This document shows, one piece after another, positions 1 to 64,000 of a stretch of DNA of 64,000 nucleotides; positions within the stretch are counted from its first letter, which is position 1; the number at the start of each line of letters is the position of its first letter. The stretch lies in assembly GCA_016208495.1 (NCBI GenBank), contig JACQXX010000091.1, positions 62,001-126,000 on the forward strand, written 5' to 3'. The position numbers were made by a program, and so were the translations under genes. Under the pieces are notes generated by a model. That model worked only from the letters and a program-made list of their open reading frames with translations, searched no databases and was not told where the DNA came from. The stretch comes from Acidobacteriota bacterium. Lineage in GTDB: Bacteria > Acidobacteriota > Blastocatellia > Chloracidobacteriales > Chloracidobacteriaceae.

Positions 1-285
1 GGTGGACTATCACTTTTCCCCGCCACCGGGGCAGTGAATATCCCCCAACTCATACCTACAATTGCCATGAGTGTCAAAGCTTGTTTCAGCACAGGCATTT
101 TGAAAAGTTCCTTTCAATTCCAGAGATTGTTCGGTATTCTGGCGCACCCCTGCGGGGTCAATCACACCACTGACTCCTGGTTTCACGGCCAAAGTCGCTG
201 GAGTACAGGGTTCGACCCCGGACCCACAGGTTGGTTTTGATAGCGCCTGGACCTATTTTCAGTTTCATTCAAAGCGAGGCAGTGC
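1..285. other. Left-edge intergenic sequence
   Basis: No convincing gene is seen here. Short open frames on both strands lack ribosome sites and family motifs. A GAGG ribosome-binding site at 276-279 belongs to the next gene. Confidence 0.5.
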
Positions 286-1752
286 ATGAATTTCATGAAG
301 ACGTTGCTCTTAAACCCACCTTCATTCGAAGGATTTGACGGTGGCGCCAGTTCCCGATGGCCGGCGACCCGCGAAATTGCTTCCTACTGGTATCCGGTTT
401 GGTTGGCATACCCGGCGGGAATGATTCCCAATTCACGGCTCCTGGATGCCCCTCCACATGGGGTGAGTGTTCAGCAAACGTTGGAAATTGCGAAAGACTA
501 TGAATTTGTCGTCCTTTTTACAAGCACTCCGGGCTTGAACAACGACATTAAACTGGCTGAAATGATGAAAGCCAATGATCCAAAGATCAAAATTTGCTTT
601 GTCGGCCCGCCGGTGACTTCGAATCCAGAAGAAATCCTTCGCTCTTCCAGTGCCATTGATTTTGCTGCCCGCAAGGAATTTGACTACACGGTCAAAGAAT
701 TTGCTGAAGGCCGTTCATTAGAGGAAATTGACGGCGTCAGTTATATCAAAGATGGCCAGATTGTGCATCGGCCAGATCGTCCTCAGTTGCATGACCTGGA
801 TTCGCTGCCGTTTGCCTCGGAAATCTACCACCGGGATCTGGACATCACGAAATACAACGTGCCGTTTTTGTTACACCCATACATTGCCTTTTATTCAACC
901 CGTGGGTGTCCGGCACTGTGCACCTTCTGCTTGTGGCCGCAAACCATCAGCGGCCATGCCTGGCGCGAACGCAGCATTCCCAATATGGTCGAAGAAGTCA
1001 AAGTGGCGCTCAAACTCTTCCCCGAGATGAAGGAAATTTTCTTTGACGACGATACCTTCTCCTGGAAGAAATCGCGGACAATCAATATCTCGAAAGAGTT
1101 TCAAAAGATTGGCTTTACCTGGTCCTGCACCTCACGCGTCCATTCCGATTACGACACGCTCAAAGCCATGAAAGATGGCGGATGTCGGTTGATGATCGTT
1201 GGGTTTGAATCCGGCGATGATCAGGTGCTCAAGAACATCAAAAAAGGCGCCACGGTCGAAATGGGCCGCAAGTTTATGAAAAACTGCAAAAAACTTGGGC
1301 TGGCCGTCCACGGGGATTTCATCCTGGGCTTGCCGGGCGACACGCCGGAAACCATCAAACGCACGATTGAGTTTGCCAAGGAACTTGACTGCGAAACCAT
1401 TCAGGTCTCGATTGCTCATGCCTATCCGGGAACTGAACTCTATGACTATTTGAAGGAAGCCGGGTTGCTGACCGAACACGCCATGACGGACGAAGAAGGC
1501 CATCAATTGCCGCATATTGAATATCCAGGGTTGACCCGTGGTGAACTGATGCGCAATGTCGAAAATTTCTACGACACCTACTATTTCCGACCCAAAGTCG
1601 TGGCGCGCATTGTTGGAAAAGCCATCTTCGATAAAGAAGAACGCAACCGCCTCTTTACCGAAGCTCGTCAGTTCCTGAAACTGCGGTCAAAACGCAAAGA
1701 GTTTGTTCGTGCCCAGATGAACCGCGAAAGCGGGCTGCATAAAGGGGTGTAA
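286..1752 (+). CDS. hpnJ: Hopanoid biosynthesis radical SAM protein HpnJ
   Basis: B12-binding-type radical SAM enzyme of hopanoid side-chain maturation. In other bacteria HpnJ is needed to turn glucosaminyl bacteriohopanetetrol into the cyclitol ether by ring contraction. The opening (LNPPSFEGFDGGASSRWPAT from about residue 8) is the family signature. A corrin-binding-like N-terminal half is followed by the radical SAM CxxxCxxC cluster at C208, C212 and C215 (context STRGCPALCTFCLWP). The length of 488 residues is normal. ATG 286 has GAGG six bases upstream; ATG 295 is a possible alternative start. It is followed by hpnK across a 132-bp gap of GGGTTCA repeats, so the two act in the same pathway. 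hpnI, hpnH and the squalene-hopene cyclase are not in this window. Confidence 0.9.
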   Translation: MNFMKTLLLNPPSFEGFDGGASSRWPATREIASYWYPVWLAYPAGMIPNSRLLDAPPHGVSVQQTLEIAKDYEFVVLFTSTPGLNNDIKLAEMMKANDPKIKICFVGPPVTSNPEEILRSSSAIDFAARKEFDYTVKEFAEGRSLEEIDGVSYIKDGQIVHRPDRPQLHDLDSLPFASEIYHRDLDITKYNVPFLLHPYIAFYSTRGCPALCTFCLWPQTISGHAWRERSIPNMVEEVKVALKLFPEMKEIFFDDDTFSWKKSRTINISKEFQKIGFTWSCTSRVHSDYDTLKAMKDGGCRLMIVGFESGDDQVLKNIKKGATVEMGRKFMKNCKKLGLAVHGDFILGLPGDTPETIKRTIEFAKELDCETIQVSIAHAYPGTELYDYLKEAGLLTEHAMTDEEGHQLPHIEYPGLTRGELMRNVENFYDTYYFRPKVVARIVGKAIFDKEERNRLFTEARQFLKLRSKRKEFVRAQMNRESGLHKGV

Positions 1753-1756
1753 AGAC

Positions 1757-1884
1757 CAGGGTTCGGGGTTCAGGGTTCAGGGTTTGAAAACCAGATTCAG
1801 GATTTCTGCAATTTGGTCTTTTTGTCCCGTTGCCCTTTTTCTTTTTACAGGACCTGAACCCTGAACCCCGCAACCCTGAACCCT
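1757..1884. repeat. Inverted GGGTTCA-repeat element between hpnJ and hpnK
   Basis: GGGTTCA/GGGTTCG heptamers (about 1757-1785) face the complementary AACCCTGA copies (about 1853-1884) across a T-rich spacer, so the unit can form a long hairpin. The right arm ends exactly at the hpnK start codon. Confidence 0.8.
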
Positions 1885-2772
1885 ATGGAATTTGGTGCTC
1901 AACCTCCCGCTTCAACTCCCCCACCCACCCCAATTCGCCTGATCGTCAATGCTGATGATTTCGGAAAATCCGAAACCGTCAATCGGGCGATTGTTCGTGC
2001 TCATGATGAGGGAATTCTGACCAGTACCAGTCTGATGGTGACAGGTGAAGCCTGTGCCCAGGCCGTTGAATCGGCCAGGACTCGCCCCCGCCTTGCCGTT
2101 GGGCTGCATCTGGTGTTGATTTGTGGTCGCGGGGCGCTCCGACCATCAGAAATTCCACACCTGGTTGACCCAAAAGGGAATTTTTCGAATGACCCATTCA
2201 CCGCTGGGGTGAAATATTATTTCTCGAACGCTGCCCGGGCAGAATTACGCCGTGAAATCTGGGCGCAATTTGAGTTATTTGCCGCCACAGGTCTTCCCTT
2301 TGCGCACGTTGATGGCCACCTGCATCTGCATATGCACCCAGTCGCCTTTTCGTACCTCCTCGAAGCCGCCCGGCACTTCGGCGTGAAGCGGATCCGTCTT
2401 CCACGCGAACCGCTCTTTTCCAATCTCAAAATTCGCCGATCACATCTGGTCCAAAAACTCTTACACTGGAGCGTATTTCATCTTCTGTCACGTTCGGCAC
2501 TCAAAAAAATGGCGAGGGACCGTTTTTTGATTTCAGATCGGGTGTATGGATTACTGGAGACAGGCCGAATGACCGAGGATTTCTGGCTGGCACTCCTTCC
2601 CCAACTCACAGATGCCTTCAACGAAATGTATTGTCATCCCGAAGTTGCGGAAGTGGGCGCGGATCCAGAAAATGCTGGTGGCAGCCACGAACTTGCCGCC
2701 TTGCTGAGTCCGCGAATTCGTGCTTTGCTACCGAAATACAACATCCAGCTTGAGTTGAACGAACCCCTTTGA
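1885..2772 (+). CDS. hpnK: Hopanoid deacetylase HpnK (YdjC family)
   Basis: Carbohydrate deacetylase of the YdjC/HpnK family, expected to remove the acetyl group from N-acetylglucosaminyl bacteriohopanetetrol before HpnJ acts. Visible family marks are the metal-binding VNADDFG near residue 23, GLHLVL, and the His-rich HVDGHLHLHMHP block. The length of 295 residues is typical. The ATG abuts the GGGTTCA repeat and has no clear Shine-Dalgarno; the first 17 residues are Pro-rich and look like a recent N-terminal addition. It lies downstream of hpnJ and 36 bp upstream of the paired small transporters, so a four-gene operon is likely. Confidence 0.88.
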   Translation: MEFGAQPPASTPPPTPIRLIVNADDFGKSETVNRAIVRAHDEGILTSTSLMVTGEACAQAVESARTRPRLAVGLHLVLICGRGALRPSEIPHLVDPKGNFSNDPFTAGVKYYFSNAARAELRREIWAQFELFAATGLPFAHVDGHLHLHMHPVAFSYLLEAARHFGVKRIRLPREPLFSNLKIRRSHLVQKLLHWSVFHLLSRSALKKMARDRFLISDRVYGLLETGRMTEDFWLALLPQLTDAFNEMYCHPEVAEVGADPENAGGSHELAALLSPRIRALLPKYNIQLELNEPL

Positions 2773-2808
2773 TCCAGCCGCAGCGTCAATCTGCTGCTCT
2801 CTAAGTCT

Positions 2809-3237
2809 ATGCGTTTTCTTCCGATCCTGCTGATTTCAATCCTGGTCAACGCCTTTGGAAACACCCTGCTCAGCCGGGCCATGAAAGAAATTCATGATCC
2901 GATTCTGACGGCTTTTTATGCCGGGCACTACGGCGCCGCGATACTGGTCGTGCTGCTGAATCCTACTTTCTGGATTGCGGTTGGTCTGCTGACTGCCTTT
3001 TTCCTCCTGTTTTTGACGATGCTGTCAAAAGCAGATTTGAGCTATGTCTTACCGCTCACCGCAATCAACTATGTCATCACAGTGTTTCTGGCGGCCTGGT
3101 TTCTAGGCGAACACGTCACTGTAACCCGTTGGATCGCAGTCACTTTCATTTCAATGGGAGTTTTGATGGTCTCGGTCGGGGAAAGTTCAACGGTTGAAGA
3201 TACTGAACTCTCAGTTCCCGCGGAGGAGCAGGCATGA
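2809..3237 (+). CDS. EamA/SMR-like small membrane transporter, subunit 1
   Basis: A 142-residue protein with about four hydrophobic helices, resembling half of an EamA/DMT transporter or a small-multidrug-resistance subunit (ArnE/ArnF-like size). The motif region LPLTAINYVITVFLAAWFLGE matches the last helices of EamA domains. It overlaps the next gene by 4 bp (ATGA), so the two are probably made in equal amounts and pair as an antiparallel heterodimer. The hopanoid context suggests a lipid or lipid-sugar flippase, but this is inference from neighbours; no substrate residues can be read. Confidence 0.75.
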   Translation: MRFLPILLISILVNAFGNTLLSRAMKEIHDPILTAFYAGHYGAAILVVLLNPTFWIAVGLLTAFFLLFLTMLSKADLSYVLPLTAINYVITVFLAAWFLGEHVTVTRWIAVTFISMGVLMVSVGESSTVEDTELSVPAEEQA

Positions 3238-3614
3238 TTACCTTAACCTTGATTGCCGTGGTGGTTTTGGCTGGATCGGTAGGTGATATTTTTTTGAGCC
3301 GAGGGATGAAACAGGTGGGCGAAATCAATTCGCTGCACTGGCGGTTTCTGCTCCAGGTATCCCAACGGGCACTGACCAATCTTTCATTGCTCGGAGGGAT
3401 TGGCGGTATGGCGGTGGCATTTTTTTCCTGGTTGGCGGTCCTGTCGTTTGCCGATTTGAGCTTTGCCGAACCGGCCACTGCCGTGAGCTATGTGTTAAAT
3501 ACCCTCGGCGCCAAGTTTTTCCTCAATGAACGCATTGACCGTATGCGCTGGGCCGGCACGCTTCTGGTTTGCATTGGCGCGGCATTGCTTTCGCTCGACC
3601 CTGGGATCAAATAA
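3234..3614 (+). CDS. EamA/SMR-like small membrane transporter, subunit 2
   Basis: A 126-residue four-helix protein, partner of the preceding gene with which it shares ATGA (start 3234, previous stop ends 3237). The ADLSFAEPATAVSYVLNTLG stretch corresponds to the ADLSYVLPLTAINYVITVFL stretch of subunit 1, showing that the two are paralogues. This is the last gene of the hopanoid-linked cluster before a mobile element. Confidence 0.75.
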   Translation: MITLTLIAVVVLAGSVGDIFLSRGMKQVGEINSLHWRFLLQVSQRALTNLSLLGGIGGMAVAFFSWLAVLSFADLSFAEPATAVSYVLNTLGAKFFLNERIDRMRWAGTLLVCIGAALLSLDPGIK

Positions 3615-3687
3615 AGAATGTGGTGCGAGTTTCCTCCGGACACGGCCCAATACTAGAGCCGTGGGGCAGCGTCAACTCCACCACATT

Positions 3688-4427
3688 TTTTCCCCGCAGG
3701 GGATATTTAAAGAAGCCGTGGGTCAGCGTCAGCGCCACCCACGGTAAAGCCACCCACGGTAAAGCCACCCACGGTAAAGCCACCCACGGAGTTCAAATGT
3801 TCATTCCCAAAGATGATTTTCGTCAAACTCAATTTGATACCTGGTGAGCAACTCTTTCAGTTCCACCTCAAAAGCTGATTGATGGTGATGAATTTTTTGC
3901 CGAGAGATATACCTTTTTACAGTGTCCACACCTGATTGGCCAATGGTAAATGCTCCATACCCATCCTGCCATTCAAAATCATTGAATTTCGGGCCTTTTG
4001 TTTTTATCCATCGGGATGAATTCCTTTTGAGATCCCGAACTAAATTGCTCAAAGCTAAATTTTTTGAAAGTACAATGAGTAAATGGACATGGTTCGCAGT
4101 GCCGTTAATAGCTAAACATGGGGAATTATGTGATTTCGAAACCTGGGAAATATAGGCAAAGAGTTCAGGTTCAATGTCAGGTGAAATGATATTTCGTCTG
4201 TGTTTGGTGGAAAAAACAACATGAACAAGAAGACTTGTGAGTGATTGCCCCATAAAAATCTATTCTAAACCGCCATCGTGGGAAAGGTGACCCTTTCAGG
4301 GTCACCGGGTGGAGGGGTGGATGTACCGTGGGTGGGTGTGCCGTGGGTGGATGTACCGTGGGTGGATGTACCGTGGGTGGCGCTGACGCTGACCCACGGC
4401 TTCTTTAAATATCCCCTGCGGGGAAAA
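3688..4427. mobile_element. RAYT/REP element: IS200-like transposase flanked by 57-bp perfect inverted repeat
   Basis: A 57-bp sequence at 3688-3744 recurs as an exact inverted copy at 4371-4427. Each arm contains its own hairpin (CCGTGGGT...ACCCACGG) and the palindromic CCCCGCAGGGG. Inside the arms lie tandem CCACCCACGG-type units (left 3735-3789, right about 4321-4380). The transposase gene sits between them. This is the layout of REP/BIME arrays mobilised by a TnpA-REP protein. A decayed extra copy of the arm lies at about 3655-3700. Confidence 0.85.
3801..4253 (-). CDS. tnpA: REP-associated tyrosine transposase (Y1_Tnp, IS200/RAYT type)
   Basis: A 150-residue single-strand DNA transposase. 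It has the HUH motif (NHVHLLI), the catalytic tyrosine in VKRYISRQKIHHH, and the usual opening SLLVHVVFSTKHR. The length is normal and the frame is intact, so it may be active. ATG at 4253. The protein is expected to recognise and cut the hairpins of the surrounding REP-like repeats. The lysine-rich middle is typical of IS200-family proteins. No TnpB partner is present. Confidence 0.88.
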   Translation of the reverse strand: MGQSLTSLLVHVVFSTKHRRNIISPDIEPELFAYISQVSKSHNSPCLAINGTANHVHLLIVLSKNLALSNLVRDLKRNSSRWIKTKGPKFNDFEWQDGYGAFTIGQSGVDTVKRYISRQKIHHHQSAFEVELKELLTRYQIEFDENHLWE

Positions 4428-4444
4428 TACCTGGTTTTTTCGGC

Positions 4445-6631
4445 TTACTTTTTCGGTCCAAAATGTGGCCCATCATCGGCCACATCGGCTTTGCGGCCTG
4501 ATTGAGCACCAGAACCACTTTCGGGTCCACCGGCATCCTGGATATAGACAATTCCCGCTGGCGCCTTGATATAAATATCACTCGATGTGACATTGATAAA
4601 ATTCGCACCGACGCGCAATGTGATTGAGCTTCCCGCCTCCAGCACGATTTTATTACCGGCTTTCAGATGGATTTCCTGTCCGGCCTCAACGACATCAACA
4701 CTTCCGATGGTGGCACTCCGGGTGCTTCCAACCGACAAGGTCTGATCCTGGGAAATATGACTGTTTCGGTTGCGGTGAACTTCTTCGACGTGGTCCCGCT
4801 CAACTATCAAATGCTGGTCACGGAGGGTATGCTCACGGCGATCACGCTTCACGTGAACGTCCATGTCACGCTCGGCATGCATAAACAATTGTTCGGCACC
4901 TTTTAAGTCCTCAAAGCGGATTTCGTTATAGTTTTCGGGTGTTCCGTTGAGCGTGCTTCGGCTTTTCCGAGTGCTGACGGTTTTATAATTCCCCTGTTTT
5001 GAATTGGTGCTGTTTGAATCCAGCGTGTAGGGTGGCATGTGGGTGCTGTTATAAAAACTCCCAACCACGTAGGGTTTATCCGGGTCGCCTTCCAGAAAAT
5101 CAACGATGACTTCCTGCCCAATGCGTGGCAACTGGATAAATCCCCAGTTGTCACCGGCCCAGGGAGTTCCAACCCGCAACCAGCAGGAACTGCTTTCATT
5201 GTATTTTCCATACCGGTCCCAATGGAATTGCGCTTTGATGCGACCATATTTGTCAGTATAGATTTCTTCGCCTGGAGGACCAACCACCAGGGCTGTTTGG
5301 GATCCTTGCACTACCGGAATGGGGGTTAACCGGTCTGGACGAAACAATGTGTCGCTTTGCACCACCCGGAACGTGTTCTGAAGAAATGTACCAGGTTCAT
5401 TATTGCTATCACTTTGATAGGCTCTGGTCTCAAGTGTCGTTAGCACATAGGTCTGATTAAAGTCTTTCCGGCTGTGGTCAATTAAGTTAAAAAAGTGTCC
5501 AGTCACAAATGCCCGGCAGTTGCTTGACCCCGTGGCAAAGTAAATCTGGCTGTTGGTGCCTTCTTCTTTGCGCAATTTGGCGTACCGGTCAGTTTCCTTT
5601 TGCATATCCCAGAAATTATACCGTTGCGCCTCGGGACTCCCTGTCGGCTCTGCCGGATAATCATAAATCTCACGAGAACGCTCTCCACCTGAAGTTCCAG
5701 CCTGCGCCGTGTCGGTTTTGGTCGTTGACTCATAAATCTTATCGGCTTTCATAAAGTCAAAATCACGCAGAGCATACTGATTTGGACGAAGCTGATGCTC
5801 AACAATCAGGTCGGTGACCACATCGTATGACTCGGCACCATACATAATTCCAGTGGCCGCGTTCACCGGGTGATATTTGGCGATTGGTTGATCTGGGCAC
5901 TCGCGAAAATGCCCTGGAGCATCACCAAAAATCATTTTGTGACTGGTTTTGCTGTGGACGAAGTAATAAAAAATTCCCTCTTCTTCCATCAATCGGGAAA
6001 GAAAATTAAAGGCTGATTCTCGATACTGAACACAATATTCCCGGATGGTGTACTGTTTTCGATCCAGAACAAATTCAAATTCTGAAATGCCATGCTCGGT
6101 GAGAACTTTTTCCACAATATCCGGAACCGTCATATCCTGGAAAATCCGGCAATCAGTTGATTGGGTAAGCGTCCAAAAGCGTGGTCGAACAGTAGCCCGG
6201 TAGTGTGTAAACCTCGGCGTTGTATTGTGTTGGGCAAATTCCGACACAATCCCATTGATATAGCGGTCATGAGGCTTGCCATGGTCGTCATCGTCATCAA
6301 ACAACCGAATCCGAATGGTTAAGCTCTGATTAATCAATGCATCCAGATCAATGTTTGGGTTTTCCGAATACATTTCCAGGTGGTATTCAAACAACCGTGA
6401 AATGGCTTCCTGCCCCTGGAGTTCGCGGACAATCAACGCATTTGGATCAGGCAACGGGGTTATGACTTTGACGAGCCGTCCATTTTGTGTCCAGCGCAAA
6501 GACCCTTGTCCGCCGCCGCCATCTCCAGGGATTGCAGAAGGCGTCTCATCGGTTTTCTTCAAAGCTGTTCTTGGCATTGGACGGTTAATCGCCGCATTGT
6601 GAGGGTTGATTGATGATTGATTGGCACTCAT
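4445..6631 (-). CDS. vgrG: T6SS tip protein VgrG (TssI)
   Basis: Trimeric spike of the type VI secretion system. After a roughly 45-residue polar leader comes the gp27-like domain (LIVRELQGQEAISRLFEYHL onward, to about residue 370). The gp5-like OB fold follows (GEEIYTDKYGRIKAQFHWDR, then SCWLRVGTPWAGDNWGFIQL and GQEVIVDFLEGDPDKPYVVG). The C-terminal region is a beta-helix-like repeat (DVVEAGQEIHLKAGNKIVLE). The tail ends in a short disordered stretch with no recognisable effector domain, so this is probably a structural, adaptor-loaded VgrG. It is last in the tssE-F-G-vgrG array, separated from tssG by 266 bp filled with repeats, and may have its own promoter. Confidence 0.95.
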   Translation of the reverse strand: MSANQSSINPHNAAINRPMPRTALKKTDETPSAIPGDGGGGQGSLRWTQNGRLVKVITPLPDPNALIVRELQGQEAISRLFEYHLEMYSENPNIDLDALINQSLTIRIRLFDDDDDHGKPHDRYINGIVSEFAQHNTTPRFTHYRATVRPRFWTLTQSTDCRIFQDMTVPDIVEKVLTEHGISEFEFVLDRKQYTIREYCVQYRESAFNFLSRLMEEEGIFYYFVHSKTSHKMIFGDAPGHFRECPDQPIAKYHPVNAATGIMYGAESYDVVTDLIVEHQLRPNQYALRDFDFMKADKIYESTTKTDTAQAGTSGGERSREIYDYPAEPTGSPEAQRYNFWDMQKETDRYAKLRKEEGTNSQIYFATGSSNCRAFVTGHFFNLIDHSRKDFNQTYVLTTLETRAYQSDSNNEPGTFLQNTFRVVQSDTLFRPDRLTPIPVVQGSQTALVVGPPGEEIYTDKYGRIKAQFHWDRYGKYNESSSCWLRVGTPWAGDNWGFIQLPRIGQEVIVDFLEGDPDKPYVVGSFYNSTHMPPYTLDSNSTNSKQGNYKTVSTRKSRSTLNGTPENYNEIRFEDLKGAEQLFMHAERDMDVHVKRDRREHTLRDQHLIVERDHVEEVHRNRNSHISQDQTLSVGSTRSATIGSVDVVEAGQEIHLKAGNKIVLEAGSSITLRVGANFINVTSSDIYIKAPAGIVYIQDAGGPESGSGAQSGRKADVADDGPHFGPKK

Positions 6632-6647
6632 AACAGTTTCTCGAAAT

Positions 6648-6890
6648 TCAGGGTTCAGGGTTTCGGGGTTCAGGGTTCAGGGTTCAGGGTTCAGGGTTCA
6701 GGGTTCAGGGTTCAGGGTTCAGGGTTCAGGGTTCAGGGTTTCGGGGTTCAGGGTTCAGGGTTTCGGGGTTCAGGGTTCAGGGTTCGGGGTTCAGGGTTCA
6801 GGGTTTTCGAAATCACTCGATTTGCCAGGGAGCCAAACCATTGGAATAATTGCACTTCCCTAAACCCTGAACCCCGAACCCCGAACCCTA
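6648..6890. repeat. Large inverted GGGTTCA-repeat element between tssG and vgrG
   Basis: About 22 GGGTTCA/GGGTTTC/GGGGTTC units run from 6648 to about 6807. After a roughly 55-bp spacer come a few AACCCTGA/AACCCCGA copies in reverse orientation (6862-6890). It fills the whole gap between vgrG and tssG and could form a long hairpin in the transcript that uncouples vgrG from tssEFG. Confidence 0.85.
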
Positions 6891-6897
6891 ATTGGTA

Positions 6898-7938
6898 TTA
6901 TTCGCTCTCATACAAAATGACCTGATCGTCGTCGTTTTCAAACTCAGCCGATTTCAACCAGGTTGTCCACCCCAGGTAACAGCTCCCCAGGCTGGACTGA
7001 CAAACAAAATCAGGGATTTCTTCTGCTTTTAAAACGAGTTGCACTTCAAAGGTAAACTCCAGGCCAACATAAAACCGGGTCAGGTCGTGTAACGGTCGAA
7101 AGCGGCTGCCATTGGGAAGAAAGGACACATATTCACTCAACGTGAGTGGCCCGAGACGCAAACGAAAGGTAGATTGCTGATCCCAAATCCGCGATCCGGC
7201 AATTGTATCAACCCCTAACGTGCAGGCAGTCACTCCAAGTGTCGTAATTCCTTCGGGTTCCAGTTCAAGCCATTTCCCGATATTTGGAACAACGGCAACG
7301 GAAACACCAAAATATTCCGAAACAATGGCTTCAACCGCCACAGACGAATGGGGCTGCTGAGCCATTAACCCGCCGTAATACACAAAGGTGTGGTCGGGTA
7401 CTGAGAGCTGGTTGCGTAAAGACTGAGTCCCTAAGCCAACCAGATGGCAAAGACCATTTGTGAGCAAATCGGCACTGTTGCGCTCAAAGCCAACCAGAAA
7501 ATGGTACTTTTCCCAGGCTCGATAAAATAAAGAAATCAAGCGATGATTAAAAAGATCAAAAAATTCAGCCAGTGCCGTTTCTTTGTGGCGGGCAAAAGTA
7601 ATGAGTTCTTCCGTGTAACAGGTTGGCAAAACTCCCAGCGGGCCGCCCAATCCCATAAATGCCACTGACATTTCAGCCAGTTCGTCGGTCGTTGAATCTT
7701 CGGTTTCAGAGGGTGACGGCAATTTCAAATCAGCAATTTCGCTTGCCGGAAAGGCGAGCGAGACGGCAGATCGCAGCCGTGCGACCTCCTGACCGGGTAA
7801 CGAATCAAGTCCGATTGGCGCTCGATGAGGGAAAATTCGCTCAAGTAATCGAATCGCCTGAAAAAATGAGAACTGATAGGGATCCGTCTGAAGCTTATTC
7901 ACTACAGAAGTGATCGGGTTCCGCTGCGTGGCACCCAT
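6898..7938 (-). CDS. tssG: T6SS baseplate protein TssG (VasB/ImpH)
   Basis: Baseplate wedge component that forms the TssF2-TssG core complex. Family signs are the opening NPITSVVNKLQTDPYQFSFF, then RLLERIFPHRAPIG, the conserved AEMSVAFMGLGGPLGVLPT, and YTEELI. The length of 346 residues is normal. The start lies inside the 3' end of tssF (37-bp overlap), implying translational coupling and matched output. TssG is followed by the repeat block and vgrG. Confidence 0.93.
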   Translation of the reverse strand: MGATQRNPITSVVNKLQTDPYQFSFFQAIRLLERIFPHRAPIGLDSLPGQEVARLRSAVSLAFPASEIADLKLPSPSETEDSTTDELAEMSVAFMGLGGPLGVLPTCYTEELITFARHKETALAEFFDLFNHRLISLFYRAWEKYHFLVGFERNSADLLTNGLCHLVGLGTQSLRNQLSVPDHTFVYYGGLMAQQPHSSVAVEAIVSEYFGVSVAVVPNIGKWLELEPEGITTLGVTACTLGVDTIAGSRIWDQQSTFRLRLGPLTLSEYVSFLPNGSRFRPLHDLTRFYVGLEFTFEVQLVLKAEEIPDFVCQSSLGSCYLGWTTWLKSAEFENDDDQVILYESE

Positions 7939-9770
7939 CGGCGTATTTCTCCTTCTCGTTGAATTGACCGCGCAACAAGTTGACTAAATGAATTGATCGA
8001 GACATACAGTCCCAGAAAACGATCCAGGACCGAGGCGAACAAAAAGGCACCGCTTCCCGCAAAGAGCGATTCATCAAAGTCAAGTGTGGTTTCAATGCCT
8101 CGGACATATCCACTGCCAACCATTGGCCCCACTTGCCGGGCAACCCGCCGGCTTGAAATTTTCACCAGTCCGGCAATCTGATTCCGAACCGCGGCTGAAT
8201 CAGTAAAATCATAGAGTTGCATAATCTCACGCAGGGCATGGGGCGTGCCGGTTTCATCCGTTGAAACCAGCGACAAATGATTGAGCGATAAATGCGAAAT
8301 TAACCGCCAATGCAACCCGCGTCGTGAGTGTGGACGACACGTCGGGGTGAATTTCCGCAACACTCGGGCCCGAACCAAATCTGAGGTATGCAATATATCC
8401 ACCTCCAAATCCCGGCCTGCATTCGGAAGTTGAGCTGGCAAATCCCGATTGGTACAGGTAACCCCTATGTTTAAAATCCCTTCGACTGGCTGGTGTGGGT
8501 CAAAGTTGGGATTTACCATCGAGAGATACATTTCCGTTCCGAAATCATCTTTTAACTGGGACGGACGACGAACAGCAAACCAGTAACACTCATTGGAATG
8601 CCGAGCCAGTTGGTGTTTGTAAGAATAAATTGGGGAAAATTCTTGTGATGCACGCCGGTCAGACCCGGCTGTGGCCACTGAGTTGATCGAATAAATTTCA
8701 GTGGTCCGCCGATGGTACACATCTGGAATGATATGGTGTTCATACTGGTAATGATTGAGTGTGATTGGCTCTGCTCGCCGATCAAATAAGTTCACAATCG
8801 GGGTACAGCCAAGGACCAGCGCACCTTGATCAATTGCACCCGGCGGAGGTGTTACATTGCGCAACCGGACACAAATTTCAAACTCATTCCCAAAACCAGC
8901 GGCAACAGCCTGATCCAGGCCAGTAAATTCAACAAATAAAAACTTTTCAGGAAATGTGAAATATTCGGTCAATAACCGGTATCCCGGAAAAGAACGCGCT
9001 GAGTAGGGCAGCATTCCCTCGTTTTCTTCAAATCCAACTGGTCGAATTGATTCAGCGCCAAGCCGAATGGTAGAGGGAAGCTCCGTTTGCCCGGTTGACA
9101 ATTTTGTTTGAACCAGTTCAACGGCTTCTGCCTGATTGAGCAGGATTTCATACAGTGGAAAGGCCACCTGGGCATCAGCAAAAATATGGAATCGCAGTGA
9201 ACGAATCGGCTCTGCAGTCTCTCCCTTACCGATTTTGAGCGAAGAGAGTCGAACATTGTTTTCACACCGCAACTTAATCCGAAGGGTGGCTCGCTCCATT
9301 TTTCCCTGCAGCGTCAATGGCCCATCTGATTGTAACCCAACCGAAATGACTTCAATTGGCCATAATTGAGTGGCAAAACAGGTCCGAAACCGGCAGATTT
9401 CCCCATTGATGGAGTTGGTATCAACCTGTTTTCCACGATCCACCAAATATCCACTTGATAAAGTGCCTTGACCGGTCCGAAGTCGCATCTGGATGACTGA
9501 CATGGATGGAATCGGCGCCAAATAATGTGGATACAATACTCCAAGCAATGATTCAGTGACTTCGGGGAACTCATCATCGAGTTTCAACCGAATCCGTGCG
9601 GTCAAAAACGAGAAAGCTTCAATCAGTCGCTCAACGTGCGGATCGGTACAGGTTTCAGCATTTAATTGGAGTTGACCGGCCAGTTTTGGATACTTCCCGG
9701 CAAATTCGCCTGATAGTTGGCGAAAATAAGCCAGTTCCCGTTCATAGTAACTCAATAATTCGTCACGCAT
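7902..9770 (-). CDS. tssF: T6SS baseplate protein TssF (VasA/ImpG)
   Basis: Baseplate wedge protein. It shows the family opening LLSYYERELAYFRQLSGEFA followed by YPKLAGQL...DPHVERLIEAFSFLTAR and the later FPEVTESLLGVLYPHYLAPI. At 622 residues it is the standard length. ATG at 9770. It overlaps tssG at its 3' end and lies 44 bp downstream of tssE, with a small hairpin in that gap. Confidence 0.94.
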   Translation of the reverse strand: MRDELLSYYERELAYFRQLSGEFAGKYPKLAGQLQLNAETCTDPHVERLIEAFSFLTARIRLKLDDEFPEVTESLLGVLYPHYLAPIPSMSVIQMRLRTGQGTLSSGYLVDRGKQVDTNSINGEICRFRTCFATQLWPIEVISVGLQSDGPLTLQGKMERATLRIKLRCENNVRLSSLKIGKGETAEPIRSLRFHIFADAQVAFPLYEILLNQAEAVELVQTKLSTGQTELPSTIRLGAESIRPVGFEENEGMLPYSARSFPGYRLLTEYFTFPEKFLFVEFTGLDQAVAAGFGNEFEICVRLRNVTPPPGAIDQGALVLGCTPIVNLFDRRAEPITLNHYQYEHHIIPDVYHRRTTEIYSINSVATAGSDRRASQEFSPIYSYKHQLARHSNECYWFAVRRPSQLKDDFGTEMYLSMVNPNFDPHQPVEGILNIGVTCTNRDLPAQLPNAGRDLEVDILHTSDLVRARVLRKFTPTCRPHSRRGLHWRLISHLSLNHLSLVSTDETGTPHALREIMQLYDFTDSAAVRNQIAGLVKISSRRVARQVGPMVGSGYVRGIETTLDFDESLFAGSGAFLFASVLDRFLGLYVSINSFSQLVARSIQREGEIRRWVPRSGTRSLL

Positions 9771-9787
9771 AATTTATGGTTTGTAGC

Positions 9788-9805
9788 GCGGTGGCTTGAC
9801 ACCGC
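9788..9805. repeat. Small GCGGTG hairpin (GGCTTGAC family) between tssE and tssF
   Basis: GCGGTG and CACCGC pair around the loop GCTTGA. The same GGCTTGAC-centred hairpin type recurs at about 24462-24493 and 50671-50700, which suggests a small dispersed REP-like family. A weak processing or attenuation role is possible. Confidence 0.5.
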
Positions 9806-9814
9806 TTTGGTTTC

Positions 9815-10300
9815 TTAATTTCGGACTTCCCATTGATAAGACCCGGTTCCAACGTTGAGCACCGTTTCAAAAAATACCGGCTCATTCACCAGATTCGCCT
9901 TCACCACCGCACTTATGCGGAAATGAAGCGAGCGCTCAGTTTGTAAATGTGATTGAACGAACACACGAACTCGATCCAGCCGGGGTTCAAACTGCCGAAT
10001 AGCGGATTCAATTCCTGCTCGTAACCGCTCTTGATACACACCATTGTTGGGATTCATGCCAGTAAAATCAGGCAGCCCAAAGGTCAAAAGCGAGGCTTCA
10101 AGATCCTGAGACCCGTCCCATTGTTCAGATGGAGATTGGCGAGAGTTCAACAGCCAGTGCAGGTCATTGGCGATGGATTGTTTCATCGCTTCAATCGAAT
10201 TGACCCGCAGTGCTCCCAGCGTTTGGGGTTCTGAAGTACAGTCCCGAAACCGGTCAAGCAGTGATGGACGAAAAGTTGATTGCGTTCCAGGTCGTGCCAT
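9815..10300 (-). CDS. tssE: T6SS baseplate protein TssE (gp25-like)
   Basis: gp25/lysozyme-like protein of the T6SS baseplate. FRPSLLDRFRD at the N-terminus and the central block EASLLTFGLPDFTGMNPNN plus AIRQFEPRLDRVRV are the family signature. I chose ATG 10300 (161 residues) because a GGAG lies eight bases upstream and conserved sequence begins right after it. A longer frame from a TTG at 10339 would overlap the promoter's expected transcription start. First gene of the operon tssE-tssF-tssG. Confidence 0.92.
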   Translation of the reverse strand: MARPGTQSTFRPSLLDRFRDCTSEPQTLGALRVNSIEAMKQSIANDLHWLLNSRQSPSEQWDGSQDLEASLLTFGLPDFTGMNPNNGVYQERLRAGIESAIRQFEPRLDRVRVFVQSHLQTERSLHFRISAVVKANLVNEPVFFETVLNVGTGSYQWEVRN

Positions 10301-10342
10301 AAGCCCTACTCCAATGAAAGTTTGAGATGATGACGACAAAAG

Positions 10343-10358
10343 AGCAAATAACGTGCCA
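10343..10358 (-). promoter_or_regulatory. Sigma-54 promoter of the tssEFG operon
   Basis: On the minus strand the sequence reads TGGCACGTTATTTGCT, an exact match to the sigma-54 consensus TGGCACGNNNNTTGCW. The -12 GC lies about 43 bp before the tssE ATG, leaving a short leader. Transcription should therefore need RpoN and an AAA+ activator; a candidate activator is encoded at 29832-32267. Confidence 0.85.
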
Positions 10359-10916
10359 GGAATTGAATTTAACTTGAGAGATACTTCTAAGTGATTTATG
10401 TGAAGCTAGTTATAGGTTTTCTGCTGGTGGGGCGATAAACGTGTCGCCTGTGAATTCAACTCTGGTCAGCAAGATTTAATTTAGAATTTAATTGACCTTG
10501 ATGATGATTGAGTGCCTTTGGGCCTGTCCTACTCAGGGCTCAGGACAATAGGCTGAGGCAAGCGGGTTTGAATCTTTGGATTGATTTTTCATCCTTCATT
10601 TTTCATTCCCTGTCCTGGGGTTTGGTCATCCAGAGGGTTAATTGAGCCAGAGCCAAAGGACAAAAAGGACAAAAAGGACGAAAAGGACGAAAAGGACCAG
10701 GTGGAAGTCGGTTTGGTGGGAGTCAGCAGGAGCGTGCGGTGAAGTGTGATGCCGCTCACGGCTTGACGAGAGTTCCAGTTGTGAGCCGGGTCACGGACTG
10801 ATTGGCCTGATTTTTGAGCTATGTGGTGCTATTTTGAGCGAAATTCAGGGTATTCTTCATTCTTCATTCTCAATTCTTCATTCTCAATTCTTCATTCTTC
10901 ATTCTTCATTCAGAGT
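10359..10916. other. Intergenic region with AAGGAC and TTCATTC repeats
   Basis: This separates the divergent tss operon and the helicase gene. It holds AAAAAGGAC/AAAAGGACG tandem units (about 10660-10700) and a run of TTCATTC/TCAATTC heptamers (about 10853-10915) that ends at the helicase start codon. No clear sigma-70 promoter was found for the helicase gene. An upstream activator site for the tss promoter would be expected at 10400-10500, but I could not assign a palindrome. Confidence 0.55.
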
Positions 10917-13900
10917 ATGCAGCCACAACCACTCGGGGAATTTCTGGCGACAACCGTTCAACAGGGGCCATTGCCTCTTTCTGAAGTCATTGCCCTCATT
11001 CTGCCCCTGATTGAACAGGTCCAGGAAACCCACCAGCAAGGTCAGGTGGCGCCACTCATCGGACTCGGTCATCTCAAGGTCTCGAATCAAAAAATCTGGT
11101 TTTATGACTTTGATGTCACCGCTCCGCACCTTCAGCCAGAAGAGGTTCGCCGGGTTGAGCGGTTTTTACGCCGACAGGAACAACACCTCTCGCAACTCCC
11201 TGCTGCTGAAGGAACCACAGCCGACGATGAAATTCCACCTCTCCAGCCAGCGTTTCTGACTGGCTACCTGACCTGGGAGCATCAGCTTGGCCATCATGAC
11301 CAGTTGACCGATATTTTTTCAGTTGGGTTAATTTTTGCGAGCCTTGCCTGTGGACTTGACCTGGATGAACCAGCCGATGTTGAACGCTTTACCAGGTTTC
11401 ATTCCGCGTTGGGTTCGCTGGCAACAGCCTTGCCTCCGGCACTGGCTCATCTGTTGCGCGCACTCACCGAATTGTCCCGGCGGCGACGGACAAAAGATCT
11501 CCAGGGGGTTCTTTCCACACTGAAGCTTCTGGCGCAAAACCCACAGGCACTGGATGAGCCGGCGCTGTTCTTGATGGAAGCCGAACACTCACAAACCTTG
11601 ACCCGTCGCCAGGCGGTTTTGCTCAGGTTGCGCAACCGATTGTTTGACCTTTCACGGCGCAATCCCTTGCTGTATTTCAAAGCCACGGGCCGAAGCCTCA
11701 ATCTGACCGTGGCTTCATTGGCCTCTTTTCATCAGGGGGATATTGCCGGTCACCTGCCACCGCTGGTCTGGAATGGCGAAGTTGTAACCCGGCTGGCTTC
11801 CGGGAGCGAAATATCACTGCTGTCACTACTGGACGCTGCCCACACCGATTTTGCTCACACGGTTCTGGATCGAATCCGACTGGAAGACCGGCGAATGCAA
11901 AACGAATTTGGATTCAGTCAGTTACGGCTGGTCGTGGCGTTTTTGCACTGGCGAAATCTGAATACCAGCCAGAATGAACCAGTTATTTCTCCATTGCTGC
12001 TTTTGCCGGTTGCGATTGAAAAACGCCGTGGAGAACGGGATGAATTTCTGCTCACACCCCAGTCCGAAGAGGCCGACGTGAACCCGGTTGTCCGACACAT
12101 TCTCAGTCAGAAACTGGGAATTATTCTACCGGAATCGGTTGCGATTGATGAGGCTTCAATTCTTGAATTTTACCGGCGGTTTGACCTGGAACTGATCCAA
12201 AAAGCGCCGGATACCACACTCCGACTGGTCACATCTCCTGAGCCAAATGCGTTGTTTCATCAAACACGAAAACAAATCGAGACGTTTCAGGCCCGAACCC
12301 AACCAGGGAGAGAGCGTGAATCCATCATTTTCGAACTCCCAGCGTCTTCGACAGTGGATGATGCTTTAACCTGGGATATTGACCTGGCGAGTGTCACGCT
12401 TGGAATTTTTAATTCTCGAAAAATGTCGCTGGTTCGTGATTTCAGCACCTTGTTTGAAAATCCATTGCTGTCATCGGCCTCATTTGACCACCTCTTTGAG
12501 ATTACGGCTCGCGATGCCCAGCCGCAGCCTTCTCTCGAAACAATCAGGACACCGATTTTGCAGGTTGTTCCCTGTGATCCATCGCAGGAAAATGCCATCG
12601 CCAGGGCCCGAATCGGAGCTCATTTCATTATTCAGGGGCCGCCAGGGACTGGGAAATCACAAACCATCACCAACCTGATTGCTGATTCTGTCGGACGTGG
12701 CAAACGGGTGCTTTTTGTGTGTGAAAAACGGGCCGCGATTGATGTGGTGTATCACCGATTGAAACAGGCTGGCCTCGGGCATTTGTGCGCGCTGATTCAC
12801 GATTCACAGGCTGACAAAAAGCGCTTTATCCAGGACCTGAAATCCCAGTTTGAACACTACAGTCAAGCTGAATCAACCTTTGTTCAGGTCAGTGCCGACC
12901 AGGAAAAGCTTCGTGAGCAATTTGTTCAGGCATTGCGCCGACACGAACAGTGGGCTGACCTGATGCGCCAGATGCTCCCTGAAGACGGCATTTCCGTGCG
13001 CGGGGCTCTCGGCAGGTTGATTGCGCTGGATGAACCCGCCCCAACCTCCTCTGAAAAAGACCTGGAAAAACTTCCTGGGTATGGGGTCTGGCTTTCCAAT
13101 GGACAGGCCGTGGTCAAACTGGCCGAAGAACTGGAATGGCAGGGCCTGGAACCGGTTTTGGGTCGTCACCCACTCCGGCAACTCACCCGGGAATTGCTGG
13201 TGCAGTCTGACCCTGTTCCCCGGTTGGAAGCAGCACTTGACCACATCAACCCACTGGTCAAACAAATCCAGGCTGCCACAGCTTTGCTACCTGATCAGCT
13301 CCACAGAGCCTCAACCATTGATGAATTCAATGCTCTGTGTTCCTATGCCCAGCAACTGATGCCGCTGGTCGAACTGGATTGCCTGGACTTGCTGAATCGA
13401 AAATCGAATGCCTATCAACAGCTCCGCGATCTGTTTCATCAATTTCTGGATTGCTCCGAAGCACTTACCCTGGCCCAAAGTCGAACCACACACTGGCGAA
13501 CCAGACTTCCTCTTTCTGAAATTGCCCTGGTGTTACCCGCGACCCGGCGAGTCGAGTCATCATTTTTGGGAGTGTTGACGCCAACCTACTGGAAACTTCG
13601 CAAACTGCTGCGAGCAGCTTATGATTTTCAGGCTCACCCGATTCAACCAACCTGGAGCACCATTTTGGAACAGCTCCAGAATGAATATGAGGTGTTTGAA
13701 GCCCTGGCCAACCTGCGCAAAACCGTCCAGGCCCGGTTTCGAGTTGAAGATCCACGACCACTCCGTGAACTGATCGAACGTCTTCACGCCGCCGAACTGG
13801 CTCTCTATCCAACCCAAAAAGCATTTCGTGCCGGGCTGATTTCAGGAAAATTTGACCCTGCCGTTTGTGTTCAGCTTGCTCAAATCCGGCACCCGGTCGA

Positions 13901-15869
13901 ATTCCTGACCCTTGAACTTGAAGAGCTTCTGGATCCGTTTGCCAATCGAACCTTTTCTGAGATTTCGGCTGATCTGGCCGAACTCCGGGCGAATCTTCCC
14001 CTGCTGGGCAAACTGCGGCTTGAACTGGCCGCTTTAGCCGGAGGGCCGGTGGAACTCCATCGAGCCGTGTGTGATTTCCCCTGGACACCGCGCCAGTTGG
14101 AAAGTGCATTGCTTACGAAAATCATTGCCCGTGCCCGGCGACTGGATCGAACGGTATTTCAAACTGATGCGGCCAAACTCGCTAAACAGGCGAATGAAGC
14201 CCGGCGACTCCATCAAAAATTGCTGACCTGTAATGCCCAGGTGGTCAGTGCCCAACCCCACGAGATTTTCCAGCAAAAACTTAAAAAAGCGGAGTTGCCG
14301 GCAGCCAGACTTCAGGATGAGGAAAAAAGCTGGAAAAAAAGGTTTAATCGAGGCAAACGGGAACTGGAACATGAATTCGGCAAAGTGATGCGGTTTCGGT
14401 CAATCCGCGATTTAGCTGAGGGTGAAACGGGCGAACTGGTTTTTGACTTAAAGCCGGTCTGGTTGATGAGTCCGCTCAGTGTTGCCGACACGCTTCCGCT
14501 TGATGGTTCCGCGTTTGACGTGGTGATTTTTGACGAAGCCAGCCAGATTCGGCTCGAAGACGCCATTCCCACGCTGTTTCGTGCGCCTCAGGCCATTGTG
14601 GTGGGTGATGAAATGCAGCTTCCGCCAACCATGTTTTTTGCCTCAAAAGCTGATCTGGATCCACCAGCGAGCCAATCTGACGAGTCTGCCGGGTTGGAAC
14701 TCGAATTTCAAACGGAAAGCCTGCTCAAACAAGCCGCCGATGTTTTACCTTCCAGTCGGCTCACCTGGCACTATCGCAGCCGATCTGAAGCCCTGATTAC
14801 TTTCTCGAACGCGGTGTTTTATGATCGGGAATTGTTGACCATTCCCGATGTCCACCCTCCGGTTCGGGTATCACCAGTTCATCCTCAAGAACCTGGTAAC
14901 CTGGTGAGGTGCGTTCTGGATCGCCCAATTGGGTTTCATTATTTAGAGGACGGGGTGTATGAGCAACGCTGCAACCGCCGTGAAGCGCGCTACATTGCAG
15001 AACTGATTCGGCAACTCCTGTCACAGCCGACCGGGTTGAGCCTGGGGGTGGTGGCTTTTTCCGAAGCTCAACAAAGTGAAATCGAACAGGCCATTTCGGA
15101 ACTGGCTGAGTCGGACCCGGTGTTTCAAACTCAGCTCGAAGCCGAGTATTTGCGTGAGCAGGATGATCAATTCTGTGGTCTGTTTGTCAAAAACCTGGAA
15201 AACGTCCAGGGCGACGAACGGGACATCATTGTCCTGAGTGTCTGTTATGGGTTTGATCGTCAGCACAAAATGCGGCAAAACTTTGGGCCGATTAACCGCG
15301 ATGGCGGCGAAAAACGATTGAACGTGGTGTTTTCTCGTGCCCGGCGGCATATGGTCGTAGTTTCGTCCATTACCCATCAAGCAATTACCAATACTTATAA
15401 TGACGGCGCCCATTGCCTGAAGACCTATCTGGCCTATGCTGAAGCGTTGTCCGCCGGACAACATCACCTGGCTCAATCCCTCATGGCCTCATTTGGTGAT
15501 ACCGGTCAGGCGATGGCTTCAACCACACTGGTGGATCCGGTCGTTGAAAGTCTGGCCGAAGCCCTGCGAGAGCAGGGTCTGATTGTTGATACCCAGATTG
15601 GCGACTCAGCCTTTCGGTGTGATCTTGCTGTCAGGCAGGCAGGTGATGACGCCTATCAGTTGGCCATTCTGGTTGATTCTGACGAGTATTATCGAACGCG
15701 CTCAGCCTTTGAACGGGCCGTGCTGCACCCGGCGCTGCTTGAGGCATTCGGCTGGAAGATGTGTTACGTTTTGGCCAGGGACTGGCAGGCAAATCCAACC
15801 AGTGTGCTTGAAAGACTCCTTCATCAGTTACGTTCAAATCGGGCTGAAGACGTGAAGACATCGGGCTGA
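10917..15869 (+). CDS. Pseudokinase-DUF4011 SF1 helicase-nuclease-fold fusion (Mokosh-like defence candidate)
   Basis: A 1650-residue multidomain protein. Residues 1-200 resemble a protein-kinase C-lobe (helix E-like stretch, YDFD in the DFG place, then TGYLTWEHQLG and LTDIFSVGLIFASLACG) but lack the Gly loop, catalytic HRD and VAIK lysine. Residues 235-256 carry the DUF4011 mark RNRLFDLSRRNPLLYF. The SF1 helicase has Walker A GPPGTGKS at 574-581, DEAS at 1206-1209, GDEMQLPP, HYRSRSEALITF, ENVQGDERDIIVLS and LNVVFSRARRHM near 1470. Residues 1540-1640 look like the MTES_1575/Vsr-type fold (FRCDLAV, D1569), but the acidic residue of the usual IE-D motif appears to be Leu. ATG 10917 is chosen because upstream codons are only translated TTCATTC repeats. 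COG1112 helicases with kinase or nuclease domains form the Mokosh anti-phage systems. Confidence 0.8.
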   Translation: MQPQPLGEFLATTVQQGPLPLSEVIALILPLIEQVQETHQQGQVAPLIGLGHLKVSNQKIWFYDFDVTAPHLQPEEVRRVERFLRRQEQHLSQLPAAEGTTADDEIPPLQPAFLTGYLTWEHQLGHHDQLTDIFSVGLIFASLACGLDLDEPADVERFTRFHSALGSLATALPPALAHLLRALTELSRRRRTKDLQGVLSTLKLLAQNPQALDEPALFLMEAEHSQTLTRRQAVLLRLRNRLFDLSRRNPLLYFKATGRSLNLTVASLASFHQGDIAGHLPPLVWNGEVVTRLASGSEISLLSLLDAAHTDFAHTVLDRIRLEDRRMQNEFGFSQLRLVVAFLHWRNLNTSQNEPVISPLLLLPVAIEKRRGERDEFLLTPQSEEADVNPVVRHILSQKLGIILPESVAIDEASILEFYRRFDLELIQKAPDTTLRLVTSPEPNALFHQTRKQIETFQARTQPGRERESIIFELPASSTVDDALTWDIDLASVTLGIFNSRKMSLVRDFSTLFENPLLSSASFDHLFEITARDAQPQPSLETIRTPILQVVPCDPSQENAIARARIGAHFIIQGPPGTGKSQTITNLIADSVGRGKRVLFVCEKRAAIDVVYHRLKQAGLGHLCALIHDSQADKKRFIQDLKSQFEHYSQAESTFVQVSADQEKLREQFVQALRRHEQWADLMRQMLPEDGISVRGALGRLIALDEPAPTSSEKDLEKLPGYGVWLSNGQAVVKLAEELEWQGLEPVLGRHPLRQLTRELLVQSDPVPRLEAALDHINPLVKQIQAATALLPDQLHRASTIDEFNALCSYAQQLMPLVELDCLDLLNRKSNAYQQLRDLFHQFLDCSEALTLAQSRTTHWRTRLPLSEIALVLPATRRVESSFLGVLTPTYWKLRKLLRAAYDFQAHPIQPTWSTILEQLQNEYEVFEALANLRKTVQARFRVEDPRPLRELIERLHAAELALYPTQKAFRAGLISGKFDPAVCVQLAQIRHPVEFLTLELEELLDPFANRTFSEISADLAELRANLPLLGKLRLELAALAGGPVELHRAVCDFPWTPRQLESALLTKIIARARRLDRTVFQTDAAKLAKQANEARRLHQKLLTCNAQVVSAQPHEIFQQKLKKAELPAARLQDEEKSWKKRFNRGKRELEHEFGKVMRFRSIRDLAEGETGELVFDLKPVWLMSPLSVADTLPLDGSAFDVVIFDEASQIRLEDAIPTLFRAPQAIVVGDEMQLPPTMFFASKADLDPPASQSDESAGLELEFQTESLLKQAADVLPSSRLTWHYRSRSEALITFSNAVFYDRELLTIPDVHPPVRVSPVHPQEPGNLVRCVLDRPIGFHYLEDGVYEQRCNRREARYIAELIRQLLSQPTGLSLGVVAFSEAQQSEIEQAISELAESDPVFQTQLEAEYLREQDDQFCGLFVKNLENVQGDERDIIVLSVCYGFDRQHKMRQNFGPINRDGGEKRLNVVFSRARRHMVVVSSITHQAITNTYNDGAHCLKTYLAYAEALSAGQHHLAQSLMASFGDTGQAMASTTLVDPVVESLAEALREQGLIVDTQIGDSAFRCDLAVRQAGDDAYQLAILVDSDEYYRTRSAFERAVLHPALLEAFGWKMCYVLARDWQANPTSVLERLLHQLRSNRAEDVKTSG

Positions 15870-15956
15870 AGACGTTGGGCTGAGGGCTGAGGGCTGAAGA
15901 AGGCGGGCCTGGATTTGATAGGTACGTCCTTCGAACCCTGAACCCTGAACCCTGCT
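15865..15956. repeat. GGGCTGA and AACCCTG repeat patch
   Basis: GGGCTGA-type heptamers overlap and follow the helicase stop (about 15865-15895). Three AACCCTG copies follow at about 15933-15954. The remaining bases to 16086 contain no clear gene or terminator. Confidence 0.65.
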
Positions 15957-16086
15957 AATCCCCCCGGATTTTGTGGGATATGCTCAAAATGAAGCAAAAA
16001 GTCCGAAAAATAGCCTGTTTTGAGCTGTTTTATCTGTCACCCACAAAAATGTAGGTTAGCTAAGTCCTTTGTTTTCGATATAGGGT

Positions 16087-16659
16087 TTGCCGGATCAGGC
16101 ACTGGCGATGGCCAGTACCATTGGACTTGAAGGGTTGAGTATCGGCGAACTCGCCAAAGCGGTTGGGCTTTCCAAAAGCGGCTTGTTTGCCCACTTCAGC
16201 TCCAAGGAAAATCTCCAGTACCAGGTATTGGAGGCGGCCCGGGATCGCTTTGTTGAAATCGTGGTGGCACCGTCGTTGCGCAAACCGCGCGGCGAACCGA
16301 GGCTCCGCGCCCTGCTTGACAATATGTTTGTCTGGGAAAATGCAAAGTTTATGCCGGGAGGCTGTATTTTTATCAGCGCTGCCGTTGAACTTGACGACCA
16401 GCCCGGCCCATTGCGGGATTTTCTGGTCAGCGCCCAGAAAGACTGGCTCAACGCGCTCTCAACGTCGGCCCGAATCGCGATTGAGGAAGGTCATTTTCGA
16501 CCCGATGTTGACCCAGAACAATTTGCTTTCGAATTTCATGCGGCGATTCTGGTTTCTAACTACGCCCGCCGCCTGATGCACGATCCACAGGCTGAAGCTC
16601 GCGCCCGAACAATGATGGAATCGTTGATTGACCGGTGCCGAGTTCAACCAAAGAATTGA
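16087..16659 (+). CDS. TetR-family transcriptional regulator, N-terminus unusually short
   Basis: Helix-turn-helix repressor of the TetR family: LSIGELAKAVGLSKSGLFAHFSSKENLQYQVLEAA is the DNA-binding domain, followed by a ligand-binding domain with FMPGGCIFISAAVELDDQPG. The only start available is TTG 16087, with an in-frame TAG just six bases upstream, so the usual ten or so residues before the first helix (a -RERIL- stretch) are absent. Either the gene is 5' truncated or a non-standard start is used. It lies just upstream of a secreted-protein gene that has a GAACG-AC-CGTTC dyad in front of it, the probable operator. An intrinsic terminator follows the gene. Confidence 0.8.
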   Translation: MPDQALAMASTIGLEGLSIGELAKAVGLSKSGLFAHFSSKENLQYQVLEAARDRFVEIVVAPSLRKPRGEPRLRALLDNMFVWENAKFMPGGCIFISAAVELDDQPGPLRDFLVSAQKDWLNALSTSARIAIEEGHFRPDVDPEQFAFEFHAAILVSNYARRLMHDPQAEARARTMMESLIDRCRVQPKN

Positions 16660-16690
16660 TGGTTGGTAAACCGTACCTGCTCAATTTGAA

Positions 16691-16718
16691 TTTCGGCTCA
16701 AAAAGCCGAAATTTTTTT
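16691..16718 (+). terminator. Intrinsic terminator after the TetR gene
   Basis: TTTCGGCT and AGCCGAAA pair around a CAAAA loop and are followed by a run of seven T. It closes the tetR transcript before the next promoter. Confidence 0.8.
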
Positions 16719-16730
16719 GAAACAAAAATA

Positions 16731-16742
16731 GAACGACCGTTC
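16731..16742. promoter_or_regulatory. Putative TetR operator (GAACG-AC-CGTTC)
   Basis: Inverted repeat with a two-base centre, 53 bp before the ATG of the secreted protein. It resembles the GAATGAAC-GTTCATTC operators of the second TetR system in this window. The likely ligand is the TetR protein encoded immediately upstream. Confidence 0.55.
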
Positions 16743-16794
16743 GTACTCTAAAACACAACATACTTTGCCCTACGTGAAACAAAGGAGATTCAAT

Positions 16795-17175
16795 ATGCGG
16801 ACACTGTTTGGACAACTGTTAGTGGCTTCCTTCATCGTGATCAATGTTGCCCTGCCGGCTTTTGCCATTGGAAAAGAAAAGAAAGTTCTGGTCATCCCTC
16901 GCCCCTGCCAGGTTCAAGGCCAGAATATCGTTCCGGGCACCTACACGGCTGAATTCGAAGCCAATAAACCTGGTCAACTGGTTCTGAGCGATGGTCGCAA
17001 AGAAGTCGCTCGTATCAAATACAACCCTGAACAACTCGATAAACCGGCCACGGGTGACCGGCTTGAATTTTCAAATCAAGATGGTGTTCGTCAGATTATC
17101 CGCATTGAATTCAAAGGCTTGACCAACGGCCTGCGGTTTGAAGCGAGCCAGGCGGCGGAACCAGCCACAAAGTAG
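16795..17175 (+). CDS. Small secreted protein of unknown function
   Basis: A 126-residue protein with a clear signal peptide (MRTLFGQLLVASFIVINVAL, then PAFA as a likely cleavage site). The mature part is about 100 residues and rich in beta strands, with one Cys (RPCQVQGQNIVPGTYTAEF). ATG 16795 has AAAGGAG seven bases upstream, so the longer frame from a TTG at 16765 is rejected. I do not recognise a named family; the PGTYTAEF/LEFSNQDG layout recalls small periplasmic proteins seen in Acidobacteria. Probably controlled by the upstream TetR protein via the dyad at 16731-16742. Confidence 0.75.
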   Translation: MRTLFGQLLVASFIVINVALPAFAIGKEKKVLVIPRPCQVQGQNIVPGTYTAEFEANKPGQLVLSDGRKEVARIKYNPEQLDKPATGDRLEFSNQDGVRQIIRIEFKGLTNGLRFEASQAAEPATK

Positions 17176-17530
17176 TCATACCAGTTTGTAGTCAGTAGTC
17201 AGTAGTTCAATTAAGTCTATTTGATTGAACTTTTTGACTGTTTTCTAACGCGAGGACTCTATTCCAAAATGGCATGAAGCGTGAAATAGCGAAGGAATAA
17301 AGTCGAAACAACCAGGCCACAATAGAAAAAGCCGCTTGAGTTTGATCAAACTCAAGCGGCTTTTTCTATTAGACAGTATCGGGGTTAAGAATGTACCAGA
17401 ATTTGAATGACTTTCACGCGGCAACCCACCCGCTCACGCAGGTGGTACTGACTTGATGCCATCTCTTCCTCGTTCCTGGTGATTTATCTCCAATCGTGTC
17501 TATTGGTCATTTCGCTGCTTCGCCCGTTCA
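17176..17530. other. Convergent intergenic region
   Basis: This separates two convergent genes. It contains a few GTAGTCA heptamers at about 17187-17205, a 50-bp perfect palindrome (annotated separately) and no gene. A weak GCGAAATA-type word occurs at about 17282-17295. Confidence 0.6.
17321..17370. terminator. Bidirectional terminator: 50-bp perfect palindrome
   Basis: From AATAG to CTATT the sequence is its own reverse complement over 50 bases. It includes GCCGCTTGAGTTTGATCAAA with flanking A5 and T5. It can terminate transcription in both directions between the convergent secreted-protein and metalloprotease genes. Confidence 0.85.
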
Positions 17531-20080
17531 CTAATTCTTCGGATTGAGAATTTCGTCAATTTCGCGGCGACAATCCTGCAAATGGGCTGAAGCCATTGGA
17601 TCAAAATTATTGTTGTCAGCCGCAATGCTCAATTTGTTGGCCAGTTTCGCCAGTTTGAGACGCATCACGCTCCGGAAATCAGTTCCTCGGGTGCTTGGAT
17701 TGATGAGACCGGCAAACTCGGCTGGGACACCTGGCGGAACCTGGGCTGGTTTTTCGGCTTTCGCAAGCTGAGTTTTGATGTATTCAAGATAGGACCGCTG
17801 TAAATTTCGCCGATAGGGGTCAATTGAAGTCACTCCAGAACCAGCTTCAAATTCTTTCCAGAGACCAGCCTGAACATCATCCACAAATTCCAGTGGTGAA
17901 TAGGCTTTGTCGCCTTCCAGAACTTCAGCATCCAGAAGCAGTTTAAAGCGGGTTGGGCTCAGCAACGATTCAAGCAATCCCCGTTGCTGGTTCATGGCCT
18001 GATCCGCCACACCGACAAAACTGATGCGGTTGGCAATACCGGGTTGAACAAATTTCCTGGGCGCCACAAACGCATTCTCCAGCAGGAATTGAACGGCCTG
18101 TTTCTGGCGTTCTTTTGGCACGCGAGCAAATTCTTCCCGTTCAGTATTGCCCAGGTTCCGGGTCTCAACCACACCACCGACCATTTTCACCACCGACCCG
18201 AACCAGAGCTGACGCACAGTCATCATCCAGTTATAGGTGTCTTTGAGCACCGCATAATCTTCGCCCGGTTTGGCCGTGGCATTCACGATCATATCGGCCA
18301 CCCGCTCCATGTTTTTCAGGCCCAGCGTGGTCGCTTCGATGGGGTCATCACCGATGTTTTCGGTTTTGACCATCGGATCAACCTGGGACGGACCATCCTC
18401 TCCACCAAAACGAACCAGTGGGTCGGTCACTTGGCGGGCGGAAATTTTATCGAGCGTTGCCTTTTCGGCATCGGGCGTGGTGGCCGTCGGAATCGGCGAA
18501 TAGCCCCATTCGATGGCAAATTTGTCATAGGGGCCAATCAGCGGAATCAGCCGTTTGATTTTGTCTTCCGGCTGGGCGACGTAGTTCATCCGACCATAAG
18601 CCATAATCGAGGCCGTGGACCCGTTTTTATCGGTAAACGCCGGGTCACGTAATTGCTTGATGGTGTAGGCGGAACTGGCTTTGTGGTTATGACGCAGGCC
18701 GAGGGTGTGGCCGACTTCGTGGGCGGTGACATAGCGAACTGCCTCGCCCATCACCGTTTCAGGCAACGGGAATTTCTGGGCCCGTGGATCATTTGGTGCA
18801 CACAACACAAAATAGTATTTCTGGAAAATCTTGAGCAAATCCTGCCAGAAAATAATGTGGGCCGAGATGATTTCGCCGCTTCGTGGATCGTGGACATTGG
18901 GCCCCATCGCGTTTTCAACCCGCTGGGCTGCCCAGCGAATTACCGAATAGCGGGCATCCTCGGGGTCCCAGTTAGGGTCTTCAGCTTTGGTTGGCGCGTC
19001 CTTGCACAAAATGGCATTTTTAAACCCGGCGGCTTCAAAGGCCACATTCCAGTCTTCAACGCCCTGTTTCATATAGGCGCGCCATTGCTGGGGCACTTCG
19101 CGGGCGATGTAGTACACAATCGGCTTGACCGGTTCGGACAGGGCGGCCTTTGGATCTTTCTTTTCCAGGCGATAGCGGGTGATAAAGCGCCGCAACAACA
19201 CCTGATTCTGATCATTGGCGTAATCTTCAAACCCTTCGGTGAAATAGCCGACGCGTGGGTCCACATACCGGCCCATCATTGGCTTTTCGGGCAGCAGCAC
19301 CAGGCTGTAGTGAACCAGAATTGAAATGCTGCGAATGTCACCTGGAATCTGAGCCGGAGGCGGGGCATTTGGGTTGGGGCTCGGGTTGGATGGAGGTCCA
19401 AGTGAGTAGGTAATCATGGACCGGGTTTCAATGTTGGTGGGAAAGGGTTTGATTTCCTCAATGTAGCTGCGTGAGGAATCAACCTGTGACGGACCTGATA
19501 ACCCCAAACTTCCCAGCACGCTGACGGCTGAAAAGTCAGGTAAATCAGACGACAGCAATTTGGTGACTTCGATGACAGCGGATTTGTTTTCGCCTTCGGC
19601 TTCGACATCAAAGGTCAGAATAATCGGTTCCAGATTGGCCGCATCAACCGATTCCTGAATCGCGCTTTTACCATCAGCCCGCTTGTCATATGACACGTTG
19701 CGAAGCTGAATTTTGTTGTTGCGTCGTTCCCATTTGACGACGCGATATCCGACTGGAAAGCCTCCAAATTCAATCCCGGCTGGGACTTTGGCGACTTCGG
19801 TGTTCCAGAGCATCACTTTACCATACAGGGCTTCTGGGAGTTCAAAATAGGTTTTTTCTCCAACTTGATGAATGGTAAACAAACCAGGTTTTGACTTGGC
19901 CTGATCGGTAATGACTTCTTTATAGGGTTTGGGGCCGGATGGTTTTTCCTTTCCCGGCATCTGGCCCGGTCCCGGTGGCATCCCTTCCGGGATTTGAGCA
20001 TGGACGGAAGCGGTCAAACACAACACCGCTCCCAAAATGAGAGTCAGACCTCGCAAGCGAGGCGAGCACACAGGCTTCAT
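17531..20080 (-). CDS. Secreted zinc-dependent metalloprotease (DUF5117/DUF4953 family)
   Basis: An 849-residue protein with a signal peptide (RGLTLILGAVLCLTASVHAQ) and a Pro/Gly/Lys-rich spacer. A DUF5117-like beta domain follows, then a metzincin-type catalytic domain. The zinc signature HEVGHTLGLRHNHKA is complete: H454, E455, H458 and H464. A met-turn-like SIMAYGRMNYV follows. The family is common in Bacteroidetes, Acidobacteria and relatives; substrates are not known. ATG 20080 has GGAGGA six bases upstream, a strong ribosome site. Divergent from the second TetR gene across a 251-bp spacer that has a promoter for the TetR side. Confidence 0.88.
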   Translation of the reverse strand: MKPVCSPRLRGLTLILGAVLCLTASVHAQIPEGMPPGPGQMPGKEKPSGPKPYKEVITDQAKSKPGLFTIHQVGEKTYFELPEALYGKVMLWNTEVAKVPAGIEFGGFPVGYRVVKWERRNNKIQLRNVSYDKRADGKSAIQESVDAANLEPIILTFDVEAEGENKSAVIEVTKLLSSDLPDFSAVSVLGSLGLSGPSQVDSSRSYIEEIKPFPTNIETRSMITYSLGPPSNPSPNPNAPPPAQIPGDIRSISILVHYSLVLLPEKPMMGRYVDPRVGYFTEGFEDYANDQNQVLLRRFITRYRLEKKDPKAALSEPVKPIVYYIAREVPQQWRAYMKQGVEDWNVAFEAAGFKNAILCKDAPTKAEDPNWDPEDARYSVIRWAAQRVENAMGPNVHDPRSGEIISAHIIFWQDLLKIFQKYYFVLCAPNDPRAQKFPLPETVMGEAVRYVTAHEVGHTLGLRHNHKASSAYTIKQLRDPAFTDKNGSTASIMAYGRMNYVAQPEDKIKRLIPLIGPYDKFAIEWGYSPIPTATTPDAEKATLDKISARQVTDPLVRFGGEDGPSQVDPMVKTENIGDDPIEATTLGLKNMERVADMIVNATAKPGEDYAVLKDTYNWMMTVRQLWFGSVVKMVGGVVETRNLGNTEREEFARVPKERQKQAVQFLLENAFVAPRKFVQPGIANRISFVGVADQAMNQQRGLLESLLSPTRFKLLLDAEVLEGDKAYSPLEFVDDVQAGLWKEFEAGSGVTSIDPYRRNLQRSYLEYIKTQLAKAEKPAQVPPGVPAEFAGLINPSTRGTDFRSVMRLKLAKLANKLSIAADNNNFDPMASAHLQDCRREIDEILNPKN

Positions 20081-20263
20081 TCTGTTCCTCCAAAAAACTG
20101 ATTTTTTTGATTGATAGGTAAATGATGGTTGGCGGAGTGTAACGAAAAAAAAGCAATTTAGGATGCCTTTTCTTGCAAAAGACGGGGAGAATCCTCAGTT
20201 TGAGTTTCCACCAGAGGTTATCCAAACCAGAACTAGAATTTTGGGCGAAGAAAAAGAAAGTTC

Positions 20264-20292
20264 TTGACATCCAGTTTTCTTTACGGTAAATG
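20264..20292 (+). promoter_or_regulatory. Sigma-70 promoter of the second tetR gene
   Basis: TTGACA at 20264-20269, 17-bp spacer, then TAAATG at 20287-20292. The operator palindrome overlaps the -10 end and start point, so repressor binding would block transcription. Confidence 0.7.
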
Positions 20293-20307
20293 AATGAACG
20301 TTCATTC
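20292..20307. promoter_or_regulatory. TetR operator copy 1 (GAATGAACGTTCATTC)
   Basis: Perfect 16-bp palindrome 25 bp before the tetR ATG, overlapping its promoter. An identical copy precedes the SDR gene at 21001. This indicates autoregulation. Confidence 0.85.
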
Positions 20308-20331
20308 CAATAAAACCAAAGTCACTCATCT

Positions 20332-20919
20332 ATGGCTCGAAAAACTGAAATTCCCTCACCCATTGATAAAGGCGAAGCGATTTTACAGGCGGCACTCGAA
20401 CTGTTTTCTGAACGCGGTTTTCACGGCACGGCCATGCCGCTGGTGTCAGAACGGGCTGGTGTCTCGGCGGGTACCATTTACCGATACTTTGAAAGCAAGG
20501 AAGCTCTCGTCAATGCCCTGTATCAGAAGTGGAAAACCGCCTTGCTGGATCACATTTTGGATGGCTTTCCTGAACAAGCTCCATTTCGGGAGCAATTTCA
20601 TGTGTTCTGGCAACGCTACGCCAGCTTTGCCCAGGAATTCCCGATGGCCTTTCAGTTTCTGGAACTTCATCATCATTCACCTTACCTGGACGAGCGCAGC
20701 CGCCTGACCGAACAGAAAGGCCATCAACGGATGGTTGAACTCTTCCACGAAAATCAGCGTCTGCAAATCCTGAAATCATTTGAGGTTGAACTCCTGGTGG
20801 CCTTCGTCTGGGGGGCGCTTTCTGGCGTACTCAAAGCCGGGTTGAAGGGAGACTTTCCTCTGACTCAGGAAATGATTGATGCCGCCGAAGCCTGCTGCTG
20901 GGAAGCCATCCGACGCTAA
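20332..20919 (+). CDS. TetR-family transcriptional regulator (autoregulated, controls SDR)
   Basis: A 195-residue repressor with a complete N-terminal HTH: ILQAALELFSERGFHGTAMP, then LVSERAGVSAGTIYRYFESKEALVNALYQ. The C-terminal ligand domain contains FPMAFQFLELHHHSPYLDE, typical of the YcdC/AefR-like group. ATG 20332. Its own promoter carries a perfect GAATGAACGTTCATTC palindrome, and the same 16 bp lies in front of the downstream SDR gene, so the regulon can be read directly. Ligand unknown; a lipid or a carbonyl compound is plausible given the SDR target. Confidence 0.88.
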   Translation: MARKTEIPSPIDKGEAILQAALELFSERGFHGTAMPLVSERAGVSAGTIYRYFESKEALVNALYQKWKTALLDHILDGFPEQAPFREQFHVFWQRYASFAQEFPMAFQFLELHHHSPYLDERSRLTEQKGHQRMVELFHENQRLQILKSFEVELLVAFVWGALSGVLKAGLKGDFPLTQEMIDAAEACCWEAIRR

Positions 20920-20965
20920 CCCGCCGTGCTGCAATGTAGGCAAATTGAATCACCCCATCATTTAC

Positions 20966-20992
20966 CCCGAACCCCAAACCCCGAACCCTGAA
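20966..20992. repeat. Short AACCCCG/AACCCTG repeat
   Basis: Four heptamer copies of the GGGTTCA family (minus orientation) lie just before the operator of the SDR gene, at the place where its -35 box would be expected. Confidence 0.6.
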
Positions 20993-21000
20993 ATAAAATG

Positions 21001-21016
21001 GAATGAACGTTCATTC
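21001..21016. promoter_or_regulatory. TetR operator copy 2 (GAATGAACGTTCATTC)
   Basis: Same 16-bp perfect palindrome as at 20292, 28 bp before the SDR start. TAAAAT at 20994-20999 is a possible -10 box that it would overlap. Confidence 0.85.
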
Positions 21017-21043
21017 TGTGTTTATCGCTGACAAGGAGCATTT

Positions 21044-21859
21044 ATGGATCTGTATCGCAATCAAACCACTCTCATCACTGGTGCTTCCTCTGGCATCGGA
21101 GAAGCTTTCGCTCACGAACTCGCCCGCCGTGGCTCACATCTGATTCTGGTCGCTCGCACCGAAAGCAAACTCAGGCAGATGGCCGCCGAACTCTCGCAAA
21201 AGTACAGCGTGCACTGTGAAGTCATTCCGGCGGATTTGATCCAGGCTGGCGCAGCCAAAATGGTATACCAGGAAACCCAAAAGCGTGGGCTGACGGTCAA
21301 TATCCTGATCAACAATGCCGGTTTTGGCACCTACGGGCCATTTGACACGCTTGACCCACACCGTGACCACGACGAGGTGATGCTCAACGTGACTTCGGTC
21401 GTAGACCTGACCCATCAGTTTTTACCCGACATGGTGCGCCGCAAGTCAGGCGGCATTATCAATGTTGCTTCGACCGCTGCTTTTCAGCCGTTGCCCTACA
21501 TGGCGGTGTATGGCGCCACCAAATCGTTTGTTGTGTCGTTGAGCGAAGCACTCTGGGCCGAATATCGGAATCAAGGTGTGAGGGTGATGGCCCTGTGCCC
21601 TGGTGCGACGGAAACACCGTTTTTTGATGTCGTCGGGGCCTCTGAACCTGCCGTCGGAATCAAAGAAACGCCCGAAAAAGTGGTGAGAGTCGGTTTGAAA
21701 GCATTTGAACAGGGCCGATGTTTTGTGGTTTCCGGAATGGCCAATTATCTGCTGTCGCTCACGTCCAGGTTTACACCGCGCTCGGTGACGGCTTTGATTG
21801 CCCAGCAGTTCTTGAAGCCGAAACGTCGGGCGACCAAAACCGCTTCGACGCGGGCATAG
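21044..21859 (+). CDS. Short-chain dehydrogenase/reductase (classical SDR)
   Basis: NAD(P)-dependent oxidoreductase of 271 residues. It has the nucleotide-binding TGASSGIG at 12-19, NNAG at 90-93 and the catalytic triad S143, Y156, K160 (MAVYGATKSF). LVARTESKL after the second strand, with an Arg, suggests NADPH preference. The family includes DltE/YqjQ-like reductases of acyl or keto substrates; the true substrate cannot be read. ATG 21044 has AAGGAG upstream. Expression is under the TetR operator at 21001-21016. Confidence 0.87.
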   Translation: MDLYRNQTTLITGASSGIGEAFAHELARRGSHLILVARTESKLRQMAAELSQKYSVHCEVIPADLIQAGAAKMVYQETQKRGLTVNILINNAGFGTYGPFDTLDPHRDHDEVMLNVTSVVDLTHQFLPDMVRRKSGGIINVASTAAFQPLPYMAVYGATKSFVVSLSEALWAEYRNQGVRVMALCPGATETPFFDVVGASEPAVGIKETPEKVVRVGLKAFEQGRCFVVSGMANYLLSLTSRFTPRSVTALIAQQFLKPKRRATKTASTRA

Positions 21860-21871
21860 ATGTTTAGAATA

Positions 21872-22190
21872 AAAACCACGAAATACACGGAATACACGAA
21901 AACAATCAATTGCCAGTCATTGAAGAGTTGAACTTCTTTTGTGTATTTCGTGTGTTTCGTGGTTTATGTGGTTCAAAAGCCTGGAAGTTCTCTGGGCTTA
22001 CAGTCATAAGCGCCAGGATAAGGGAACAGAGCCCGATCTGGACAAGGGGACAAAGAGACACGGAGACAAGGAGACAAGGAGACAAGGAGACAGATTGAAT
22101 TGCCTCATTCCTCCTCTCCCAACCGGAGTTCATTCAATCGTACACACTCCATGGAATTGTCTCCATGTCTCCTCATCTCCGTGTCTCAAA
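21872..22190. repeat. Two inverted repeat elements (ACACGAAAT and GACAAGGA words)
   Basis: First unit: AACCACGAAATACACGG-type words (about 21872-21902) face TGTATTTCGTG-type words (about 21938-21968). Second unit: GAGACAAGGA-type words (about 22046-22092) face TGTCTCC/GTGTCTC copies (about 22155-22190). These fill the gap between the SDR gene and the amidase pseudogene; nothing else is seen there. Confidence 0.75.
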
Positions 22191-22226
22191 CAGGCTCAAA
22201 TTTCCTTATCCTGGCGCCTATGGGGG

Positions 22227-23633
22227 TTACAATGGTGGGCGCTGATAACCTCCGCCAGCGGTTTCGAGTACTTTCGCGACGGCCAGCACTTTTTCCTCTT
22301 CAAATGGTCTTCCGACGATCTGAACCCCAATCGGAAGACCTTCCGGCGACTTGCCGCAAGGCACAACAACACTCGGAAGTCCAAGCACATTATAGGTTTG
22401 GGCGTAGGTGAATGCCTGCAGGTAGTCAATCTTGTGCTGGTTGATCTCAAAGTTTTCTGTTTGCGTGTGTGGAAACGCTGGTATGGCCGCCACCGGACAC
22501 AGCAGCACACCATTGTCACCCAGTTCATTGAGGACCGACCTTCGCAGCCTATCGCGTTCGATCCAGACAGTCAGGAACTGCTCAAACGACATTGGCTGAA
22601 TGACGTGCAGTAACCCTTTCATCAAGGGGCCCATCAGGTCTTCTTTGCCTTCATACATTTTGAGCAGCAACGGCACGGATGACTGGCCAAGGAAATAAAA
22701 CCACAACTCAAAGCCGCGCTCGACACCTGCCGGTTTGTGGTGAACTGTCTCAAAGCCCTGTTCACCGAGCAGCGCTGCCGCATGTTCAATCGAAGCCGCC
22801 GTTTCAGGCGTGACTGGGGTGACTCCATCGGATGAATACCACATCACTTTCAAGCTACGGTTCACCGGAGTATCACCTGTACGAGACGACAGAGGAACCG
22901 TCGCCGGATCCTGCGGATCGGTTTCAGTCATAATCTGAAACAACACGGAGAGATCATCAATTTGACGTGCCATGGGGCCGGCGGAAAACCCAAGCGACAT
23001 CGGCCCCACAACGGTTGGGAAATGACCAAGGCTTGAAATTCGACCTGGTGTTGGATTGAGCCCAACGATGCCGCAAAAATGAGATGGGACACGAATCGAA
23101 CCTCCTAAATCTGAGCCGAGCCCAATCGGGGAGCATCCGGAAGCAATCGCCGCCGCTTCACCGCCGCTGGAGCCGCCAGGAACTCGACTCAGATCCTAGG
23201 GATTGCTGGTCCGGCCAAAAACAAGATTTTCGCTTCGGTAATCAAGTCCACATTCCGGGACATTGGTTTTTCCCAGAATAACCGCGCCGGCACGTTTGAC
23301 AGCGGTCACGACTGGGGCATCAGTCGTTGCCACCAGTGTTTCCCGTACCTTAGAGCCGGTAACGGTCCGCACACCGGCCAGGTCAAACACATCTTTGATC
23401 GAGATCGGCACACCGTGTAACGGGCCGAGTTGGTTGCCTTGAGCCAGGTGCTGATCGGCCAGTCGAGCCTGGTGGAGTGCCTGTTCGGCAAATACTTCGG
23501 TAAAGGCGTTGAGTTTTGGGTTAACGGTTTCAATGCGGCGTAGATGAGCGGTGACAACTTCTTCGGAAGAAACATCTTTGGCCTGGATGGCCTGCGCCAG
23601 CTCCCTGGCGGATGCGAAGATAAGCTGGTCCAT
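22227..23633 (-). pseudogene. Amidase (amidase-signature family) interrupted by an in-frame TAG
   Basis: Amidase-signature enzyme that would hydrolyse an amide. Reading from ATG 23633 (AGGAG seven bases upstream), the first 145 residues include the catalytic-lysine motif GVPISIKDVFD and end at ...VFGRTSNP. A TAG at 23196-23198 replaces residue 146. The same frame then continues without a shift: DLSRVPGGSSGGEAAA and GSDLGGSIRVPS carry the cis-Ser and nucleophile-Ser motifs, and the protein runs to a normal end (468 codons in all). One substitution in a Trp or Tyr codon explains it. The cause could be a recent mutation, natural read-through or a sequencing error; the rest of the gene looks undecayed. 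An ATG at 23009 could restart translation but would lack Lys and both Ser. Confidence 0.85.
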
Positions 23634-23876
23634 GAGAAAACTCCTGGTGAATGTGAGTAGTATGGTTGCGAACCGGAAATGGGAAGATGGAGAAAGAAAC
23701 AAGAAGTTTGTTTGGTGATTGACGCTGCTTATACAAGAGTACACTGCTATTTGGATGACCAGTCAGCCAATTTTGTGAAAGGCATGATTGGTTGTATTGG
23801 CAACAGGAAGCTATGCTAGATTCAGCAGGTTGTGTGAATCCGATAGTTTTGACCATCCCAATTCTTACTGAATTTT

Positions 23877-24386
23877 ATGATTGAAATTTTGATTTCCCGC
23901 TTCCGTCGCTGGTTTGAGTATGAACAGGACAGCCACACCCGCGTGCTGGCTTCGCTTGAAGCCGTCCCGGCGGCATTGCGCTCTGCCGATGGCTTTCAGC
24001 AGGCGCTGGACCTGATGGGGCACATTGTCGCTGCCCGGAGAATCTGGCTCTATCGGTTAGGAGCGTTGCAGGAAAAGCCCGTGGTTTTCCCCAAAAACGT
24101 GACGCTCGACGAACTTCCTGCCCAGTTCGAAGCCACGCACGCGGCGTGGTCCGATTACCTGAACTCGGTGACCGACGACGATCTGGTGAAAACCTTTGAA
24201 TACCAGAGTTTGGACGGCAAACCCTTTCGGAACACCGTCGAAGACATTCTGGCGCAGCTTTTTGGGCATTCGTGGTATCACCGGGGTCAGATTGCCTCGC
24301 GGATCAAAGCGATTGGCGGCACGCCAGCGGTGACGGATTTGGTGTTCTGGTCACGGGAATTGATTGAAGAACCAACTGTTGAATGA
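23877..24386 (+). CDS. DinB-family (DUF664-like) protein
   Basis: A 169-residue four-helix-bundle protein of the DinB/YfiT superfamily. Its metal-binding histidines appear in DLMGHIVAARR and LFGHSWYHRGQIA. Members include thiol-dependent transferases using bacillithiol or mycothiol and proteins of unknown role; this one cannot be placed further. ATG 23877 lacks a strong ribosome site. It stands alone, convergent with tssM, with a hairpin in the 127-bp gap. Confidence 0.8.
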   Translation: MIEILISRFRRWFEYEQDSHTRVLASLEAVPAALRSADGFQQALDLMGHIVAARRIWLYRLGALQEKPVVFPKNVTLDELPAQFEATHAAWSDYLNSVTDDDLVKTFEYQSLDGKPFRNTVEDILAQLFGHSWYHRGQIASRIKAIGGTPAVTDLVFWSRELIEEPTVE

Positions 24387-24414
24387 CATTTGAAGCCGCT
24401 TTGTATTTTGACTT

Positions 24415-24493
24415 TTTCGTGTCGTTCGTGTGTCTCGTGGTTAAAATGTCTGGATATGCCCTTGGAGTGCGGCGGCTTGACGCTGCACTCCAA
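24415..24493. repeat. Repeat words and GGCTTGAC hairpin between dinB and tssM
   Basis: TTCGTGTGTCTCGTGG-type words at about 24415-24440 belong to the ACACGAAAT family. At 24462-24493, TTGGAGTGC and GCACTCCAA pair around CGGCGGCTTGAC... This is the second copy of the GGCTTGAC-centred hairpin family and could end either convergent transcript. Confidence 0.6.
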
Positions 24494-24513
24494 TTTCTTA
24501 TGGCAAGTATTTC

Positions 24514-27500
24514 TCACCGTTCAAACAGCTCCACTGGCGGTTGAAAGCCGGCAAAAAGCTGCCGATCAAATGGATTGCCCGCTGTGGTTGTTCGCAGGAT
24601 GGCTTTTACCGTGACTGACTGGATGTTCCAGGTGAGAGAGAACTGATTGGGTCCGGCTGGCGCTGGCTTCCCGTTCTCGATGAGTTGGAAAATACCCCAT
24701 TCTCCAGGAAATGCCATTTCCTGTGTGGCACCACCTGGGACCGTTACTGTCAGCCGTGCTCCGGTGGGGCTTCCGCTTTTGGCCGGCCAGGTCAATTTCC
24801 CCGATTGAGGTGTACCCACCTGGGACTCAAGCGTGACACCATCAATCTCAAGTTTGATTTTGCCGGTTCCTGAAGGCTGCAAGGTGAGTTCGTAGGCAAT
24901 TTCCGGTGTCCGCCCACCAGTCGAAAACAGGGTTTCCTGGAGTCGCCGGCTCTGGTTGAGAAACCCAACAAAGGTTGGCGTAACCCGCACGGCCCCGGCT
25001 GGCTTGAGTTTCCATTCGCCATTGGCATCTTCAAATGAACCTGCCAGCCGATCCCTGACAAATGATGCGAGCAACCCATCTTGAGGGTTCAAAAATCGGG
25101 CCACTTCGGTGAGCGGGGCACCTCCGTCATTTGTAAACGGATATCCAGCTCTGAGCCTGTCGGCTTGCGGATATAATTGTTGATTCCAAAGGACTGACAA
25201 TTCCTGTCCGTTGGTGCCATAGAGGAGTGCCCGGAGGTTCCCAAGCGGCTGATACAGCAAACCCGCGATGATTTTCGTCGAGTCGGTTCGAAAGGTCTCG
25301 GTCACTTTGGTCACCCCGGCTTCGGCTTTGAGCAGCCCCAGGTCATCTTTCCCGGTCAACAGGGTTCGGGACGCCTGATTCAACTGGTCATTGGGCGTAA
25401 TCTGCAAGGTATCAAGAACTGACCGAAGCGCCACCCGATACTGGGAAACCGGCGTTCCATCATTTCCAATATTCGTGTTTAAAAAGAGCAGCAATGGAGC
25501 AAATTCGCGCTCAACCTCGGTGGTGGCAGGTTTTTTCTGGGTTGATAGCTTGCCTTTCACCCACTGGATCAGACCTCCAACCCCGATATTTGCGGGTTGT
25601 ACCTGCCGACTGACTTCGGTAAGGAGCACCACCAGTGGAGATTCCGGTTCAGCCAGGATGGTCAGGAGTTCAATCGCTTCTTCACGGGTTTTGAATGGCC
25701 TGACCTGGGTATTTTTTAAGAAACGCTGCCAGTGAGCGGTGTATTCACGGAAATACATTTCCCGCAATCGGGTGACGTCAATGCTGGCGCCTCGGAGGTT
25801 GGTTCCCGTTTCACCCATCACCCAGTCACTTTTCGCCAGTTCCAGGGCGGCTGTTTCCAAACCGTCGGCGGCATAATCGCGGTATCCTTCGAGCGTAAAA
25901 CTCCCAGGAACACTATAGTCGCCCTGCAGGACACCTGAACCACGACCGGCCAGAATGGTTTCCAGGGTGACAGCCGGAACTTTGGCGTCAATTTCAGAAA
26001 TGAATTGTTTGTAAAATCGGCTCACTGCCGGGTAGGCCAGCAACCGTTGCCGGACCTCACGAATAAGAAGTTCATCCGCTTTCAAATGCGGGGATTCCAG
26101 ATCGGTGGCGTGCAGGGCATAAAATTCAAGTTGTTTGAGGGCCAGGGCCTGTCCCTCAGCCGGAACAACGTCCTTCCAGTAGGGTGACAGTTGATAGTAC
26201 AGGAAGGTTCCCTTGGCCCGGTCAGGCTGAGAGAGCATCAAATAGGTTTTCAACCGGTCGTATTGCTGGCTCAGATAGGCTTCATCCGTATTTGGCTTGG
26301 ATTCAGCCGCAAACGTGCGCAAATCTGATTCCAGTTGTATAAACACCGGGCGACAAAACGATTGCTGGAGCGCATCGAAATACACACGACGTCCAGCTGA
26401 TGCAATGTCGTCACCCACGTAAAGGCCACTTTGCATCAGCCAGGGCCGACCAGTCTGGTCATGGGCATCCGCTGTTGTCAGGCTTTGCCGGAGCGTTTCA
26501 AGCGCGTCTAACTGAGTCAATTGAAAATTTTTCGAAGCCGCTTCCGAATCGCCTGCCAGTTGAAGTGGTTGTAATTGTGTGACCCGAACTGATCGGGCTT
26601 CAACCTCCTCTACATACTCTCGGTTGAGCAAAAACGAATTGGTAAGCCCGGCTAAAAAGAGAACCAATGTCAGCACAATGGCACTGGCAATCGCTGGTTT
26701 CGCATAGCGGGGCAGCGTGGTTTGGGGTTGGAAAAAGGCCGCTAAATCTTTATCAGCCAGCAGGACTTCCTTAAAGAATTCTTCGCCGAAATATCGTGCT
26801 CCCAGTTTCCGTTGATTGATAGCGGCAACCGGTTCATTGTTGTCGGGGTCCGCATCCAAACGAGGCTCGTCTGTGGAGCGTGGTTCTGGCTGGCCCTCAC
26901 CAGGTTGATACCCGGTGAAATAGAACCCTCGAACCCAGGGTGATTGCCGGAAACTGCTTGGACGAAACAGAATGTTGTAAAACAGGCCCAGCTTTTGCCG
27001 AATTTCATAAAACCGGATTGGAAATTCATAGATCAGAAGCTGATCCTGGGGGGTGGTTGCCGTACTTAACCGCAGTAATCGCCGACGCATCAACGCTTCA
27101 TACAAATACCCGAATTCGGTATCAAAAAGTGCATACCCGGTGGTTCGTTGTTCAAGCGGAATGGTTGCGCCCCAGACCTGACCGCGTTCAATGCCATCAT
27201 AGTCCCCAAAGAATTCAGCAAACCCATCCAGCGTATCCGAATGCGAAAAAACCAGATAGATGGGGAACAAATGTCCCCACCACTGAAGGCATTCATCGAG
27301 CCGGGCGCGTAAAATTTTCGCTTCTTGCTCAATGTCCGATTCGGCAAGCGAGCACAAACGACTGGCATCCGCCACAATTACCAGTCCATCAACCGGGCGT
27401 GCTTCACGATACTCACCCAACTGCTGGCACCAATGTTTCCAGGCTGCATTTCGAACCGTATCCGCCACCAGATGGCCGGGAAGGTCAAGATAGACGGCTG

Positions 27501-28008
27501 ATTCAGAAATATAACATTCACTTACCGTGGTTGGTTCAATCGTGTAGAGATCGGCAGGCCGCTGGTGCGGAAGCAATTGAAAATCAAGTTGCGAGGTTAA
27601 AAGCAAGGCGGATTTGCCGCTGGCGGGCGGGCCCAGGACTCCAAACCACGGTTGTCGGAAGCGATCCTGTATTTTCCGGCCATAGGTCGTTTCAATCCAG
27701 TCAGTCAGCATTTCAAAGGCTTCACCTTGATCAGGCAGATTGGCTGGTTCATCTCCCGCGTCTTCGGTGCCAGGGTTGAGTTGTTGGGTTTGCTCGTTTT
27801 CGGCGGGCCAGTACATTCGACGAACTTTTTCAAACAAAACGGTTAACGGCCAGGTAAATAACACCAGCCCAACCAGTACAATTTGCCCAACCAGGGAGAG
27901 GCCAAGCAACGGCGCCACATACCAGGCGACCAGACAGGCCAATCCATATAACAAAATCAAGCCGAAGGTTTGTAACCAGGATTTAAAAGGGAGTGATTGC
28001 CAGTTCAT
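24514..28008 (-). CDS. tssM: T6SS inner-membrane protein TssM (IcmF/VasK)
   Basis: Large membrane-complex subunit (1164 residues) that links TssL to the outer-membrane lipoprotein TssJ. Two N-terminal transmembrane helices (about 12-58) are followed by a cytoplasmic NTPase-like domain with Walker A GPPASGKSA near residue 127. A third helix (AIASAIVLTLVLFLAG near 430-450) precedes the long periplasmic part, with the conserved C-terminal block ending near GEWGIFQL. The length is normal. ATG 28008. It is separated from tssL by 157 bp of repeats. Confidence 0.95.
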   Translation of the reverse strand: MNWQSLPFKSWLQTFGLILLYGLACLVAWYVAPLLGLSLVGQIVLVGLVLFTWPLTVLFEKVRRMYWPAENEQTQQLNPGTEDAGDEPANLPDQGEAFEMLTDWIETTYGRKIQDRFRQPWFGVLGPPASGKSALLLTSQLDFQLLPHQRPADLYTIEPTTVSECYISESAVYLDLPGHLVADTVRNAAWKHWCQQLGEYREARPVDGLVIVADASRLCSLAESDIEQEAKILRARLDECLQWWGHLFPIYLVFSHSDTLDGFAEFFGDYDGIERGQVWGATIPLEQRTTGYALFDTEFGYLYEALMRRRLLRLSTATTPQDQLLIYEFPIRFYEIRQKLGLFYNILFRPSSFRQSPWVRGFYFTGYQPGEGQPEPRSTDEPRLDADPDNNEPVAAINQRKLGARYFGEEFFKEVLLADKDLAAFFQPQTTLPRYAKPAIASAIVLTLVLFLAGLTNSFLLNREYVEEVEARSVRVTQLQPLQLAGDSEAASKNFQLTQLDALETLRQSLTTADAHDQTGRPWLMQSGLYVGDDIASAGRRVYFDALQQSFCRPVFIQLESDLRTFAAESKPNTDEAYLSQQYDRLKTYLMLSQPDRAKGTFLYYQLSPYWKDVVPAEGQALALKQLEFYALHATDLESPHLKADELLIREVRQRLLAYPAVSRFYKQFISEIDAKVPAVTLETILAGRGSGVLQGDYSVPGSFTLEGYRDYAADGLETAALELAKSDWVMGETGTNLRGASIDVTRLREMYFREYTAHWQRFLKNTQVRPFKTREEAIELLTILAEPESPLVVLLTEVSRQVQPANIGVGGLIQWVKGKLSTQKKPATTEVEREFAPLLLFLNTNIGNDGTPVSQYRVALRSVLDTLQITPNDQLNQASRTLLTGKDDLGLLKAEAGVTKVTETFRTDSTKIIAGLLYQPLGNLRALLYGTNGQELSVLWNQQLYPQADRLRAGYPFTNDGGAPLTEVARFLNPQDGLLASFVRDRLAGSFEDANGEWKLKPAGAVRVTPTFVGFLNQSRRLQETLFSTGGRTPEIAYELTLQPSGTGKIKLEIDGVTLESQVGTPQSGKLTWPAKSGSPTGARLTVTVPGGATQEMAFPGEWGIFQLIENGKPAPAGPNQFSLTWNIQSVTVKAILRTTTAGNPFDRQLFAGFQPPVELFER

Positions 28009-28022
28009 CGAAGTGCACCTTT

Positions 28023-28150
28023 TTCAGAATGAAGAATTGAGAATGAAGAAGAAAGAAGTGGTTAGTGGTTAGTGGTTAGTGGTTAGTTCTTGGCTCTTCT
28101 TCGAAAGTATTGATTTCTAATCACTAGCCACTAACCGCTCCTTCATTCTG
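28023..28150. repeat. GTGGTTA inverted element with 22-bp core, plus TTCATTC words
   Basis: AGAATGAAGAATTGAG-type words lead into GTGGTTA repeats (28056-28088). The family core follows in reverse (28097-28118), then ACTAACC/CTAACCG words (about 28119-28138) and TTCATTC words. It sits between tssL and tssM. The same core occurs at 37962, 48019 and 48063. Confidence 0.85.
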
Positions 28151-28165
28151 CATTCTCAGTTGGTA

Positions 28166-28879
28166 TTACCAGGTAAGTGAGGTCAACGCCGCGTGTAAAA
28201 TTCGGTCAATTCCCAGTTTGAACACGGCAAAAGTCAAAATTCCAAGCCCAAGTGAACCAATGCCCAACCCCAGGAGCCATTTTGGCCATTTCACTTCCTC
28301 ACGAGGTTCAGGTTGATCATCCAAAAGCCAGTGTGGAGATTGCGCCACGGTCCGCAGTCGGTTGACCTGCCGCAACGCCTCCTCAACTTGTCGGACCACA
28401 TCCACCAGTTCGTCTTCAAAATAATCCCGGAACCGTCCTTTGTACCCAAGCAGCAGGCACATGTAATACAGTTCAACCAGGTCACCCTGGCGTTCAACGT
28501 CTTTCAAAAGATCATTTAACCGCTCAAAGAAGCGCACTCCAGCCAGATGTTCGCCAAAATACTTTAATTGTAATGGATATTTTTCCCACTCATCGTGAAA
28601 CGGGAAGTCAGCCATCAACACCATTTCATCAATATAAGAAGCCAGGGCAAATTTTGCGGCCTCCAGTTGTTTTTCTCCATAGCGCAATCCCCGACCACGT
28701 TGCTCCAACCTCATAACCATGCGATCAATCGTGGCCTGTAATTCCATTGAGGGTTGAACGTGTTCGGCCCGGATTCGCATGACAAGTTCAAACATTGGGC
28801 TGGCCAGGGTGACCAGGTCAACTTCGGGTGTGATTGGGGTGCGTGCGGTAAATGTAGGTTCAGTTGCCAGTGCTGGCAT
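28166..28879 (-). CDS. tssL: T6SS inner-membrane protein TssL (DotU/IcmH)
   Basis: DotU-family subunit (237 residues) of the T6SS membrane complex. The cytoplasmic helical domain shows EKQLEAAKFALASYIDEMVL and FFERLNDLLKD, then LVELYYMCLLLGYKGRF. It is anchored by one C-terminal transmembrane helix (WLLGLGIGSLGLGILTFAVF). No OmpA-like peptidoglycan-binding extension is present; the small protein encoded just upstream may fill that role. ATG 28879 with GGAAAGG upstream. tssM follows on the same strand. Confidence 0.94.
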   Translation of the reverse strand: MPALATEPTFTARTPITPEVDLVTLASPMFELVMRIRAEHVQPSMELQATIDRMVMRLEQRGRGLRYGEKQLEAAKFALASYIDEMVLMADFPFHDEWEKYPLQLKYFGEHLAGVRFFERLNDLLKDVERQGDLVELYYMCLLLGYKGRFRDYFEDELVDVVRQVEEALRQVNRLRTVAQSPHWLLDDQPEPREEVKWPKWLLGLGIGSLGLGILTFAVFKLGIDRILHAALTSLTW

Positions 28880-28971
28880 AATACCTTTCCTTTCAAGAGC
28901 TTGCAGAAGAATAAACTGATGCGGTGATAATGGTTCTTCAAATCTTTTCGAGGGCTGGTGTGGGAGAAGCT

Positions 28972-29397
28972 CTACCCGGCATCAAAGGGTCTGGTGTCAA
29001 GTCGCAGACGGATCATCCCGGCCATGTCAACCATTTTTCGCAGGGTCAGGCTGTTTGGAGTGACTCGACCGTCAGGGTTGGCATAATTCAGGTGGCTACG
29101 TTGAAAATAGCGAATTGCAAACGTTGTGGCGTCATCAATCTGGCCGGTTTCTTCAAGTTGGGCCAGTGGAATCAAACATCCGTGAATAATCAAAAAATTC
29201 AATAAATGCTGAACGAAGAACACATCGGCTGGGATATTGCGCTCGCCATAGCCTACGCCAAAGCCAATCCAACGGGTTTCGGGTTCGCCTTGATATAGCT
29301 GAGATTGAAGTATTTGGGACAGCACAACTTTTGGCCTCACTTTGATAGCGTTGAGTTTTACCCCCTGCGACTGGCAGTGGTGATTGTCCCTCTGCAA
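28972..29397 (-). CDS. T6SS-linked peptidoglycan-binding-like small protein
   Basis: Up to 141 residues. The C-terminal two-thirds read like a PG_binding_1 helical domain: FVQHLLNFLIIHGCLIPLAQ, then GQIDDATTFAIRYFQ and PDGRVTPNSLTLRKM. The start is unclear: the longest frame uses a TTG at 29397, and a GTG in KVRPK about 18 residues in is another option. No signal peptide is seen. It lies 92 bp upstream of tssL on the same strand. I infer a role in anchoring or cargo recognition by the secretion apparatus, since TssL here lacks its own peptidoglycan-binding domain. It could also be an effector-associated module. Confidence 0.6.
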   Translation of the reverse strand: MQRDNHHCQSQGVKLNAIKVRPKVVLSQILQSQLYQGEPETRWIGFGVGYGERNIPADVFFVQHLLNFLIIHGCLIPLAQLEETGQIDDATTFAIRYFQRSHLNYANPDGRVTPNSLTLRKMVDMAGMIRLRLDTRPFDAG

Positions 29398-29718
29398 ATG
29401 GCTTGCCAGGGTTGATTAAATTTGCAATTTTTGAAGGCCCCTCCCGTCTAGTGCGGGGGGAACGCGACAATTGTTTTTTTGAGCCCCAGTCAAGATCAGT
29501 TTATCAACCCGGTCCAGGTTTAATTTACCTGTATTAAATTTGTATTTAATTAAAAATGGAGTAGGGGGACTCTATTCAGATCAAGTTCTTTGATTCTCTG
29601 TTTTTTCGCGAGAATTTGTAAAATCTTTGAATCTAATGAAAATAAATGGGTTAAATCGTCCGCATAAGTAAAATTCGTGCAATTTTAGCCATTAGAAGCA
29701 AAAAAAATTATTGAAATG
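29398..29718. other. AT-rich intergenic region upstream of the regulator
   Basis: About 320 bp with no gene. From about 29515 it becomes strongly AT-rich, unlike the rest of the window, as in promoter or enhancer DNA. No promoter for the minus-strand gene could be assigned. Confidence 0.5.
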
Positions 29719-29737
29719 ATTCAATTTGAAATTGAAT
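29719..29737. promoter_or_regulatory. 19-bp palindrome, probable activator site
   Basis: ATTCAATTTGAAATTGAAT is a perfect dyad around a central G and abuts the -24 element. A related AATTTGAAAT sequence lies just downstream at about 29757-29766. A binding site for a regulator or an upstream activating sequence is likely. Confidence 0.55.
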
Positions 29738-29752
29738 TGCACGGGATTTGCA
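29737..29752 (+). promoter_or_regulatory. Sigma-54-like promoter of the AAA+ regulator gene
   Basis: TTGCACGGGATTTGCA differs from TGGCACGNNNNTTGCW at one base (second G of the -24 element). Its -12 GC is intact. It lies 80 bp before ATG 29832. Together with the consensus site before tssE this suggests one RpoN-dependent circuit. Confidence 0.6.
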
Positions 29753-29831
29753 GTACAATTTGAAATCAATCAATTTAAATTTCTGAACCTGACAATTTTG
29801 TGAAAGCCCAATGAAGAGTGAGGAGAACGCT

Positions 29832-32267
29832 ATGGAACAGACTGTCGCCCGCGCATTACCCCTGATATTAGACCTGCATAACGGAACTTTGGATCCAGCT
29901 CTGGTCACAGAGTCGGTCCGCCGGTTATGGATTGCCGAAGATGATTACTCTGAAGGGTCATTGACCTTTCATCTCGCCCTGGGACATTTCCCCCCGCCTC
30001 AGGCCGTTGATTTTTATGTCATGGCCCTGGCACTGATGAATCATCGCGAAGCCCACCGGGTTCCAAACCTGCTGAAATTGTGCCGTGAGGATTTGGGGCT
30101 GTGGCGCGCGGCGCTGGAAATGGAGGCCGGATATCGGGGCGGGACCGTTGCGCTGGATACAATCGAAGAATTGGTCAATGCCGCCGATCCTTTTTTCCAG
30201 GCACTGCATTTACTCCAGGAAGCCACCTATTTACGCCGGACGAATACTGGAGACCGGTCGGAAATCAAACGCCGGCTCCACCAGGCATTGAATGTTTTTC
30301 AGAATATTTCGGTGTTTGAAACGGGGCGGACCTTGCTGGCATTGTCCCAGGTGGAAGCCAGTTATGATCTTGCCCTCAAGACAACTGAGCAGGCACTGGA
30401 GTGCTTTTCACGATGTAAAAACCGCTACTATGAATCGGACGCCCGACTGGCGATGGAAAGTATTCGGGAAAAACACCGTGAGCGGCGTAGCACTTCCCGT
30501 AGCCGGACGGTTGATCTTGGATTCTTGATTCGCCCCCTTATCCAGGCCACTGATTTGGAGGCTTTTTTCTCCGGATTAATCCAGGTCTTGACCTCCCGTA
30601 CCTTTCTGGCACTGGATCACGTCACCGTTTTGCATAAAACGGTGGGCGGTGAGCACATTGTGGCCGGGCATCACGCCGGACCACTTGAAAAGGAGACCAT
30701 TTCAAACACGTTTGATTTAGGGTGCGGATACCGACTGGTGGTTTCACAGGCAACGGATCCGGTGGCACTGGAAATGATTTTACCACTGGTGAAACGGGAG
30801 TTGATCCGGCTGGCTCGCGCCTTCCCGGTGACACACAGCATCTATCGCCGCCAATTTGGGCGATTTACCTACTATGACCAGACCATGGATGAGGTGCTGA
30901 ACCTTTTGGAAATAGCTGGCAAAGATCAGCCGGAAGCTGCGGTAATGCTGCGCGGCGAGCCTGGGGTTGGGAAGACGGATTTGGCGTATGCGCTCCATCT
31001 GGCTGGACCAACCCGAAGTGGGAAATTTGTGGTCTATGACGCGGCGACAGCGGTTGATAAGTCGTTTATGGTGGCCGAGTTGTTTGGGACCGTCAAAGGA
31101 GCCTTTACCGATGCCCAGCCACGGGTTGGAAAAATCGAAGAAGCTGGAAATGGAACGCTCTTTATTGATGAAATTGGTGAGCTGACGCCTCAATGCCAGG
31201 CGTTGTTGCTGCGCGTTTTACAAAACCGACAGTACCAGCGAATGGGCACCAACGAATATCGGCCCGTAACCTGCCGGATTATTCTGGCGACAAACCAGCC
31301 CATTGAAGAATGGTGTAAGCAAAGCGTTCGCACCGACGTACAACCGTTGTTTCGCTCTGATTTGCCATCCCGGTTTCGGTACTGGATTCACATCAAACCA
31401 CTTCATGAAATTCCAGATCAGATTGTCCCCACGGCGCTTTCCTTCCTGCGTGAGCAAGGCGAGTTTTCACTGTCACCCGAAGCTGAAATTTTCCTGCGGT
31501 CCATGCGCTGGATTGGGAATTATCGCAGTTTACAAAATACGATTGGATTGTCGGTAAACCTGGCAAAATCGTTTGGGGTGTCGGTCATTACCCCAGAAAT
31601 CGTCCACCGGGCAATCGGGCATCATCCGCTTTTGTTCGCACCAGTGACCAGCTCAGTCGAGCCACCGCACGCCGCACTTGCAGTGGCGGCTTCGGCAACC
31701 GTGACAAGCATACCAGCGGACCCAATGATGTCAAACACCGGATTTACCTTTCCAACTGACTATCGAACAGCAGTGAATATGCCTGGGGTGGCAAAATTGC
31801 CGACAACCAGTACTGCTTCGGCTGAACCAACCCCCTACCGCCCAGCTCCGATTGCGCAACCAATGGGCCAGTTCGGAGGGCCTCCAGTCCCCTATGGGTA
31901 CCTGCCACAATCCACCACTCCAGGGTTGCCGGCCCCGGTTGAACCAGCCCACGTGTCACCCTCAACTGGTGGAACGGCACCCATTCAGACTGGAAGTGAT
32001 GAAGCCATCAAGAAGCAATTTATCCGGCTGTTTAAAGAAGTGTTCGATGAGTTTGAATACAACCGTCGAAAATACTTTGAATTTTCGATCCTGAGTAACA
32101 TTTCGCAGATTATCCATCAGGAGCGGTTTCCACGAGCCAAAACATTTTCAGTGATTTATGGAGGTTTGATGAGCAGTCCCTATATTCAGGACGCCGGGCG
32201 TCGCCAAAAAATCGAAGAACTGGGACATTTGTTCCGCATGATCAACCCCAAATGGCCTTCGGAATAA
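29832..32267 (+). CDS. AAA+ sigma-54-activator-like regulator, no HTH seen
   Basis: An 811-residue protein. Residues 1-220 are helical and TPR-like, and 225-320 look GAF-like. Residues 345-590 form a sigma-54 interaction AAA+ domain with Walker A GEPGVGKT at 375-382, GAFTDA at 423-428 in place of GAFTGA, Walker B GTLFIDEIGEL and the R-finger region LFRSDLPSRFRYWI. A Pro/Thr-rich linker (about 600-730) leads to a C-terminal helical domain (KKQFIRLFKEVFDEFEYNRR) that is not a Fis-type HTH. ATG 29832 is chosen because GAGGAG lies seven bases upstream; an ATG at 29811 is the alternative. It lies beside tssL/tssM and has a sigma-54-like promoter, so it is the likely activator of the tssE promoter, perhaps acting without DNA binding. 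Confidence 0.8.
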   Translation: MEQTVARALPLILDLHNGTLDPALVTESVRRLWIAEDDYSEGSLTFHLALGHFPPPQAVDFYVMALALMNHREAHRVPNLLKLCREDLGLWRAALEMEAGYRGGTVALDTIEELVNAADPFFQALHLLQEATYLRRTNTGDRSEIKRRLHQALNVFQNISVFETGRTLLALSQVEASYDLALKTTEQALECFSRCKNRYYESDARLAMESIREKHRERRSTSRSRTVDLGFLIRPLIQATDLEAFFSGLIQVLTSRTFLALDHVTVLHKTVGGEHIVAGHHAGPLEKETISNTFDLGCGYRLVVSQATDPVALEMILPLVKRELIRLARAFPVTHSIYRRQFGRFTYYDQTMDEVLNLLEIAGKDQPEAAVMLRGEPGVGKTDLAYALHLAGPTRSGKFVVYDAATAVDKSFMVAELFGTVKGAFTDAQPRVGKIEEAGNGTLFIDEIGELTPQCQALLLRVLQNRQYQRMGTNEYRPVTCRIILATNQPIEEWCKQSVRTDVQPLFRSDLPSRFRYWIHIKPLHEIPDQIVPTALSFLREQGEFSLSPEAEIFLRSMRWIGNYRSLQNTIGLSVNLAKSFGVSVITPEIVHRAIGHHPLLFAPVTSSVEPPHAALAVAASATVTSIPADPMMSNTGFTFPTDYRTAVNMPGVAKLPTTSTASAEPTPYRPAPIAQPMGQFGGPPVPYGYLPQSTTPGLPAPVEPAHVSPSTGGTAPIQTGSDEAIKKQFIRLFKEVFDEFEYNRRKYFEFSILSNISQIIHQERFPRAKTFSVIYGGLMSSPYIQDAGRRQKIEELGHLFRMINPKWPSE

Positions 32268-32360
32268 AAACCTGGCTCGAAAAAGCAAGAAATGCCACAC
32301 GGATGGCAATAATCTCCAAGACTTGTCTTCCTTGAAGGCGCTACCTTGTCATTGCCTTGG

Positions 32361-32432
32361 GAATCAACATTCAGGTAATGGAATAAAGCACTGGTTTACA
32401 GCCTGGCCGATTGGCTCCCTGAATGTTGGTTC
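32361..32432. repeat. Inverted repeat, 15-bp arms (AACATTCAGG core)
   Basis: GAATCAACATTCAGG (32361-32375) pairs with CCTGAATGTTGGTTC (32418-32432) with one mismatch, around a 42-bp loop. There is no T-tract. It is the only structure in the gap between the regulator and the anti-sigma gene, which are convergent. Confidence 0.55.
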
Positions 32433-32515
32433 GCAACACAAAGTATGAATAATGAAAGAACTCAGGTTTGATGGTTTCATCACGGCGAGGTTTCATAATT
32501 CATACTTTCTTTGGG

Positions 32516-34180
32516 TCAAGGGAGATCAGAAGTCACAAAAAATGAGGGAGCTTCGGTTGGACGATGGGCAAACCAGACCACGGAAGATCCATCCCGATCC
32601 GCAAAACAGGCAGACAGCGGACGATAGGTTTCAATTGGCAGATTCAGCGGTTGTTGCAGCCGGGTTCCTTCAAAACTGAAGTGTTGCATTAACAGAACAG
32701 CGCTTCTGGTTGATGTTTCAAGCCAGATGAGTTTGACATCAGTTGATGTCTCGCGAATATCAAACTCTGGAATATTGATTGGTGACACCACCAAAGTTTG
32801 AACGGCACTCAGTTCGCCATTTCGTGAAAGCCGGGCAAATTGAATTTCTGAACCGGCTGGTTTTCCATGTTCGATCCAGAAAAGATCAAACTCATTGGGT
32901 CGGGTGATGATTTTCAAGCCGACGGGTTCAGTCTGTTCCGAGGTAGGTAATACAATGTGTTGGGGCGGCGTTGGTCCAGATTGACTGAGTTGCCACAATT
33001 GCACATGGATGCGTTGATCCTGGGTAAAATACGCCAGAAGGGTCTGCTTACCGTCACCAGCCAGGAGCGGGTTCCGGAGTTTATTGCCATTCAGGGAAAT
33101 GGCGACTTCTTTGGGGGTTTTGGTCAACAACCGCCCATCAGACCCAAGCTCAACCATTTCAATTTTGGGACTGTTGGGATCAGGAACGGTCCAGGCGGCC
33201 AGATACCGATCACCAATCCAGACCGCCGCAGGTTGAACCCCGCGTTGGGTCAGTGTGATTGGGTAAATATCGGCACCAGTGGTACCGGGGTTCAATCGCC
33301 AGGCACAGATACCAAAATCCAGCTCGCTCATCACCAAAAAACCAGATCCATCGGTTACAATCACCGGGACATTTTCAAATCCTTGATTTGATTTTGATTG
33401 CCGCTCAGTTTGGAGTTTCAAGTCAAGCGGTTGTCCCACCAGTTGATTGTTGGTTACAAACTGTGCCTGGACTTTGCCATTGGCATTCCAGGCAATCAAA
33501 GTTGTGCTTTCAATTGAGCCTGAAACCAGCGGAGGACGAATTCCAACCGCTTTCACTTTCGGAATGATTGGCTCGGGTGCCATTCCTCCCAAAACCCCGC
33601 CTCCAGTGGCGGGTTGCGGGTTTGGATTGCGCCACATGGACGGAAAAATCGCCAGCACCATCGCCACGATACTGATGGCTGCAACCGCACTCAATCCAGC
33701 CGCCACGGTTGCCACGCGGGTCAATGAGGCGGCTGAAATCCGTAACAACTGGTTCCCCTGACGACCGTGCAGCGTTAAATCAAACCCACGTTGAAATCCG
33801 GTTCGAACTGCCAGCCTTCGGCCAAAAATAGGGACCACTGCGGCAAATCCGCCCTCGGTGATGGGGATTGATCCAGATTCAGTTTCCAGGGCTAAGGTTT
33901 CAGTAAGTGGAAGCAATGCCTGGGACGATGGTTTGGATTCAGAGGCGGCCAGGCGGCGCAGAAACTCTGGGTACCGGTCCACAACCGGGCTAGTGAGCGC
34001 GAGTGATTCAGCCAACTGGGCGGCCTGCGTGATTTCGGCAAGTTCTTCGCGGCACCGCGAGCAAAGATCGAGGTGCCTTTGAACTTGCGCCTTGCGTTCC
34101 GGATCGAGTTCGTCAACCGAAAATGCAATCAGCAGGTCACCAAGGGCGGCACATTCAGGGGTGGGCGGAGTTCGTTTCAT
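32516..34180 (-). CDS. Zinc-finger anti-sigma factor with large extracytoplasmic domain
   Basis: A 554-residue membrane protein encoded three bases after the ECF sigma gene. The N-terminus has an anti-sigma zinc finger (RHLDLCSRCREELAEI, the HxxxCxxC motif). One transmembrane helix (VATVAAGLSAVAAISIVAMV near 175-195) separates it from a roughly 350-residue outer domain with repeated beta-rich blocks such as SELDFGICAWRLNPG and GDRYLAAWTVPDPN, which look like a beta-propeller sensor. ATG 34180. It probably holds the partner sigma factor at the membrane until the outer domain senses a signal. The outer domain is unusually large. Confidence 0.83.
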   Translation of the reverse strand: MKRTPPTPECAALGDLLIAFSVDELDPERKAQVQRHLDLCSRCREELAEITQAAQLAESLALTSPVVDRYPEFLRRLAASESKPSSQALLPLTETLALETESGSIPITEGGFAAVVPIFGRRLAVRTGFQRGFDLTLHGRQGNQLLRISAASLTRVATVAAGLSAVAAISIVAMVLAIFPSMWRNPNPQPATGGGVLGGMAPEPIIPKVKAVGIRPPLVSGSIESTTLIAWNANGKVQAQFVTNNQLVGQPLDLKLQTERQSKSNQGFENVPVIVTDGSGFLVMSELDFGICAWRLNPGTTGADIYPITLTQRGVQPAAVWIGDRYLAAWTVPDPNSPKIEMVELGSDGRLLTKTPKEVAISLNGNKLRNPLLAGDGKQTLLAYFTQDQRIHVQLWQLSQSGPTPPQHIVLPTSEQTEPVGLKIITRPNEFDLFWIEHGKPAGSEIQFARLSRNGELSAVQTLVVSPINIPEFDIRETSTDVKLIWLETSTRSAVLLMQHFSFEGTRLQQPLNLPIETYRPLSACFADRDGSSVVWFAHRPTEAPSFFVTSDLP

Positions 34181-34183
34181 AAT

Positions 34184-34783
34184 TCATTCTTTGGGGTTAA
34201 GCGCCTGATATGCATCAATAAACTGCTGGTAGGCACGACGAAGCCGGCTGGCGGCAGCCTCAAATCCAATTCCCAGCAATTGGGCAACTTCGGCAATCGA
34301 GTGGCCCTCAACTGCCTGCAATACAAACGCCACTCGATATTCCGGTTTCAACCGATCAAGAGCGGCTTCGGTCATCATTGAAGCAATCACGCTGGCTTCC
34401 TGTTTGGGAAAAGTCACCAGCGTGTGAAGGGTTTCCTCTTCGGAATCTTCGGCCCGACGGGCACGTTGATCCAGTAAATCCCGACAATGGTTGACCGTGA
34501 TGCGGTACAGCCAGCCACGAAACGTCACTTTCGGTTCAAAGCTGTTGAGCCCGCGATAGACTTTAATAAATATTTCCTGCAGTGCATCTTCAGCCTCCGC
34601 CCGCGAGCGGAGCAGAGATAGACACAGGTGAGAAACATATTGTTGATGACGCCGGAAAAGCTGCTCAAAAGCCTGAGCGTCCTGGTCATACTTGAACCGC
34701 CGAACCAGTTCAAAGTCTTCCAGTTCTCCGGTTTGAACCGGTTGGGTTGTCGGCACGCTGCGAAGTCCGCGTCGGTCAGTCAT
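34184..34783 (-). CDS. ECF RNA polymerase sigma factor (RpoE-like)
   Basis: A 199-residue sigma-70 family factor. Region 2 covers EQLFRRHQQYVSHLCLSLLR, then AEDALQEIFIKVYRGLNSFE and FRGWLYRITVNHCRD. Region 4 covers LKPEYRVAFVLQAVEGHSIA and EVAQLLGIGFEAAASRLRRA. First gene of a two-gene operon with its zinc-finger anti-sigma factor, spaced by only three bases. ATG 34783 lacks a strong Shine-Dalgarno. No autoregulatory promoter could be assigned. Confidence 0.92.
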   Translation of the reverse strand: MTDRRGLRSVPTTQPVQTGELEDFELVRRFKYDQDAQAFEQLFRRHQQYVSHLCLSLLRSRAEAEDALQEIFIKVYRGLNSFEPKVTFRGWLYRITVNHCRDLLDQRARRAEDSEEETLHTLVTFPKQEASVIASMMTEAALDRLKPEYRVAFVLQAVEGHSIAEVAQLLGIGFEAAASRLRRAYQQFIDAYQALNPKE

Positions 34784-35264
34784 GGGCGCATGTCCGTGTA
34801 AAATGAAATGTTTAGGATACTGAGCAGGATAGCCAGGACATCAAAAAAAGACGGGCTGAGAATGGTGGTCTGGGTACGACGAGTTCCTTCAACAGTGCCA
34901 CAGGTTGACGGCTTTTTGCCTGCAATTTTTTTAGTGGTGCGACAAAAAACAGCCACTCAGCCCAAGTTCTCTTCTCTGGCTCAATCAACGGTCCAGCCTG
35001 GAAAAATTGGTCAGCAGATTGATAAGGTGACAGGGAGACAGGGAGACAGGAGACAGGGAGACAGGAGACAGGGAGACAGGGAGAACAGGGTGACAGGGAG
35101 AACAGGGTGACAGGGAGACAGGAGACAGGAGACAGGGTGACAGGGTGACAAGGTGACAGGGTGACAGGGTGACAGTTAGCGAAATAGCGAAATAGTGAAA
35201 AGAAAGAATTTCGGGGTTGACAGACCCGGACTGGAAATCAAGGCTAAAGCACTTCGCTACTTCG
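34784..35264. repeat. GACAGGGA array and GCGAAATA/TTCGCTAC inverted words
   Basis: 34784-35027 shows no gene. From about 35028 to 35177 runs a dense array of 8-nt words (GACAGGGA, GTGACAGG and variants, roughly 18 copies). GCGAAATA copies (about 35177-35198) then face CTTCGCTA copies (about 35250-35282), which run into the 3' end of the gtrA gene. Confidence 0.8.
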
Positions 35265-35717
35265 CTACTTCGCTACTTCCTTCATGTGGTTGCGGAAGAC
35301 AAGGCTGTTAGAAAGCAGAAAATTGATCAATGAACAGGCGACAATTGAGATTAAATTAACCAGTTGGACGGGGAAGCCGAGTCTTTCGTGCAATACTTCC
35401 ATAAACACAACTGCCCCCAGGATAGACACCAGTCCGTTGGTCAAGTTGAAGTTTATCAAGCGGATTGAGCGATCACTCCAGGTCAGGCTTGGTCGGTCGC
35501 TCCAGGTCCATTTCTCATGCCAGAAAAAATTGTGAATGACCGCCAGTTCAACCGCGATGAGCATGGCGATTGAGGATCGAAGGTCAGAGCGGTCGTCCAA
35601 AATGTGAAGTACAATCGTTTGGAGTCCCATTCCCACCGCCCCAACCAGGTTGAACTTCAACCAGTGCCAGCCAAGTGATTTCAGGGATTCACGAGGCGCT
35701 ATGTCGGTTTTGACCAT
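35265..35717 (-). CDS. GtrA-family membrane protein
   Basis: A 150-residue protein with four transmembrane helices of the GtrA/DPMS-associated family. Its marks are FNLVGAVGMGLQTIVLHIL, then ELAVIHNFFWHEKWTW and the C-terminal SLINFLLSNSLVFR. Such proteins help flip polyprenyl-phosphate sugars. ATG 35717 overlaps the stop of the upstream gene (TGATG), so it is translationally coupled to the CDP-alcohol phosphatidyltransferase. The last codons (KEVAK) lie in TTCGCTAC repeat words. Confidence 0.85.
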   Translation of the reverse strand: MVKTDIAPRESLKSLGWHWLKFNLVGAVGMGLQTIVLHILDDRSDLRSSIAMLIAVELAVIHNFFWHEKWTWSDRPSLTWSDRSIRLINFNLTNGLVSILGAVVFMEVLHERLGFPVQLVNLISIVACSLINFLLSNSLVFRNHMKEVAK

Positions 35718-36391
35718 CACACACGCTCCAAATTGTAGAGAGTCACGATGTTTTTGAGGACGGCAATCAGGAACGTGATGCCCATGCCGACAATGCTGCA
35801 GACTCCGCCAACATCATAGAGCAGGTATTTGTGACCCAAAATGGTTGAGAACGGGTGGGTGATCAAAAAGAAATTTCCAATCGCAAGTACAATCCGCAAC
35901 TCGGTTGGGCCAAACAACCCATAGGAAACATTGAACTTGCTCAGGGTATAAGCTGACAGATTCGAGTTAATCATCAGCATGTAGTACACCGTAAGCAACC
36001 CAAAAGCGACCCGTTCGCTCATATACCCCGAAACTGCCATTCCGCCAATTAAGAAGAAAAAACCAATCGTGTCGATGATGTGATCAACATAAAACCCATA
36101 TCGTGGGCGCTGTTTTTGCCGATGTCGAGCCAGTGAACCGTCCAAGCTGTCGCCAAACCAGTTGAGCAACAGACACACGTTCACCAGGGAAAGATAGAGC
36201 ACCGGGTTTGATTTACTGATCGAGTACAAGGCTCCGGCACCGACCAGGGCCAAAAACCCGAGCAAAGACAGGTGATCGGAATTGACCCAGCCCGGCAATT
36301 TTTGAACAAAAAACTGGATTGCCCGGCGTTCAAGCGGAGCGGTTAACCCCGCAAGCTGACGTTTCGCATCTTTGAAGTCTGATTTTTCCAT
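35717..36391 (-). CDS. CDP-alcohol phosphatidyltransferase
   Basis: A 224-residue integral membrane enzyme that moves a phosphatidyl group from a CDP-linked donor to an alcohol. The full signature D-x2-D-G-x2-A-R-x8-G-x3-D-x3-D is present (GDSLDGSLARHRQKQRPRYG, then FYVDHIID). Five to six hydrophobic helices follow. The acceptor cannot be read; coupling with a GtrA-type flippase points to a phospho- or glycolipid head group. ATG 36391. Confidence 0.87.
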   Translation of the reverse strand: MEKSDFKDAKRQLAGLTAPLERRAIQFFVQKLPGWVNSDHLSLLGFLALVGAGALYSISKSNPVLYLSLVNVCLLLNWFGDSLDGSLARHRQKQRPRYGFYVDHIIDTIGFFFLIGGMAVSGYMSERVAFGLLTVYYMLMINSNLSAYTLSKFNVSYGLFGPTELRIVLAIGNFFLITHPFSTILGHKYLLYDVGGVCSIVGMGITFLIAVLKNIVTLYNLERV

Positions 36392-36611
36392 GATTTTTCT
36401 GGGGTGAAACTGGAGTTGATTCCAAATGAAGACGGATCAATGATGAACGATGAACGATCTAACCACCTGTTGTTCAGGCAGATGGCATCTTCATACCTCA
36501 ATCATTCTCTTCATTACTGGTGTTGAAAGCCCAGGTCTGATGTCATCAACCATATCACGGTTGTCCTTTTCAACAATTCCACATTGCTTTGACCAAAAGG
36601 CGATTTCAACC

Positions 36612-37886
36612 ATGATGAAACTCTTCTCACTAAGCTTGTTTGTGGTCCTGCTGTTTACAACGACAGGTATCGCACAACATACAGGAACTGAAACGCAGTC
36701 AGGTAATTCTACATCTGAGGCTGCGGCTTCACCCAGTGGATCAACGCTGGTTGAGTTTGACCGACTGCGGTTAGAGGGATTTGCCGCTGTCTACAACCTT
36801 GACTACACCACGGCGAAAAAAGATTTCCGCCAGATGATCGAACTGGATCCAGAAAAACCCGCCGGCTATTTGTATGTGGCGAATGCTCTCTGGCTGGAAC
36901 AATTGAACAAAAGCCGCCGCCTGCAAATCGGTGTTTATAATGACGATTCGTTCTATTCAGAAACCAGGGAAACCATAGACCCCAAATTTGACAAGGAATT
37001 TCGCGATTTGCTGGCCACAGCCATTGCCAAAGCCGAGGCCCGATTGAAAACCACGCCCAAAGATCCCCAAACGTTGTATTTTCTTGGCGCCACCCACGGT
37101 GTGCTGGCAGCCTATGAAGCCACCGTTGCCCGGTCATTTATTTCAGCTCTCAAAAACGGAGATAAATCCGTGGACCTGCACCGCAAAGTGCTTGAACTTG
37201 ATCCCACGTTTATGGATGCCAACCTGACCATTGGTATGTACAACTATGTCGTTGGGTCACTCCCGTTGCCGGTCAAAGTGCTGGCTGCGATGGGAGGCTT
37301 TCGCGGCTCAAAGAAAAAAGGGCTGGCATTGCTTGAACAGGTCACTGAGCAGGGAACTTATGTCCCGGATGATGCCCGTGTCATTTTAACCGCGCTCTAT
37401 AAACGGGAAAAACGCTATTCGGATGCGCTTCGGCAACTGGAAGTCCTTGGAAAGAAATATCCAACCAACTACCTGGTGAAAATGGAAACCGCCGATTCGT
37501 TGATTCGGCTTGGAAAATATGATGAAAGCGTGAAGTTGTTTACCGAATTATTGGCCGACCCCCGAACGGCAGCTTCCCGTGATTTAATCGAGTATCAGTT
37601 TGCCGAAGCCCTGGCTGCCCAGGAGCGTGATACCGATGCGGCTCAACATTATGCCGCCGTGATTGCCTTCAAAAATGCCAATGCGGACCTGGTGACGCTG
37701 TCTCATCTTAAACTTGGTCAAATCAATGACATCTTGATGAAGCGTCCAGAAGCAGTAGTTCATTACAATAAAGTGTTATCGCGTAAAAACGTTTTTGATT
37801 CACAAGATCGAGCCAAGGAATGGTTGAAAAAACCGTTTGCTCGCACCAGAAATGATGCCAAACCAGACGCACCAGCCGAACCCTAG
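36612..37886 (+). CDS. Secreted TPR-repeat protein
   Basis: A 424-residue protein with a signal peptide (MMKLFSLSLFVVLLFTTTGI, then AQ). Several helical hairpin repeats follow, among them YNLDYTTAKKDFRQMIELDP, HRKVLELDPTFMDANLTIG and RYSDALRQLEVLGKKYPTNY. A frame open from 36450 would add 54 residues in front of the signal peptide, so I prefer ATG 36612 or 36615. Function unknown; similar proteins are scaffold-like exported proteins in Acidobacteria. The gene ends just before a GTGGTTA element. Confidence 0.8.
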   Translation: MMKLFSLSLFVVLLFTTTGIAQHTGTETQSGNSTSEAAASPSGSTLVEFDRLRLEGFAAVYNLDYTTAKKDFRQMIELDPEKPAGYLYVANALWLEQLNKSRRLQIGVYNDDSFYSETRETIDPKFDKEFRDLLATAIAKAEARLKTTPKDPQTLYFLGATHGVLAAYEATVARSFISALKNGDKSVDLHRKVLELDPTFMDANLTIGMYNYVVGSLPLPVKVLAAMGGFRGSKKKGLALLEQVTEQGTYVPDDARVILTALYKREKRYSDALRQLEVLGKKYPTNYLVKMETADSLIRLGKYDESVKLFTELLADPRTAASRDLIEYQFAEALAAQERDTDAAQHYAAVIAFKNANADLVTLSHLKLGQINDILMKRPEAVVHYNKVLSRKNVFDSQDRAKEWLKKPFARTRNDAKPDAPAEP

Positions 37887-37904
37887 CCAGGTGAAGAATG
37901 AAGA

Positions 37905-38012
37905 AAGTGGTTAGTGGTTAGTGATTAGTGGTTAGTGATTAGTGGTTAGTGGTTAGTGGTTAGAAATCAATACTTTCGAAGAACCACTAACCACTAACCA
38001 CTTTCTTCATTC
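37905..38012. repeat. GTGGTTA inverted element with 22-bp core
   Basis: GTGGTTAGTG/GTGATTA words (about 37908-37962), core AGAAATCAAT...CGAAGAA at 37962-37983, then ACCACTA words (37983-38002) and TTCATTC. The 3' end of the histidine-kinase gene is inside this element. Confidence 0.88.
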
Positions 38013-40240
38013 TGTCCTTTGGCCGTCCACTGCTTTAACACCCTGGTCAATTTATCCAGTGTCACTGGTTTGGAAAGGTAATCGTCCATTCCAACGGCAA
38101 GACATTTGGTCTGGTCTTCCTGGGTGGCATTTGCGGTCAGGGCCACAATTGGGATTCTGACGGCAGGTGAGCCTTCAGACGCGATTTGCTCAAGGCGGCG
38201 AATTTCAAGTGTCGCCTCAAACCCATCCATTTCAGGCATTTGACAGTCCATCAGCACCATATGATACGTGGATTGTTTGACGGCGTTGAGCGCTTCGGCC
38301 CCATTTGCCACCACATCTACCTGACATCCCAAATTTTCTAATAATTTTCGCGCCACTCGCTGGTTGGTTACATTGTCTTCGGCTACTAAAACCTGCAAAG
38401 GGGAAAGGGATTTAACTGCGGGCAGGGGGGCCATGGCCTGTAATTTGATGGTTGGAGGTTTGTGAGCCATTTTCAAGGCATTGCGCAAAATATTATAAAA
38501 GGTAGATTGATGAACCGGTTTCGTCAGGTAGTGCATTTGCTCAGCCCGAACCAACTCAAGCGCCTCCCGGTCTCCGAGTGGAATCATCATTACCAGCCGA
38601 AGGTAGTCCATAGATGGTTGAGCCCGAATGGTGCGAACCAGTTCGATGCCATCACCTTCGGCCAGCTTACGATCCAGGAGCACCACCCGAAACGGCATAC
38701 CCTGACGTTCAGCCTTTTGAAGACGAATGAAGGCTTCGCCAATTGTTGGAATCAGTTCGCAATTGATGCCATAGGTCTGGCAGTAGCCGCGCAGCACTTC
38801 ACCACAAACGGCATTATCTTCAACAATCAAAAGGTGTAAACCGGAGAGTTGGGAAGTTGTCACCAGTTCTGGATTGGGTGCTGTAATGTCAAATCGCGCC
38901 GTAAACCAGAAAGTACTTCCTTCCTTGAGTTGACTGGTGACCCCAATTTTCCCGCCCAGAAGTTCAACCAGTTGTTTGGAAATTGCCAGGCCAAGTCCGG
39001 TGCCTCCAAACTTGCGGGTGGTTGAACCATCTGCCTGAGTAAATGAGGTGAATAAGCGACTGAGCGTTTCAGGTGGAATTCCAATTCCTGTATCAACCAC
39101 TTCGAACTGAATCACAGCTTGACGCGCATCAGCCGGGGTTGCTGGCTGAACACGAACGAGAATCTGCCCCTGAGTTGTAAATTTAATGGCATTGTTGATC
39201 AAATTAACCAGAATTTGACGCAGTCGCAATGAATCACCGAAAAGCTGGGTGGGGACATCGGGATCAATTTGGACGATCAGTTCCAGGTTTTTCCGATGGG
39301 CAAATTCAGCCAGCAGATTGGTGACTGACTCAATTGTGTGTCGAAGGTCAAATTCAATTTTTTCAAGTTCCACCTTTCCGGCTTCAATTTTCGAAAAATC
39401 CAGAATGTCATTAATAATTGCCAGCAATGCGCGACTGGAGCCGTTGATCGTTTCAGCACATTCGCGTTGTTCTGGGGTGAGTTGTGATTCCAGTAACAAC
39501 TCAGCCATCCCAATAATGCCATTCATCGGAGTTCTGATTTCGTGGCTCATGTTGGCCAGAAACTCGCTTTTGGCAAGATTTGCCTGCTCGGCCTGGACTG
39601 TTGCGATCTCAAGTTCAGTTTTGCGGAATTCATTTTTGATTCTCAGTAATTCCAGTCGCTGATAAGTCCGCAAACGGGCTGCCTGTACGACAAATCCGAT
39701 AATCACAGCGCTGCAAAGTGTGAATGCAAAATGTCCCCAATCAGGGCCAGGTGGCGCCTGGCTTGCAACAAAAAACCATCCAATGAGGGAAAGACCTGCC
39801 AGAATCCAGTAATCCCGGATTGAAAGCAACAGGCATCCACTTCCAATAAGAGTTAGCAGGAGATTGGTGGTGTGTTTGGCTTCGGGAACAAACCACAAAT
39901 GCAGAAGACTGTTGATAACTGGAAGCAGGAAGATTCCAACCCCAACAGGCTGACTCCAGGCAACTGGAATAGTGTTGCGTCGGTGAGCTCCAAGGACAAC
40001 CGTGAGAAGGATTCCAGATATGAGAGCAACTGTAGAGAGGTACCTCGACGAAGGCGGAGGGACAAACCACCAGTGCAGCACTGCTACGAAATAGTAAAAG
40101 GCGCATAACCCGATGGAAACATACGGAATCCACTCCCAAACAACTGCATCAAGGGCATTTTTCAAATGATGGTTGCTCCCCGGAGGTGATTCGATCTTGA
40201 TGGTTTGACTCTGGTCAGAATAAAAAAATGAGAAAACCAT
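37994..40240 (-). CDS. Hybrid sensor histidine kinase with two receiver domains
   Basis: A 748-residue membrane kinase. An N-terminal block of six or seven hydrophobic helices (about 38-200) leads to a coiled coil, then the H-box [18 protein letters not shown] with phospho-acceptor H233. The ATPase domain follows (N-box [13 protein letters not shown]1 DTGIGIPP, G2 GGTGLGLAI). The first receiver has D523 (VVLLDRKL); the second has D665 ([12 protein letters not shown]) and the KP lysine. It resembles BarA-type hybrids but ends without an Hpt domain. The stop codon and last residues (NEESG) lie in the GTGGTTA element, so the C-terminus was set by the repeat. ATG 40240. Confidence 0.92.
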
Positions 40241-40409
40241 GAACCAGCCTGTTGGCAGAAATAAATTGAGAGATAGAATGCCTGATAGTTTACTCCAATT
40301 GCCAGCTTTTGTGCCTCAAACCTTGCTTGCCGATGATCATTGATTTTTCGATCATCATGACTTCCCAGAACATCATCATCAGTTTTCTCACGAAAAGGAG
40401 ACTCATTTC

Positions 40410-41567
40410 ATGAGCCATTCTACTCCGAACACCATCCGTGAATGGACAGTTGATCTGATTCGAGAACATTGTGCGGGAGCTGCCCGCCTTGAGTTATGGA
40501 CCATCCCGCTGTATTTGTCGGTGGCATATTCAATTCAAGTGATGCCAGATCCGACCACTGGTCGCCCTGAATTAAAGGCGGTGAATTACCCGATATTGCC
40601 TGGAGGGTTGCCGGATTTTGAGTGGTTTCAAGGCAAACCTGAGCAGACCGCCCAGTTTGCCTTTAACAGCATTATGTCCATTGCCTTCCAGGAAATGCTC
40701 CATATCGAACTCGCGGCCAATTTGTGCAATGCCATTGGCGCCAGGGTTGATTTCATTGGGGAAGATGGGAGGTTTTTTCCAAAGTATGATCCTGATTCGG
40801 TTCCCTATATTGCGGTTCCGTCGGAATTGAGAGACCAGGTTCGGCTGGCTCCACTTAGCCTGGATTCAATCGGGTTGCTGACCTGGATTGAGCACTACCT
40901 GCCACGGGTTCCGTCGCCTCCATTGAGCACCCAGCCCCGAGATCAGTACCGGTCAATCGGCGAGTTCTACCATGCCCTCCAACACGGGGTGGACGTCATG
41001 TGGGAAGACCTGTACCCACAACAAGGAAGTCCAACGGTGACGGATCTCAAGCAAAAAGACGACTTTCAAACCGTCCTCCATCGCCGGCGACGGGACTGGA
41101 TTCTGGAGGATTATCAGTTCAGCGTCACCATTTCTGGGAATTCACATCAGGCCAGAAAACGTGCTGATTCGTTGATTCAGGCAATTATTTGTCAGGGGGA
41201 AGGAGCGACGGAAGGAAACCACTTGCAGGTCAACCCGGCCTATCAGCTCAAGCACGGCGATGCGACTGAAATCGCGCTTGATCGGTGGACGCATTGGGAG
41301 CGATTTTCACAAATTGAGGAGATTTTGAAAGTTGCTCGGATCGAGACGTTTCCTGTTCGCCCTGAATCTGAGGCCGGGCCCGAGCTTGAGTCATTACAAC
41401 AACAGCTTAATCAGACCTTAACTTCGTTTTTAGAGACACTGACAGCGAACTTCAGCACGGCTGAATCACTCAATTTAGATCCGATGGGAAGCCTGGGAAG
41501 TTTGATATACCAGGTTTGGAAGGCTGGTGGCGTCCCTGAACTGAAATATTGCCCAGGTTCAAAGTAA
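40410..41567 (+). CDS. Ferritin-like domain protein (VioB/RebD N-domain type)
   Basis: A 385-residue protein whose first 240 residues match the ferritin-like domain of iminophenyl-pyruvate dimer synthases. LELWTIPLYLSVAYSI is the first helix, and the metal-site helix is FQEMLHIELAANLCNAIGA with E95, H98 and E100. YLPRVPSPPL and FYHALQHGVDVMWEDLY follow. The VioB/RebD enzymes couple indole-pyruvate imines in violacein and rebeccamycin synthesis, but no such pathway is seen here, so a different oxidation or a stress role is possible. ATG 40410 has AAAAGGAG upstream. Confidence 0.8.
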   Translation: MSHSTPNTIREWTVDLIREHCAGAARLELWTIPLYLSVAYSIQVMPDPTTGRPELKAVNYPILPGGLPDFEWFQGKPEQTAQFAFNSIMSIAFQEMLHIELAANLCNAIGARVDFIGEDGRFFPKYDPDSVPYIAVPSELRDQVRLAPLSLDSIGLLTWIEHYLPRVPSPPLSTQPRDQYRSIGEFYHALQHGVDVMWEDLYPQQGSPTVTDLKQKDDFQTVLHRRRRDWILEDYQFSVTISGNSHQARKRADSLIQAIICQGEGATEGNHLQVNPAYQLKHGDATEIALDRWTHWERFSQIEEILKVARIETFPVRPESEAGPELESLQQQLNQTLTSFLETLTANFSTAESLNLDPMGSLGSLIYQVWKAGGVPELKYCPGSK

Positions 41568-41581
41568 GGCAAAACCAAAAA

Positions 41582-41615
41582 GAGCCACTCGTGCCCTTGC
41601 GGCACAGAGTGGCTC
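41582..41615 (-). terminator. Intrinsic terminator of the glycosyltransferase gene
   Basis: GAGCCACTC-GTGCC pairs with GGCAC-A-GAGTGGCTC around CTTGC. On the minus strand a TTTTTGGTTTT tract follows. It is 25 bp after the glycosyltransferase stop. Confidence 0.8.
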
Positions 41616-41639
41616 CTCACGAACATACTTTGAATTCCG

Positions 41640-42818
41640 CTAGCCTTGAATTAATTTGACGGCTGGTGCGGGGGGTGGGGACGGGATCAGAAGGGAAATT
41701 TCATTCACGATCCGTTTGGTGGCATCTGGAATGCCAAGCGCGGCAGCGGCTTGCTTCATCGCCAAATATTCGTCGGTGTCGTGTAATAATCGCCGGACAA
41801 TTGGAACGATATCATCCAGTCGTCGGAGCATCACGCCGGCATTGTATTCTTCAAGCAAATTGCCGGTTCCGGCTTCTTGCGGCATTGGCGGTGTCAGGCC
41901 ATCGGCAATAATTGGTAATTGTGAGGCGAGGGCTTCAAACGTGGTCAGGCCACCCAGTTTGGAAATCATCAGGCTCGACGCGCTCATCAAATGATCCATC
42001 CTGTCGGTATACCCAATCACGGAGATTGGGAAGCTGGCATGGCGAGCCATGGCTTTGGCTTCTTTTTCGAGCTTTTCGTTGCGCCCGGCCAGGAAAATCA
42101 TTTGCAGGTCAAGGTCAGCTTCAATCAGGGTGCTGTAAATTTGGGGAATGTTTCCGCCGCCAACCCAGCCAGCGTTGACAAAGACCGTGAATTTTTCAGG
42201 ATTGAGACCAAGTTCCAGTCGGGCAATCGCCGGATCGCGCTCGCTGACATCCTGGAATTTTGGATGAATCGGCATTCCGCAAATTCGAATTTTATCTTCC
42301 GGAATTCCAAAGGAAATCAGTTCCTGTTTGGCCCATTCGTGGGCGACGATATAGAGATTGACGTGGTCACCGCGCCAGCCACTCCAGGAGTTGCCACAGG
42401 GGTCCGTGACGACTGTCACCAGCGGGATTTTGTCCGCAAGCTTGAGTTCTTCGAGCATCCGGCTCAGGCAGTATTGAACCATCGGATGCACCGACACAAT
42501 GACATTGGGGCAATGTCGGTCAACCAGGCCGGAAAGATATTTTTTTCCGTGTTTGTAAACAAAAGGCCAGCGGTCTGGGTGGAACCGATTGACAAACCAG
42601 TGATAATGCTTGACGTATTTTTGCTGTGAACGCAGCAGTACGTTGTATAGCCCGGCCATGCGGCGTGTCAGCGAGTGGCTTTCTTCAAGCGCGTGGGCAA
42701 TATGCACGAGGAATGAAACACCGTCTACGACGTGCCCAAGCCCGGCTTCCAAAGCTCGCGCAGCGCTGGTGTGACCTCCACCGGTGTCAGAGGTCAATAT
42801 GAGGATCTTTCGTTCCAC
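41640..42818 (-). CDS. Glycolipid glycosyltransferase (MGDG synthase/UgtP type, GT28)
   Basis: A 392-residue glycosyltransferase related to diacylglycerol glucosyl/galactosyltransferases. The opening ILILTSDTGGGHTSAARAL is the MGDG_synth mark. VVTDPCGNSWSGWRGDHVNL is the middle, and the GT28 C-domain has FVNAGWVGGGNIPQIYSTL and the nucleotide-sugar site MISKLGGLTTFEALASQLP. The start is GTG 42818 with AAAGGAG six bases upstream. It probably uses UDP-sugar and diacylglycerol; sugar specificity cannot be read. Confidence 0.85.
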   Translation of the reverse strand: MERKILILTSDTGGGHTSAARALEAGLGHVVDGVSFLVHIAHALEESHSLTRRMAGLYNVLLRSQQKYVKHYHWFVNRFHPDRWPFVYKHGKKYLSGLVDRHCPNVIVSVHPMVQYCLSRMLEELKLADKIPLVTVVTDPCGNSWSGWRGDHVNLYIVAHEWAKQELISFGIPEDKIRICGMPIHPKFQDVSERDPAIARLELGLNPEKFTVFVNAGWVGGGNIPQIYSTLIEADLDLQMIFLAGRNEKLEKEAKAMARHASFPISVIGYTDRMDHLMSASSLMISKLGGLTTFEALASQLPIIADGLTPPMPQEAGTGNLLEEYNAGVMLRRLDDIVPIVRRLLHDTDEYLAMKQAAAALGIPDATKRIVNEISLLIPSPPPAPAVKLIQG

Positions 42819-43159
42819 GGATGCTCCTTTGGGGATGGTTGGAAGGTAAAATTCGAGCCCCCACTATACTGATAAATCCAGGAAACTCAAGGCTTTTCCG
42901 TTGAAAACCGGCTAGCAAACTGGATTTCTGAATGCCTGGCCAAAGCACTGGGTTCCGGGTTCTTTCAAGGGATGAGGGATGAAGGATGAGGGATGAAAAA
43001 AATCCCTTGTCATCTTGTCATTGGTCACCTTGTCATCTTGTCACCTTGTCACCCTGTCATCTTGCCCGGGTTCCAGGTTTTCGAAGGGTTTGTCCTTTAT
43101 GTCCTTTATGTCTTTTATGTCTTTATAAACCCGGAACCCGGAACCCGGAACCCTAAAGC
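42819..43159. repeat. Cluster of four repeat words
   Basis: GGGATGA/AGGATGA words (about 42970-42997), CTTGTCAT/CTTGTCAC words (about 43008-43062), GTCCTTTAT words (about 43090-43126) and AACCCGG words (about 43128-43155) follow one another. 42819-42969 holds only the glycosyltransferase upstream region. Confidence 0.8.
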
Positions 43160-43543
43160 CTACCCAACCCAGGCGATGGTTTCGATTTCCACCAGGACGT
43201 CTTTTGGCAATCTGGCAACTTCGACGGTAGAACGGGCTGGCGGGTTTTCCGAGAAAAACCGGCCATAGACTTCATTCATAGCCTGAAAATGGTTCATATC
43301 CTTGAGAAAAACCGTGGTTTTGACGACATTTCTCAGGCTGCCACCGGCAGCCTCAAGCACAGCGGTGATGTTGGTCAGCACCCGTTCGGTTTGGGCGGAA
43401 ATGTCACCTTCAACCACCTGGCTGGTGGTTGGATCAATGGCGATCTGACCTGAAGTAAATACAAACTGGCCGATGCGAACGGCCTGGACATAGGGCCCAA
43501 TGGCTTTGGGGGCATGTTCGGTATGAATGGTTTGACGTGACAT
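43160..43543 (-). CDS. ridA: RidA family enamine/imine deaminase
   Basis: A 127-residue RidA/YjgF protein that hydrolyses reactive enamines such as 2-aminoacrylate. Marks are [42 protein letters not shown] and the active-site [16 protein letters not shown]. The open frame continues 160 codons upstream, but that part is non-coding hairpin sequence; the family begins at ATG 43543 and the length is then standard. The stop is followed at once by repeat words. Confidence 0.93.
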
Positions 43544-43753
43544 AAACTTGTTTTTCGTCTCCTGATGGTTGTGATTCCCGCCGAAGCGGTCGCCTGCCAC
43601 TTTAAATTGTGCTGTGGAAGATTGGAACTGTTTTAGGGTGCCGGGTTTTCGAAGTGGGCGTGGTTCAAAGCAACAGCGCCCTTGCTCCATTTTGTTCAGG
43701 TGGCAGATTTTTTCATTGACAACTTCGGCTGGACTGTGGTTTTTTAAAGGTTC

Positions 43754-43880
43754 ACCGCGCAAGGCCAGTTGCCTTGTGCGGTTTTTCTTTTGCCCGGCAG
43801 GTTTTGCCGGGCAATTTACTGTTTTAGTACTGTGCCGCCTGCGCCAATCTAAGTGCAGGCGGCTTTTGCTTTTTTGGAAA
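43754..43880 (+). terminator. Three tandem intrinsic-terminator-like hairpins
   Basis: Hairpin 1: CCGCGCAAGGC/GCCTTGTGCGG with a CAGTT loop then T5 (43755-43786). Hairpin 2: TTGCCCGGCA/TGCCGGGCAA then TTTACTGTTTT (43790-43825). Hairpin 3: GCCGCCTGC/GCAGGCGGC then TTTTGCTTTTTT (43834-43875). All have T-tracts on the plus strand, though no plus-strand protein gene lies upstream. They may end a small RNA made from about 43600, or form an attenuated leader for the gene at 43892. Confidence 0.7.
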
Positions 43881-43891
43881 GGAATTTTTCT

Positions 43892-44308
43892 ATGTCGCAC
43901 CTGGCACTTTCTGCTCGCACCACTGACGAACTGATTCGAACCTTTGAAGCCGGCACGCTTGACCCTGAAACCTTCAGCCATGCCGACCATTTGCGGGTGG
44001 CGTTGTTTTATGTTGCCCGGCACCCATTTGAAGAGGCTCGTGACCGGTTCCGATCAACGCTGCTGAATTTCGTCAAAATTCATAACATTTCCGTCTACAG
44101 CGAGACGGTGACTCAGTTTTGGATGAAAAAGGTTTTTGCGTTTTGGCGCCAAAACCACGAAACAATGACCCCTCAGGCGCTCGAAGCTGAACTTGTGCGC
44201 CAGTTGGCCAATTCGCGGGTGATTCAGCAGCATTTCAGTCCAGAGTTATTGGCCACCGAACGTGCCAAAACCGAATGGGTTGAACCGGACCGCGAGCCGC
44301 TTGCATAA
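43892..44308 (+). CDS. Small conserved protein of unknown function
   Basis: A 138-residue soluble protein. The [20 protein letters not shown] stretch followed by [17 protein letters not shown] resembles a widespread uncharacterised family in which the same H-x2-HL...ET-x2-W layout recurs, but I cannot name it. ATG 43892 has GGAAAGGA upstream; a GTG at 43853 lies inside the third hairpin and is rejected. Its ribosome site directly follows the terminator-like hairpins, so read-through may control it. Confidence 0.65.
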
Positions 44309-44435
44309 ATTGTTCAGAATTCAAGCGTTAGCTTGCCAAATCCTTCAAATTCAGGCTAAGTTCAGAGTTCCTCAACCGGAACTCTGAACCGTCAAACTCA
44401 TTCGTTTTCAGCCGCATTGTGGAGGTGAGAAAGGT

Positions 44436-47400
44436 ATGTCTCACGCAGGTTTTCGTTTGCTCAAGGCTACGTTCATGGCTGTCGTTGTACTGGAACTCAT
44501 AGGCTGTATTGGGCTCACGGCTTCGTTGACCAGTCAGGCTGCTGTTTACCCACAATCAAGCCAGGCTGAGAAATCCAGTATTCCAATCCTCATCCCTGGT
44601 CGTGAAGAATCATTTTCGTTCGAACAAATGCCCGCACAGTCGTACACGGTTGATCTCAACGCCGGCCAGTTTGCGGTGGTGCGGGTGACTCAGCGAGGAG
44701 TTGATGTGCAGATCAAAGTCACGGCGCCGGATGGCTCTCTCATTGTCAACGCCAATCGAATGAATGCCCTCAATGGCGAAGAGCCAGTTTATCTCCTGGC
44801 TGCGACCCCAGGGCGGTACCAACTGGATGTTAGCCCGGTTGAGGGAATTCCGCAGGGAAGTTCATATCTGATTCAACTGCTTGAGATTCGGCAACCAACC
44901 GAAACCGATCAGGCACGGGTGCTGGCCCAAAAATATTTTGCCGAAGCCGAAGTCCAACTCGCCAAAGGTACGGCAGAAGGGTTGATGAAAGCAATTGAAG
45001 GGTATGAAAAAGCCATTCCTTTTTATAAGCAAACTGATGATCTCTATGGTGAAGCCAATGTCTTGACCAACATCGGCGCCATGTCAATGCGGTTGCGAAA
45101 ACTGGATACTGCCGTCATTTGCTTTGAAAAAGCGCTGCCGATGTGGGAAAAGCTGAATGATAACAACAGTTTAACGGTAACTATGGCTCAGCTTGGGCAA
45201 ATCTTATTTTCTGAAGGCAAATTTGATAAAGCCAGACTGTATTTTGAGCGTGGACTCGAACTGAGCCGCAGTATTGATGACCAGCAAGCCGAGGGAATTT
45301 CACTGTTTTCGCTGGGTTTGATCCAGAACTCTTTAGGGGATTTTGGATCAGCCCTCGAGTACTTCCGACAAGCAGAAGTGATTTTCACAAAGCTTGGCAT
45401 GCATTTTCTTCAAGCTGGAGTCAAACTCAGAATCGGAGAAACTCTCTTTCATCTGGGTGAGGCCGTGGAGGCGATTAACCCCCTTGAAGAGGCTATCCGG
45501 ATGTTTAAAAGCTTGAATAATCGCTGGTATTACTCACTTACTCTCGTGATATATGGGAATGTGTTTCGAGTCTTAGGGGATTATCAGAAAGCATTGGCAG
45601 TCTTGCAGGAAGCATTGGAGATCAAAAAACAAATTGGAGACCTGAGTGGACAGGCGTTTGTACTGAATTCGCTGGGAGTTTTATATAAAACCCTTGGAAA
45701 TAATCTCAAAGCAATTGACTGTTACCAGTCGGCACTTGCCATCCGCGAGACCCAAAAGGATTTACCTGGGCAGGCATCAACGCTCCACAACCTGGGCGAC
45801 GCTTACGGAGCAAATGGGGAGTTTGAACTGGCCCTCACTATTTTACAAAAATCGTTAACTCTCTCAAAAGCACTTGGGAATTCTCGACTGCAAATTCAAA
45901 CCCAACAGGACATTGGGCTGGCATATCGTGCATTGAAAAGAATTCCTGAAGCCGAACAAATCTTTCAGGAAACACTGAGTCAGGCAATAAACCTCAAGCA
46001 ACAAGACCAGTTAGGAAATCTGTACTTTCAACTTGGTCAGTTTGCCTCAGAACGGAAAGACTGGGTCAAGGCCCAGGATTTGTATCAACAGTCAATCAAA
46101 TTCACTGAAAAACTCCTTTCCCCACTTGAACATGCCCAGTCATTGAAAGGTCTGGCTGAGACCGAAGTGAACCTGGGAAACTACCGGAAAGCGCGTGAAC
46201 TTGGGTTGGAATCGGTCCTTTTGTTTGATCGGCTGCGTTCAAATCTGGTGCAATCTGATCTTCGGCTCTCGTTTCAATCAAGTCAAGCCAGGAATTACAA
46301 AGAACTGGTCATGTTGTTTTTGCTCCTGCATCAAAAAGATCCCAACCAGGGACACGACCGCATTGCTTTTGAAATCAGCGAGCGAGCCAGGGCCCGGGTA
46401 CTGTTGGAATTGCTGACTGAAAGCAAAGTGGACATTCGCGAAGGATGTGACCCGACGCTTTTGGCTGAAGAAAAGAAACTCCGGCAAACCCTGACAGCGA
46501 AATATGCCGCCTGGACGGAATTGCTTGGAAAGGTACATAAGGTGGACCAGGAGGTAAAACTCAAACGCGATATCCAAAGTACCGAATCCGCCCTTCAGCA
46601 ACTGGACGCCAAAATCCGGGAAACCAGCCCCAAATATGCGGCTTTAACTCAGATTCAGCCGCTCACCACCGACCAGATCCAGCAGGTGATTTCCGCCGAT
46701 ACCCAACTGGTTGAGTATAGTTTTCGAGAAGTAAACAGCTATGCCTGGGTTGTCACTCCAAACAACCTGGCCTATGTGGTCCTGCCTGGAAAAGAGAAAC
46801 TCGACCCGGTCATTGAAAAAGTGTCAGACGCCCTTACTCAACTCCAACCCCAACCACAACTTGACGTTGCCGAACGAAAACGCGTCAGAGCCGAAGCTGA
46901 AACCCGGTACTGGAAAGCTGCCACTGAATTGAGTGAGTTGATTCTGGAACCGCTCCGCCCGCATTTAAAAGGTCCACGGCTGCTGCTGGTGGCCGATGGC
47001 AAACTCCAGTATATCCCCTTTGCCGCCTTGCCATTTTCGAAAGAAAATCCTGAGCGAGAAACCAAACCAGTCGCTGAATTGCTCTCAAAAGAGAAGAAAA
47101 ACCCTGAACCCCGAACCCTGAACCCTGAACCCCAGGCAGTTCTTCTCGACTCGTTCGAACTCATTACCTTGCCTTCAGCTTCAATCTTAACGGCGCTTTC
47201 CAAACCGGACACCACCAACCGGCCCCAAAGGCTGGCAATTTTCGCCGACCCGGTCTTTCGATCCGAGGAAGTTCCGGTTACAAACCAATCGGCGCCGCTT
47301 GAGCACGCAACTCCCAACCGAAATTTGACCAAAGCTGAGTTACTCGGCAAGCCAACGACTGAACAACCACGGGAACCGGCGATAGTTCAACAATTAAACA

Positions 47401-47978
47401 TACAACGACTTCCGTTTACCCGAATTGAAGCCGAGGAAATCTCGAAATTGTTTCCGGCTGAGCAGGTTCTCAAAGCCATTGCCTTTGATGCCAGCCTGGA
47501 TAAAGTTCGCACCACGGATTTGACCCGGTACTCGATGTTGCACTTTGCCACCCACGGCCTGCTCGACACTGACAATCCAGAGCTTTCAGCCGTTGTCTTA
47601 TCTTTGGTGGACCGTGACCGGAATTCAATTGATGGGTTTTTACGGCTTGGCGATATTTACAACCTCAAGCTTAATGCTGATTTAGTGGTGCTCAGTGCCT
47701 GCCAGACAGGTATTGGTCAGGAACAAGGTGGCGAAGGGCTGATTGGGCTTACGCGAGGCTTTTTGTATGCCGGTGCCCGCCGGGTCGTGGCCAGTTTGTG
47801 GATGGTTGATGATCAGGCCACGTCGGAACTAATGAAGCGCTTTTACCAGAATATGCTTGGACCTGAAAAGATGAAGCCTGGACAGGCATTGCGTGCCGCC
47901 CAGCTTTCCATTCGAAAAGAACGGGCCTGGAAATCTCCGTTTTACTGGGCAGCTTTTCAGGTGCAGGGACAATATTAG
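44436..47978 (+). CDS. Secreted TPR-CHAT domain protein
   Basis: An 1180-residue protein. A signal peptide or anchor (FMAVVVLELIGCIGLTASLT) leads to a beta domain (about 45-150: FSFEQMPAQSYTVDLNAGQF) and then about ten TPR units (150-620, e.g. YGEANVLTNIGAMSMRLRKL). A coiled-coil stretch and a C-terminal CHAT caspase-like protease domain follow, with catalytic H1040 (HFATHG) and C1089 (LSACQTG). Export is unusual for a protease mostly known as cytosolic; the TPR-CHAT build is frequent in Acidobacteria and Cyanobacteria. A GGGTTCA-family repeat is inserted in frame at residues about 889-901 (KNPEPRTLNPEPQA). ATG 44436 has GGAGG upstream. Confidence 0.88.
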   Translation: MSHAGFRLLKATFMAVVVLELIGCIGLTASLTSQAAVYPQSSQAEKSSIPILIPGREESFSFEQMPAQSYTVDLNAGQFAVVRVTQRGVDVQIKVTAPDGSLIVNANRMNALNGEEPVYLLAATPGRYQLDVSPVEGIPQGSSYLIQLLEIRQPTETDQARVLAQKYFAEAEVQLAKGTAEGLMKAIEGYEKAIPFYKQTDDLYGEANVLTNIGAMSMRLRKLDTAVICFEKALPMWEKLNDNNSLTVTMAQLGQILFSEGKFDKARLYFERGLELSRSIDDQQAEGISLFSLGLIQNSLGDFGSALEYFRQAEVIFTKLGMHFLQAGVKLRIGETLFHLGEAVEAINPLEEAIRMFKSLNNRWYYSLTLVIYGNVFRVLGDYQKALAVLQEALEIKKQIGDLSGQAFVLNSLGVLYKTLGNNLKAIDCYQSALAIRETQKDLPGQASTLHNLGDAYGANGEFELALTILQKSLTLSKALGNSRLQIQTQQDIGLAYRALKRIPEAEQIFQETLSQAINLKQQDQLGNLYFQLGQFASERKDWVKAQDLYQQSIKFTEKLLSPLEHAQSLKGLAETEVNLGNYRKARELGLESVLLFDRLRSNLVQSDLRLSFQSSQARNYKELVMLFLLLHQKDPNQGHDRIAFEISERARARVLLELLTESKVDIREGCDPTLLAEEKKLRQTLTAKYAAWTELLGKVHKVDQEVKLKRDIQSTESALQQLDAKIRETSPKYAALTQIQPLTTDQIQQVISADTQLVEYSFREVNSYAWVVTPNNLAYVVLPGKEKLDPVIEKVSDALTQLQPQPQLDVAERKRVRAEAETRYWKAATELSELILEPLRPHLKGPRLLLVADGKLQYIPFAALPFSKENPERETKPVAELLSKEKKNPEPRTLNPEPQAVLLDSFELITLPSASILTALSKPDTTNRPQRLAIFADPVFRSEEVPVTNQSAPLEHATPNRNLTKAELLGKPTTEQPREPAIVQQLNIQRLPFTRIEAEEISKLFPAEQVLKAIAFDASLDKVRTTDLTRYSMLHFATHGLLDTDNPELSAVVLSLVDRDRNSIDGFLRLGDIYNLKLNADLVVLSACQTGIGQEQGGEGLIGLTRGFLYAGARRVVASLWMVDDQATSELMKRFYQNMLGPEKMKPGQALRAAQLSIRKERAWKSPFYWAAFQVQGQY
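47099..47138. repeat. AACCCTGA repeat inside the CHAT gene
   Basis: Five AACCCTG/AACCCCG heptamers lie in the coding frame and give NPEPRTLNPEPQ in a likely surface loop between the two halves of the CHAT domain. The insertion keeps the frame. Confidence 0.85.
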
Positions 47979-47984
47979 AAGAAT

Positions 47985-48192
47985 GAAGAAAGTGGCTAGT
48001 GGCTAGTGGTTAGTGGTTAGAAATCAATACTTTCGAAGAAAAGTGGTTAGTGGCTAGTGGTTAGAAATCAATACTTTCGAAGAAACGTTGGAAGCCAAGA
48101 ACTAACCACTAACCACTAACCACTAACCACTAACCACTAACCACTAACCACTAACTACCACTAACCACTCAATGGTTTCTTCATTCTTCATT
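47985..48192. repeat. GTGGTTA element with two copies of the 22-bp core
   Basis: GTGGCTA/GTGGTTA words precede core copies at 48019-48040 and 48063-48084. Eight to nine ACCACTA words in reverse run from about 48103 to 48168, then TTCATTC. It lies between the convergent CHAT gene and egtD and fills the gap. Confidence 0.88.
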
Positions 48193-48193
48193 C

Positions 48194-49165
48194 CTAAATT
48201 GCTTGCAAACAAAACACACTAAACAGGTTGTTGTCATCGGTCCAGACCCGGAGGGGTTCAAAGCCGACTTCCTGGGCGAGGGCTTCAAATTCCGGAATGC
48301 TGTATTTGAAGGAATCTTCCGAGTGGATTGATTCACCGGCTTCAAAGTGAAAGGTGTGGTCGCCCAGATGAACTGTCTGGGGTTTCTGGCTGACCAGGTG
48401 CATTTCGATACAACCGCGAGTTGGATTGTAGAAGGCATGATGAGAAAAGGCGCTCACGTCAAAATCAGTCTTCAGTTCGCGGTTGAGCCGGTTCAGCATA
48501 TTCAGGTTGAACTCAGCCGTGACACCTTGGGCGTCGTTGTAAGCGGCATTCAAAATCGCTTCATCTTTTTTGACATCCACGCCAATGACCAGCCTGCCGC
48601 CGGGTGAGAGCATCTGGGCGGCGTTGGCCAGAAAGGTGCGGGCTTCGGCGGGTGGGAAATTGCCAATCGTCGAACCGGGGAAAAATACCGCTTTGTGTCG
48701 AATCTGTCGCCGGGTTTGAGGCAAGTCCAATCGGCGGGTGTAATCGGCACAAACCGCTACAATTTCAAGATTTGGATAACAGACGGCCAGTTGTGACGCG
48801 GCTTGTTTGAGATGTTCCTTTGAAATATCAATTGGCATGTACACGGCTGACGATTGATTGAGCTGGTCAAGCAGGAGGCGGATTTTCCGGCTGTTGCCGC
48901 TGCCGTATTCAATCAACAGGCAATGGTCGCCAAGCAGCGATGCCATGTCCGCGGCGTGTCGGCGCAAAATCCCAAGTTCGGTGCGGGTCAGGTAATATTC
49001 ATCAAGCTGGCAAATTTCCTCAAAGAGTTCCGACCCTCGCTGGTCATAAAACAATTTGGCGGGCAGTTGTTTGGGCAGGTGAGACAACCCAGTGACGACT
49101 TCGGTGAACAGGTTGTCAAGTTGTGGCTGGTAATCAAAAAAAGCGAACGATTCACGCGGCATCAT
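48194..49165 (-). CDS. egtD: L-histidine N-alpha-methyltransferase EgtD
   Basis: Adds three methyl groups from SAM to the amino group of histidine, giving hercynine for ergothioneine. It shows the family opening LPKQLPAKLFYDQRGSELFE, then ICQLDEYYLTRTELGIL, the SAM loop LIEYGSGNSRKIRLLL, and FPGSTIGNFPPAEA. The length of 323 residues is standard. ATG 49165 overlaps the egtB stop (ATGA); ATG 49162 is equally possible. The frame open to 49270 belongs to egtB DNA and is not used. Second gene of the egtB-egtD operon. Confidence 0.94.
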   Translation of the reverse strand: MMPRESFAFFDYQPQLDNLFTEVVTGLSHLPKQLPAKLFYDQRGSELFEEICQLDEYYLTRTELGILRRHAADMASLLGDHCLLIEYGSGNSRKIRLLLDQLNQSSAVYMPIDISKEHLKQAASQLAVCYPNLEIVAVCADYTRRLDLPQTRRQIRHKAVFFPGSTIGNFPPAEARTFLANAAQMLSPGGRLVIGVDVKKDEAILNAAYNDAQGVTAEFNLNMLNRLNRELKTDFDVSAFSHHAFYNPTRGCIEMHLVSQKPQTVHLGDHTFHFEAGESIHSEDSFKYSIPEFEALAQEVGFEPLRVWTDDNNLFSVFCLQAI

Positions 49166-50484
49166 GAGTTTGCGTCCTCGGCAAGCCGCAACCCGGTAAA
49201 CTGCCAGCGGGCTTCGGCGGGGAAAAAATTCCGATAGGTGGGCCTGATGTGCGAGGTCGAAGTCACGCACGAACCACCTCTCAGAACCAGTTGATTACAC
49301 ATAAATTTCCCGTTGTATTCGCCAAGCGCGCCAGCCGCCGGTTTATACCCCGGATATGCCGTGTAGGGACTCTGAGTCCATTCCCACACATCACCAAAGA
49401 GTTGCTGTGGCTTTCCAGGTAAGCCTGGGGGCGTTGAAGCCAGTGCCGTTGGGTGAAGCTTGCCTGACTCAAGTAAATTTCCAGAAACGGTGATACCTTC
49501 GGCGGCATGTTCCCACTCAGCTTCGGTCGGCAAGCGCTTTCCGGCCCAGCGGGCAAAGGCATCCGCTTCATAAAAACTTACGTGGCACAGTGGTTCAGCC
49601 GGGTCAACCCGACGCATGCCGGCCAGGGTCATCATCCACCAGTCGCCTTCAATCTGCTCCCAGTACAGCGGTGAATCCCAACCTTGCTCAAGAATCACAC
49701 GCCAGCCATCTGAAAGCCACAACGTAGGCGTGCAATACCCACCATCAGCGATAAATTCCAAAAACTCGCCATTGGTCACCAGCCGTGACGCCAGTTTGAA
49801 ATCCTCAACAAACACCGAATGGCGAGGGGTTTCGTTATCAAACACAAAGTCGTGCCCGGAATATCCAATTGGTTTGACGCCGCCTGAAAACCCAATCCAT
49901 TTGAGCGGAGGCATTTCGGTGGTTGTTGCTTCAGCGGGTTCAGGAAAACTGGCTTTGTACGCTGGGCGGAGCGGGTTAATGGCCAGGATGTGTTTGATGT
50001 CGGTCAGAAGCAGTTCCTGATGTTGTTGTTCGTGGTGTAACCCGAGGGTCAGAAGCGGTTTGATGGTTTCAAACGTGGTGTCGTCGAGCGTTTCAAAAAA
50101 GCGCTGCATTTCTTCGTCAACAAAGTGCCGGTACTGCATGACTTCATCAACGGTTGGACGTGACAGCAGCCCTCGTTTGGGACGCGGATGACGTTCGCCA
50201 ACCGCTTCATAATAGGAATTGAACAGAAAATTATATTTTGGGTGAAAGCAGGTGTAATCTTTGGCAAATGATTGCAGGATAAAGATTTCAAAAAACCAGC
50301 TTGTATGGGCCAGATGCCATTTGGGCGGGCTGACATCCGGCATTGACTGGATGACATAATCTTCAGTTTCAAGCGGCAGGCACAGGGTTTCGCTCAAAGT
50401 GCGAACTTTCTGGAATTCCTCAAGAAGCTGATCTTTGGGCGTGGGGGAGGCAAGTTGGGACTGACCAAAAACGTGGTTGCTCAT
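49162..50484 (-). CDS. egtB: Ergothioneine sulfoxide synthase EgtB
   Basis: Non-haem iron enzyme that joins a thiol donor to hercynine with O2. Residues 20-180 form the DinB-like domain with the iron motif HHEQQHQELLLTDIKH (HX3HXE), and PPKWHLAHTSWFFEIFIL near residue 52 is typical. Residues 195-440 form the FGE-sulfatase fold (VSFYEADAFARWAGKRLPTE, GDVWEWTQSPYTAYPGY, FMCNQLVLRGGSCVTSTSHI). No egtA or egtC lies next to it, so a cysteine-using (type IV-like) enzyme is likely; Acidobacterial EgtB of that type is known. ATG 50484 with AGGAG upstream. Confidence 0.93.
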   Translation of the reverse strand: MSNHVFGQSQLASPTPKDQLLEEFQKVRTLSETLCLPLETEDYVIQSMPDVSPPKWHLAHTSWFFEIFILQSFAKDYTCFHPKYNFLFNSYYEAVGERHPRPKRGLLSRPTVDEVMQYRHFVDEEMQRFFETLDDTTFETIKPLLTLGLHHEQQHQELLLTDIKHILAINPLRPAYKASFPEPAEATTTEMPPLKWIGFSGGVKPIGYSGHDFVFDNETPRHSVFVEDFKLASRLVTNGEFLEFIADGGYCTPTLWLSDGWRVILEQGWDSPLYWEQIEGDWWMMTLAGMRRVDPAEPLCHVSFYEADAFARWAGKRLPTEAEWEHAAEGITVSGNLLESGKLHPTALASTPPGLPGKPQQLFGDVWEWTQSPYTAYPGYKPAAGALGEYNGKFMCNQLVLRGGSCVTSTSHIRPTYRNFFPAEARWQFTGLRLAEDANS

Positions 50485-50670
50485 CGGATTGGTCTCCTGG
50501 TCAAGCGGTTACTGAAAAAGGTTTCAGCCGGTTTGTTCCGATGAAGAGATCCGGTTAAACTCTGAACCAAAATCAGTAATGTGTAAGAATGTGAAATGAC
50601 AGTAGTTGCTCTGGATGTTAGGGATTGTGCACTAACTCAGCGCCACAAAGAAACCGTTCCAGCGGAAATT

Positions 50671-50700
50671 TTTGGAGTGCGCCGACTTGTCGGCACTTTT
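50671..50700. repeat. GGAGTGC hairpin of the GGCTTGAC family
   Basis: GGAGTGCGCCGA pairs with TCGGCACT around CTTG. It is the third copy of the hairpin type seen at 9788 and 24462, and lies just upstream of the hydroxylase gene. Confidence 0.5.
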
Positions 50701-50721
50701 GCACTTCGCATATGTGGGCTT

Positions 50722-51516
50722 ATGGAATTTTTGATCTACGACTATTTTTTCTGGCTGGCGGTGTTTGCCCTGATGTGTGTGATAGTCGAACGCCTCCGCC
50801 CGACGGTGCCGCGTGGGATTGTCCGGCCCGGATTTTTGACCGACGTGGGCCACTTTCTGTTCAACGCGAAACTATTTGGAATGTTAACGGCTGCCGTGAT
50901 TCCATTTCTGATCGAATCGTTTGAAAACTGGCTTGACCGGTTTGGGCTCTATGGATGGATTTATCGCGGCGTGGTGGAAGACTGGCCGTTCTGGGCTCAA
51001 CTTCTGGGGGTTCTGATTGTTCTGGATTTCTGCAAGTATTTGATCCACAACCTGTTACATCGGGTCCCATGGTTATGGGAATTTCACAAAGTCCATCACA
51101 GCATTACCGAAATGGACTGGATCGGGAACTGGCGTTTTCACTGGCTGGAAGCCGTGATGTACGACACGTTGCTCTATGTGCCAGTCGTGTATCTCGGGTG
51201 TAGCGGCTACGTGCTGATCTGGTATGCCGTCATCGGAACGCTGGTTGGGCAATATGCCCACGCAAACCTTCATCTTTCGATTGGGCCGTTGAAATACCTG
51301 ATCAACCATCCGGAGCTTCACATCTGGCATCACGTGCATCCTGACAGCGGCCCCCTGAATCGGAATTTTGGGATTGTTTTTTGTTGTTGGGACTGGATTT
51401 TTGGGACAGCCTATCTACCAAACCAAAAGGTTCCAGCCCGACTCGGGTTTGACGGAATCGAGACGTTTCCAAAAACCTTCTGGTTTCAACAGGTGTGGCC
51501 GTTGAGAAAGGGATAA
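50722..51516 (+). CDS. Fatty-acid hydroxylase superfamily protein (sterol desaturase type)
   Basis: A di-iron membrane enzyme of about 264 residues from ATG 50722. The three histidine clusters are HNLLHRVPWLWEFHKVHHS, then HANLHLS and HPELHIWHHVHPD, spaced as in the sterol desaturase/fatty-acid hydroxylase superfamily. Four hydrophobic helices surround them (e.g. YDYFFWLAVFALMCVIVERL). The frame is open back to 50596, but that part holds a hairpin and does not look coding. The substrate may be a lipid or hopanoid-like molecule; this is inference. No ribosome site is clear. Confidence 0.83.
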   Translation: MEFLIYDYFFWLAVFALMCVIVERLRPTVPRGIVRPGFLTDVGHFLFNAKLFGMLTAAVIPFLIESFENWLDRFGLYGWIYRGVVEDWPFWAQLLGVLIVLDFCKYLIHNLLHRVPWLWEFHKVHHSITEMDWIGNWRFHWLEAVMYDTLLYVPVVYLGCSGYVLIWYAVIGTLVGQYAHANLHLSIGPLKYLINHPELHIWHHVHPDSGPLNRNFGIVFCCWDWIFGTAYLPNQKVPARLGFDGIETFPKTFWFQQVWPLRKG

Positions 51517-51554
51517 CCAAATTTCTGATTTGAGAACAAAAGAGGTTTATCTGA

Positions 51555-51983
51555 ATGAAACAAGTCTGGTTCCTTATCCTTTTTTTGAGCCTTGCCATTT
51601 TTGGTCCATACCACCTGAATGCTGATAGATTGAATTCCCAAAAGAAGACTCTGTCTGTTCAAGATATCTTGCAAGCTCCAGCCGAATGCGAAATTGCCCT
51701 GGCGGTGTTGGATAATGCTCTTCAAAAAGCCAGAGAAGTCAAAGACACAAACATCATTGTGATTGCGCGGCTTGGAAAAAGGGAGCGCAATCAGAAGCTC
51801 AACCAATCCAGGCTGAAGTTTGTCGAAAACCGGTTTAAGTCTTTTGGATGGACCAATTCGGTTTTTGCCGAAGGGAGTCGAGTGTCAGGTTTTGGGTGTA
51901 TCGAAATTTACATTGCCGGGAAGCAATTTGTGGTGCTCCGATTGAAGAAAAACACAAAACACTTTTGTCCTTCCCCGTTCTAG
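51555..51983 (+). CDS. Secreted protein of unknown function
   Basis: A 142-residue protein with a signal peptide (MKQVWFLILFLSLAIFGPYH). The mature part, CEIALAVLDNALQKAREVKD, then IIVIARLGKRERNQKLNQSR and SGFGCIEIYIAGKQFVVLRL, recalls a secreted family I believe is common in Acidobacteria, but I cannot name it. ATG 51555, with AGAGG upstream. It precedes the candidate immunity/toxin pair by 60 bp on the plus strand and might be co-transcribed with the membrane protein that follows. Confidence 0.65.
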   Translation: MKQVWFLILFLSLAIFGPYHLNADRLNSQKKTLSVQDILQAPAECEIALAVLDNALQKAREVKDTNIIVIARLGKRERNQKLNQSRLKFVENRFKSFGWTNSVFAEGSRVSGFGCIEIYIAGKQFVVLRLKKNTKHFCPSPF

Positions 51984-52043
51984 CAAAAGATCTTCTTCGA
52001 ATAGACTGTGATGAAGTAATCTGGTAATCCCGGTGAGTCAGCC

Positions 52044-52589
52044 ATGGAATTCTTCTTCTATCTCATCAGTGCCGTTGTTTGCTGTTACGTGATGGCCCGA
52101 AGAAAACGCAAGTACATCTTCGGGTGGCTGGTTGTTTGTCTCGGCCTGGGTTTTGCGGCTTACAATGGGTTGAAAACCCCCACCGTTACTGATTTTGTAA
52201 CTTATGAGATTCAGTACGCTTATTGTTTCTATGACAGAGCCAATGGCGATGTTGTCTTTGGGTCGGAAAATGAGACGTACCTCATCAATCAACCCATCTA
52301 TCAAAATCAGTACACTGGCTTGACGGTTGCTGATCGGCTTGCTGTTCGTTCACAGGCGACGATCTGGGTGATGCCAAATTCAAAACTCATTGAAGGAATC
52401 AAGACGGACAATCTGTATCTTCCTCCTGAAAATGGCTTGAGATGGAAGCTTGAGTTGAACAAACACCGAAGCTGGTTGGGGCTATGTGTTGCAATCGCAG
52501 GTTTGGTGATCGTGGGGTTTATGAAGCTGGGACAACTTTTCTTCACTGCTTCATTTAGCTTCACCGGCTGGGCTTGTTCCTTTTTCTGA
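52044..52589 (+). CDS. Membrane protein, candidate immunity to the colicin-M-like toxin
   Basis: A 181-residue protein. Two N-terminal hydrophobic segments (3-17 and 26-42) flank a basic RRKRK. About 100 polar residues (43-143) probably lie in the periplasm. A third helix (LGLCVAIAGLVIVGF near 147-163) is close to the C-terminus. No family recognised. Its 3' end overlaps the 3' end of the minus-strand toxin candidate by 39 bp. In colicin M plasmids the immunity gene cmi is likewise convergent with cma, and its product is periplasmic and membrane-anchored. Immunity is inference from this layout and topology only. Confidence 0.55.
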   Translation: MEFFFYLISAVVCCYVMARRKRKYIFGWLVVCLGLGFAAYNGLKTPTVTDFVTYEIQYAYCFYDRANGDVVFGSENETYLINQPIYQNQYTGLTVADRLAVRSQATIWVMPNSKLIEGIKTDNLYLPPENGLRWKLELNKHRSWLGLCVAIAGLVIVGFMKLGQLFFTASFSFTGWACSFF

Positions 52590-53135
52590 GATAGGTTTCT
52601 CGCCTCGGATTTGGATGTAATATTGGGTGCCAGGTATGAGACTGCCTAATCTCGTTAATCCTTCGGCAAAAATGTTTCGATGAAACGAAGGGTTAAAATC
52701 ATAAATATCATCAAAGGCTTTCAAAATTCCTTTAAATTCAAAGGAACAATCGTCTCTTGTAATAAGCACTCCATTTAATTTTAATGTAATGTTGCCTAAG
52801 AAAAGCGACTGATCACCCGAAGTTAAAAATTTTAATCTTGCATCTTCAATTTGGATTATTTGATTTCGACAAACTTTACCAGGACCTATATAAGCTTTGA
52901 GTGCAGGAAATTGTGACGGTTTAACTGATGACGTATCAATATCATTGAATGACATTCGGAGAGGACGTCCACTCCCACCTCTATAGTGTGAAAATGCCAG
53001 GGTACTATCAATATTCTGAAAAGCAGCTTCAGGTTGCGAAGAGGTTGTAATAGGAGGGGAGATTGGCTGTTGGGGAGGAGATTCAACCAGTGAAGCTCCG
53101 GTGCGATACTGGCCAGGACGTGCGGTTTTCGCCAT
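52551..53135 (-). CDS. Colicin-M-like lipid II hydrolase toxin candidate
   Basis: A 194-residue protein without a signal peptide. Residues 17-35 are Pro/Gln/Ser-rich (PPQQPISPPITTSSQ). From about residue 112 the C-terminal domain reads GNITLKLNGVLI, EFKGILKAFDDIYDFNPSFH, then GLTRLGSLIPGTQYYIQIRG. The D-x-Y-D-x5-H-R active-site pattern of colicin M (D226, Y228, D229, H235, R236) is matched exactly at D143, Y145, D146, H152 and R153. Colicin M cuts lipid II in the periplasm. The receptor/translocation part is missing, so delivery by the T6SS of this window or by another route is needed. ATG 53135 with AAGGA upstream; a TTG at 53153 is rejected. A weak sigma-54-like GG/GC pair lies at about 53181-53196 on the minus strand. 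Confidence 0.6.
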   Translation of the reverse strand: MAKTARPGQYRTGASLVESPPQQPISPPITTSSQPEAAFQNIDSTLAFSHYRGGSGRPLRMSFNDIDTSSVKPSQFPALKAYIGPGKVCRNQIIQIEDARLKFLTSGDQSLFLGNITLKLNGVLITRDDCSFEFKGILKAFDDIYDFNPSFHRNIFAEGLTRLGSLIPGTQYYIQIRGEKPISEKGTSPAGEAK

Positions 53136-53293
53136 ATGTGCGTTCCTTATCAAACATTCAGATGAATTTGAGTTAATCCCGGCAAGAAAGCTGCCCAGGT
53201 CAACTCAGAAATGTAAATCCACTCACCTTCAGGCAAACCGTGGGCCAAACCAAAAAATAATCGTCTCCTCTAAAAAGCTCCTAACCGGATTTT

Positions 53294-53677
53294 GCTAAGT
53301 ACAAGTCCCCATAAATGGGGGATGGAATTTCGGTGATTCCGAATTGGCTTTCGCCCGGATGGGCGCCGGAGAATAGCCGGTGGTTTGCCGCTTTGGGCAC
53401 ACCACCGGAGCTTGGGTCCACGGTGGTCCGCGCCCGGATGGGCGCTGGAACAGGAGTCGTGAGCCAGAAGCCAAAACTTCCACGAAAAGCGGGATCGAAC
53501 CAACTTCCAGCGCCCATCCGGGCGCGAACCCTTGATGGCGGCTCTGTCCGGTGGCCGCATGTCCAAAGCGACACTTGCCACCGGCTATTGTCCGGCGCCC
53601 ATCCGGGCGAAAACCAATTTTCCGCCATTGAGTGGCCGAATTTCATTCCTCTTTTATGGGGACTTGTACTAAGTAAT
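53294..53677. repeat. 380-bp imperfect palindrome with four CGCCCGGATGGGCG hairpins
   Basis: Left arm from CTAAGTACAAGTCCCC (about 53294) and right arm ending GGGGACTTGTACTTAG-like (about 53677) pair over roughly 165 bp with several mismatches, around a loop of about 50 bp. The small stem-loop CGCCC-GGAT-GGGCG occurs twice in each arm (about 53350, 53430, 53515, 53598). Frames inside it translate as mirror images of each other. It could be a MITE-like element or a large structured RNA. No transposase is inside. Confidence 0.75.
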
Positions 53678-53880
53678 ACCACTTTGGGCTGAGGGTATCG
53701 GGCTAAGGGCTGATGGAAATACAATTCTTTCAATAATTTAGCCTTCCCATAACAAGAGAGGTTCATTCCAAAATGGTATAATTGGAAAGTTTGAATTTGT
53801 TGACTACTCACCACTGGCTACTGACTCATTTAAATTCAATTTTAAATCGGCATTCATCTTACTTCTCACTCAAAGAAAAA
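53678..53880. other. Intergenic sequence with GGGCTGA words
   Basis: GGGCTGA/GGGCTAA words lie at about 53689-53715 and CTACTCACC/CTACTGACTC words at about 53803-53827. No gene is seen. Confidence 0.55.
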
Positions 53881-53905
53881 GGCCCAGACAACTTGTGTCT
53901 GGGCC
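53881..53905 (-). terminator. Intrinsic terminator of the Asp-rich protein gene
   Basis: GGCCCAGACA and TGTCTGGGCC pair around ACTTG. On the minus strand TTTTTCTTTG follows. It is about 100 bp after the stop of the gene on that strand. Confidence 0.8.
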
Positions 53906-54004
53906 AGGGCAAAAGCCAATTGCTAAACCACACTGTCATTCAAAAACAGAAACAATTCTGTCTGGGGTTGCTTATATGAACGATGGTAAATTCTCTCCAA
54001 CTGG

Positions 54005-55006
54005 CTAGAAAAGCAGAATTAGTCGCCATCTTCGTCGCCATCTTCGTCGCCATCTTCGTCGCCATCTTCGTCGCCATCTATCTTCGTCGCCATCTTCGTC
54101 GCCATCTTCATCGCCATCTTCGTCGCCATCTTCGTCGCCATCTTCATCGCCATCTTCATCGCCATCTTCGTCTTCTTGAGAATCTGGATCGTCATCATCG
54201 TCAATGCCATCACTGTCATCGTCGTCATCCAGTTGATCTTCAATGTTGTCACCGTCATCGTCTGAGTCTTCATCATTAGACTGGTTGTCACCATCCATAT
54301 CATCGTCCTCTGAATTGGCGACATTGTCTCCATCGATGTCATCATCAATGTTGTTATTCATTCCATCGTCGTCCATATCGCTATCCTCGGCATTGGGTGT
54401 GCCATCACCATCAATGTCGGGGTCATCGGCATTCTTGATATTGTCACCATCAATATCATCATCCCAGGCATTTGGAATTCCATCGCCATCATTATCCGCC
54501 GTTGAGGGCAGAATGTGTGTCAGGCTGAGGGTGAGGGCTGTAAAAGTTGTCAAAACGGCTGATCGAATCACGTTTCCACCGACCTGGGACTGGTGCGCAA
54601 TTTGGTTGAGTGAGGTTCCAGTTACGATTTGCGAGACCACCTGGTCAAGGCTTTGCTGAGTTGCATGAGCGACAACGGCGGCCTTGGCGAGTTTGCCCAG
54701 AGGTATTGATGCTGCATACTTTTCAAGTTCATTGATTGAGAATCCACTGTGGGTTGCCAAAACGTGCAGCGTTACTTGACGAGCTTTGGCATTTGGGTGA
54801 TTTGAGGTGTGATCGGCCAGGCGCTCAAGTTTGTTCGCTGTCCGGCTCACTGATTTATTTGGAGATTTGGCAAAAGCTGAGTGATATGGGGTTTTAAAAA
54901 ACGCACAAGATAAAATCAATGCGCTCAAGAGAAAGAATCGGATGCCTTTGTTGACCCTACGGGAAACAGGAGATGGGGTGGTGTTTGATTGTGCAAGCTG
55001 AGTCAT
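54005..55006 (-). CDS. Secreted Asp-rich (thrombospondin-3-like) protein with frameshifted tail
   Basis: A 333-residue protein. It has a signal peptide (GIRFFLLSALILSCAFFKTP) and a helical domain (about 50-165). From residue 170 come repeats of the D-x-D-G-D-x2-N type (DNDGDGIPNAWDDDIDGDN), a calcium-binding pattern. The C-terminus is a 12-nt GATGGCGACGAA microsatellite encoding DGDE. A 4-nt insertion near 54077-54083 shifts the frame, so the acidic run changes to five W-R-R-R units and the protein ends ...RLILLF. Without it, TAA at 54019-54021 would end the acidic tail at once. The frameshift may be a slippage switch or a sequencing error. ATG 55006. Confidence 0.75.
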   Translation of the reverse strand: MTQLAQSNTTPSPVSRRVNKGIRFFLLSALILSCAFFKTPYHSAFAKSPNKSVSRTANKLERLADHTSNHPNAKARQVTLHVLATHSGFSINELEKYAASIPLGKLAKAAVVAHATQQSLDQVVSQIVTGTSLNQIAHQSQVGGNVIRSAVLTTFTALTLSLTHILPSTADNDGDGIPNAWDDDIDGDNIKNADDPDIDGDGTPNAEDSDMDDDGMNNNIDDDIDGDNVANSEDDDMDGDNQSNDEDSDDDGDNIEDQLDDDDDSDGIDDDDDPDSQEDEDGDEDGDEDGDEDGDEDGDEDGDEDGDEDRWRRRWRRRWRRRWRRRWRLILLF

Positions 55007-55475
55007 AGGTGTTGAAACTCCAAAAGTAATAAATAGTTTAAATCGGTGGGTTCAGTGGTGATCCTCACCTCAGGGGTGGGATATCAGACACCACTGCAGG
55101 TAGTTAGGGATAGTTCAGATTTGATTGGGAGTTCGTTAAGTAGGATGACAATACTGGAAGCCAGTTAAATACAACATAAATTCAAAGACAGGTCTAAAGT
55201 TTCTCTTCGGAAACTTAGAGGTTTCAACAGGAGTTTTCTTTTCGGCTTCAAATCACTACACTAGCGCCTCAAATAAAGGGATGTGGGATGAAACCAAAGG
55301 ATGAGGGATGAGGGATGAAGCAAGGGATGAGGGATGAAGGATGAAGGATGAAATAAAACCAATTCTTCAACCTGTTTTCTTCAGCCCCAAGCCCGAAGTT
55401 TTCAGCCCGCAGTCTTCAGCCCCAGGCCCGAAGTTTTTAGCCCGCAGTTTTTTCTTTCCAAATTGAGGTTCACCC
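55007..55475. repeat. GGGATGA and GCCCGAAG/TTCAGCCC repeat region upstream of pncB
   Basis: 55007-55279 is AT-rich with no gene. GGGATGA/AGGATGA words run from about 55280 to 55352, then TTCAGCCC/CAGCCCG words (about 55383-55450). The last word ends 20 bp before the pncB start. Confidence 0.75.
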
Positions 55476-56936
55476 ATGTTGATCTATAACCAGTCCCTGG
55501 CCTTGCTGACCGACCTGTATCAACTCACGATGGCCTATGGCTATTGGAAATCCGGGATCGGTCAGAAAGAAGCCACCTTTCATCTGTTTTTCCGCAAAAA
55601 CCCATTTAATGGCGGCTACTGTGTGGCTGCCGGCCTGGCACACGTGATTACCCTCCTCCAGCATTTCAAATTTGATGCTTCAGACGTGGAATACCTGGCG
55701 TCGTTGATTGGACGAGACGGAAATCCGTTGTTTGAAGACAAGTTTCTGCAGTATTTGCAGGAAATGTCCTTTTCATGTGACCTGGATGCCGTGCCTGAAG
55801 GCACGATTGTGTTTCCTTCTGAACCACTCATCCGGATTCAAGGCGATATCATCCAGACCCAGATTCTGGAAACGGCGTTGTTAAATATCGTCAATTTCCA
55901 ATCGTTGATTGCCACCAAGGCCGCGCGGGTATGCATGGCCGCTGAAGGTGAACCGGTGCTCGAATTTGGCGTTCGGCGGGCTCAGGGAATTGACGGTGGA
56001 CTGGCCGCCAGTCGGGCTGCGTACATCGGCGGGTGCGCGGCGACTTCAAATGTGCTGGCTGGGAAAGTGTATGGAATTCCGGTCAAGGGCACCCATGCCC
56101 ATAGCTGGGTGATGTGCTTTGATGATGAACTGGAAGCCTTTCAAACCTATGCCAAAGCCATGCCCAATAATTGCGTGTTTCTGGTTGATACCTATGACAC
56201 GCTCGAAGGTGTCAAAAAAGCCATCGAAGTTGGGAAATGGTTGCGCGGCGAAGGCCATGAAATGATTGGCATCCGATTGGATTCCGGTGACTTAGCGTAT
56301 TTGAGCATCGAAGCCCGAAAGCTCCTGGATGAAGCCGGGTTCCCCCACGCCACGATTGTGGCCAGCAATGACCTCGACGAAACCATCATCAACAGTCTCA
56401 AGCAGCAAGGCGCCCAAATTGGAATGTGGGGCGTCGGGACAAAGCTCATTACCGCTTATGATCAGCCCGCCCTGGGCGGAGTCTATAAGCTGTCGTGTAT
56501 TCGGGACCGCGACGGCGAATGGCATCACCGGGTCAAACTTTCCGAGCAGGCCATTAAGATTTCAAACCCTGGAATCCAACAGGTTCGACGCTACTTTCAC
56601 AACGGTGAAAGTGTGGCTGATGTCATTTATGACGTAAGTACTGATTTATCAGGCGGATGTGTGATGGTTGATCCAATGGATATGACCCGCCAGAAACGAC
56701 TGACGGCTGGAACCCCATTTGAAGACCTCCTGGTTCCCGTTTTCCGGAAGGGAAGCTGTGTGTATGAAAACCCGCCGATTGCTGAAATCCGCACCCAAAC
56801 ACACCAGAACCTGGAGAAGTTCCATTCGGGCGTCAAGCGGTTTGTCAATCCACACCAGTACCCGGTCGGACTTGAAAAATCACTCCACGCCCTCAAGACC
56901 GATCTGGTGTTGAAGGCTCGCGGAGTCAAGAGCTAG
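55476..56936 (+). CDS. pncB: Nicotinate phosphoribosyltransferase
   Basis: Makes nicotinate mononucleotide from nicotinate and PRPP with ATP. The N-terminus SLALLTDLYQLTMAYGYWKS is the family opening. FHLFFRKNPFNGGYCVAAGL, FGVRRAQGIDGGLAASRAAY and KGTHAHSWVMCF are active-site blocks, and RLDSGDLAYLS binds phosphoribose. The length of 486 residues fits the long (PncB2-like) type. ATG 55476. It is followed by PRPP synthetase and NAD synthetase: a compact NAD-salvage cluster in which each intergenic gap is now a repeat array. Confidence 0.94.
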   Translation: MLIYNQSLALLTDLYQLTMAYGYWKSGIGQKEATFHLFFRKNPFNGGYCVAAGLAHVITLLQHFKFDASDVEYLASLIGRDGNPLFEDKFLQYLQEMSFSCDLDAVPEGTIVFPSEPLIRIQGDIIQTQILETALLNIVNFQSLIATKAARVCMAAEGEPVLEFGVRRAQGIDGGLAASRAAYIGGCAATSNVLAGKVYGIPVKGTHAHSWVMCFDDELEAFQTYAKAMPNNCVFLVDTYDTLEGVKKAIEVGKWLRGEGHEMIGIRLDSGDLAYLSIEARKLLDEAGFPHATIVASNDLDETIINSLKQQGAQIGMWGVGTKLITAYDQPALGGVYKLSCIRDRDGEWHHRVKLSEQAIKISNPGIQQVRRYFHNGESVADVIYDVSTDLSGGCVMVDPMDMTRQKRLTAGTPFEDLLVPVFRKGSCVYENPPIAEIRTQTHQNLEKFHSGVKRFVNPHQYPVGLEKSLHALKTDLVLKARGVKS

Positions 56937-57042
56937 AGAATTGAGAATGAAGAATTGAGAATGAAGAAAACATCGGGTTCAGGGTTTTCAAAACCAAAAA
57001 CCAGCTTCATTCTTCATTCTTCATTCTTCCATTCTTCATTCA
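56937..57042. repeat. TTCATTC/GAATGAA inverted element with GGGTTCA words
   Basis: GAATTGA/GAATGAA words follow the pncB stop (56938-56968). A short GGGTTCAGGG piece (about 56976-56990) comes next, then TTCATTC copies (about 57007-57042) in inverse orientation. The prs start lies 12 bp on. Confidence 0.82.
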
Positions 57043-57053
57043 ATGGAAAGCTT

Positions 57054-57980
57054 ATGTCGTCACCATATTTGATTTTCAGCACCCAATCCTATACCTACCT
57101 GCGGGAAGCCATTTGCGCGCTTGGGCATTTTGAACCGGGGCTGATTGACCGCACAGTGTTTCCTGACGGTGAGCGATACCAGCGCATTTTGACACCCGTG
57201 AAAGGGCGAAATGTCATTTTTATTGGGGGAACCATCAGTGATTCCGACACGCTCGAACTCTATGATGCTGCCTGTGCTGCCGCCAAACACGAAGCCGAAA
57301 CCTTGACCCTGATCATTCCTTATTTTGGATATTCGACGATGGAGCGTGCCGTGAAGTCTGGCGAGGTCGTCACCGCCAAAACCCGCGCGCGGCTCATCTC
57401 AGTGATTCCGGAAGCCCGCGATGGGAATCGGGTGGTTTTGCTTGACCTCCATGTTTCAGGGATTACTCATTACTTTGAAGGCAATATCCGCCCGGTACAT
57501 TTGTACGGCAAACAGGTTGTGCTCCAGGCGATTCGAGAACTGGTGGATGGTGAATTTGTCCTGGCCTGCACTGATGCTGGCCGGGCGAAGTGGGTCGAAT
57601 CGCTGGCCAATGAAATCGGCGTCAAACCCTCATTTGTCTTCAAGCGGCGCATTGATGGTGAAACCACATCAGTTTCCGCCGTGAGTGCTCAGGTTGAAAA
57701 TCAACAGGTGGTGATTTATGACGATATGATTCGGACGGGAAGTTCGTTGTTGAATGCTGCCCGCGCCTACCGGGATGCTGGTGCAAAATCCATTTCGGTT
57801 GTGACGACTCACGGCGTGTTGCCAGGGAGTTCTTTAGAAAAACTCCGGGCCAGTGGACTTATCAAGCGAGTTATGTGTACTGATTCGCACCCCAGGGCAC
57901 TGGAACTGCAAGGTGATTTTCTCGGCGTCAAATCCATTGCCGGATTGCTCGCCGATTTTTTGACAGAAAGTTCAATTTAG
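57054..57980 (+). CDS. prs: Ribose-phosphate pyrophosphokinase (PRPP synthetase)
   Basis: Makes PRPP from ribose-5-phosphate and ATP, the cosubstrate of the preceding PncB. 308 residues from ATG 57054 with GGAAAG upstream; the longer frame from 56955 translates repeats. Marks are [47 protein letters not shown] and the PRPP loop [20 protein letters not shown]. It diverges from housekeeping Prs (e.g. GYSTMER for GYARQDR), so it may be a dedicated salvage copy. Confidence 0.88.
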
Positions 57981-58158
57981 GGTTCAGGGTTCAGGGAAAG
58001 GAAAGTCAAAAGGACGAAAAGGACATAAAGGACGAAAAGGACATAAATTCGAAGACCCTGAACCCTGAACCCTGAACCCTGAACCCTGAACCCTGAACCC
58101 TGAACCCTGAACCCTGAACCCTGAACCCTGAACCCTGAACCCTGAACCCTGAACCCTG
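57979..58158. repeat. Inverted GGGTTCA element overlapping the nadE 5' end
   Basis: Two and a half GGGTTCA copies (57979-57996) face about 15 AACCCTG copies (58055-58158). The spacer holds AAAAGGACATAAAGGACG-type words. The right arm abuts, and reads into, the codons of the next gene. Confidence 0.9.
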
Positions 58159-58213
58159 TCAAACACCACTTGCCTGGCGGTCCAATACCGAACACATTCT
58201 GAAAGCTATTGAA

Positions 58214-60121
58214 TTGGGACGACAGCAGGGAGTTTCGGTTCTGTGTTTACCTGAACTGTGCATCACCGGCTATGGGTGCGAAGATGCCTTTCATTCGCCG
58301 GCGGTGGTTGAAATGGCGCAACGAATCCTGGTTGATGACATTTTACCTGCCACTGACGGGATGCTGGTTTCAATCGGGTTGCCGGTTGTGCTGCAAAACG
58401 GCATTTTTAACACCCACTGTCTGGTTGTAAACCGGCACATTCTGGGATTTGTCGCCAAACAGCATCTGGCCGGAGATGGGATCCACTACGAACCACGCTG
58501 GTTCAAACCCTGGCCGGCAGACGTGGCCTGCGAAATTCAGTTTATTGATGGTAAACAGTATCCAATTGGGGACATTTTCTTTGACGTCTCGGGAGTCAAA
58601 ATTGGGTACGAGATCTGTGAAGATGCCTGGGTCGCACGCCGTCCGGGCGGGGATTTAGCGCTCAAAGGAATTGATATCATTCTCAATCCAAGCGCCAGCC
58701 ACTTTGCGTTTGCCAAACACGCCATCCGCGAACGGTTTGTGGTTGAAGGCTCACGGGCGTTTGGGGTGACCTATGTTCATACCAACTTGCTCGGGTGTGA
58801 GTCGGGCCGGGCGCTCTTTGATGGCGGAGTCCTGATTGCTTCAGAAGGAAAAGTCATTACCCGAGGGAAGCGGCTGTCATTTGAAGATGTCTGTGTGACG
58901 GCCACCACCGTTGATGTGGCCAATACCCGGATGTCACAGTCCCGCATCGCCAGTTTTCAACCGGATCTTAAAAATGCCATGGTGGGATGTATTTCCGGCA
59001 CCTTTGATTTTCCAGAAGTTTCGCTGGATTTACTCGGCCACGCTGAAACAGTTGAACCCTGGGAAACATCGCCTGACCTGAAAAAAGAAGAGTTTACCCG
59101 GGCTCTGACCCTTGGGTTGTTTGACTACATGCGGAAAAGCCGCTCCAACGGGTTTGTGATTTCACTCAGCGGTGGGGCTGATTCGTGTGCTTCGGCCTGT
59201 CTGGTTCGACTGATGATCGAGCGTGGCCTGGCGGAACTCGGTGGTGCCCGGTTTTTAGAAAAAATTTCATATTTGGCTGCGCTCACGCCTGAGATGACGG
59301 TTGAGCAACTCTCGCAGACACTGCTGACCTGTGTGTATCAGGCGACTGAAAACAGCGGTGAGACGACCCGTACCGCCGCCCGCAAAGTGGCTGAAGCCGT
59401 TGGGGCTGAGTATTTTGAATTCAACATCAATCCCCTGGTCGAGCACTATGTCGGGATGGTTTCGGAAAGTCTGGGACGGTCCCTCACCTGGGCCACGGAT
59501 GATCTGGCCTTGCAAAATGTTCAGGCTCGGGTTCGAGCGCCGGGAGTCTGGCTGCTCGCCAATGTCAAACGAGCGCTCCTGCTCACCACCAGCAACCGCA
59601 GTGAAGCCGCTGTCGGCTATGCCACCATGGATGGCGATACCTGTGGCGGACTTTCTCCGATTGGGGGTATTGACAAAGCTTTTTTGCGTGAGTGGTTGCG
59701 ATGGATGGAAACAACTGGTCCGAATGGATTTGCGGCTGTCCCGGCGCTTTCCTACGTCAACAACCAGCAACCCACCGCCGAACTCAAACCCCAGGAGTTT
59801 GGTCAAACTGACGAAGCTGACCTGATGCCCTACCCGGTGCTGGATGCCATCGAAAAGGCCGCTATTCGAGACAAACGCGACCCAAAAGATGTCTATCGGC
59901 TGATCAAACATACCTTTGGCAGTGTCTATCCAGCCACGTCACTCAAAAGCTGGGTGATGAAGTTTTTCCAACTGTGGAGCATCAATCAATGGAAACGCGA
60001 GCGATATGCCCCGTCATTTCACCTGGATGACGAAAATCTGGATCCAAAAACCTGGTGCCGGTTCCCAATTCTCTCCGGAAATTTCGAGCGTGAGCTTGAA
60101 CAGTTAAAATCAGTTGAATAA
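58214..60121 (+). CDS. nadE: Glutamine-dependent NAD+ synthetase, 5' end disrupted
   Basis: Turns nicotinate adenine dinucleotide into NAD with glutamine or ammonia. The N-terminal nitrilase domain shows the catalytic Glu (LPELCITGYG), Lys (AKQHLAGDG) and Cys (YEICEDAW). The synthetase domain has ISLSGGADSCASACL, TSNRSEAAVGYATMDGD and a normal C-terminus. The first normal start in frame is TTG 58214, already about 33 residues into the family. Codons upstream still encode it (CQTPLAWRSNTEHILKAIEL, 58157-58216), but before that the frame enters the AACCCTG array and meets TGA at 58136. The first beta strand and the start codon are thus missing. It could use CTG 58142, be silent, or reflect a misassembled repeat. 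Confidence 0.85.
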   Translation: MGRQQGVSVLCLPELCITGYGCEDAFHSPAVVEMAQRILVDDILPATDGMLVSIGLPVVLQNGIFNTHCLVVNRHILGFVAKQHLAGDGIHYEPRWFKPWPADVACEIQFIDGKQYPIGDIFFDVSGVKIGYEICEDAWVARRPGGDLALKGIDIILNPSASHFAFAKHAIRERFVVEGSRAFGVTYVHTNLLGCESGRALFDGGVLIASEGKVITRGKRLSFEDVCVTATTVDVANTRMSQSRIASFQPDLKNAMVGCISGTFDFPEVSLDLLGHAETVEPWETSPDLKKEEFTRALTLGLFDYMRKSRSNGFVISLSGGADSCASACLVRLMIERGLAELGGARFLEKISYLAALTPEMTVEQLSQTLLTCVYQATENSGETTRTAARKVAEAVGAEYFEFNINPLVEHYVGMVSESLGRSLTWATDDLALQNVQARVRAPGVWLLANVKRALLLTTSNRSEAAVGYATMDGDTCGGLSPIGGIDKAFLREWLRWMETTGPNGFAAVPALSYVNNQQPTAELKPQEFGQTDEADLMPYPVLDAIEKAAIRDKRDPKDVYRLIKHTFGSVYPATSLKSWVMKFFQLWSINQWKRERYAPSFHLDDENLDPKTWCRFPILSGNFERELEQLKSVE

Positions 60122-60201
60122 GGTGTATCTGAATGTTGAAATCTTAGGTTCCAACTGATTTTGAGGTTTTACTTTCAACTTTATCGGGAGAACTGCATCA
60201 C

Positions 60202-60837
60202 GTGGCCCAACCATCAATCAATCCCAATGACTGGGTGATGACCCAGGAAGCCTTTGACACCTTGCTTCGGTGGCTCCATGCTGACCGCGAGCAGGCAGGT
60301 CAGGTGTATGAAAAGGCCAGGGTGCGATTGATGAAATATTTTGAAGCCCAGGGATGTCCTTATTTTGCGGAATACGCCGACGACACTTTTCATCGAGCTG
60401 CCCGCAAACTGGCCGAGGGGTCTGAAATTCAAGCGAGCGAGCCCATTGTGTATCTCTATGGGATTGCCCGTAATATTTTGCGCGAACACTGGCGCCATCA
60501 GGAGAAAGCGCCCTCCGCCATAGATTCGCTCCCGGTATCTTCCCATCCAATCTCGACACCGGATGAAGTTGAGCGTCAAATGAATGATCGAATTCAGCAT
60601 GAGCACGCCCTGGATTGCCTTGAAGAATGCCTGGAAGGACTCACTGCCGAAAGTCGCGACTTGTTTGTCACCTATCATCAGGGAAAAGAGCGTGAGCGAA
60701 TCGAGAACCGGACCCGGCTTGCCTCGCAGCTTGGGATTCCGCTCAATGCGTTGCGCATTCGGGCGCACCGCCTCCGCGAAAAACTGGAAAAGTGCGTCGA
60801 AGACTGCCTTGACCGGAAAAATAAAAAGGCAAAATAA
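60202..60837 (+). CDS. Sigma-70-family (ECF-like) RNA polymerase sigma factor
   Basis: A 211-residue protein. A region 2-like stretch (EYADDTFHRAARKLAEG...IVYLYGIARNILREHWRHQE) is followed by region 4 (LEECLEGLTAESRDLFVTYH, then NRTRLASQLGIPLNALRIRA and HRLREKLEKCVED). The start is GTG 60202. No anti-sigma gene is adjacent. Sigma factors of this stand-alone type are many in Acidobacteria. A 7-4-7 palindrome follows. Confidence 0.82.
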   Translation: MAQPSINPNDWVMTQEAFDTLLRWLHADREQAGQVYEKARVRLMKYFEAQGCPYFAEYADDTFHRAARKLAEGSEIQASEPIVYLYGIARNILREHWRHQEKAPSAIDSLPVSSHPISTPDEVERQMNDRIQHEHALDCLEECLEGLTAESRDLFVTYHQGKERERIENRTRLASQLGIPLNALRIRAHRLREKLEKCVEDCLDRKNKKAK

Positions 60838-61262
60838 CGGTATACCATGTCACTATGGTGACATAACAAAACGATGTTCTGCTCAGGTGAATTGATCGAA
60901 CGTGTTTGGTCTTCGGCCTGAGAGAAAAAATTGAAAAACCGAGCCGTTGCAATATCCGATTGCGCCAAAAGAAACACTCTCTGAAATATCTCATCTACCA
61001 AAAGCACGGCGCGCTGGTTAACCCATTTATATAGCGAGACTTGATAGTTTTTCAAAAGAATTTCTTTGACAGCTTCGAAAAGCTGGTTATTCTTTCTCCT
61101 GGTCGCCTCATTTTACTTATTGGTCATGCCGACTGGTTTTCCGCAGAAACCAGCACTTCGGTTACAGCTCGGTCTGTTTTTCCACAGGATTGAGCTTTGA
61201 GTTTACTTTCGCATTTTTCATTCGAGATACCTGAATAATATTGAATCCGGAGCCAGTTCATC
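60838..61262. promoter_or_regulatory. Intergenic region with ATGTCAC-TATG-GTGACAT palindrome
   Basis: About 425 bp without a gene. At 60847-60864, ATGTCAC and GTGACAT are perfect inverted arms around TATG, directly after the sigma gene. It may be an operator or a small hairpin; no T-tract follows. No promoter for cheB is assigned. Confidence 0.5.
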
Positions 61263-62333
61263 ATGATCAGGGTTTTGATTGTCGAAGACTCACCCATCAT
61301 TGTGGAATTTCTGCAATCCATCCTCACTTCCGACCCTGGAATTGAAGTTGTTGGAGCTGTTCGCACTGGTGAAGCCGCACTCGAAGCCGTCAAACGCTAT
61401 CGCCCGGATGTGATCACAATGGATATCCATATGCCGGGCATGAACGGATTTGAGGCCACCCGGCAGATTATGGAGACAGTGCCGACACCAATCATCATTG
61501 TGAGCGGGAACGTCACTCCGGAGGAAAGCGCGGTGACGTTTCAGGCGTTGGAAGCTGGTGCCTTGATGGTTCTCCCGCGTCCATCCGGCATTGGTCATTC
61601 GGACCACGAACTCACGGCTCAAAAACTGGTCCAAAGCGTGAAATTGATGTCCGAAGTCAAAGTGGTTCGCCGATGGCCCCGGTCTGGACGGAAAAAAGTA
61701 ACTGAGATTCGCTCCATTGAACTGGAGCGAAAGCCAGAGGAGCCAATCCGATTGGTGGCCATTGGTGCCTCCACCGGAGGACCACAAGCATTACAAATCA
61801 TTTTACAGGGACTGCCGTCAAATTTTTCGGCCCCAGTGGTCATCGTTCAACATATGGCCACTGGCTTTATTCAAAGTTTTGCGGAATGGCTGGGTCAATC
61901 CTGCGCCTTGCCGGTTCAAATTGCGGTCCACGAAAAATTGCTCCAACCTGGCCGGGTCTATATTGCTCCAGATGGGTATCAAGTCGAGATGGAGCCTGGT
62001 GACCGACTCGGACTCAGGGCCTGTAGTGCCGAAACACATCATTGTCCTTCGGTTTCGGTTTTTTTTCGGTCGGTGGCCAAAGTGAACGGACGGCAGGTCG
62101 TCGGAATATTGCTCTCGGGGATGGGAGCTGATGGCGCGGCTGAACTCAAATTACTGCGCGAAAGAGGGGCCATTACTATTGTTCAGGATGAAAAAAGCTC
62201 GGTTGTCTTTGGAATGCCGGGAAAGGCGGTAAGCCTTGGGGCTGCTCAATATGTGCTCAATCCCGGCCAGATTGCTCAATATTTAAAAGAACTCAATTCA
62301 GGCAACCCCAATCCCTGTTTCTCGGAAGGATAG
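61263..62333 (+). CDS. cheB: Protein-glutamate methylesterase/deamidase CheB
   Basis: A 356-residue CheB. The receiver domain has D54 (ITMDIHMPGMNG), the linker covers about 125-165, and the methylesterase domain has the catalytic triad S170 (GASTGGPQ), H197 (IVQHMATG) and D290 (GMGADGA). It removes methyl groups from chemoreceptors. Its stop is followed within five bases by a REC-GAF gene, so it likely works in a non-flagellar chemosensory-like cluster. CheR and CheA are not in the window and may lie beyond 64 kb. ATG 61263. Confidence 0.94.
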   Translation: MIRVLIVEDSPIIVEFLQSILTSDPGIEVVGAVRTGEAALEAVKRYRPDVITMDIHMPGMNGFEATRQIMETVPTPIIIVSGNVTPEESAVTFQALEAGALMVLPRPSGIGHSDHELTAQKLVQSVKLMSEVKVVRRWPRSGRKKVTEIRSIELERKPEEPIRLVAIGASTGGPQALQIILQGLPSNFSAPVVIVQHMATGFIQSFAEWLGQSCALPVQIAVHEKLLQPGRVYIAPDGYQVEMEPGDRLGLRACSAETHHCPSVSVFFRSVAKVNGRQVVGILLSGMGADGAAELKLLRERGAITIVQDEKSSVVFGMPGKAVSLGAAQYVLNPGQIAQYLKELNSGNPNPCFSEG

Positions 62334-62337
62334 TTCT

Positions 62338-64000
62338 ATGTTTGAAAAACGGGCCAAAAAAGATCAAAAAATACTGGTTGTGGAGGATAGCCTGACCCAG
62401 GCGCAAAAGCTGGTTGGGTTTCTCGAAGACCAGGGGTTTCAATGCCTTCTGGCCAGAACCGGCGCTGATGGGTTAACGGCCATGAGGGAAAATGACCCGA
62501 CTCTGGTGGTCAGTGATGTCCTGATGCCTGAAATGAATGGGTATGACTTTTGTCGAGCGGCGAAAAGCGACGAAACGCTGAAAGAGATTCCGATTATTTT
62601 ATTAACTTCTTTATCTGATACCACGGATATTTTGCGTGGCCTTGAATGCGGTGCTGACAACTTTATTACCAAGCCTTATAACGAAGATTATTTATTAACC
62701 CGTATCGAATACATCCTCACCAATCGGGAATTGCGGAAACGCAATCGGCTTCAGATGGGGGTGGAAATCGAATTTGCCGGAAAAATCCACTTCATTACTT
62801 CCGAACGCCAGCAAATCCTGGATTTACTGATTTCAACCTACGAACAGGCGGTTCACATCAACGACAAGTTGAAACGCCGGGAAGAAGAGTTAGAGACCTC
62901 GGTTCTCCATTTAGCGACACTCAACGCGATTGGCAACACCCTCAATCAATCGCTGGACCTGGATGAAATTTTAGAAGTTGCCCTTGAGAAGTTAATTGAA
63001 ATTCTGCTGATTGATGGGGCTGGAATTTTTCTTCGGGAAGGTGAGACGCTGGTCTTAAAGGCAAACCGTGAATTGCCTGTCGAACTCCTGAACCCAAAAC
63101 TGGTGCACCAGTTCCTTCAGTCACCGGGAATGAAGCCAGGGAATTCAGGTGCCGAATCCGCTGAGCCCGTGCCTGGTGCCTTCCCCTGGTTCAAGATCCA
63201 CTCCATTTTCCCTTCGAATTCCCAGTTTTTTATGGGAATCCCGCTCCGGGCAAAGCAGGAAATCATTGGGTTCATTGTGCTGTATATGCTTCGATCTCAA
63301 CAGTTTAACCAGGCTGAGATTGAATGGATCCAAAGCATTGGCAATCAGATTGCCGCTGCCACCGAAAATGCACGGCTCTATGAGTTGATGAAATCCAAAC
63401 GGATCCAGGAACAGGCGATGTTGTTTGCCCTTTCCCAGCAGTTATTGACGACGATGGACCTCGATGAAATTTTGGCCCAAACCGCTCAGACGGCTCGGGA
63501 TCTGGTTCAGGCAGATTTAGCTGGTATTTTCCTGGCTGATGTACGAGGACAGGTTCTGACCCTGGCCAGTTGTGTGGGAAGCCAGTGCTCGCTTTTCAAA
63601 GAGTTTCAAGTGAGCAATACCGATGAGACCGTGTTTGGCTCTGTATTTCGAACGAAAGTACCTGTGATTGTACTGGAGGTGGATACCGAAGATGGAACGG
63701 CTCCACCCTTTTTGGCCGAAACCGGGTTTGTCTCGGCGGCATTTATTCCGGTTATCTCAGGTGGCGACGTTTTGGGTGTGTTGATGGTTGGAACCACCCA
63801 AATTCATCAATTTGGCGAAGGTGACCTGCGATTGCTGGCACTGGTGGCCAATCAATGCGCCGCGGCGCTCAGCAATGTCCGGTTATATCAGTCCACCCAG
63901 GATCGTGCCTCAAAGTTAGAGCAACTCAGCCATTTGACGGCTGATATTTCAGCGCAGCACGAAACATATCGAATTTTACAAACGGCGGTTAAAGGACTCA
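62338..64000 (+). CDS. REC-GAF signalling protein, cut by window edge
   Basis: Only the first 554 codons are inside the window. The receiver domain (about 10-125) has the phospho-Asp in VVSDVLMPEMNG and the KP lysine in FITKPYNEDYL. A coiled-coil linker (about 130-195) leads to a GAF-like domain (LNQSLDLDEILEVALEKLIE onward) and a second GAF domain (LLTTMDLDEILAQTAQTARD onward). A third helical or kinase domain probably follows. ATG 62338 has GGAAGGA upstream. Four bases after cheB, so co-transcribed; a hybrid histidine kinase is the most likely full product. Confidence 0.85.
   Translation, partial: MFEKRAKKDQKILVVEDSLTQAQKLVGFLEDQGFQCLLARTGADGLTAMRENDPTLVVSDVLMPEMNGYDFCRAAKSDETLKEIPIILLTSLSDTTDILRGLECGADNFITKPYNEDYLLTRIEYILTNRELRKRNRLQMGVEIEFAGKIHFITSERQQILDLLISTYEQAVHINDKLKRREEELETSVLHLATLNAIGNTLNQSLDLDEILEVALEKLIEILLIDGAGIFLREGETLVLKANRELPVELLNPKLVHQFLQSPGMKPGNSGAESAEPVPGAFPWFKIHSIFPSNSQFFMGIPLRAKQEIIGFIVLYMLRSQQFNQAEIEWIQSIGNQIAAATENARLYELMKSKRIQEQAMLFALSQQLLTTMDLDEILAQTAQTARDLVQADLAGIFLADVRGQVLTLASCVGSQCSLFKEFQVSNTDETVFGSVFRTKVPVIVLEVDTEDGTAPPFLAETGFVSAAFIPVISGGDVLGVLMVGTTQIHQFGEGDLRLLALVANQCAAALSNVRLYQSTQDRASKLEQLSHLTADISAQHETYRILQTAVKGL

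Follow-up and report, generated by a model that had tools for sequence, protein, structure and literature searches.

P0001, the 1650-residue protein encoded at positions 10917–15869 (+ strand) of the 64-kb stretch of DNA analyzed here (the window), is best explained as a solitary member of an undescribed family in which a sensor/motor helicase is normally coupled to an M48-type peptidase encoded upstream, a reading to which we give roughly an even chance of being right. The family is composed of known modules in a new combination. The catalytic columns of the helicase are conserved in 25 of 25 aligned family rows, as against 0 of 25 for the catalytic Asp of the kinase-like lobe and 0 of 25 for the catalytic Glu of the nuclease-like domain, and selection therefore appears to maintain a motor and not three enzymes. 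The family has thus kept its motor and discarded both catalytic domains, most members having a peptidase and DNA-end-binding modules instead, and the family-level cassette is of more interest than the window copy itself.

Domain architecture of P0001

The reading frame is free of stop codons over its 1650 codons, has 25 orthologous loci elsewhere, and encodes, all on the + strand, a kinase C-lobe-like domain (residues 1–236; 10917–11624), a DUF4011 domain (residues 241–395; 11637–12101; Pfam PF13195, E 5e-13), an SF1 helicase and an MTES_1575 (Vsr-like) domain (residues 1544–1638; 15546–15830; Pfam, E 3e-17). A preliminary description of this DNA had placed these modules in one chain, and the open frame does join a pseudokinase to an SF1 helicase with all its motifs and a Vsr-like domain that is probably dead. 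An alternative upstream start, ATG at 10821, would add codons that are mostly a translated ATTCTTC repeat (10852–10911); 10917 is the better start because the extension is mostly repeat and homology begins at residue 7.

Helicase domain 1A (AAA_11, residues 554–657; 12576–12887; Pfam, E 4e-21) contains the Walker A sequence GPPGTGKS (residues 574–581; 12636–12659), and the Walker B/motif II sequence DEASQ lies at residues 1206–1210 (14532–14546). Domain 2A (AAA_12, residues 1268–1484; 14718–15368; Pfam, E 2e-17) carries motifs IV–VI. Motifs I, II, III, IV, V and VI are all present, as originally described, and their key residues are identical in 25/25 family rows, including Lys580 of Walker A, Asp1206 and Glu1207 of motif II, and Arg1287, Gln1431 and Arg1474 of domain 2A. 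These 25-row column counts leave out locus L058, whose protein is without the kinase-like lobe.

No Pfam kinase match was obtained for residues 1–236, whether the whole protein or the N-terminus alone was scanned. In a 373-protein set, residues 7–216 nevertheless gave an alignment to genuine Ser/Thr kinases of the window's phylum (28% identity, E 1e-9) that runs from the hinge as far as helix I. An AlphaFold model of the lobe built with 19 family rows (pLDDT 85.1, pTM 0.82) has the helix and strand order of a kinase C-lobe, and its top PDB match by Foldseek was M. tuberculosis PknB (E 9e-5, probability 1.00). Superposition on PknB by VIA gave Z 14.0 over 156 residues at 3.0 Å, aligned to PknB residues 95–278, past the N-lobe. 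As modeled, the N-terminus is a kinase C-lobe alone, without the N-lobe.

The HRD position of the lobe reads APL in P0001, the family HRD region reads V-A-P-L, and the HRD Asp is kept in 0/25 rows. The DFG position is DFD in P0001 and is not conserved across the family. Scaffold residues are kept, namely the APE Glu (E121; 23/25, with Asp in the other two), the helix-F Asp (D132; 24/25), and Gly137 and Arg191 (both 25/25). With a kinase fold that scores Z 14 against PknB and an HRD Asp lost from 25/25 rows, the lobe has the hallmarks of a pseudokinase. The kinase C-lobe devoid of catalytic residues that was first proposed from the letters alone was therefore borne out by structure prediction where Pfam was silent, with the addition that the N-lobe is also missing. 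It extends the bacterial pseudokinases to an N-lobe-less scaffold overlooked by Pfam.

At the other end of the protein, nine ordinary DUF4011 proteins share the MTES_1575 pattern R-x-D ... G-x-E-x-D-G ... Y-H, for which P0001 has R-C-D ... A-I-L-V-D-S ... Y-Y. Asp1569 and Asp1587 are retained (21/25 and 23/25 rows, respectively), while the catalytic Glu is replaced by Leu1585 (15669–15671), as had been suspected, and the His by Tyr1592. The active site of such domains (Asp, Glu-x-Asp, His) is accordingly incomplete in P0001, and the suggestion that the nuclease may be inactive is strengthened to probably dead, judging by alignment. The Glu position is occupied by Leu in 20 rows, Met in 3, Ile in 1 and Phe in 1, compared with Glu in 9/9 ordinary DUF4011 proteins. 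Because Glu is absent from all 25 family rows, its loss looks ancestral to the family and not a defect of the window copy. The degenerate domain is probably a binding module; given the two acidic residues that it keeps (D1569, D1587), it may still have residual or altered activity.

Distribution of the family

When a P0001-led alignment was used to scan the genomes of 84,980 species, at least 80 loci were obtained, at least 19 of them full-length or near-full-length relatives (790–1170 summed bits) separated by a sharp gap from the other DUF4011 proteins of the same scan (~300 bits). With at least 19 such relatives from one scan, the architecture is far beyond chance. Leaving out the window, 25 distinct orthologous loci were read in all; their record titles assign them to Verrucomicrobiota, Planctomycetota, Myxococcota, Pseudomonadota, Bacteroidota and Actinomycetota, with one possibly misassigned record in Bacillota. 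L145 is a duplicate of L046. A contig-edge fragment, L056, may be another relative.

A profile of the kinase-like lobe matched 1/247 genomes in the phylum of the window (that of the window itself), 3/200 in the order of Lysobacter, 3/218 Bacteroidota and 4/213 Verrucomicrobiota, each sample including the genome on which it was centred. The family is sporadic, being carried by about 0.4–2% of sampled genomes, and is not a housekeeping gene of the kind that would have spoken against the preliminary description. A phylum-wide search with residues 1–398 found, besides the gene itself, only generic kinases or DUF4011 proteins.

In a quick maximum-likelihood tree, limited by long outgroup branches, all 26 rows formed one clade (100% SH-aLRT) with the phyla mixed, P0001 adjoining one Verrucomicrobia and one Myxococcota sequence. 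Outside the family, none of the DUF4011 proteins of the fetched loci was matched by the N-terminal HMM. What had been called a distinct subtype is thus a separate clade marked by an N-terminal lobe that the other DUF4011 proteins of those loci do not have. No description of the family or the cassette was found in the databases and literature searched, a weak negative given that most subscription papers lie outside that coverage. The Chitinophaga japonensis orthologue (L058, 7938–12197) is without kinase-like lobe, peptidase and WGR domain, a reduction parallel to that of the window copy.

Partner peptidase and C-terminal modules

At 22/25 loci the gene immediately upstream of the helicase, in the same orientation, encodes a soluble zinc metallopeptidase of ~400 residues, often with a 4-bp stop/start overlap (for example L041, 6781–7983, from a Verrucomicrobia MAG, with equivalents in 21 other loci, among them L062 from a Sphingobacteriales MAG); L053, L058 and L147 are the loci without it. 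The peptidase matches Pfam Peptidase_M48 (best E 4e-9), and its HExxH motif and later Glu (H126, E127, H130, E173) are invariant in 12 aligned rows. Its model (pLDDT 88.6) has an M48-like fold, matching ZMPSTE24, BepA and Ste24 at Z 9–10. A weak SprT-like match was seen in L043 (PF10263, 6e-7), and the peptidase also has a weak fold match to a DPC protease (6mdw). No PADLOC model matched the peptidase, and NCBIfam matches were weak and of HtpX/SprT type only. The C-terminal half is all-helical, and a Pfam scan of it gave nothing significant; it has, as an impression, a TerB-like look.

Among 200 genomes of one order, the 3 helicase-bearing genomes, and no others, had a close peptidase homologue (>430 bits). 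No peptidase was detected in the 64-kb window by tblastn with 12 partner peptidases, and the window's genome contains no close homologue, only two partial matches to generic M48 proteins. The preliminary view of a one-gene system consequently holds for the window copy, which is solitary, but not for the family, since 22/25 relatives form a two-gene cassette with the M48-type peptidase.

A WGR domain ends 17/25 relatives (E 3e-11 to 5e-20). In L050, from a Deltaproteobacteria/Myxococcota MAG, a BRCT domain takes its place (~13170–13366; E 1e-4, just above Pfam's cut-off). Both WGR and BRCT are DNA-break-recognition modules. Their exchange at the same position, together with the precedent of PARP2, which binds DNA breaks via its WGR domain (PMC10722394), suggests by analogy that the tail of the family may recognise DNA breaks. 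Neither domain is present in P0001 or its sister L046.

Comparison with known systems

Helicases of the DUF4011/COG1112 type recur in several defence systems, and to our knowledge little is understood of how such helicases link sensing to an effector. The best profile match of P0001 was PDC-S37 (705 bits), followed by Hhe (356) and MkoA (140, over residues 114–1511). Like PDC-S37/ProA, P0001 has a DUF4011-type SF1 helicase followed by an MTES_1575-like region, the match covering residues ~479–1645 and excluding the kinase-like domain; the NCBIfam score for ProA (NF058533) was 686 bits, where the cut-off is 1500. No peptidase partner for ProA/PDC-S37 was found in the family libraries searched. 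Hhe (NF042953), a DUF4011 domain-containing anti-phage protein, shares the DUF4011, SF1 helicase and MTES_1575 modules and scored 486 bits, its cut-off being 2000. By these curated cut-offs P0001 is not ProA or Hhe. Ordinary DUF4011 proteins, for their part, start at DUF4011, keep the nuclease Glu and His, and have a C-terminal extension beyond MTES_1575.

P0001 resembles the DLHK bacterial pseudokinases in being fused to a helicase. DLHK proteins are cytosolic, are fused to a DEAD-like/DNA2-type helicase, keep the HRD Asp and are described with beta-2/beta-3 N-lobe features (PMC12599244); in the P0001 family the N-lobe is absent and the HRD Asp is replaced throughout. The giant MTES_1575-type proteins, which combine HEPN, transglutaminase, SF1 helicase, Vsr and wHTH domains (PMC3710099), likewise fuse an SF1 helicase to a Vsr-fold domain with no methylase. 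Unlike them, the family has no HEPN or transglutaminase domain, has lost the Vsr Glu, and in its relatives has WGR or BRCT in place of the wHTH/DUF3320 C-terminus. Hachiman HamAB, in which a sensor helicase gates an effector (PMC12278908), is comparable in its way of working only, as it uses another helicase family and a nuclease effector where the relatives of P0001 have a peptidase.

Proposed function

Judged from sequence and gene order, the family is most likely an ATP-driven nucleic-acid sensor that would normally control a peptidase, either in a DNA-damage response or in a conflict system. Starting from the observed architecture, ATPase motifs, dead sites, peptidase linkage and sporadic spread, we infer the activation, the target and the physiological outcome as follows. 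The helicase, as the sole engine, would load on a nucleic-acid structure such as a DNA end, a flap or branched DNA, with the degenerate Vsr domain and WGR or BRCT serving as DNA-binding modules. ATP-driven movement would then alter the shape of the complex, and the pseudokinase lobe would dock a partner protein; docking or the change in shape would switch or deliver the peptidase, which would cut a protein target. The cell might thereby respond to genome damage, or the system might act in conflict or against phage. The window copy, having lost the peptidase and WGR or never had them, would be an ATP-driven binder or remodeller only, or would act with an unlinked partner.

Gating of the peptidase is deduced from the operon structure. 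The upstream position in 22/25 loci, the co-occurrence in the same three genomes, the invariant HExxH and later Glu, and the M48-like fold all count for the sensor–peptidase reading, as do the precedents of Hachiman HamAB and of IrrE/DdrO, in which a metallopeptidase is triggered by DNA damage (PMC8533742). Its DNA-sensing part is favored by the WGR domains of 17/25 relatives and the BRCT domain of L050. Counting against the sensor–peptidase reading are the two acidic residues still present in the nuclease-like domain and a simple consensus scan upstream of the cassettes, which found no consistent LexA/SOS-type box; furthermore, with peptidase and WGR missing, the proposed output cannot operate in the window copy unless another protein substitutes. 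A narrower version is put forward tentatively, as a rather unlikely one: a proteolytic genome-integrity switch, in which a helicase set between two dead domains would sense broken DNA via WGR or BRCT and trigger the M48-type peptidase, and of which the window's solo copy would retain just the motor. No bacterial DNA-damage-to-proteolysis module of such composition was found in the family libraries or literature searched. If the coupling is real, the cassette offers a simple two-gene system for studying how an SF1 helicase controls a protease.

Alternative explanations

The outcome could instead be anti-phage defence as in the DUF4011/COG1112 group (Hhe, PDC-S37, ProA, Mokosh), the helicase sensing phage nucleic acid and the peptidase, where the cassette is complete, killing or arresting the cell. 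This is a possibility of some weight, if still short of an even one: the best profile matches are defence helicases (PDC-S37 705, ProA 686, Hhe 486 bits), and the phyletic pattern is sporadic with phyla mixed in the tree, yet the NCBIfam scores fall far under the ProA and Hhe cut-offs. A PADLOC (2023) survey reaching ~6.5 kb to each side, with crude gene calls in GC-rich loci, took in the neighbours of the window gene as well as those at the 25 loci and gave strong matches for only one retron-like RT and one helicase protein; a defence-island signal is essentially absent, in line with the earlier remark that this is not a classic defence island. Also against defence, no full-length family member was found in 72,556 plasmids or 50,697 phage records, versus 417 plasmids matched by other DUF4011 helicases. 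The IMG/VR scans of viral contigs found neither the helicase family nor the partner peptidase, a single-protein pattern search of viral contigs found no close relatives, and no partner peptidase was found on plasmids. That apparent absence from mobile elements would suit another kind of module, chromosomal and devoted to DNA repair or genome maintenance; its peptidase and helicase, recruited by WGR or BRCT, might for instance remove DNA-bound or crosslinked proteins. The WGR or BRCT C-termini and the weak SprT-like and DPC protease matches point the same way; a distribution too sporadic for core repair, the lack of an SOS-like operator in the scan and a peptidase structure that is M48-like rather than SprT-like do not, and we consider this module unlikely, though worth keeping in view.

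A true Mokosh subtype, which the preliminary description had suggested by resemblance, or a T6SS-associated effector or immunity gene is highly improbable. Mokosh systems are defined by the combination of a COG1112 helicase and a PLD nuclease, to which type I adds an STK domain (PMC11672841; PMC10952713). P0001 has a helicase of the same broad group as the COG1112-type SF1 RNA helicase of Mokosh and, in a layout like that of type I (MkoA/MkoB), a kinase-like domain, and it adjoins VgrG–TssGFE. In contrast to Mokosh I and II (MkoC), a Vsr-like domain stands in place of PLD, no PLD domain being found in P0001 or the ten window neighbours scanned, and the relatives have a peptidase partner. Where type I has a Ser/Thr kinase, P0001 has the kinase fold as a non-catalytic C-lobe only, without the HRD Asp, and its MkoA score is five-fold lower than that for PDC-S37. 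The T6SS genes reported beside P0001 are genuine (VgrG, TssG, TssF, TssE/gp25), but their proximity is incidental: none of the 25 orthologous loci had a match to the window's T6SS proteins, and the T6SS cluster (TssGFE) of the nearest related genome, G001, lacks this gene. The effector/immunity reading was rejected on these grounds. The last alternative concerns the window copy alone, which may be a decaying orphan, severed from peptidase and WGR by recombination between flanking repeat tracts and heading for loss. Both partners are indeed missing and repeat arrays lie exactly at both gene ends. The ORF is intact, however, and P0001 deviates at 5.4% of the columns that are near-invariant in other rows (family range 0–12%), including only 1/116 such columns in the helicase 2A part. 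Loss of WGR may be older, since the sister L046 is also without it. GC and GC3 of the gene are ordinary for the window. By these comparisons the copy does not obviously look to be decaying, and we regard an orphan on its way out as doubtful.

Additional observations on the loci

Integration next to tRNA genes was considered and set aside, with tRNAs at just 5/25 loci. The strong PADLOC helicase match may, from ORF reading, be the gene of L055 beside DNA-ligase-associated-looking repair genes. The RT (set A4, probably L047 1948–3298) matches type VI reverse-transcriptase models at 2e-53; L047 has an RT-sized ORF with a small HTH-like ORF ahead of it, and this may be a retron-like element ~3.4 kb upstream of the cassette. 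An IS200-like Y1 transposase gene lies near the T6SS cluster of the window (3801–4253).

The ATTCTTC heptanucleotide array at 10852–10911 is immediately 5' of the P0001 start codon, where no peptidase gene is present, and GGGCTGA/TGAAGACG and GAACCCT repeats occupy 15843–15955 at the 3' end, containing the last ~10 P0001 codons at the point where most relatives continue into WGR. Mostly intergenic tandem arrays of several unrelated units occur throughout the genome, heptanucleotide as well as 8- and 9-bp, with units that include AACCCTG, ATTCTTC, AGTGGTT, GGGCTGA and AAAGGACGA. Those of the window include 6647–6805, 10852–10911, 15877–15954, 35026–35175, 37906–37963, 47100–47132, 48101–48169 and 58055–58158. 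In the 8.4 Mb searched, GAACCCTGAACCCTGAACCCT occurred in 1141 copies and CATTCTTCATTCTTCATTC in 161, compared with 0 for the reversed control of the former and 0 for the control of the latter.

Follow-up and report, generated by a model that had tools for sequence, protein, structure and literature searches.

The toxin locus and its neighborhood

The window, that is, the whole stretch of 64,000 nucleotides of Acidobacteriota DNA analyzed here, carries on its minus strand a short gene for a stand-alone protein with a Colicin_M (ColM) domain, referred to below as the toxin. The gene has its own ATG start codon and ribosome-binding site, and an alternative TTG start would lengthen its product slightly (Table 1). 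As the earlier note had described, a gene for a small membrane protein converges on it from the opposite strand and overlaps its 3' end; the overlap measures 39 nt. Just upstream of this membrane gene lies a further small gene whose product has an apparent signal peptide (51555-51983).

Directly upstream of the toxin gene, the window contains a MITE-like nested palindrome of about 385 bp (53292-53676), with inverted arms of 38-42 nt and four copies of TCGCCCGGATGGGCGC, against 0.02 expected in the window. Further on, a minus-strand gene (54005-55006) encodes a protein with Asp-rich, calcium-binding-like repeats, a long GDED run and an Arg/Trp-rich end; the GDED repeat may be unstable. A promoter scan gave nothing beyond chance, an Rfam search returned no match, and synteny with the nearest genus (G001) is absent except for EgtB-EgtD.

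Table 1. Features of the toxin locus and of related ColM loci; positions are those of the window unless a locus is named.
Feature	Position	Strand	Basis or source
Stand-alone Colicin_M-domain toxin gene, 194 aa	52551-53135	-	PF14859, PDB sequence matches, fold
Alternative TTG start of toxin gene (200 aa)	53153		
Ribosome-binding site AAGGA, 8 nt before toxin ATG (53135)	53144-53148	-	Sequence
Disordered proline-rich N-terminal tail, residues 1-46	52998-53135	-	pLDDT <50 over nearly all of 1-33
ColM catalytic domain, residues 47-185	52581-52997	-	Pfam alignment, profile positions 138-278 of 281
Catalytic motif D143-I-Y145-D146-FNPSF-H152-R153	52677-52709	-	Alignment to colicin M D226-R236
Tail-to-tail overlap of toxin and membrane genes, 39 nt	52551-52589	.	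ORF positions
Convergent membrane protein, 181 aa, candidate immunity protein	52044-52589	+	Hydropathy
Small protein with apparent signal peptide, second and weaker immunity candidate	51555-51983	+	
Rhs C-terminal ColM domain	L012 8034-8528		'Acidobacteria bacterium 5-1'
Rhs C-terminal ColM domain	L014 7902-8471		'Acidobacteria bacterium Ga0077534'
Rhs gene, neighbor ORF, stand-alone ColM ORF, overlapping small TM/lipoprotein-like ORF	L011 7315-8754		Myxococcales MAG fen_1103

A complete colicin M catalytic domain

When searched against Pfam, with matches listed to E 10, and against NCBIfam, the toxin was assigned to no family other than Colicin_M (PF14859; E 9.7e-20, 71.2 bits against a curated cut-off of 27), and the match covers more of the protein than the residues 110-194 to which the earlier note had confined the domain. 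Among PDB sequences, phmmer returned pectocin M2 (5.2e-18), colicin M (1e-17), pectocin M1, syringacin M and PaeM, and nothing else. The claim that the five catalytic residues of colicin M are present in exact spacing is borne out by the alignment, in which D143, Y145, D146, H152 and R153 stand against D226, Y228, D229, H235 and R236. The pattern DxYDx5HR is the catalytic signature of the ColM family (PMC5821083), and alanine at any one of the five positions leaves colicin M with less than 2% of its activity (PMC8469651).

The fold points to the same family. An AlphaFold2 model built from an alignment of seven homologues reaches block pLDDT values of 83-96 across most of the domain, the least confident part being residues ~141-170, which include the catalytic loop (block pLDDT 58-66). 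Searched against the PDB with Foldseek, the model gave 14 matches at E < 0.001, all of them from the ColM family, and in VIA-align it scored high with this family alone (Z 9.6-14.6; pectocin M2 14.6, pectocin M1 13.7, colicin M 11.4, syringacin M 10.8, PaeM 10.3), the first unrelated chain following at 3.8. Residues 37/38-189 of the model are structurally equivalent to colicin M 119/120-272, and the ColM half-barrel is predicted to be present. A chance occurrence of the motif is ruled out by the profile match together with the fold.

Two other assignments were considered and rejected. Membership of DUF3289 finds no profile match, and the broken-hairpin toxins (PMC12419801), among which ColM domains are likewise listed in proteins without a signal peptide or known secretion link, have an extra C-terminal domain, whereas the toxin ends ~10 residues after its ColM domain.

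With colicin M (Cma) of E. coli, the toxin shares ~32% identity over the catalytic domain (120-271) in addition to fold and motif, but it has no counterpart of the translocation and receptor region (1-120), and its gene is chromosomal, neither plasmid-borne nor beside colicin B. Pectocin M2, which is its best match in the PDB both by structure and by sequence, and pectocin M1 have a ferredoxin receptor-binding domain that the toxin lacks. Where colicins have their domains for translocation and receptor binding, the toxin has the N-terminal tail, with seven prolines in its 46 residues; thus, 46 residues precede the Pfam domain, compared with ~120 in colicin M. A receptor-binding domain is absent, the Pfam match starting at profile position 138 of 281, and no signal peptide is evident, in agreement with the earlier note, nor is any hydrophobic segment, hydropathy over 19 residues peaking at 0.76. 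No TonB box is recognizable in the tail, disordered and proline-rich though it is, and searches of its own genome and 10 relatives for tail homologues gave chance-level matches only. Lacking a receptor domain, the toxin is barred from the usual route of colicins through a receptor in the outer membrane, and since it has no part for self-import, some other system must deliver it.

The minimal active domain of colicin M comprises residues 122-271, does not depend on FkpA once import is bypassed, and has ~50 times the in vitro activity of the full-length protein (PMC8469651). Because the structural equivalence begins at residue 119/120 of colicin M, near this boundary, the toxin, if active, would be a natural counterpart of the truncated, chaperone-independent form.

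Related ColM loci

The profile of the family finds a single PF14859 match in the window's own genome, and matches in 3/195 relatives and 2/396 sampled genomes of the phylum, two sets that overlap. Within the same class, each of the two other ColM domains found forms the C-terminal end of an Rhs protein (L012/L002, L014/L003); they share with the toxin the phylum and the domain, and they keep D-x-Y-D, but they are borne by a large Rhs carrier and have lost the motif histidine. Two further loci lie outside the phylum. In a Myxococcales genome (L011), a stand-alone ColM ORF with an intact DIYDFNASTHR motif, no receptor domain and the highest identity to the toxin found (34-36%) differs from it in lacking a good start codon and in lying in an Rhs array, where it is apparently an orphan Rhs tip in an array of toxin-immunity cassettes. 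In Pseudomonas sp. K18 (L013 7503-8910), a bacteriocin-type ColM gene of 313 aa, with a motif that is one residue shorter and lacks the histidine (DIYDFNKSDR), is followed by a membrane protein of 149 aa. These four loci (L011-L014) come from one contig scan with a single peptide pattern, and ColM domains outside the Proteobacteria are surely more widespread than such a scan finds. Scans of viral sequences yielded ColM in two contigs, in both cases as classical bacteriocin-type genes, and our literature search found no paper naming both 'colicin M' and 'Acidobacteria'.

While the D/Y/D/H/R set on which the earlier note relied is thus complete in the window protein, it is not so in all homologues: the histidine is lost in 3 of the 10 other aligned ColM domains. 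Such degeneracy of the catalytic set is known within the family (PMC5821083).

The convergent membrane protein as a candidate immunity protein

The convergent membrane protein has three predicted transmembrane segments (~1-19, 24-43 and 141-173), a basic loop, RRKRK, that follows the first of these, and a loop of ~100 residues that the positive-inside rule predicts to be periplasmic, so that the topology allows the periplasmic loop proposed in the earlier note. Neither Pfam and NCBIfam nor a plasmid search returned a match for it, a suspected likeness of the loop to DUF3592 proteins found no profile match in support, and its single-sequence fold is unreliable (pLDDT 55, pTM 0.27).

Known ColM immunity proteins are diverse, with one membrane anchor in Cmi, PmiB, BmiB and PeiB, three helices in BmiA, four in PmiA and six in PmiC, and the genes of Cmi and PmiC lie downstream of the toxin on the opposite strand (PMC5821083). 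The window's candidate is convergent in the same manner as cmi with cma, although it has three transmembrane segments where Cmi, of YebF type, has one. By analogy with these systems, the convergent protein may confer immunity, in the periplasm or at the inner membrane, which we would put at slightly under even odds. Just as likely is that it is a chance neighbor, immunity being absent, encoded elsewhere, or provided by the periplasmic protein encoded at 51555-51983. Position at the 3' end, tail-to-tail overlap and a topology with a periplasmic loop all fit known ColM immunity and argue against mere chance, as does the membrane or lipoprotein-like ORF that follows the toxin in all four of the other ColM loci.

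The distribution of the family, on the other hand, favors a chance neighbor. Distant homologues of the membrane protein occur in four relatives, one of them detected with a single-sequence query (G042, E 2e-5) and three with a two-row profile (G125, G101 and G117; E 2e-20, 1e-9 and 1e-3, respectively). Their genomic contexts vary, none of their neighborhoods contains a ColM-type toxin, and PF14859 was not found in any of these four genomes, which are not among the three sampled relatives that have it. These homologues could be orphan immunity genes or members of a family with another role. Furthermore, none of the other ColM loci examined carries a member of this family. The convergent pair is not retained in homologous loci either: in L011-L014, the ORF after the toxin lies on the same strand in 4/4 cases and is unrelated in sequence to the window's protein. 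For the immunity function proposed earlier, position and topology are thus in keeping with known ColM immunity proteins, while in the loci and genomes sampled no member of the family was seen together with a ColM toxin outside the window.

The 51555-51983 protein has no match in Pfam. Its homologue in G055 (L056 4111-4644) sits directly after an Rhs toxin tip, and the family may thus include Rhs immunity proteins, a further point in favor of the convergent protein being a chance neighbor.

Possible routes of delivery

A type VI secretion system (T6SS) is encoded in the window, as previously stated, with genes for VgrG (4445-6631), TssG (E 1e-101), TssF (4e-207), a gp25-like TssE, TssM and DotU/TssL; the TssC sheath gene lies on contig C118 of the same genome, and two PAAR genes lie on C64 and C119. 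The genes of this system are dispersed over the genome, with two groups in the window (4445-28879; baseplate, spike and membrane components) and the remainder on these three contigs, and a small ORF resembling a REP-associated-type transposase, read from the sequence, adjoins the VgrG gene (3801-4253).

Delivery of the toxin by a T6SS, as suggested in the earlier note, draws on precedents elsewhere. One ColM-like DUF3289 protein, an orphan in Aeromonas jandaei, has been proven to be a T6SS effector; its immunity protein has 95 aa and three TM segments (PMC12135965). Work in E. coli validated DUF3289 and DUF943 as a toxin-immunity pair (PMC11148199), and Tme1 needs no more than its first 60 residues for T6SS export (PMC10435454). 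Like the toxin, DUF3289 effectors are ColM-like, do without the import parts of colicins, can lie apart from T6SS genes and have a membrane immunity partner (PMC11148199, PMC12135965); they differ in that the toxin matches PF14859 itself and that T6SS export is putative here. Within the genome, no such connection is apparent: 23.7 kb separate the toxin gene from the closest gene of the T6SS, no fusion or gene linkage to an Hcp, VgrG, PAAR or Rhs carrier was found by Pfam, NCBIfam or among the window genes, and the general libraries (Pfam, NCBIfam) detected no MIX, FIX, RIX or WHIX domain in the toxin. We regard contact-dependent delivery as an unlinked T6SS cargo effector as a tentative reading, suggested by analogy and standing below even odds. 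The fuller proposal, in which a stripped-down ColM protein would be an Acidobacteriota T6SS cargo, with the tail as a signal of an undescribed family and a three-TM immunity protein of a new family, is rather doubtful. Export by another system is unlikely, and the same can be said of the toxin having no delivery at present.

Equally unlikely is that the toxin is a reduced M-class bacteriocin, released by lysis, whose tail would serve as a translocation segment through a TonB-dependent receptor of the target. The disordered tail with its prolines is in keeping with this, given that the short proline-rich N-termini of PsyM, BurM and PmnH are thought to aid translocation (PMC8469651). However, the toxin has neither a receptor-binding domain nor a recognizable TonB box, genes for lysis or a holin were not noticed near it, and the bacteriocin-type ColM proteins examined all have at least 100 more residues before the catalytic domain.

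Origin of the toxin gene

The toxin gene has a foreign base composition. Its GC3 of 0.277 is the lowest of the 34 window genes, the other 33 ranging from 0.44 to 0.66, and for this reason the gene, or at least its catalytic part, was probably acquired horizontally. The catalytic part has a GC content of 0.37, a value lying 3.6 SD under the mean for the window, compared with 0.51 for the 138 bases that encode the N-terminal tail, a pattern compatible with an acquired module joined to a local leader.

One conceivable source is an Rhs or other polymorphic toxin, of which the gene would be an orphan tip, a former C-terminus retained, along with its immunity gene, as a cassette for recombination. 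Indeed, the two other ColM domains found in Acidobacteriota are both Rhs C-termini, the Myxococcales ORF lies downstream of an Rhs gene, and the window's genome contains 13 Rhs-core matches. All 13, however, are on contigs other than the window's own (C91), no remnant of Rhs appears in any frame of 53136-54010, and the toxin gene has a start codon and ribosome-binding site of its own. Moreover, a tree built from 11 domains places the two Rhs-ColM domains of Acidobacteriota, with their altered histidine, on their own (support 99/98), while the window domain, its place otherwise unresolved, falls among the canonical sequences from colicin M, Pseudomonas, Pantoea and Myxococcales. Because the tree sets the Rhs-ColM domains apart, descent from a fallen Acidobacteriota Rhs-ColM tip is unlikely, and we consider an orphan Rhs tip improbable overall. 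Least probable is a recently acquired, decaying gene without current function, for which the low GC3, its status as a singleton, Rhs-linked forms aside, among the sampled genomes of the phylum, the adjoining MITE-like element and the histidine losses among its relatives could be adduced, but against which the toxin ORF, its catalytic residues and the partner ORF are all intact and the ribosome-binding site is good.

Proposed function and implications

Taken as a whole, we conclude with a probability of about 0.8 that the product of the minus-strand gene is a free-standing antibacterial toxin with a ColM domain. The lipid II toxin of the earlier note is upheld as far as profile family, fold and catalytic set are concerned; hydrolysis of lipid II, which is carried over from the biochemistry of colicin M, is very likely. 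According to this proposal, the toxin, once delivered to the periplasm of a Gram-negative rival, would cleave lipid II between undecaprenol and pyrophosphate, as colicin M does, which would stop peptidoglycan synthesis and lyse the rival.

To our knowledge, the characterized toxins of PF14859 are proteobacterial bacteriocins that enter via TonB-dependent receptors. The window protein is a member of the ColM domain family that has neither the receptor domain of an M-class bacteriocin nor the gene linkage of a T6SS effector, and it may nonetheless work like one or the other. The presence in Acidobacteriota of a stand-alone ColM protein with an intact catalytic set, alongside ColM domains borne by Rhs proteins in this phylum and in Myxococcota, suggests that several delivery systems make use of the domain as a mobile warhead. 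If active, the toxin would be a natural version of the FkpA-independent colicin M domain that was truncated in the laboratory, and its membrane-protein neighbor would add a further type to the already mixed set of ColM immunity proteins. The reading as T6SS cargo, if true, would give PF14859-type ColM proteins a delivery route independent of colicin receptors.
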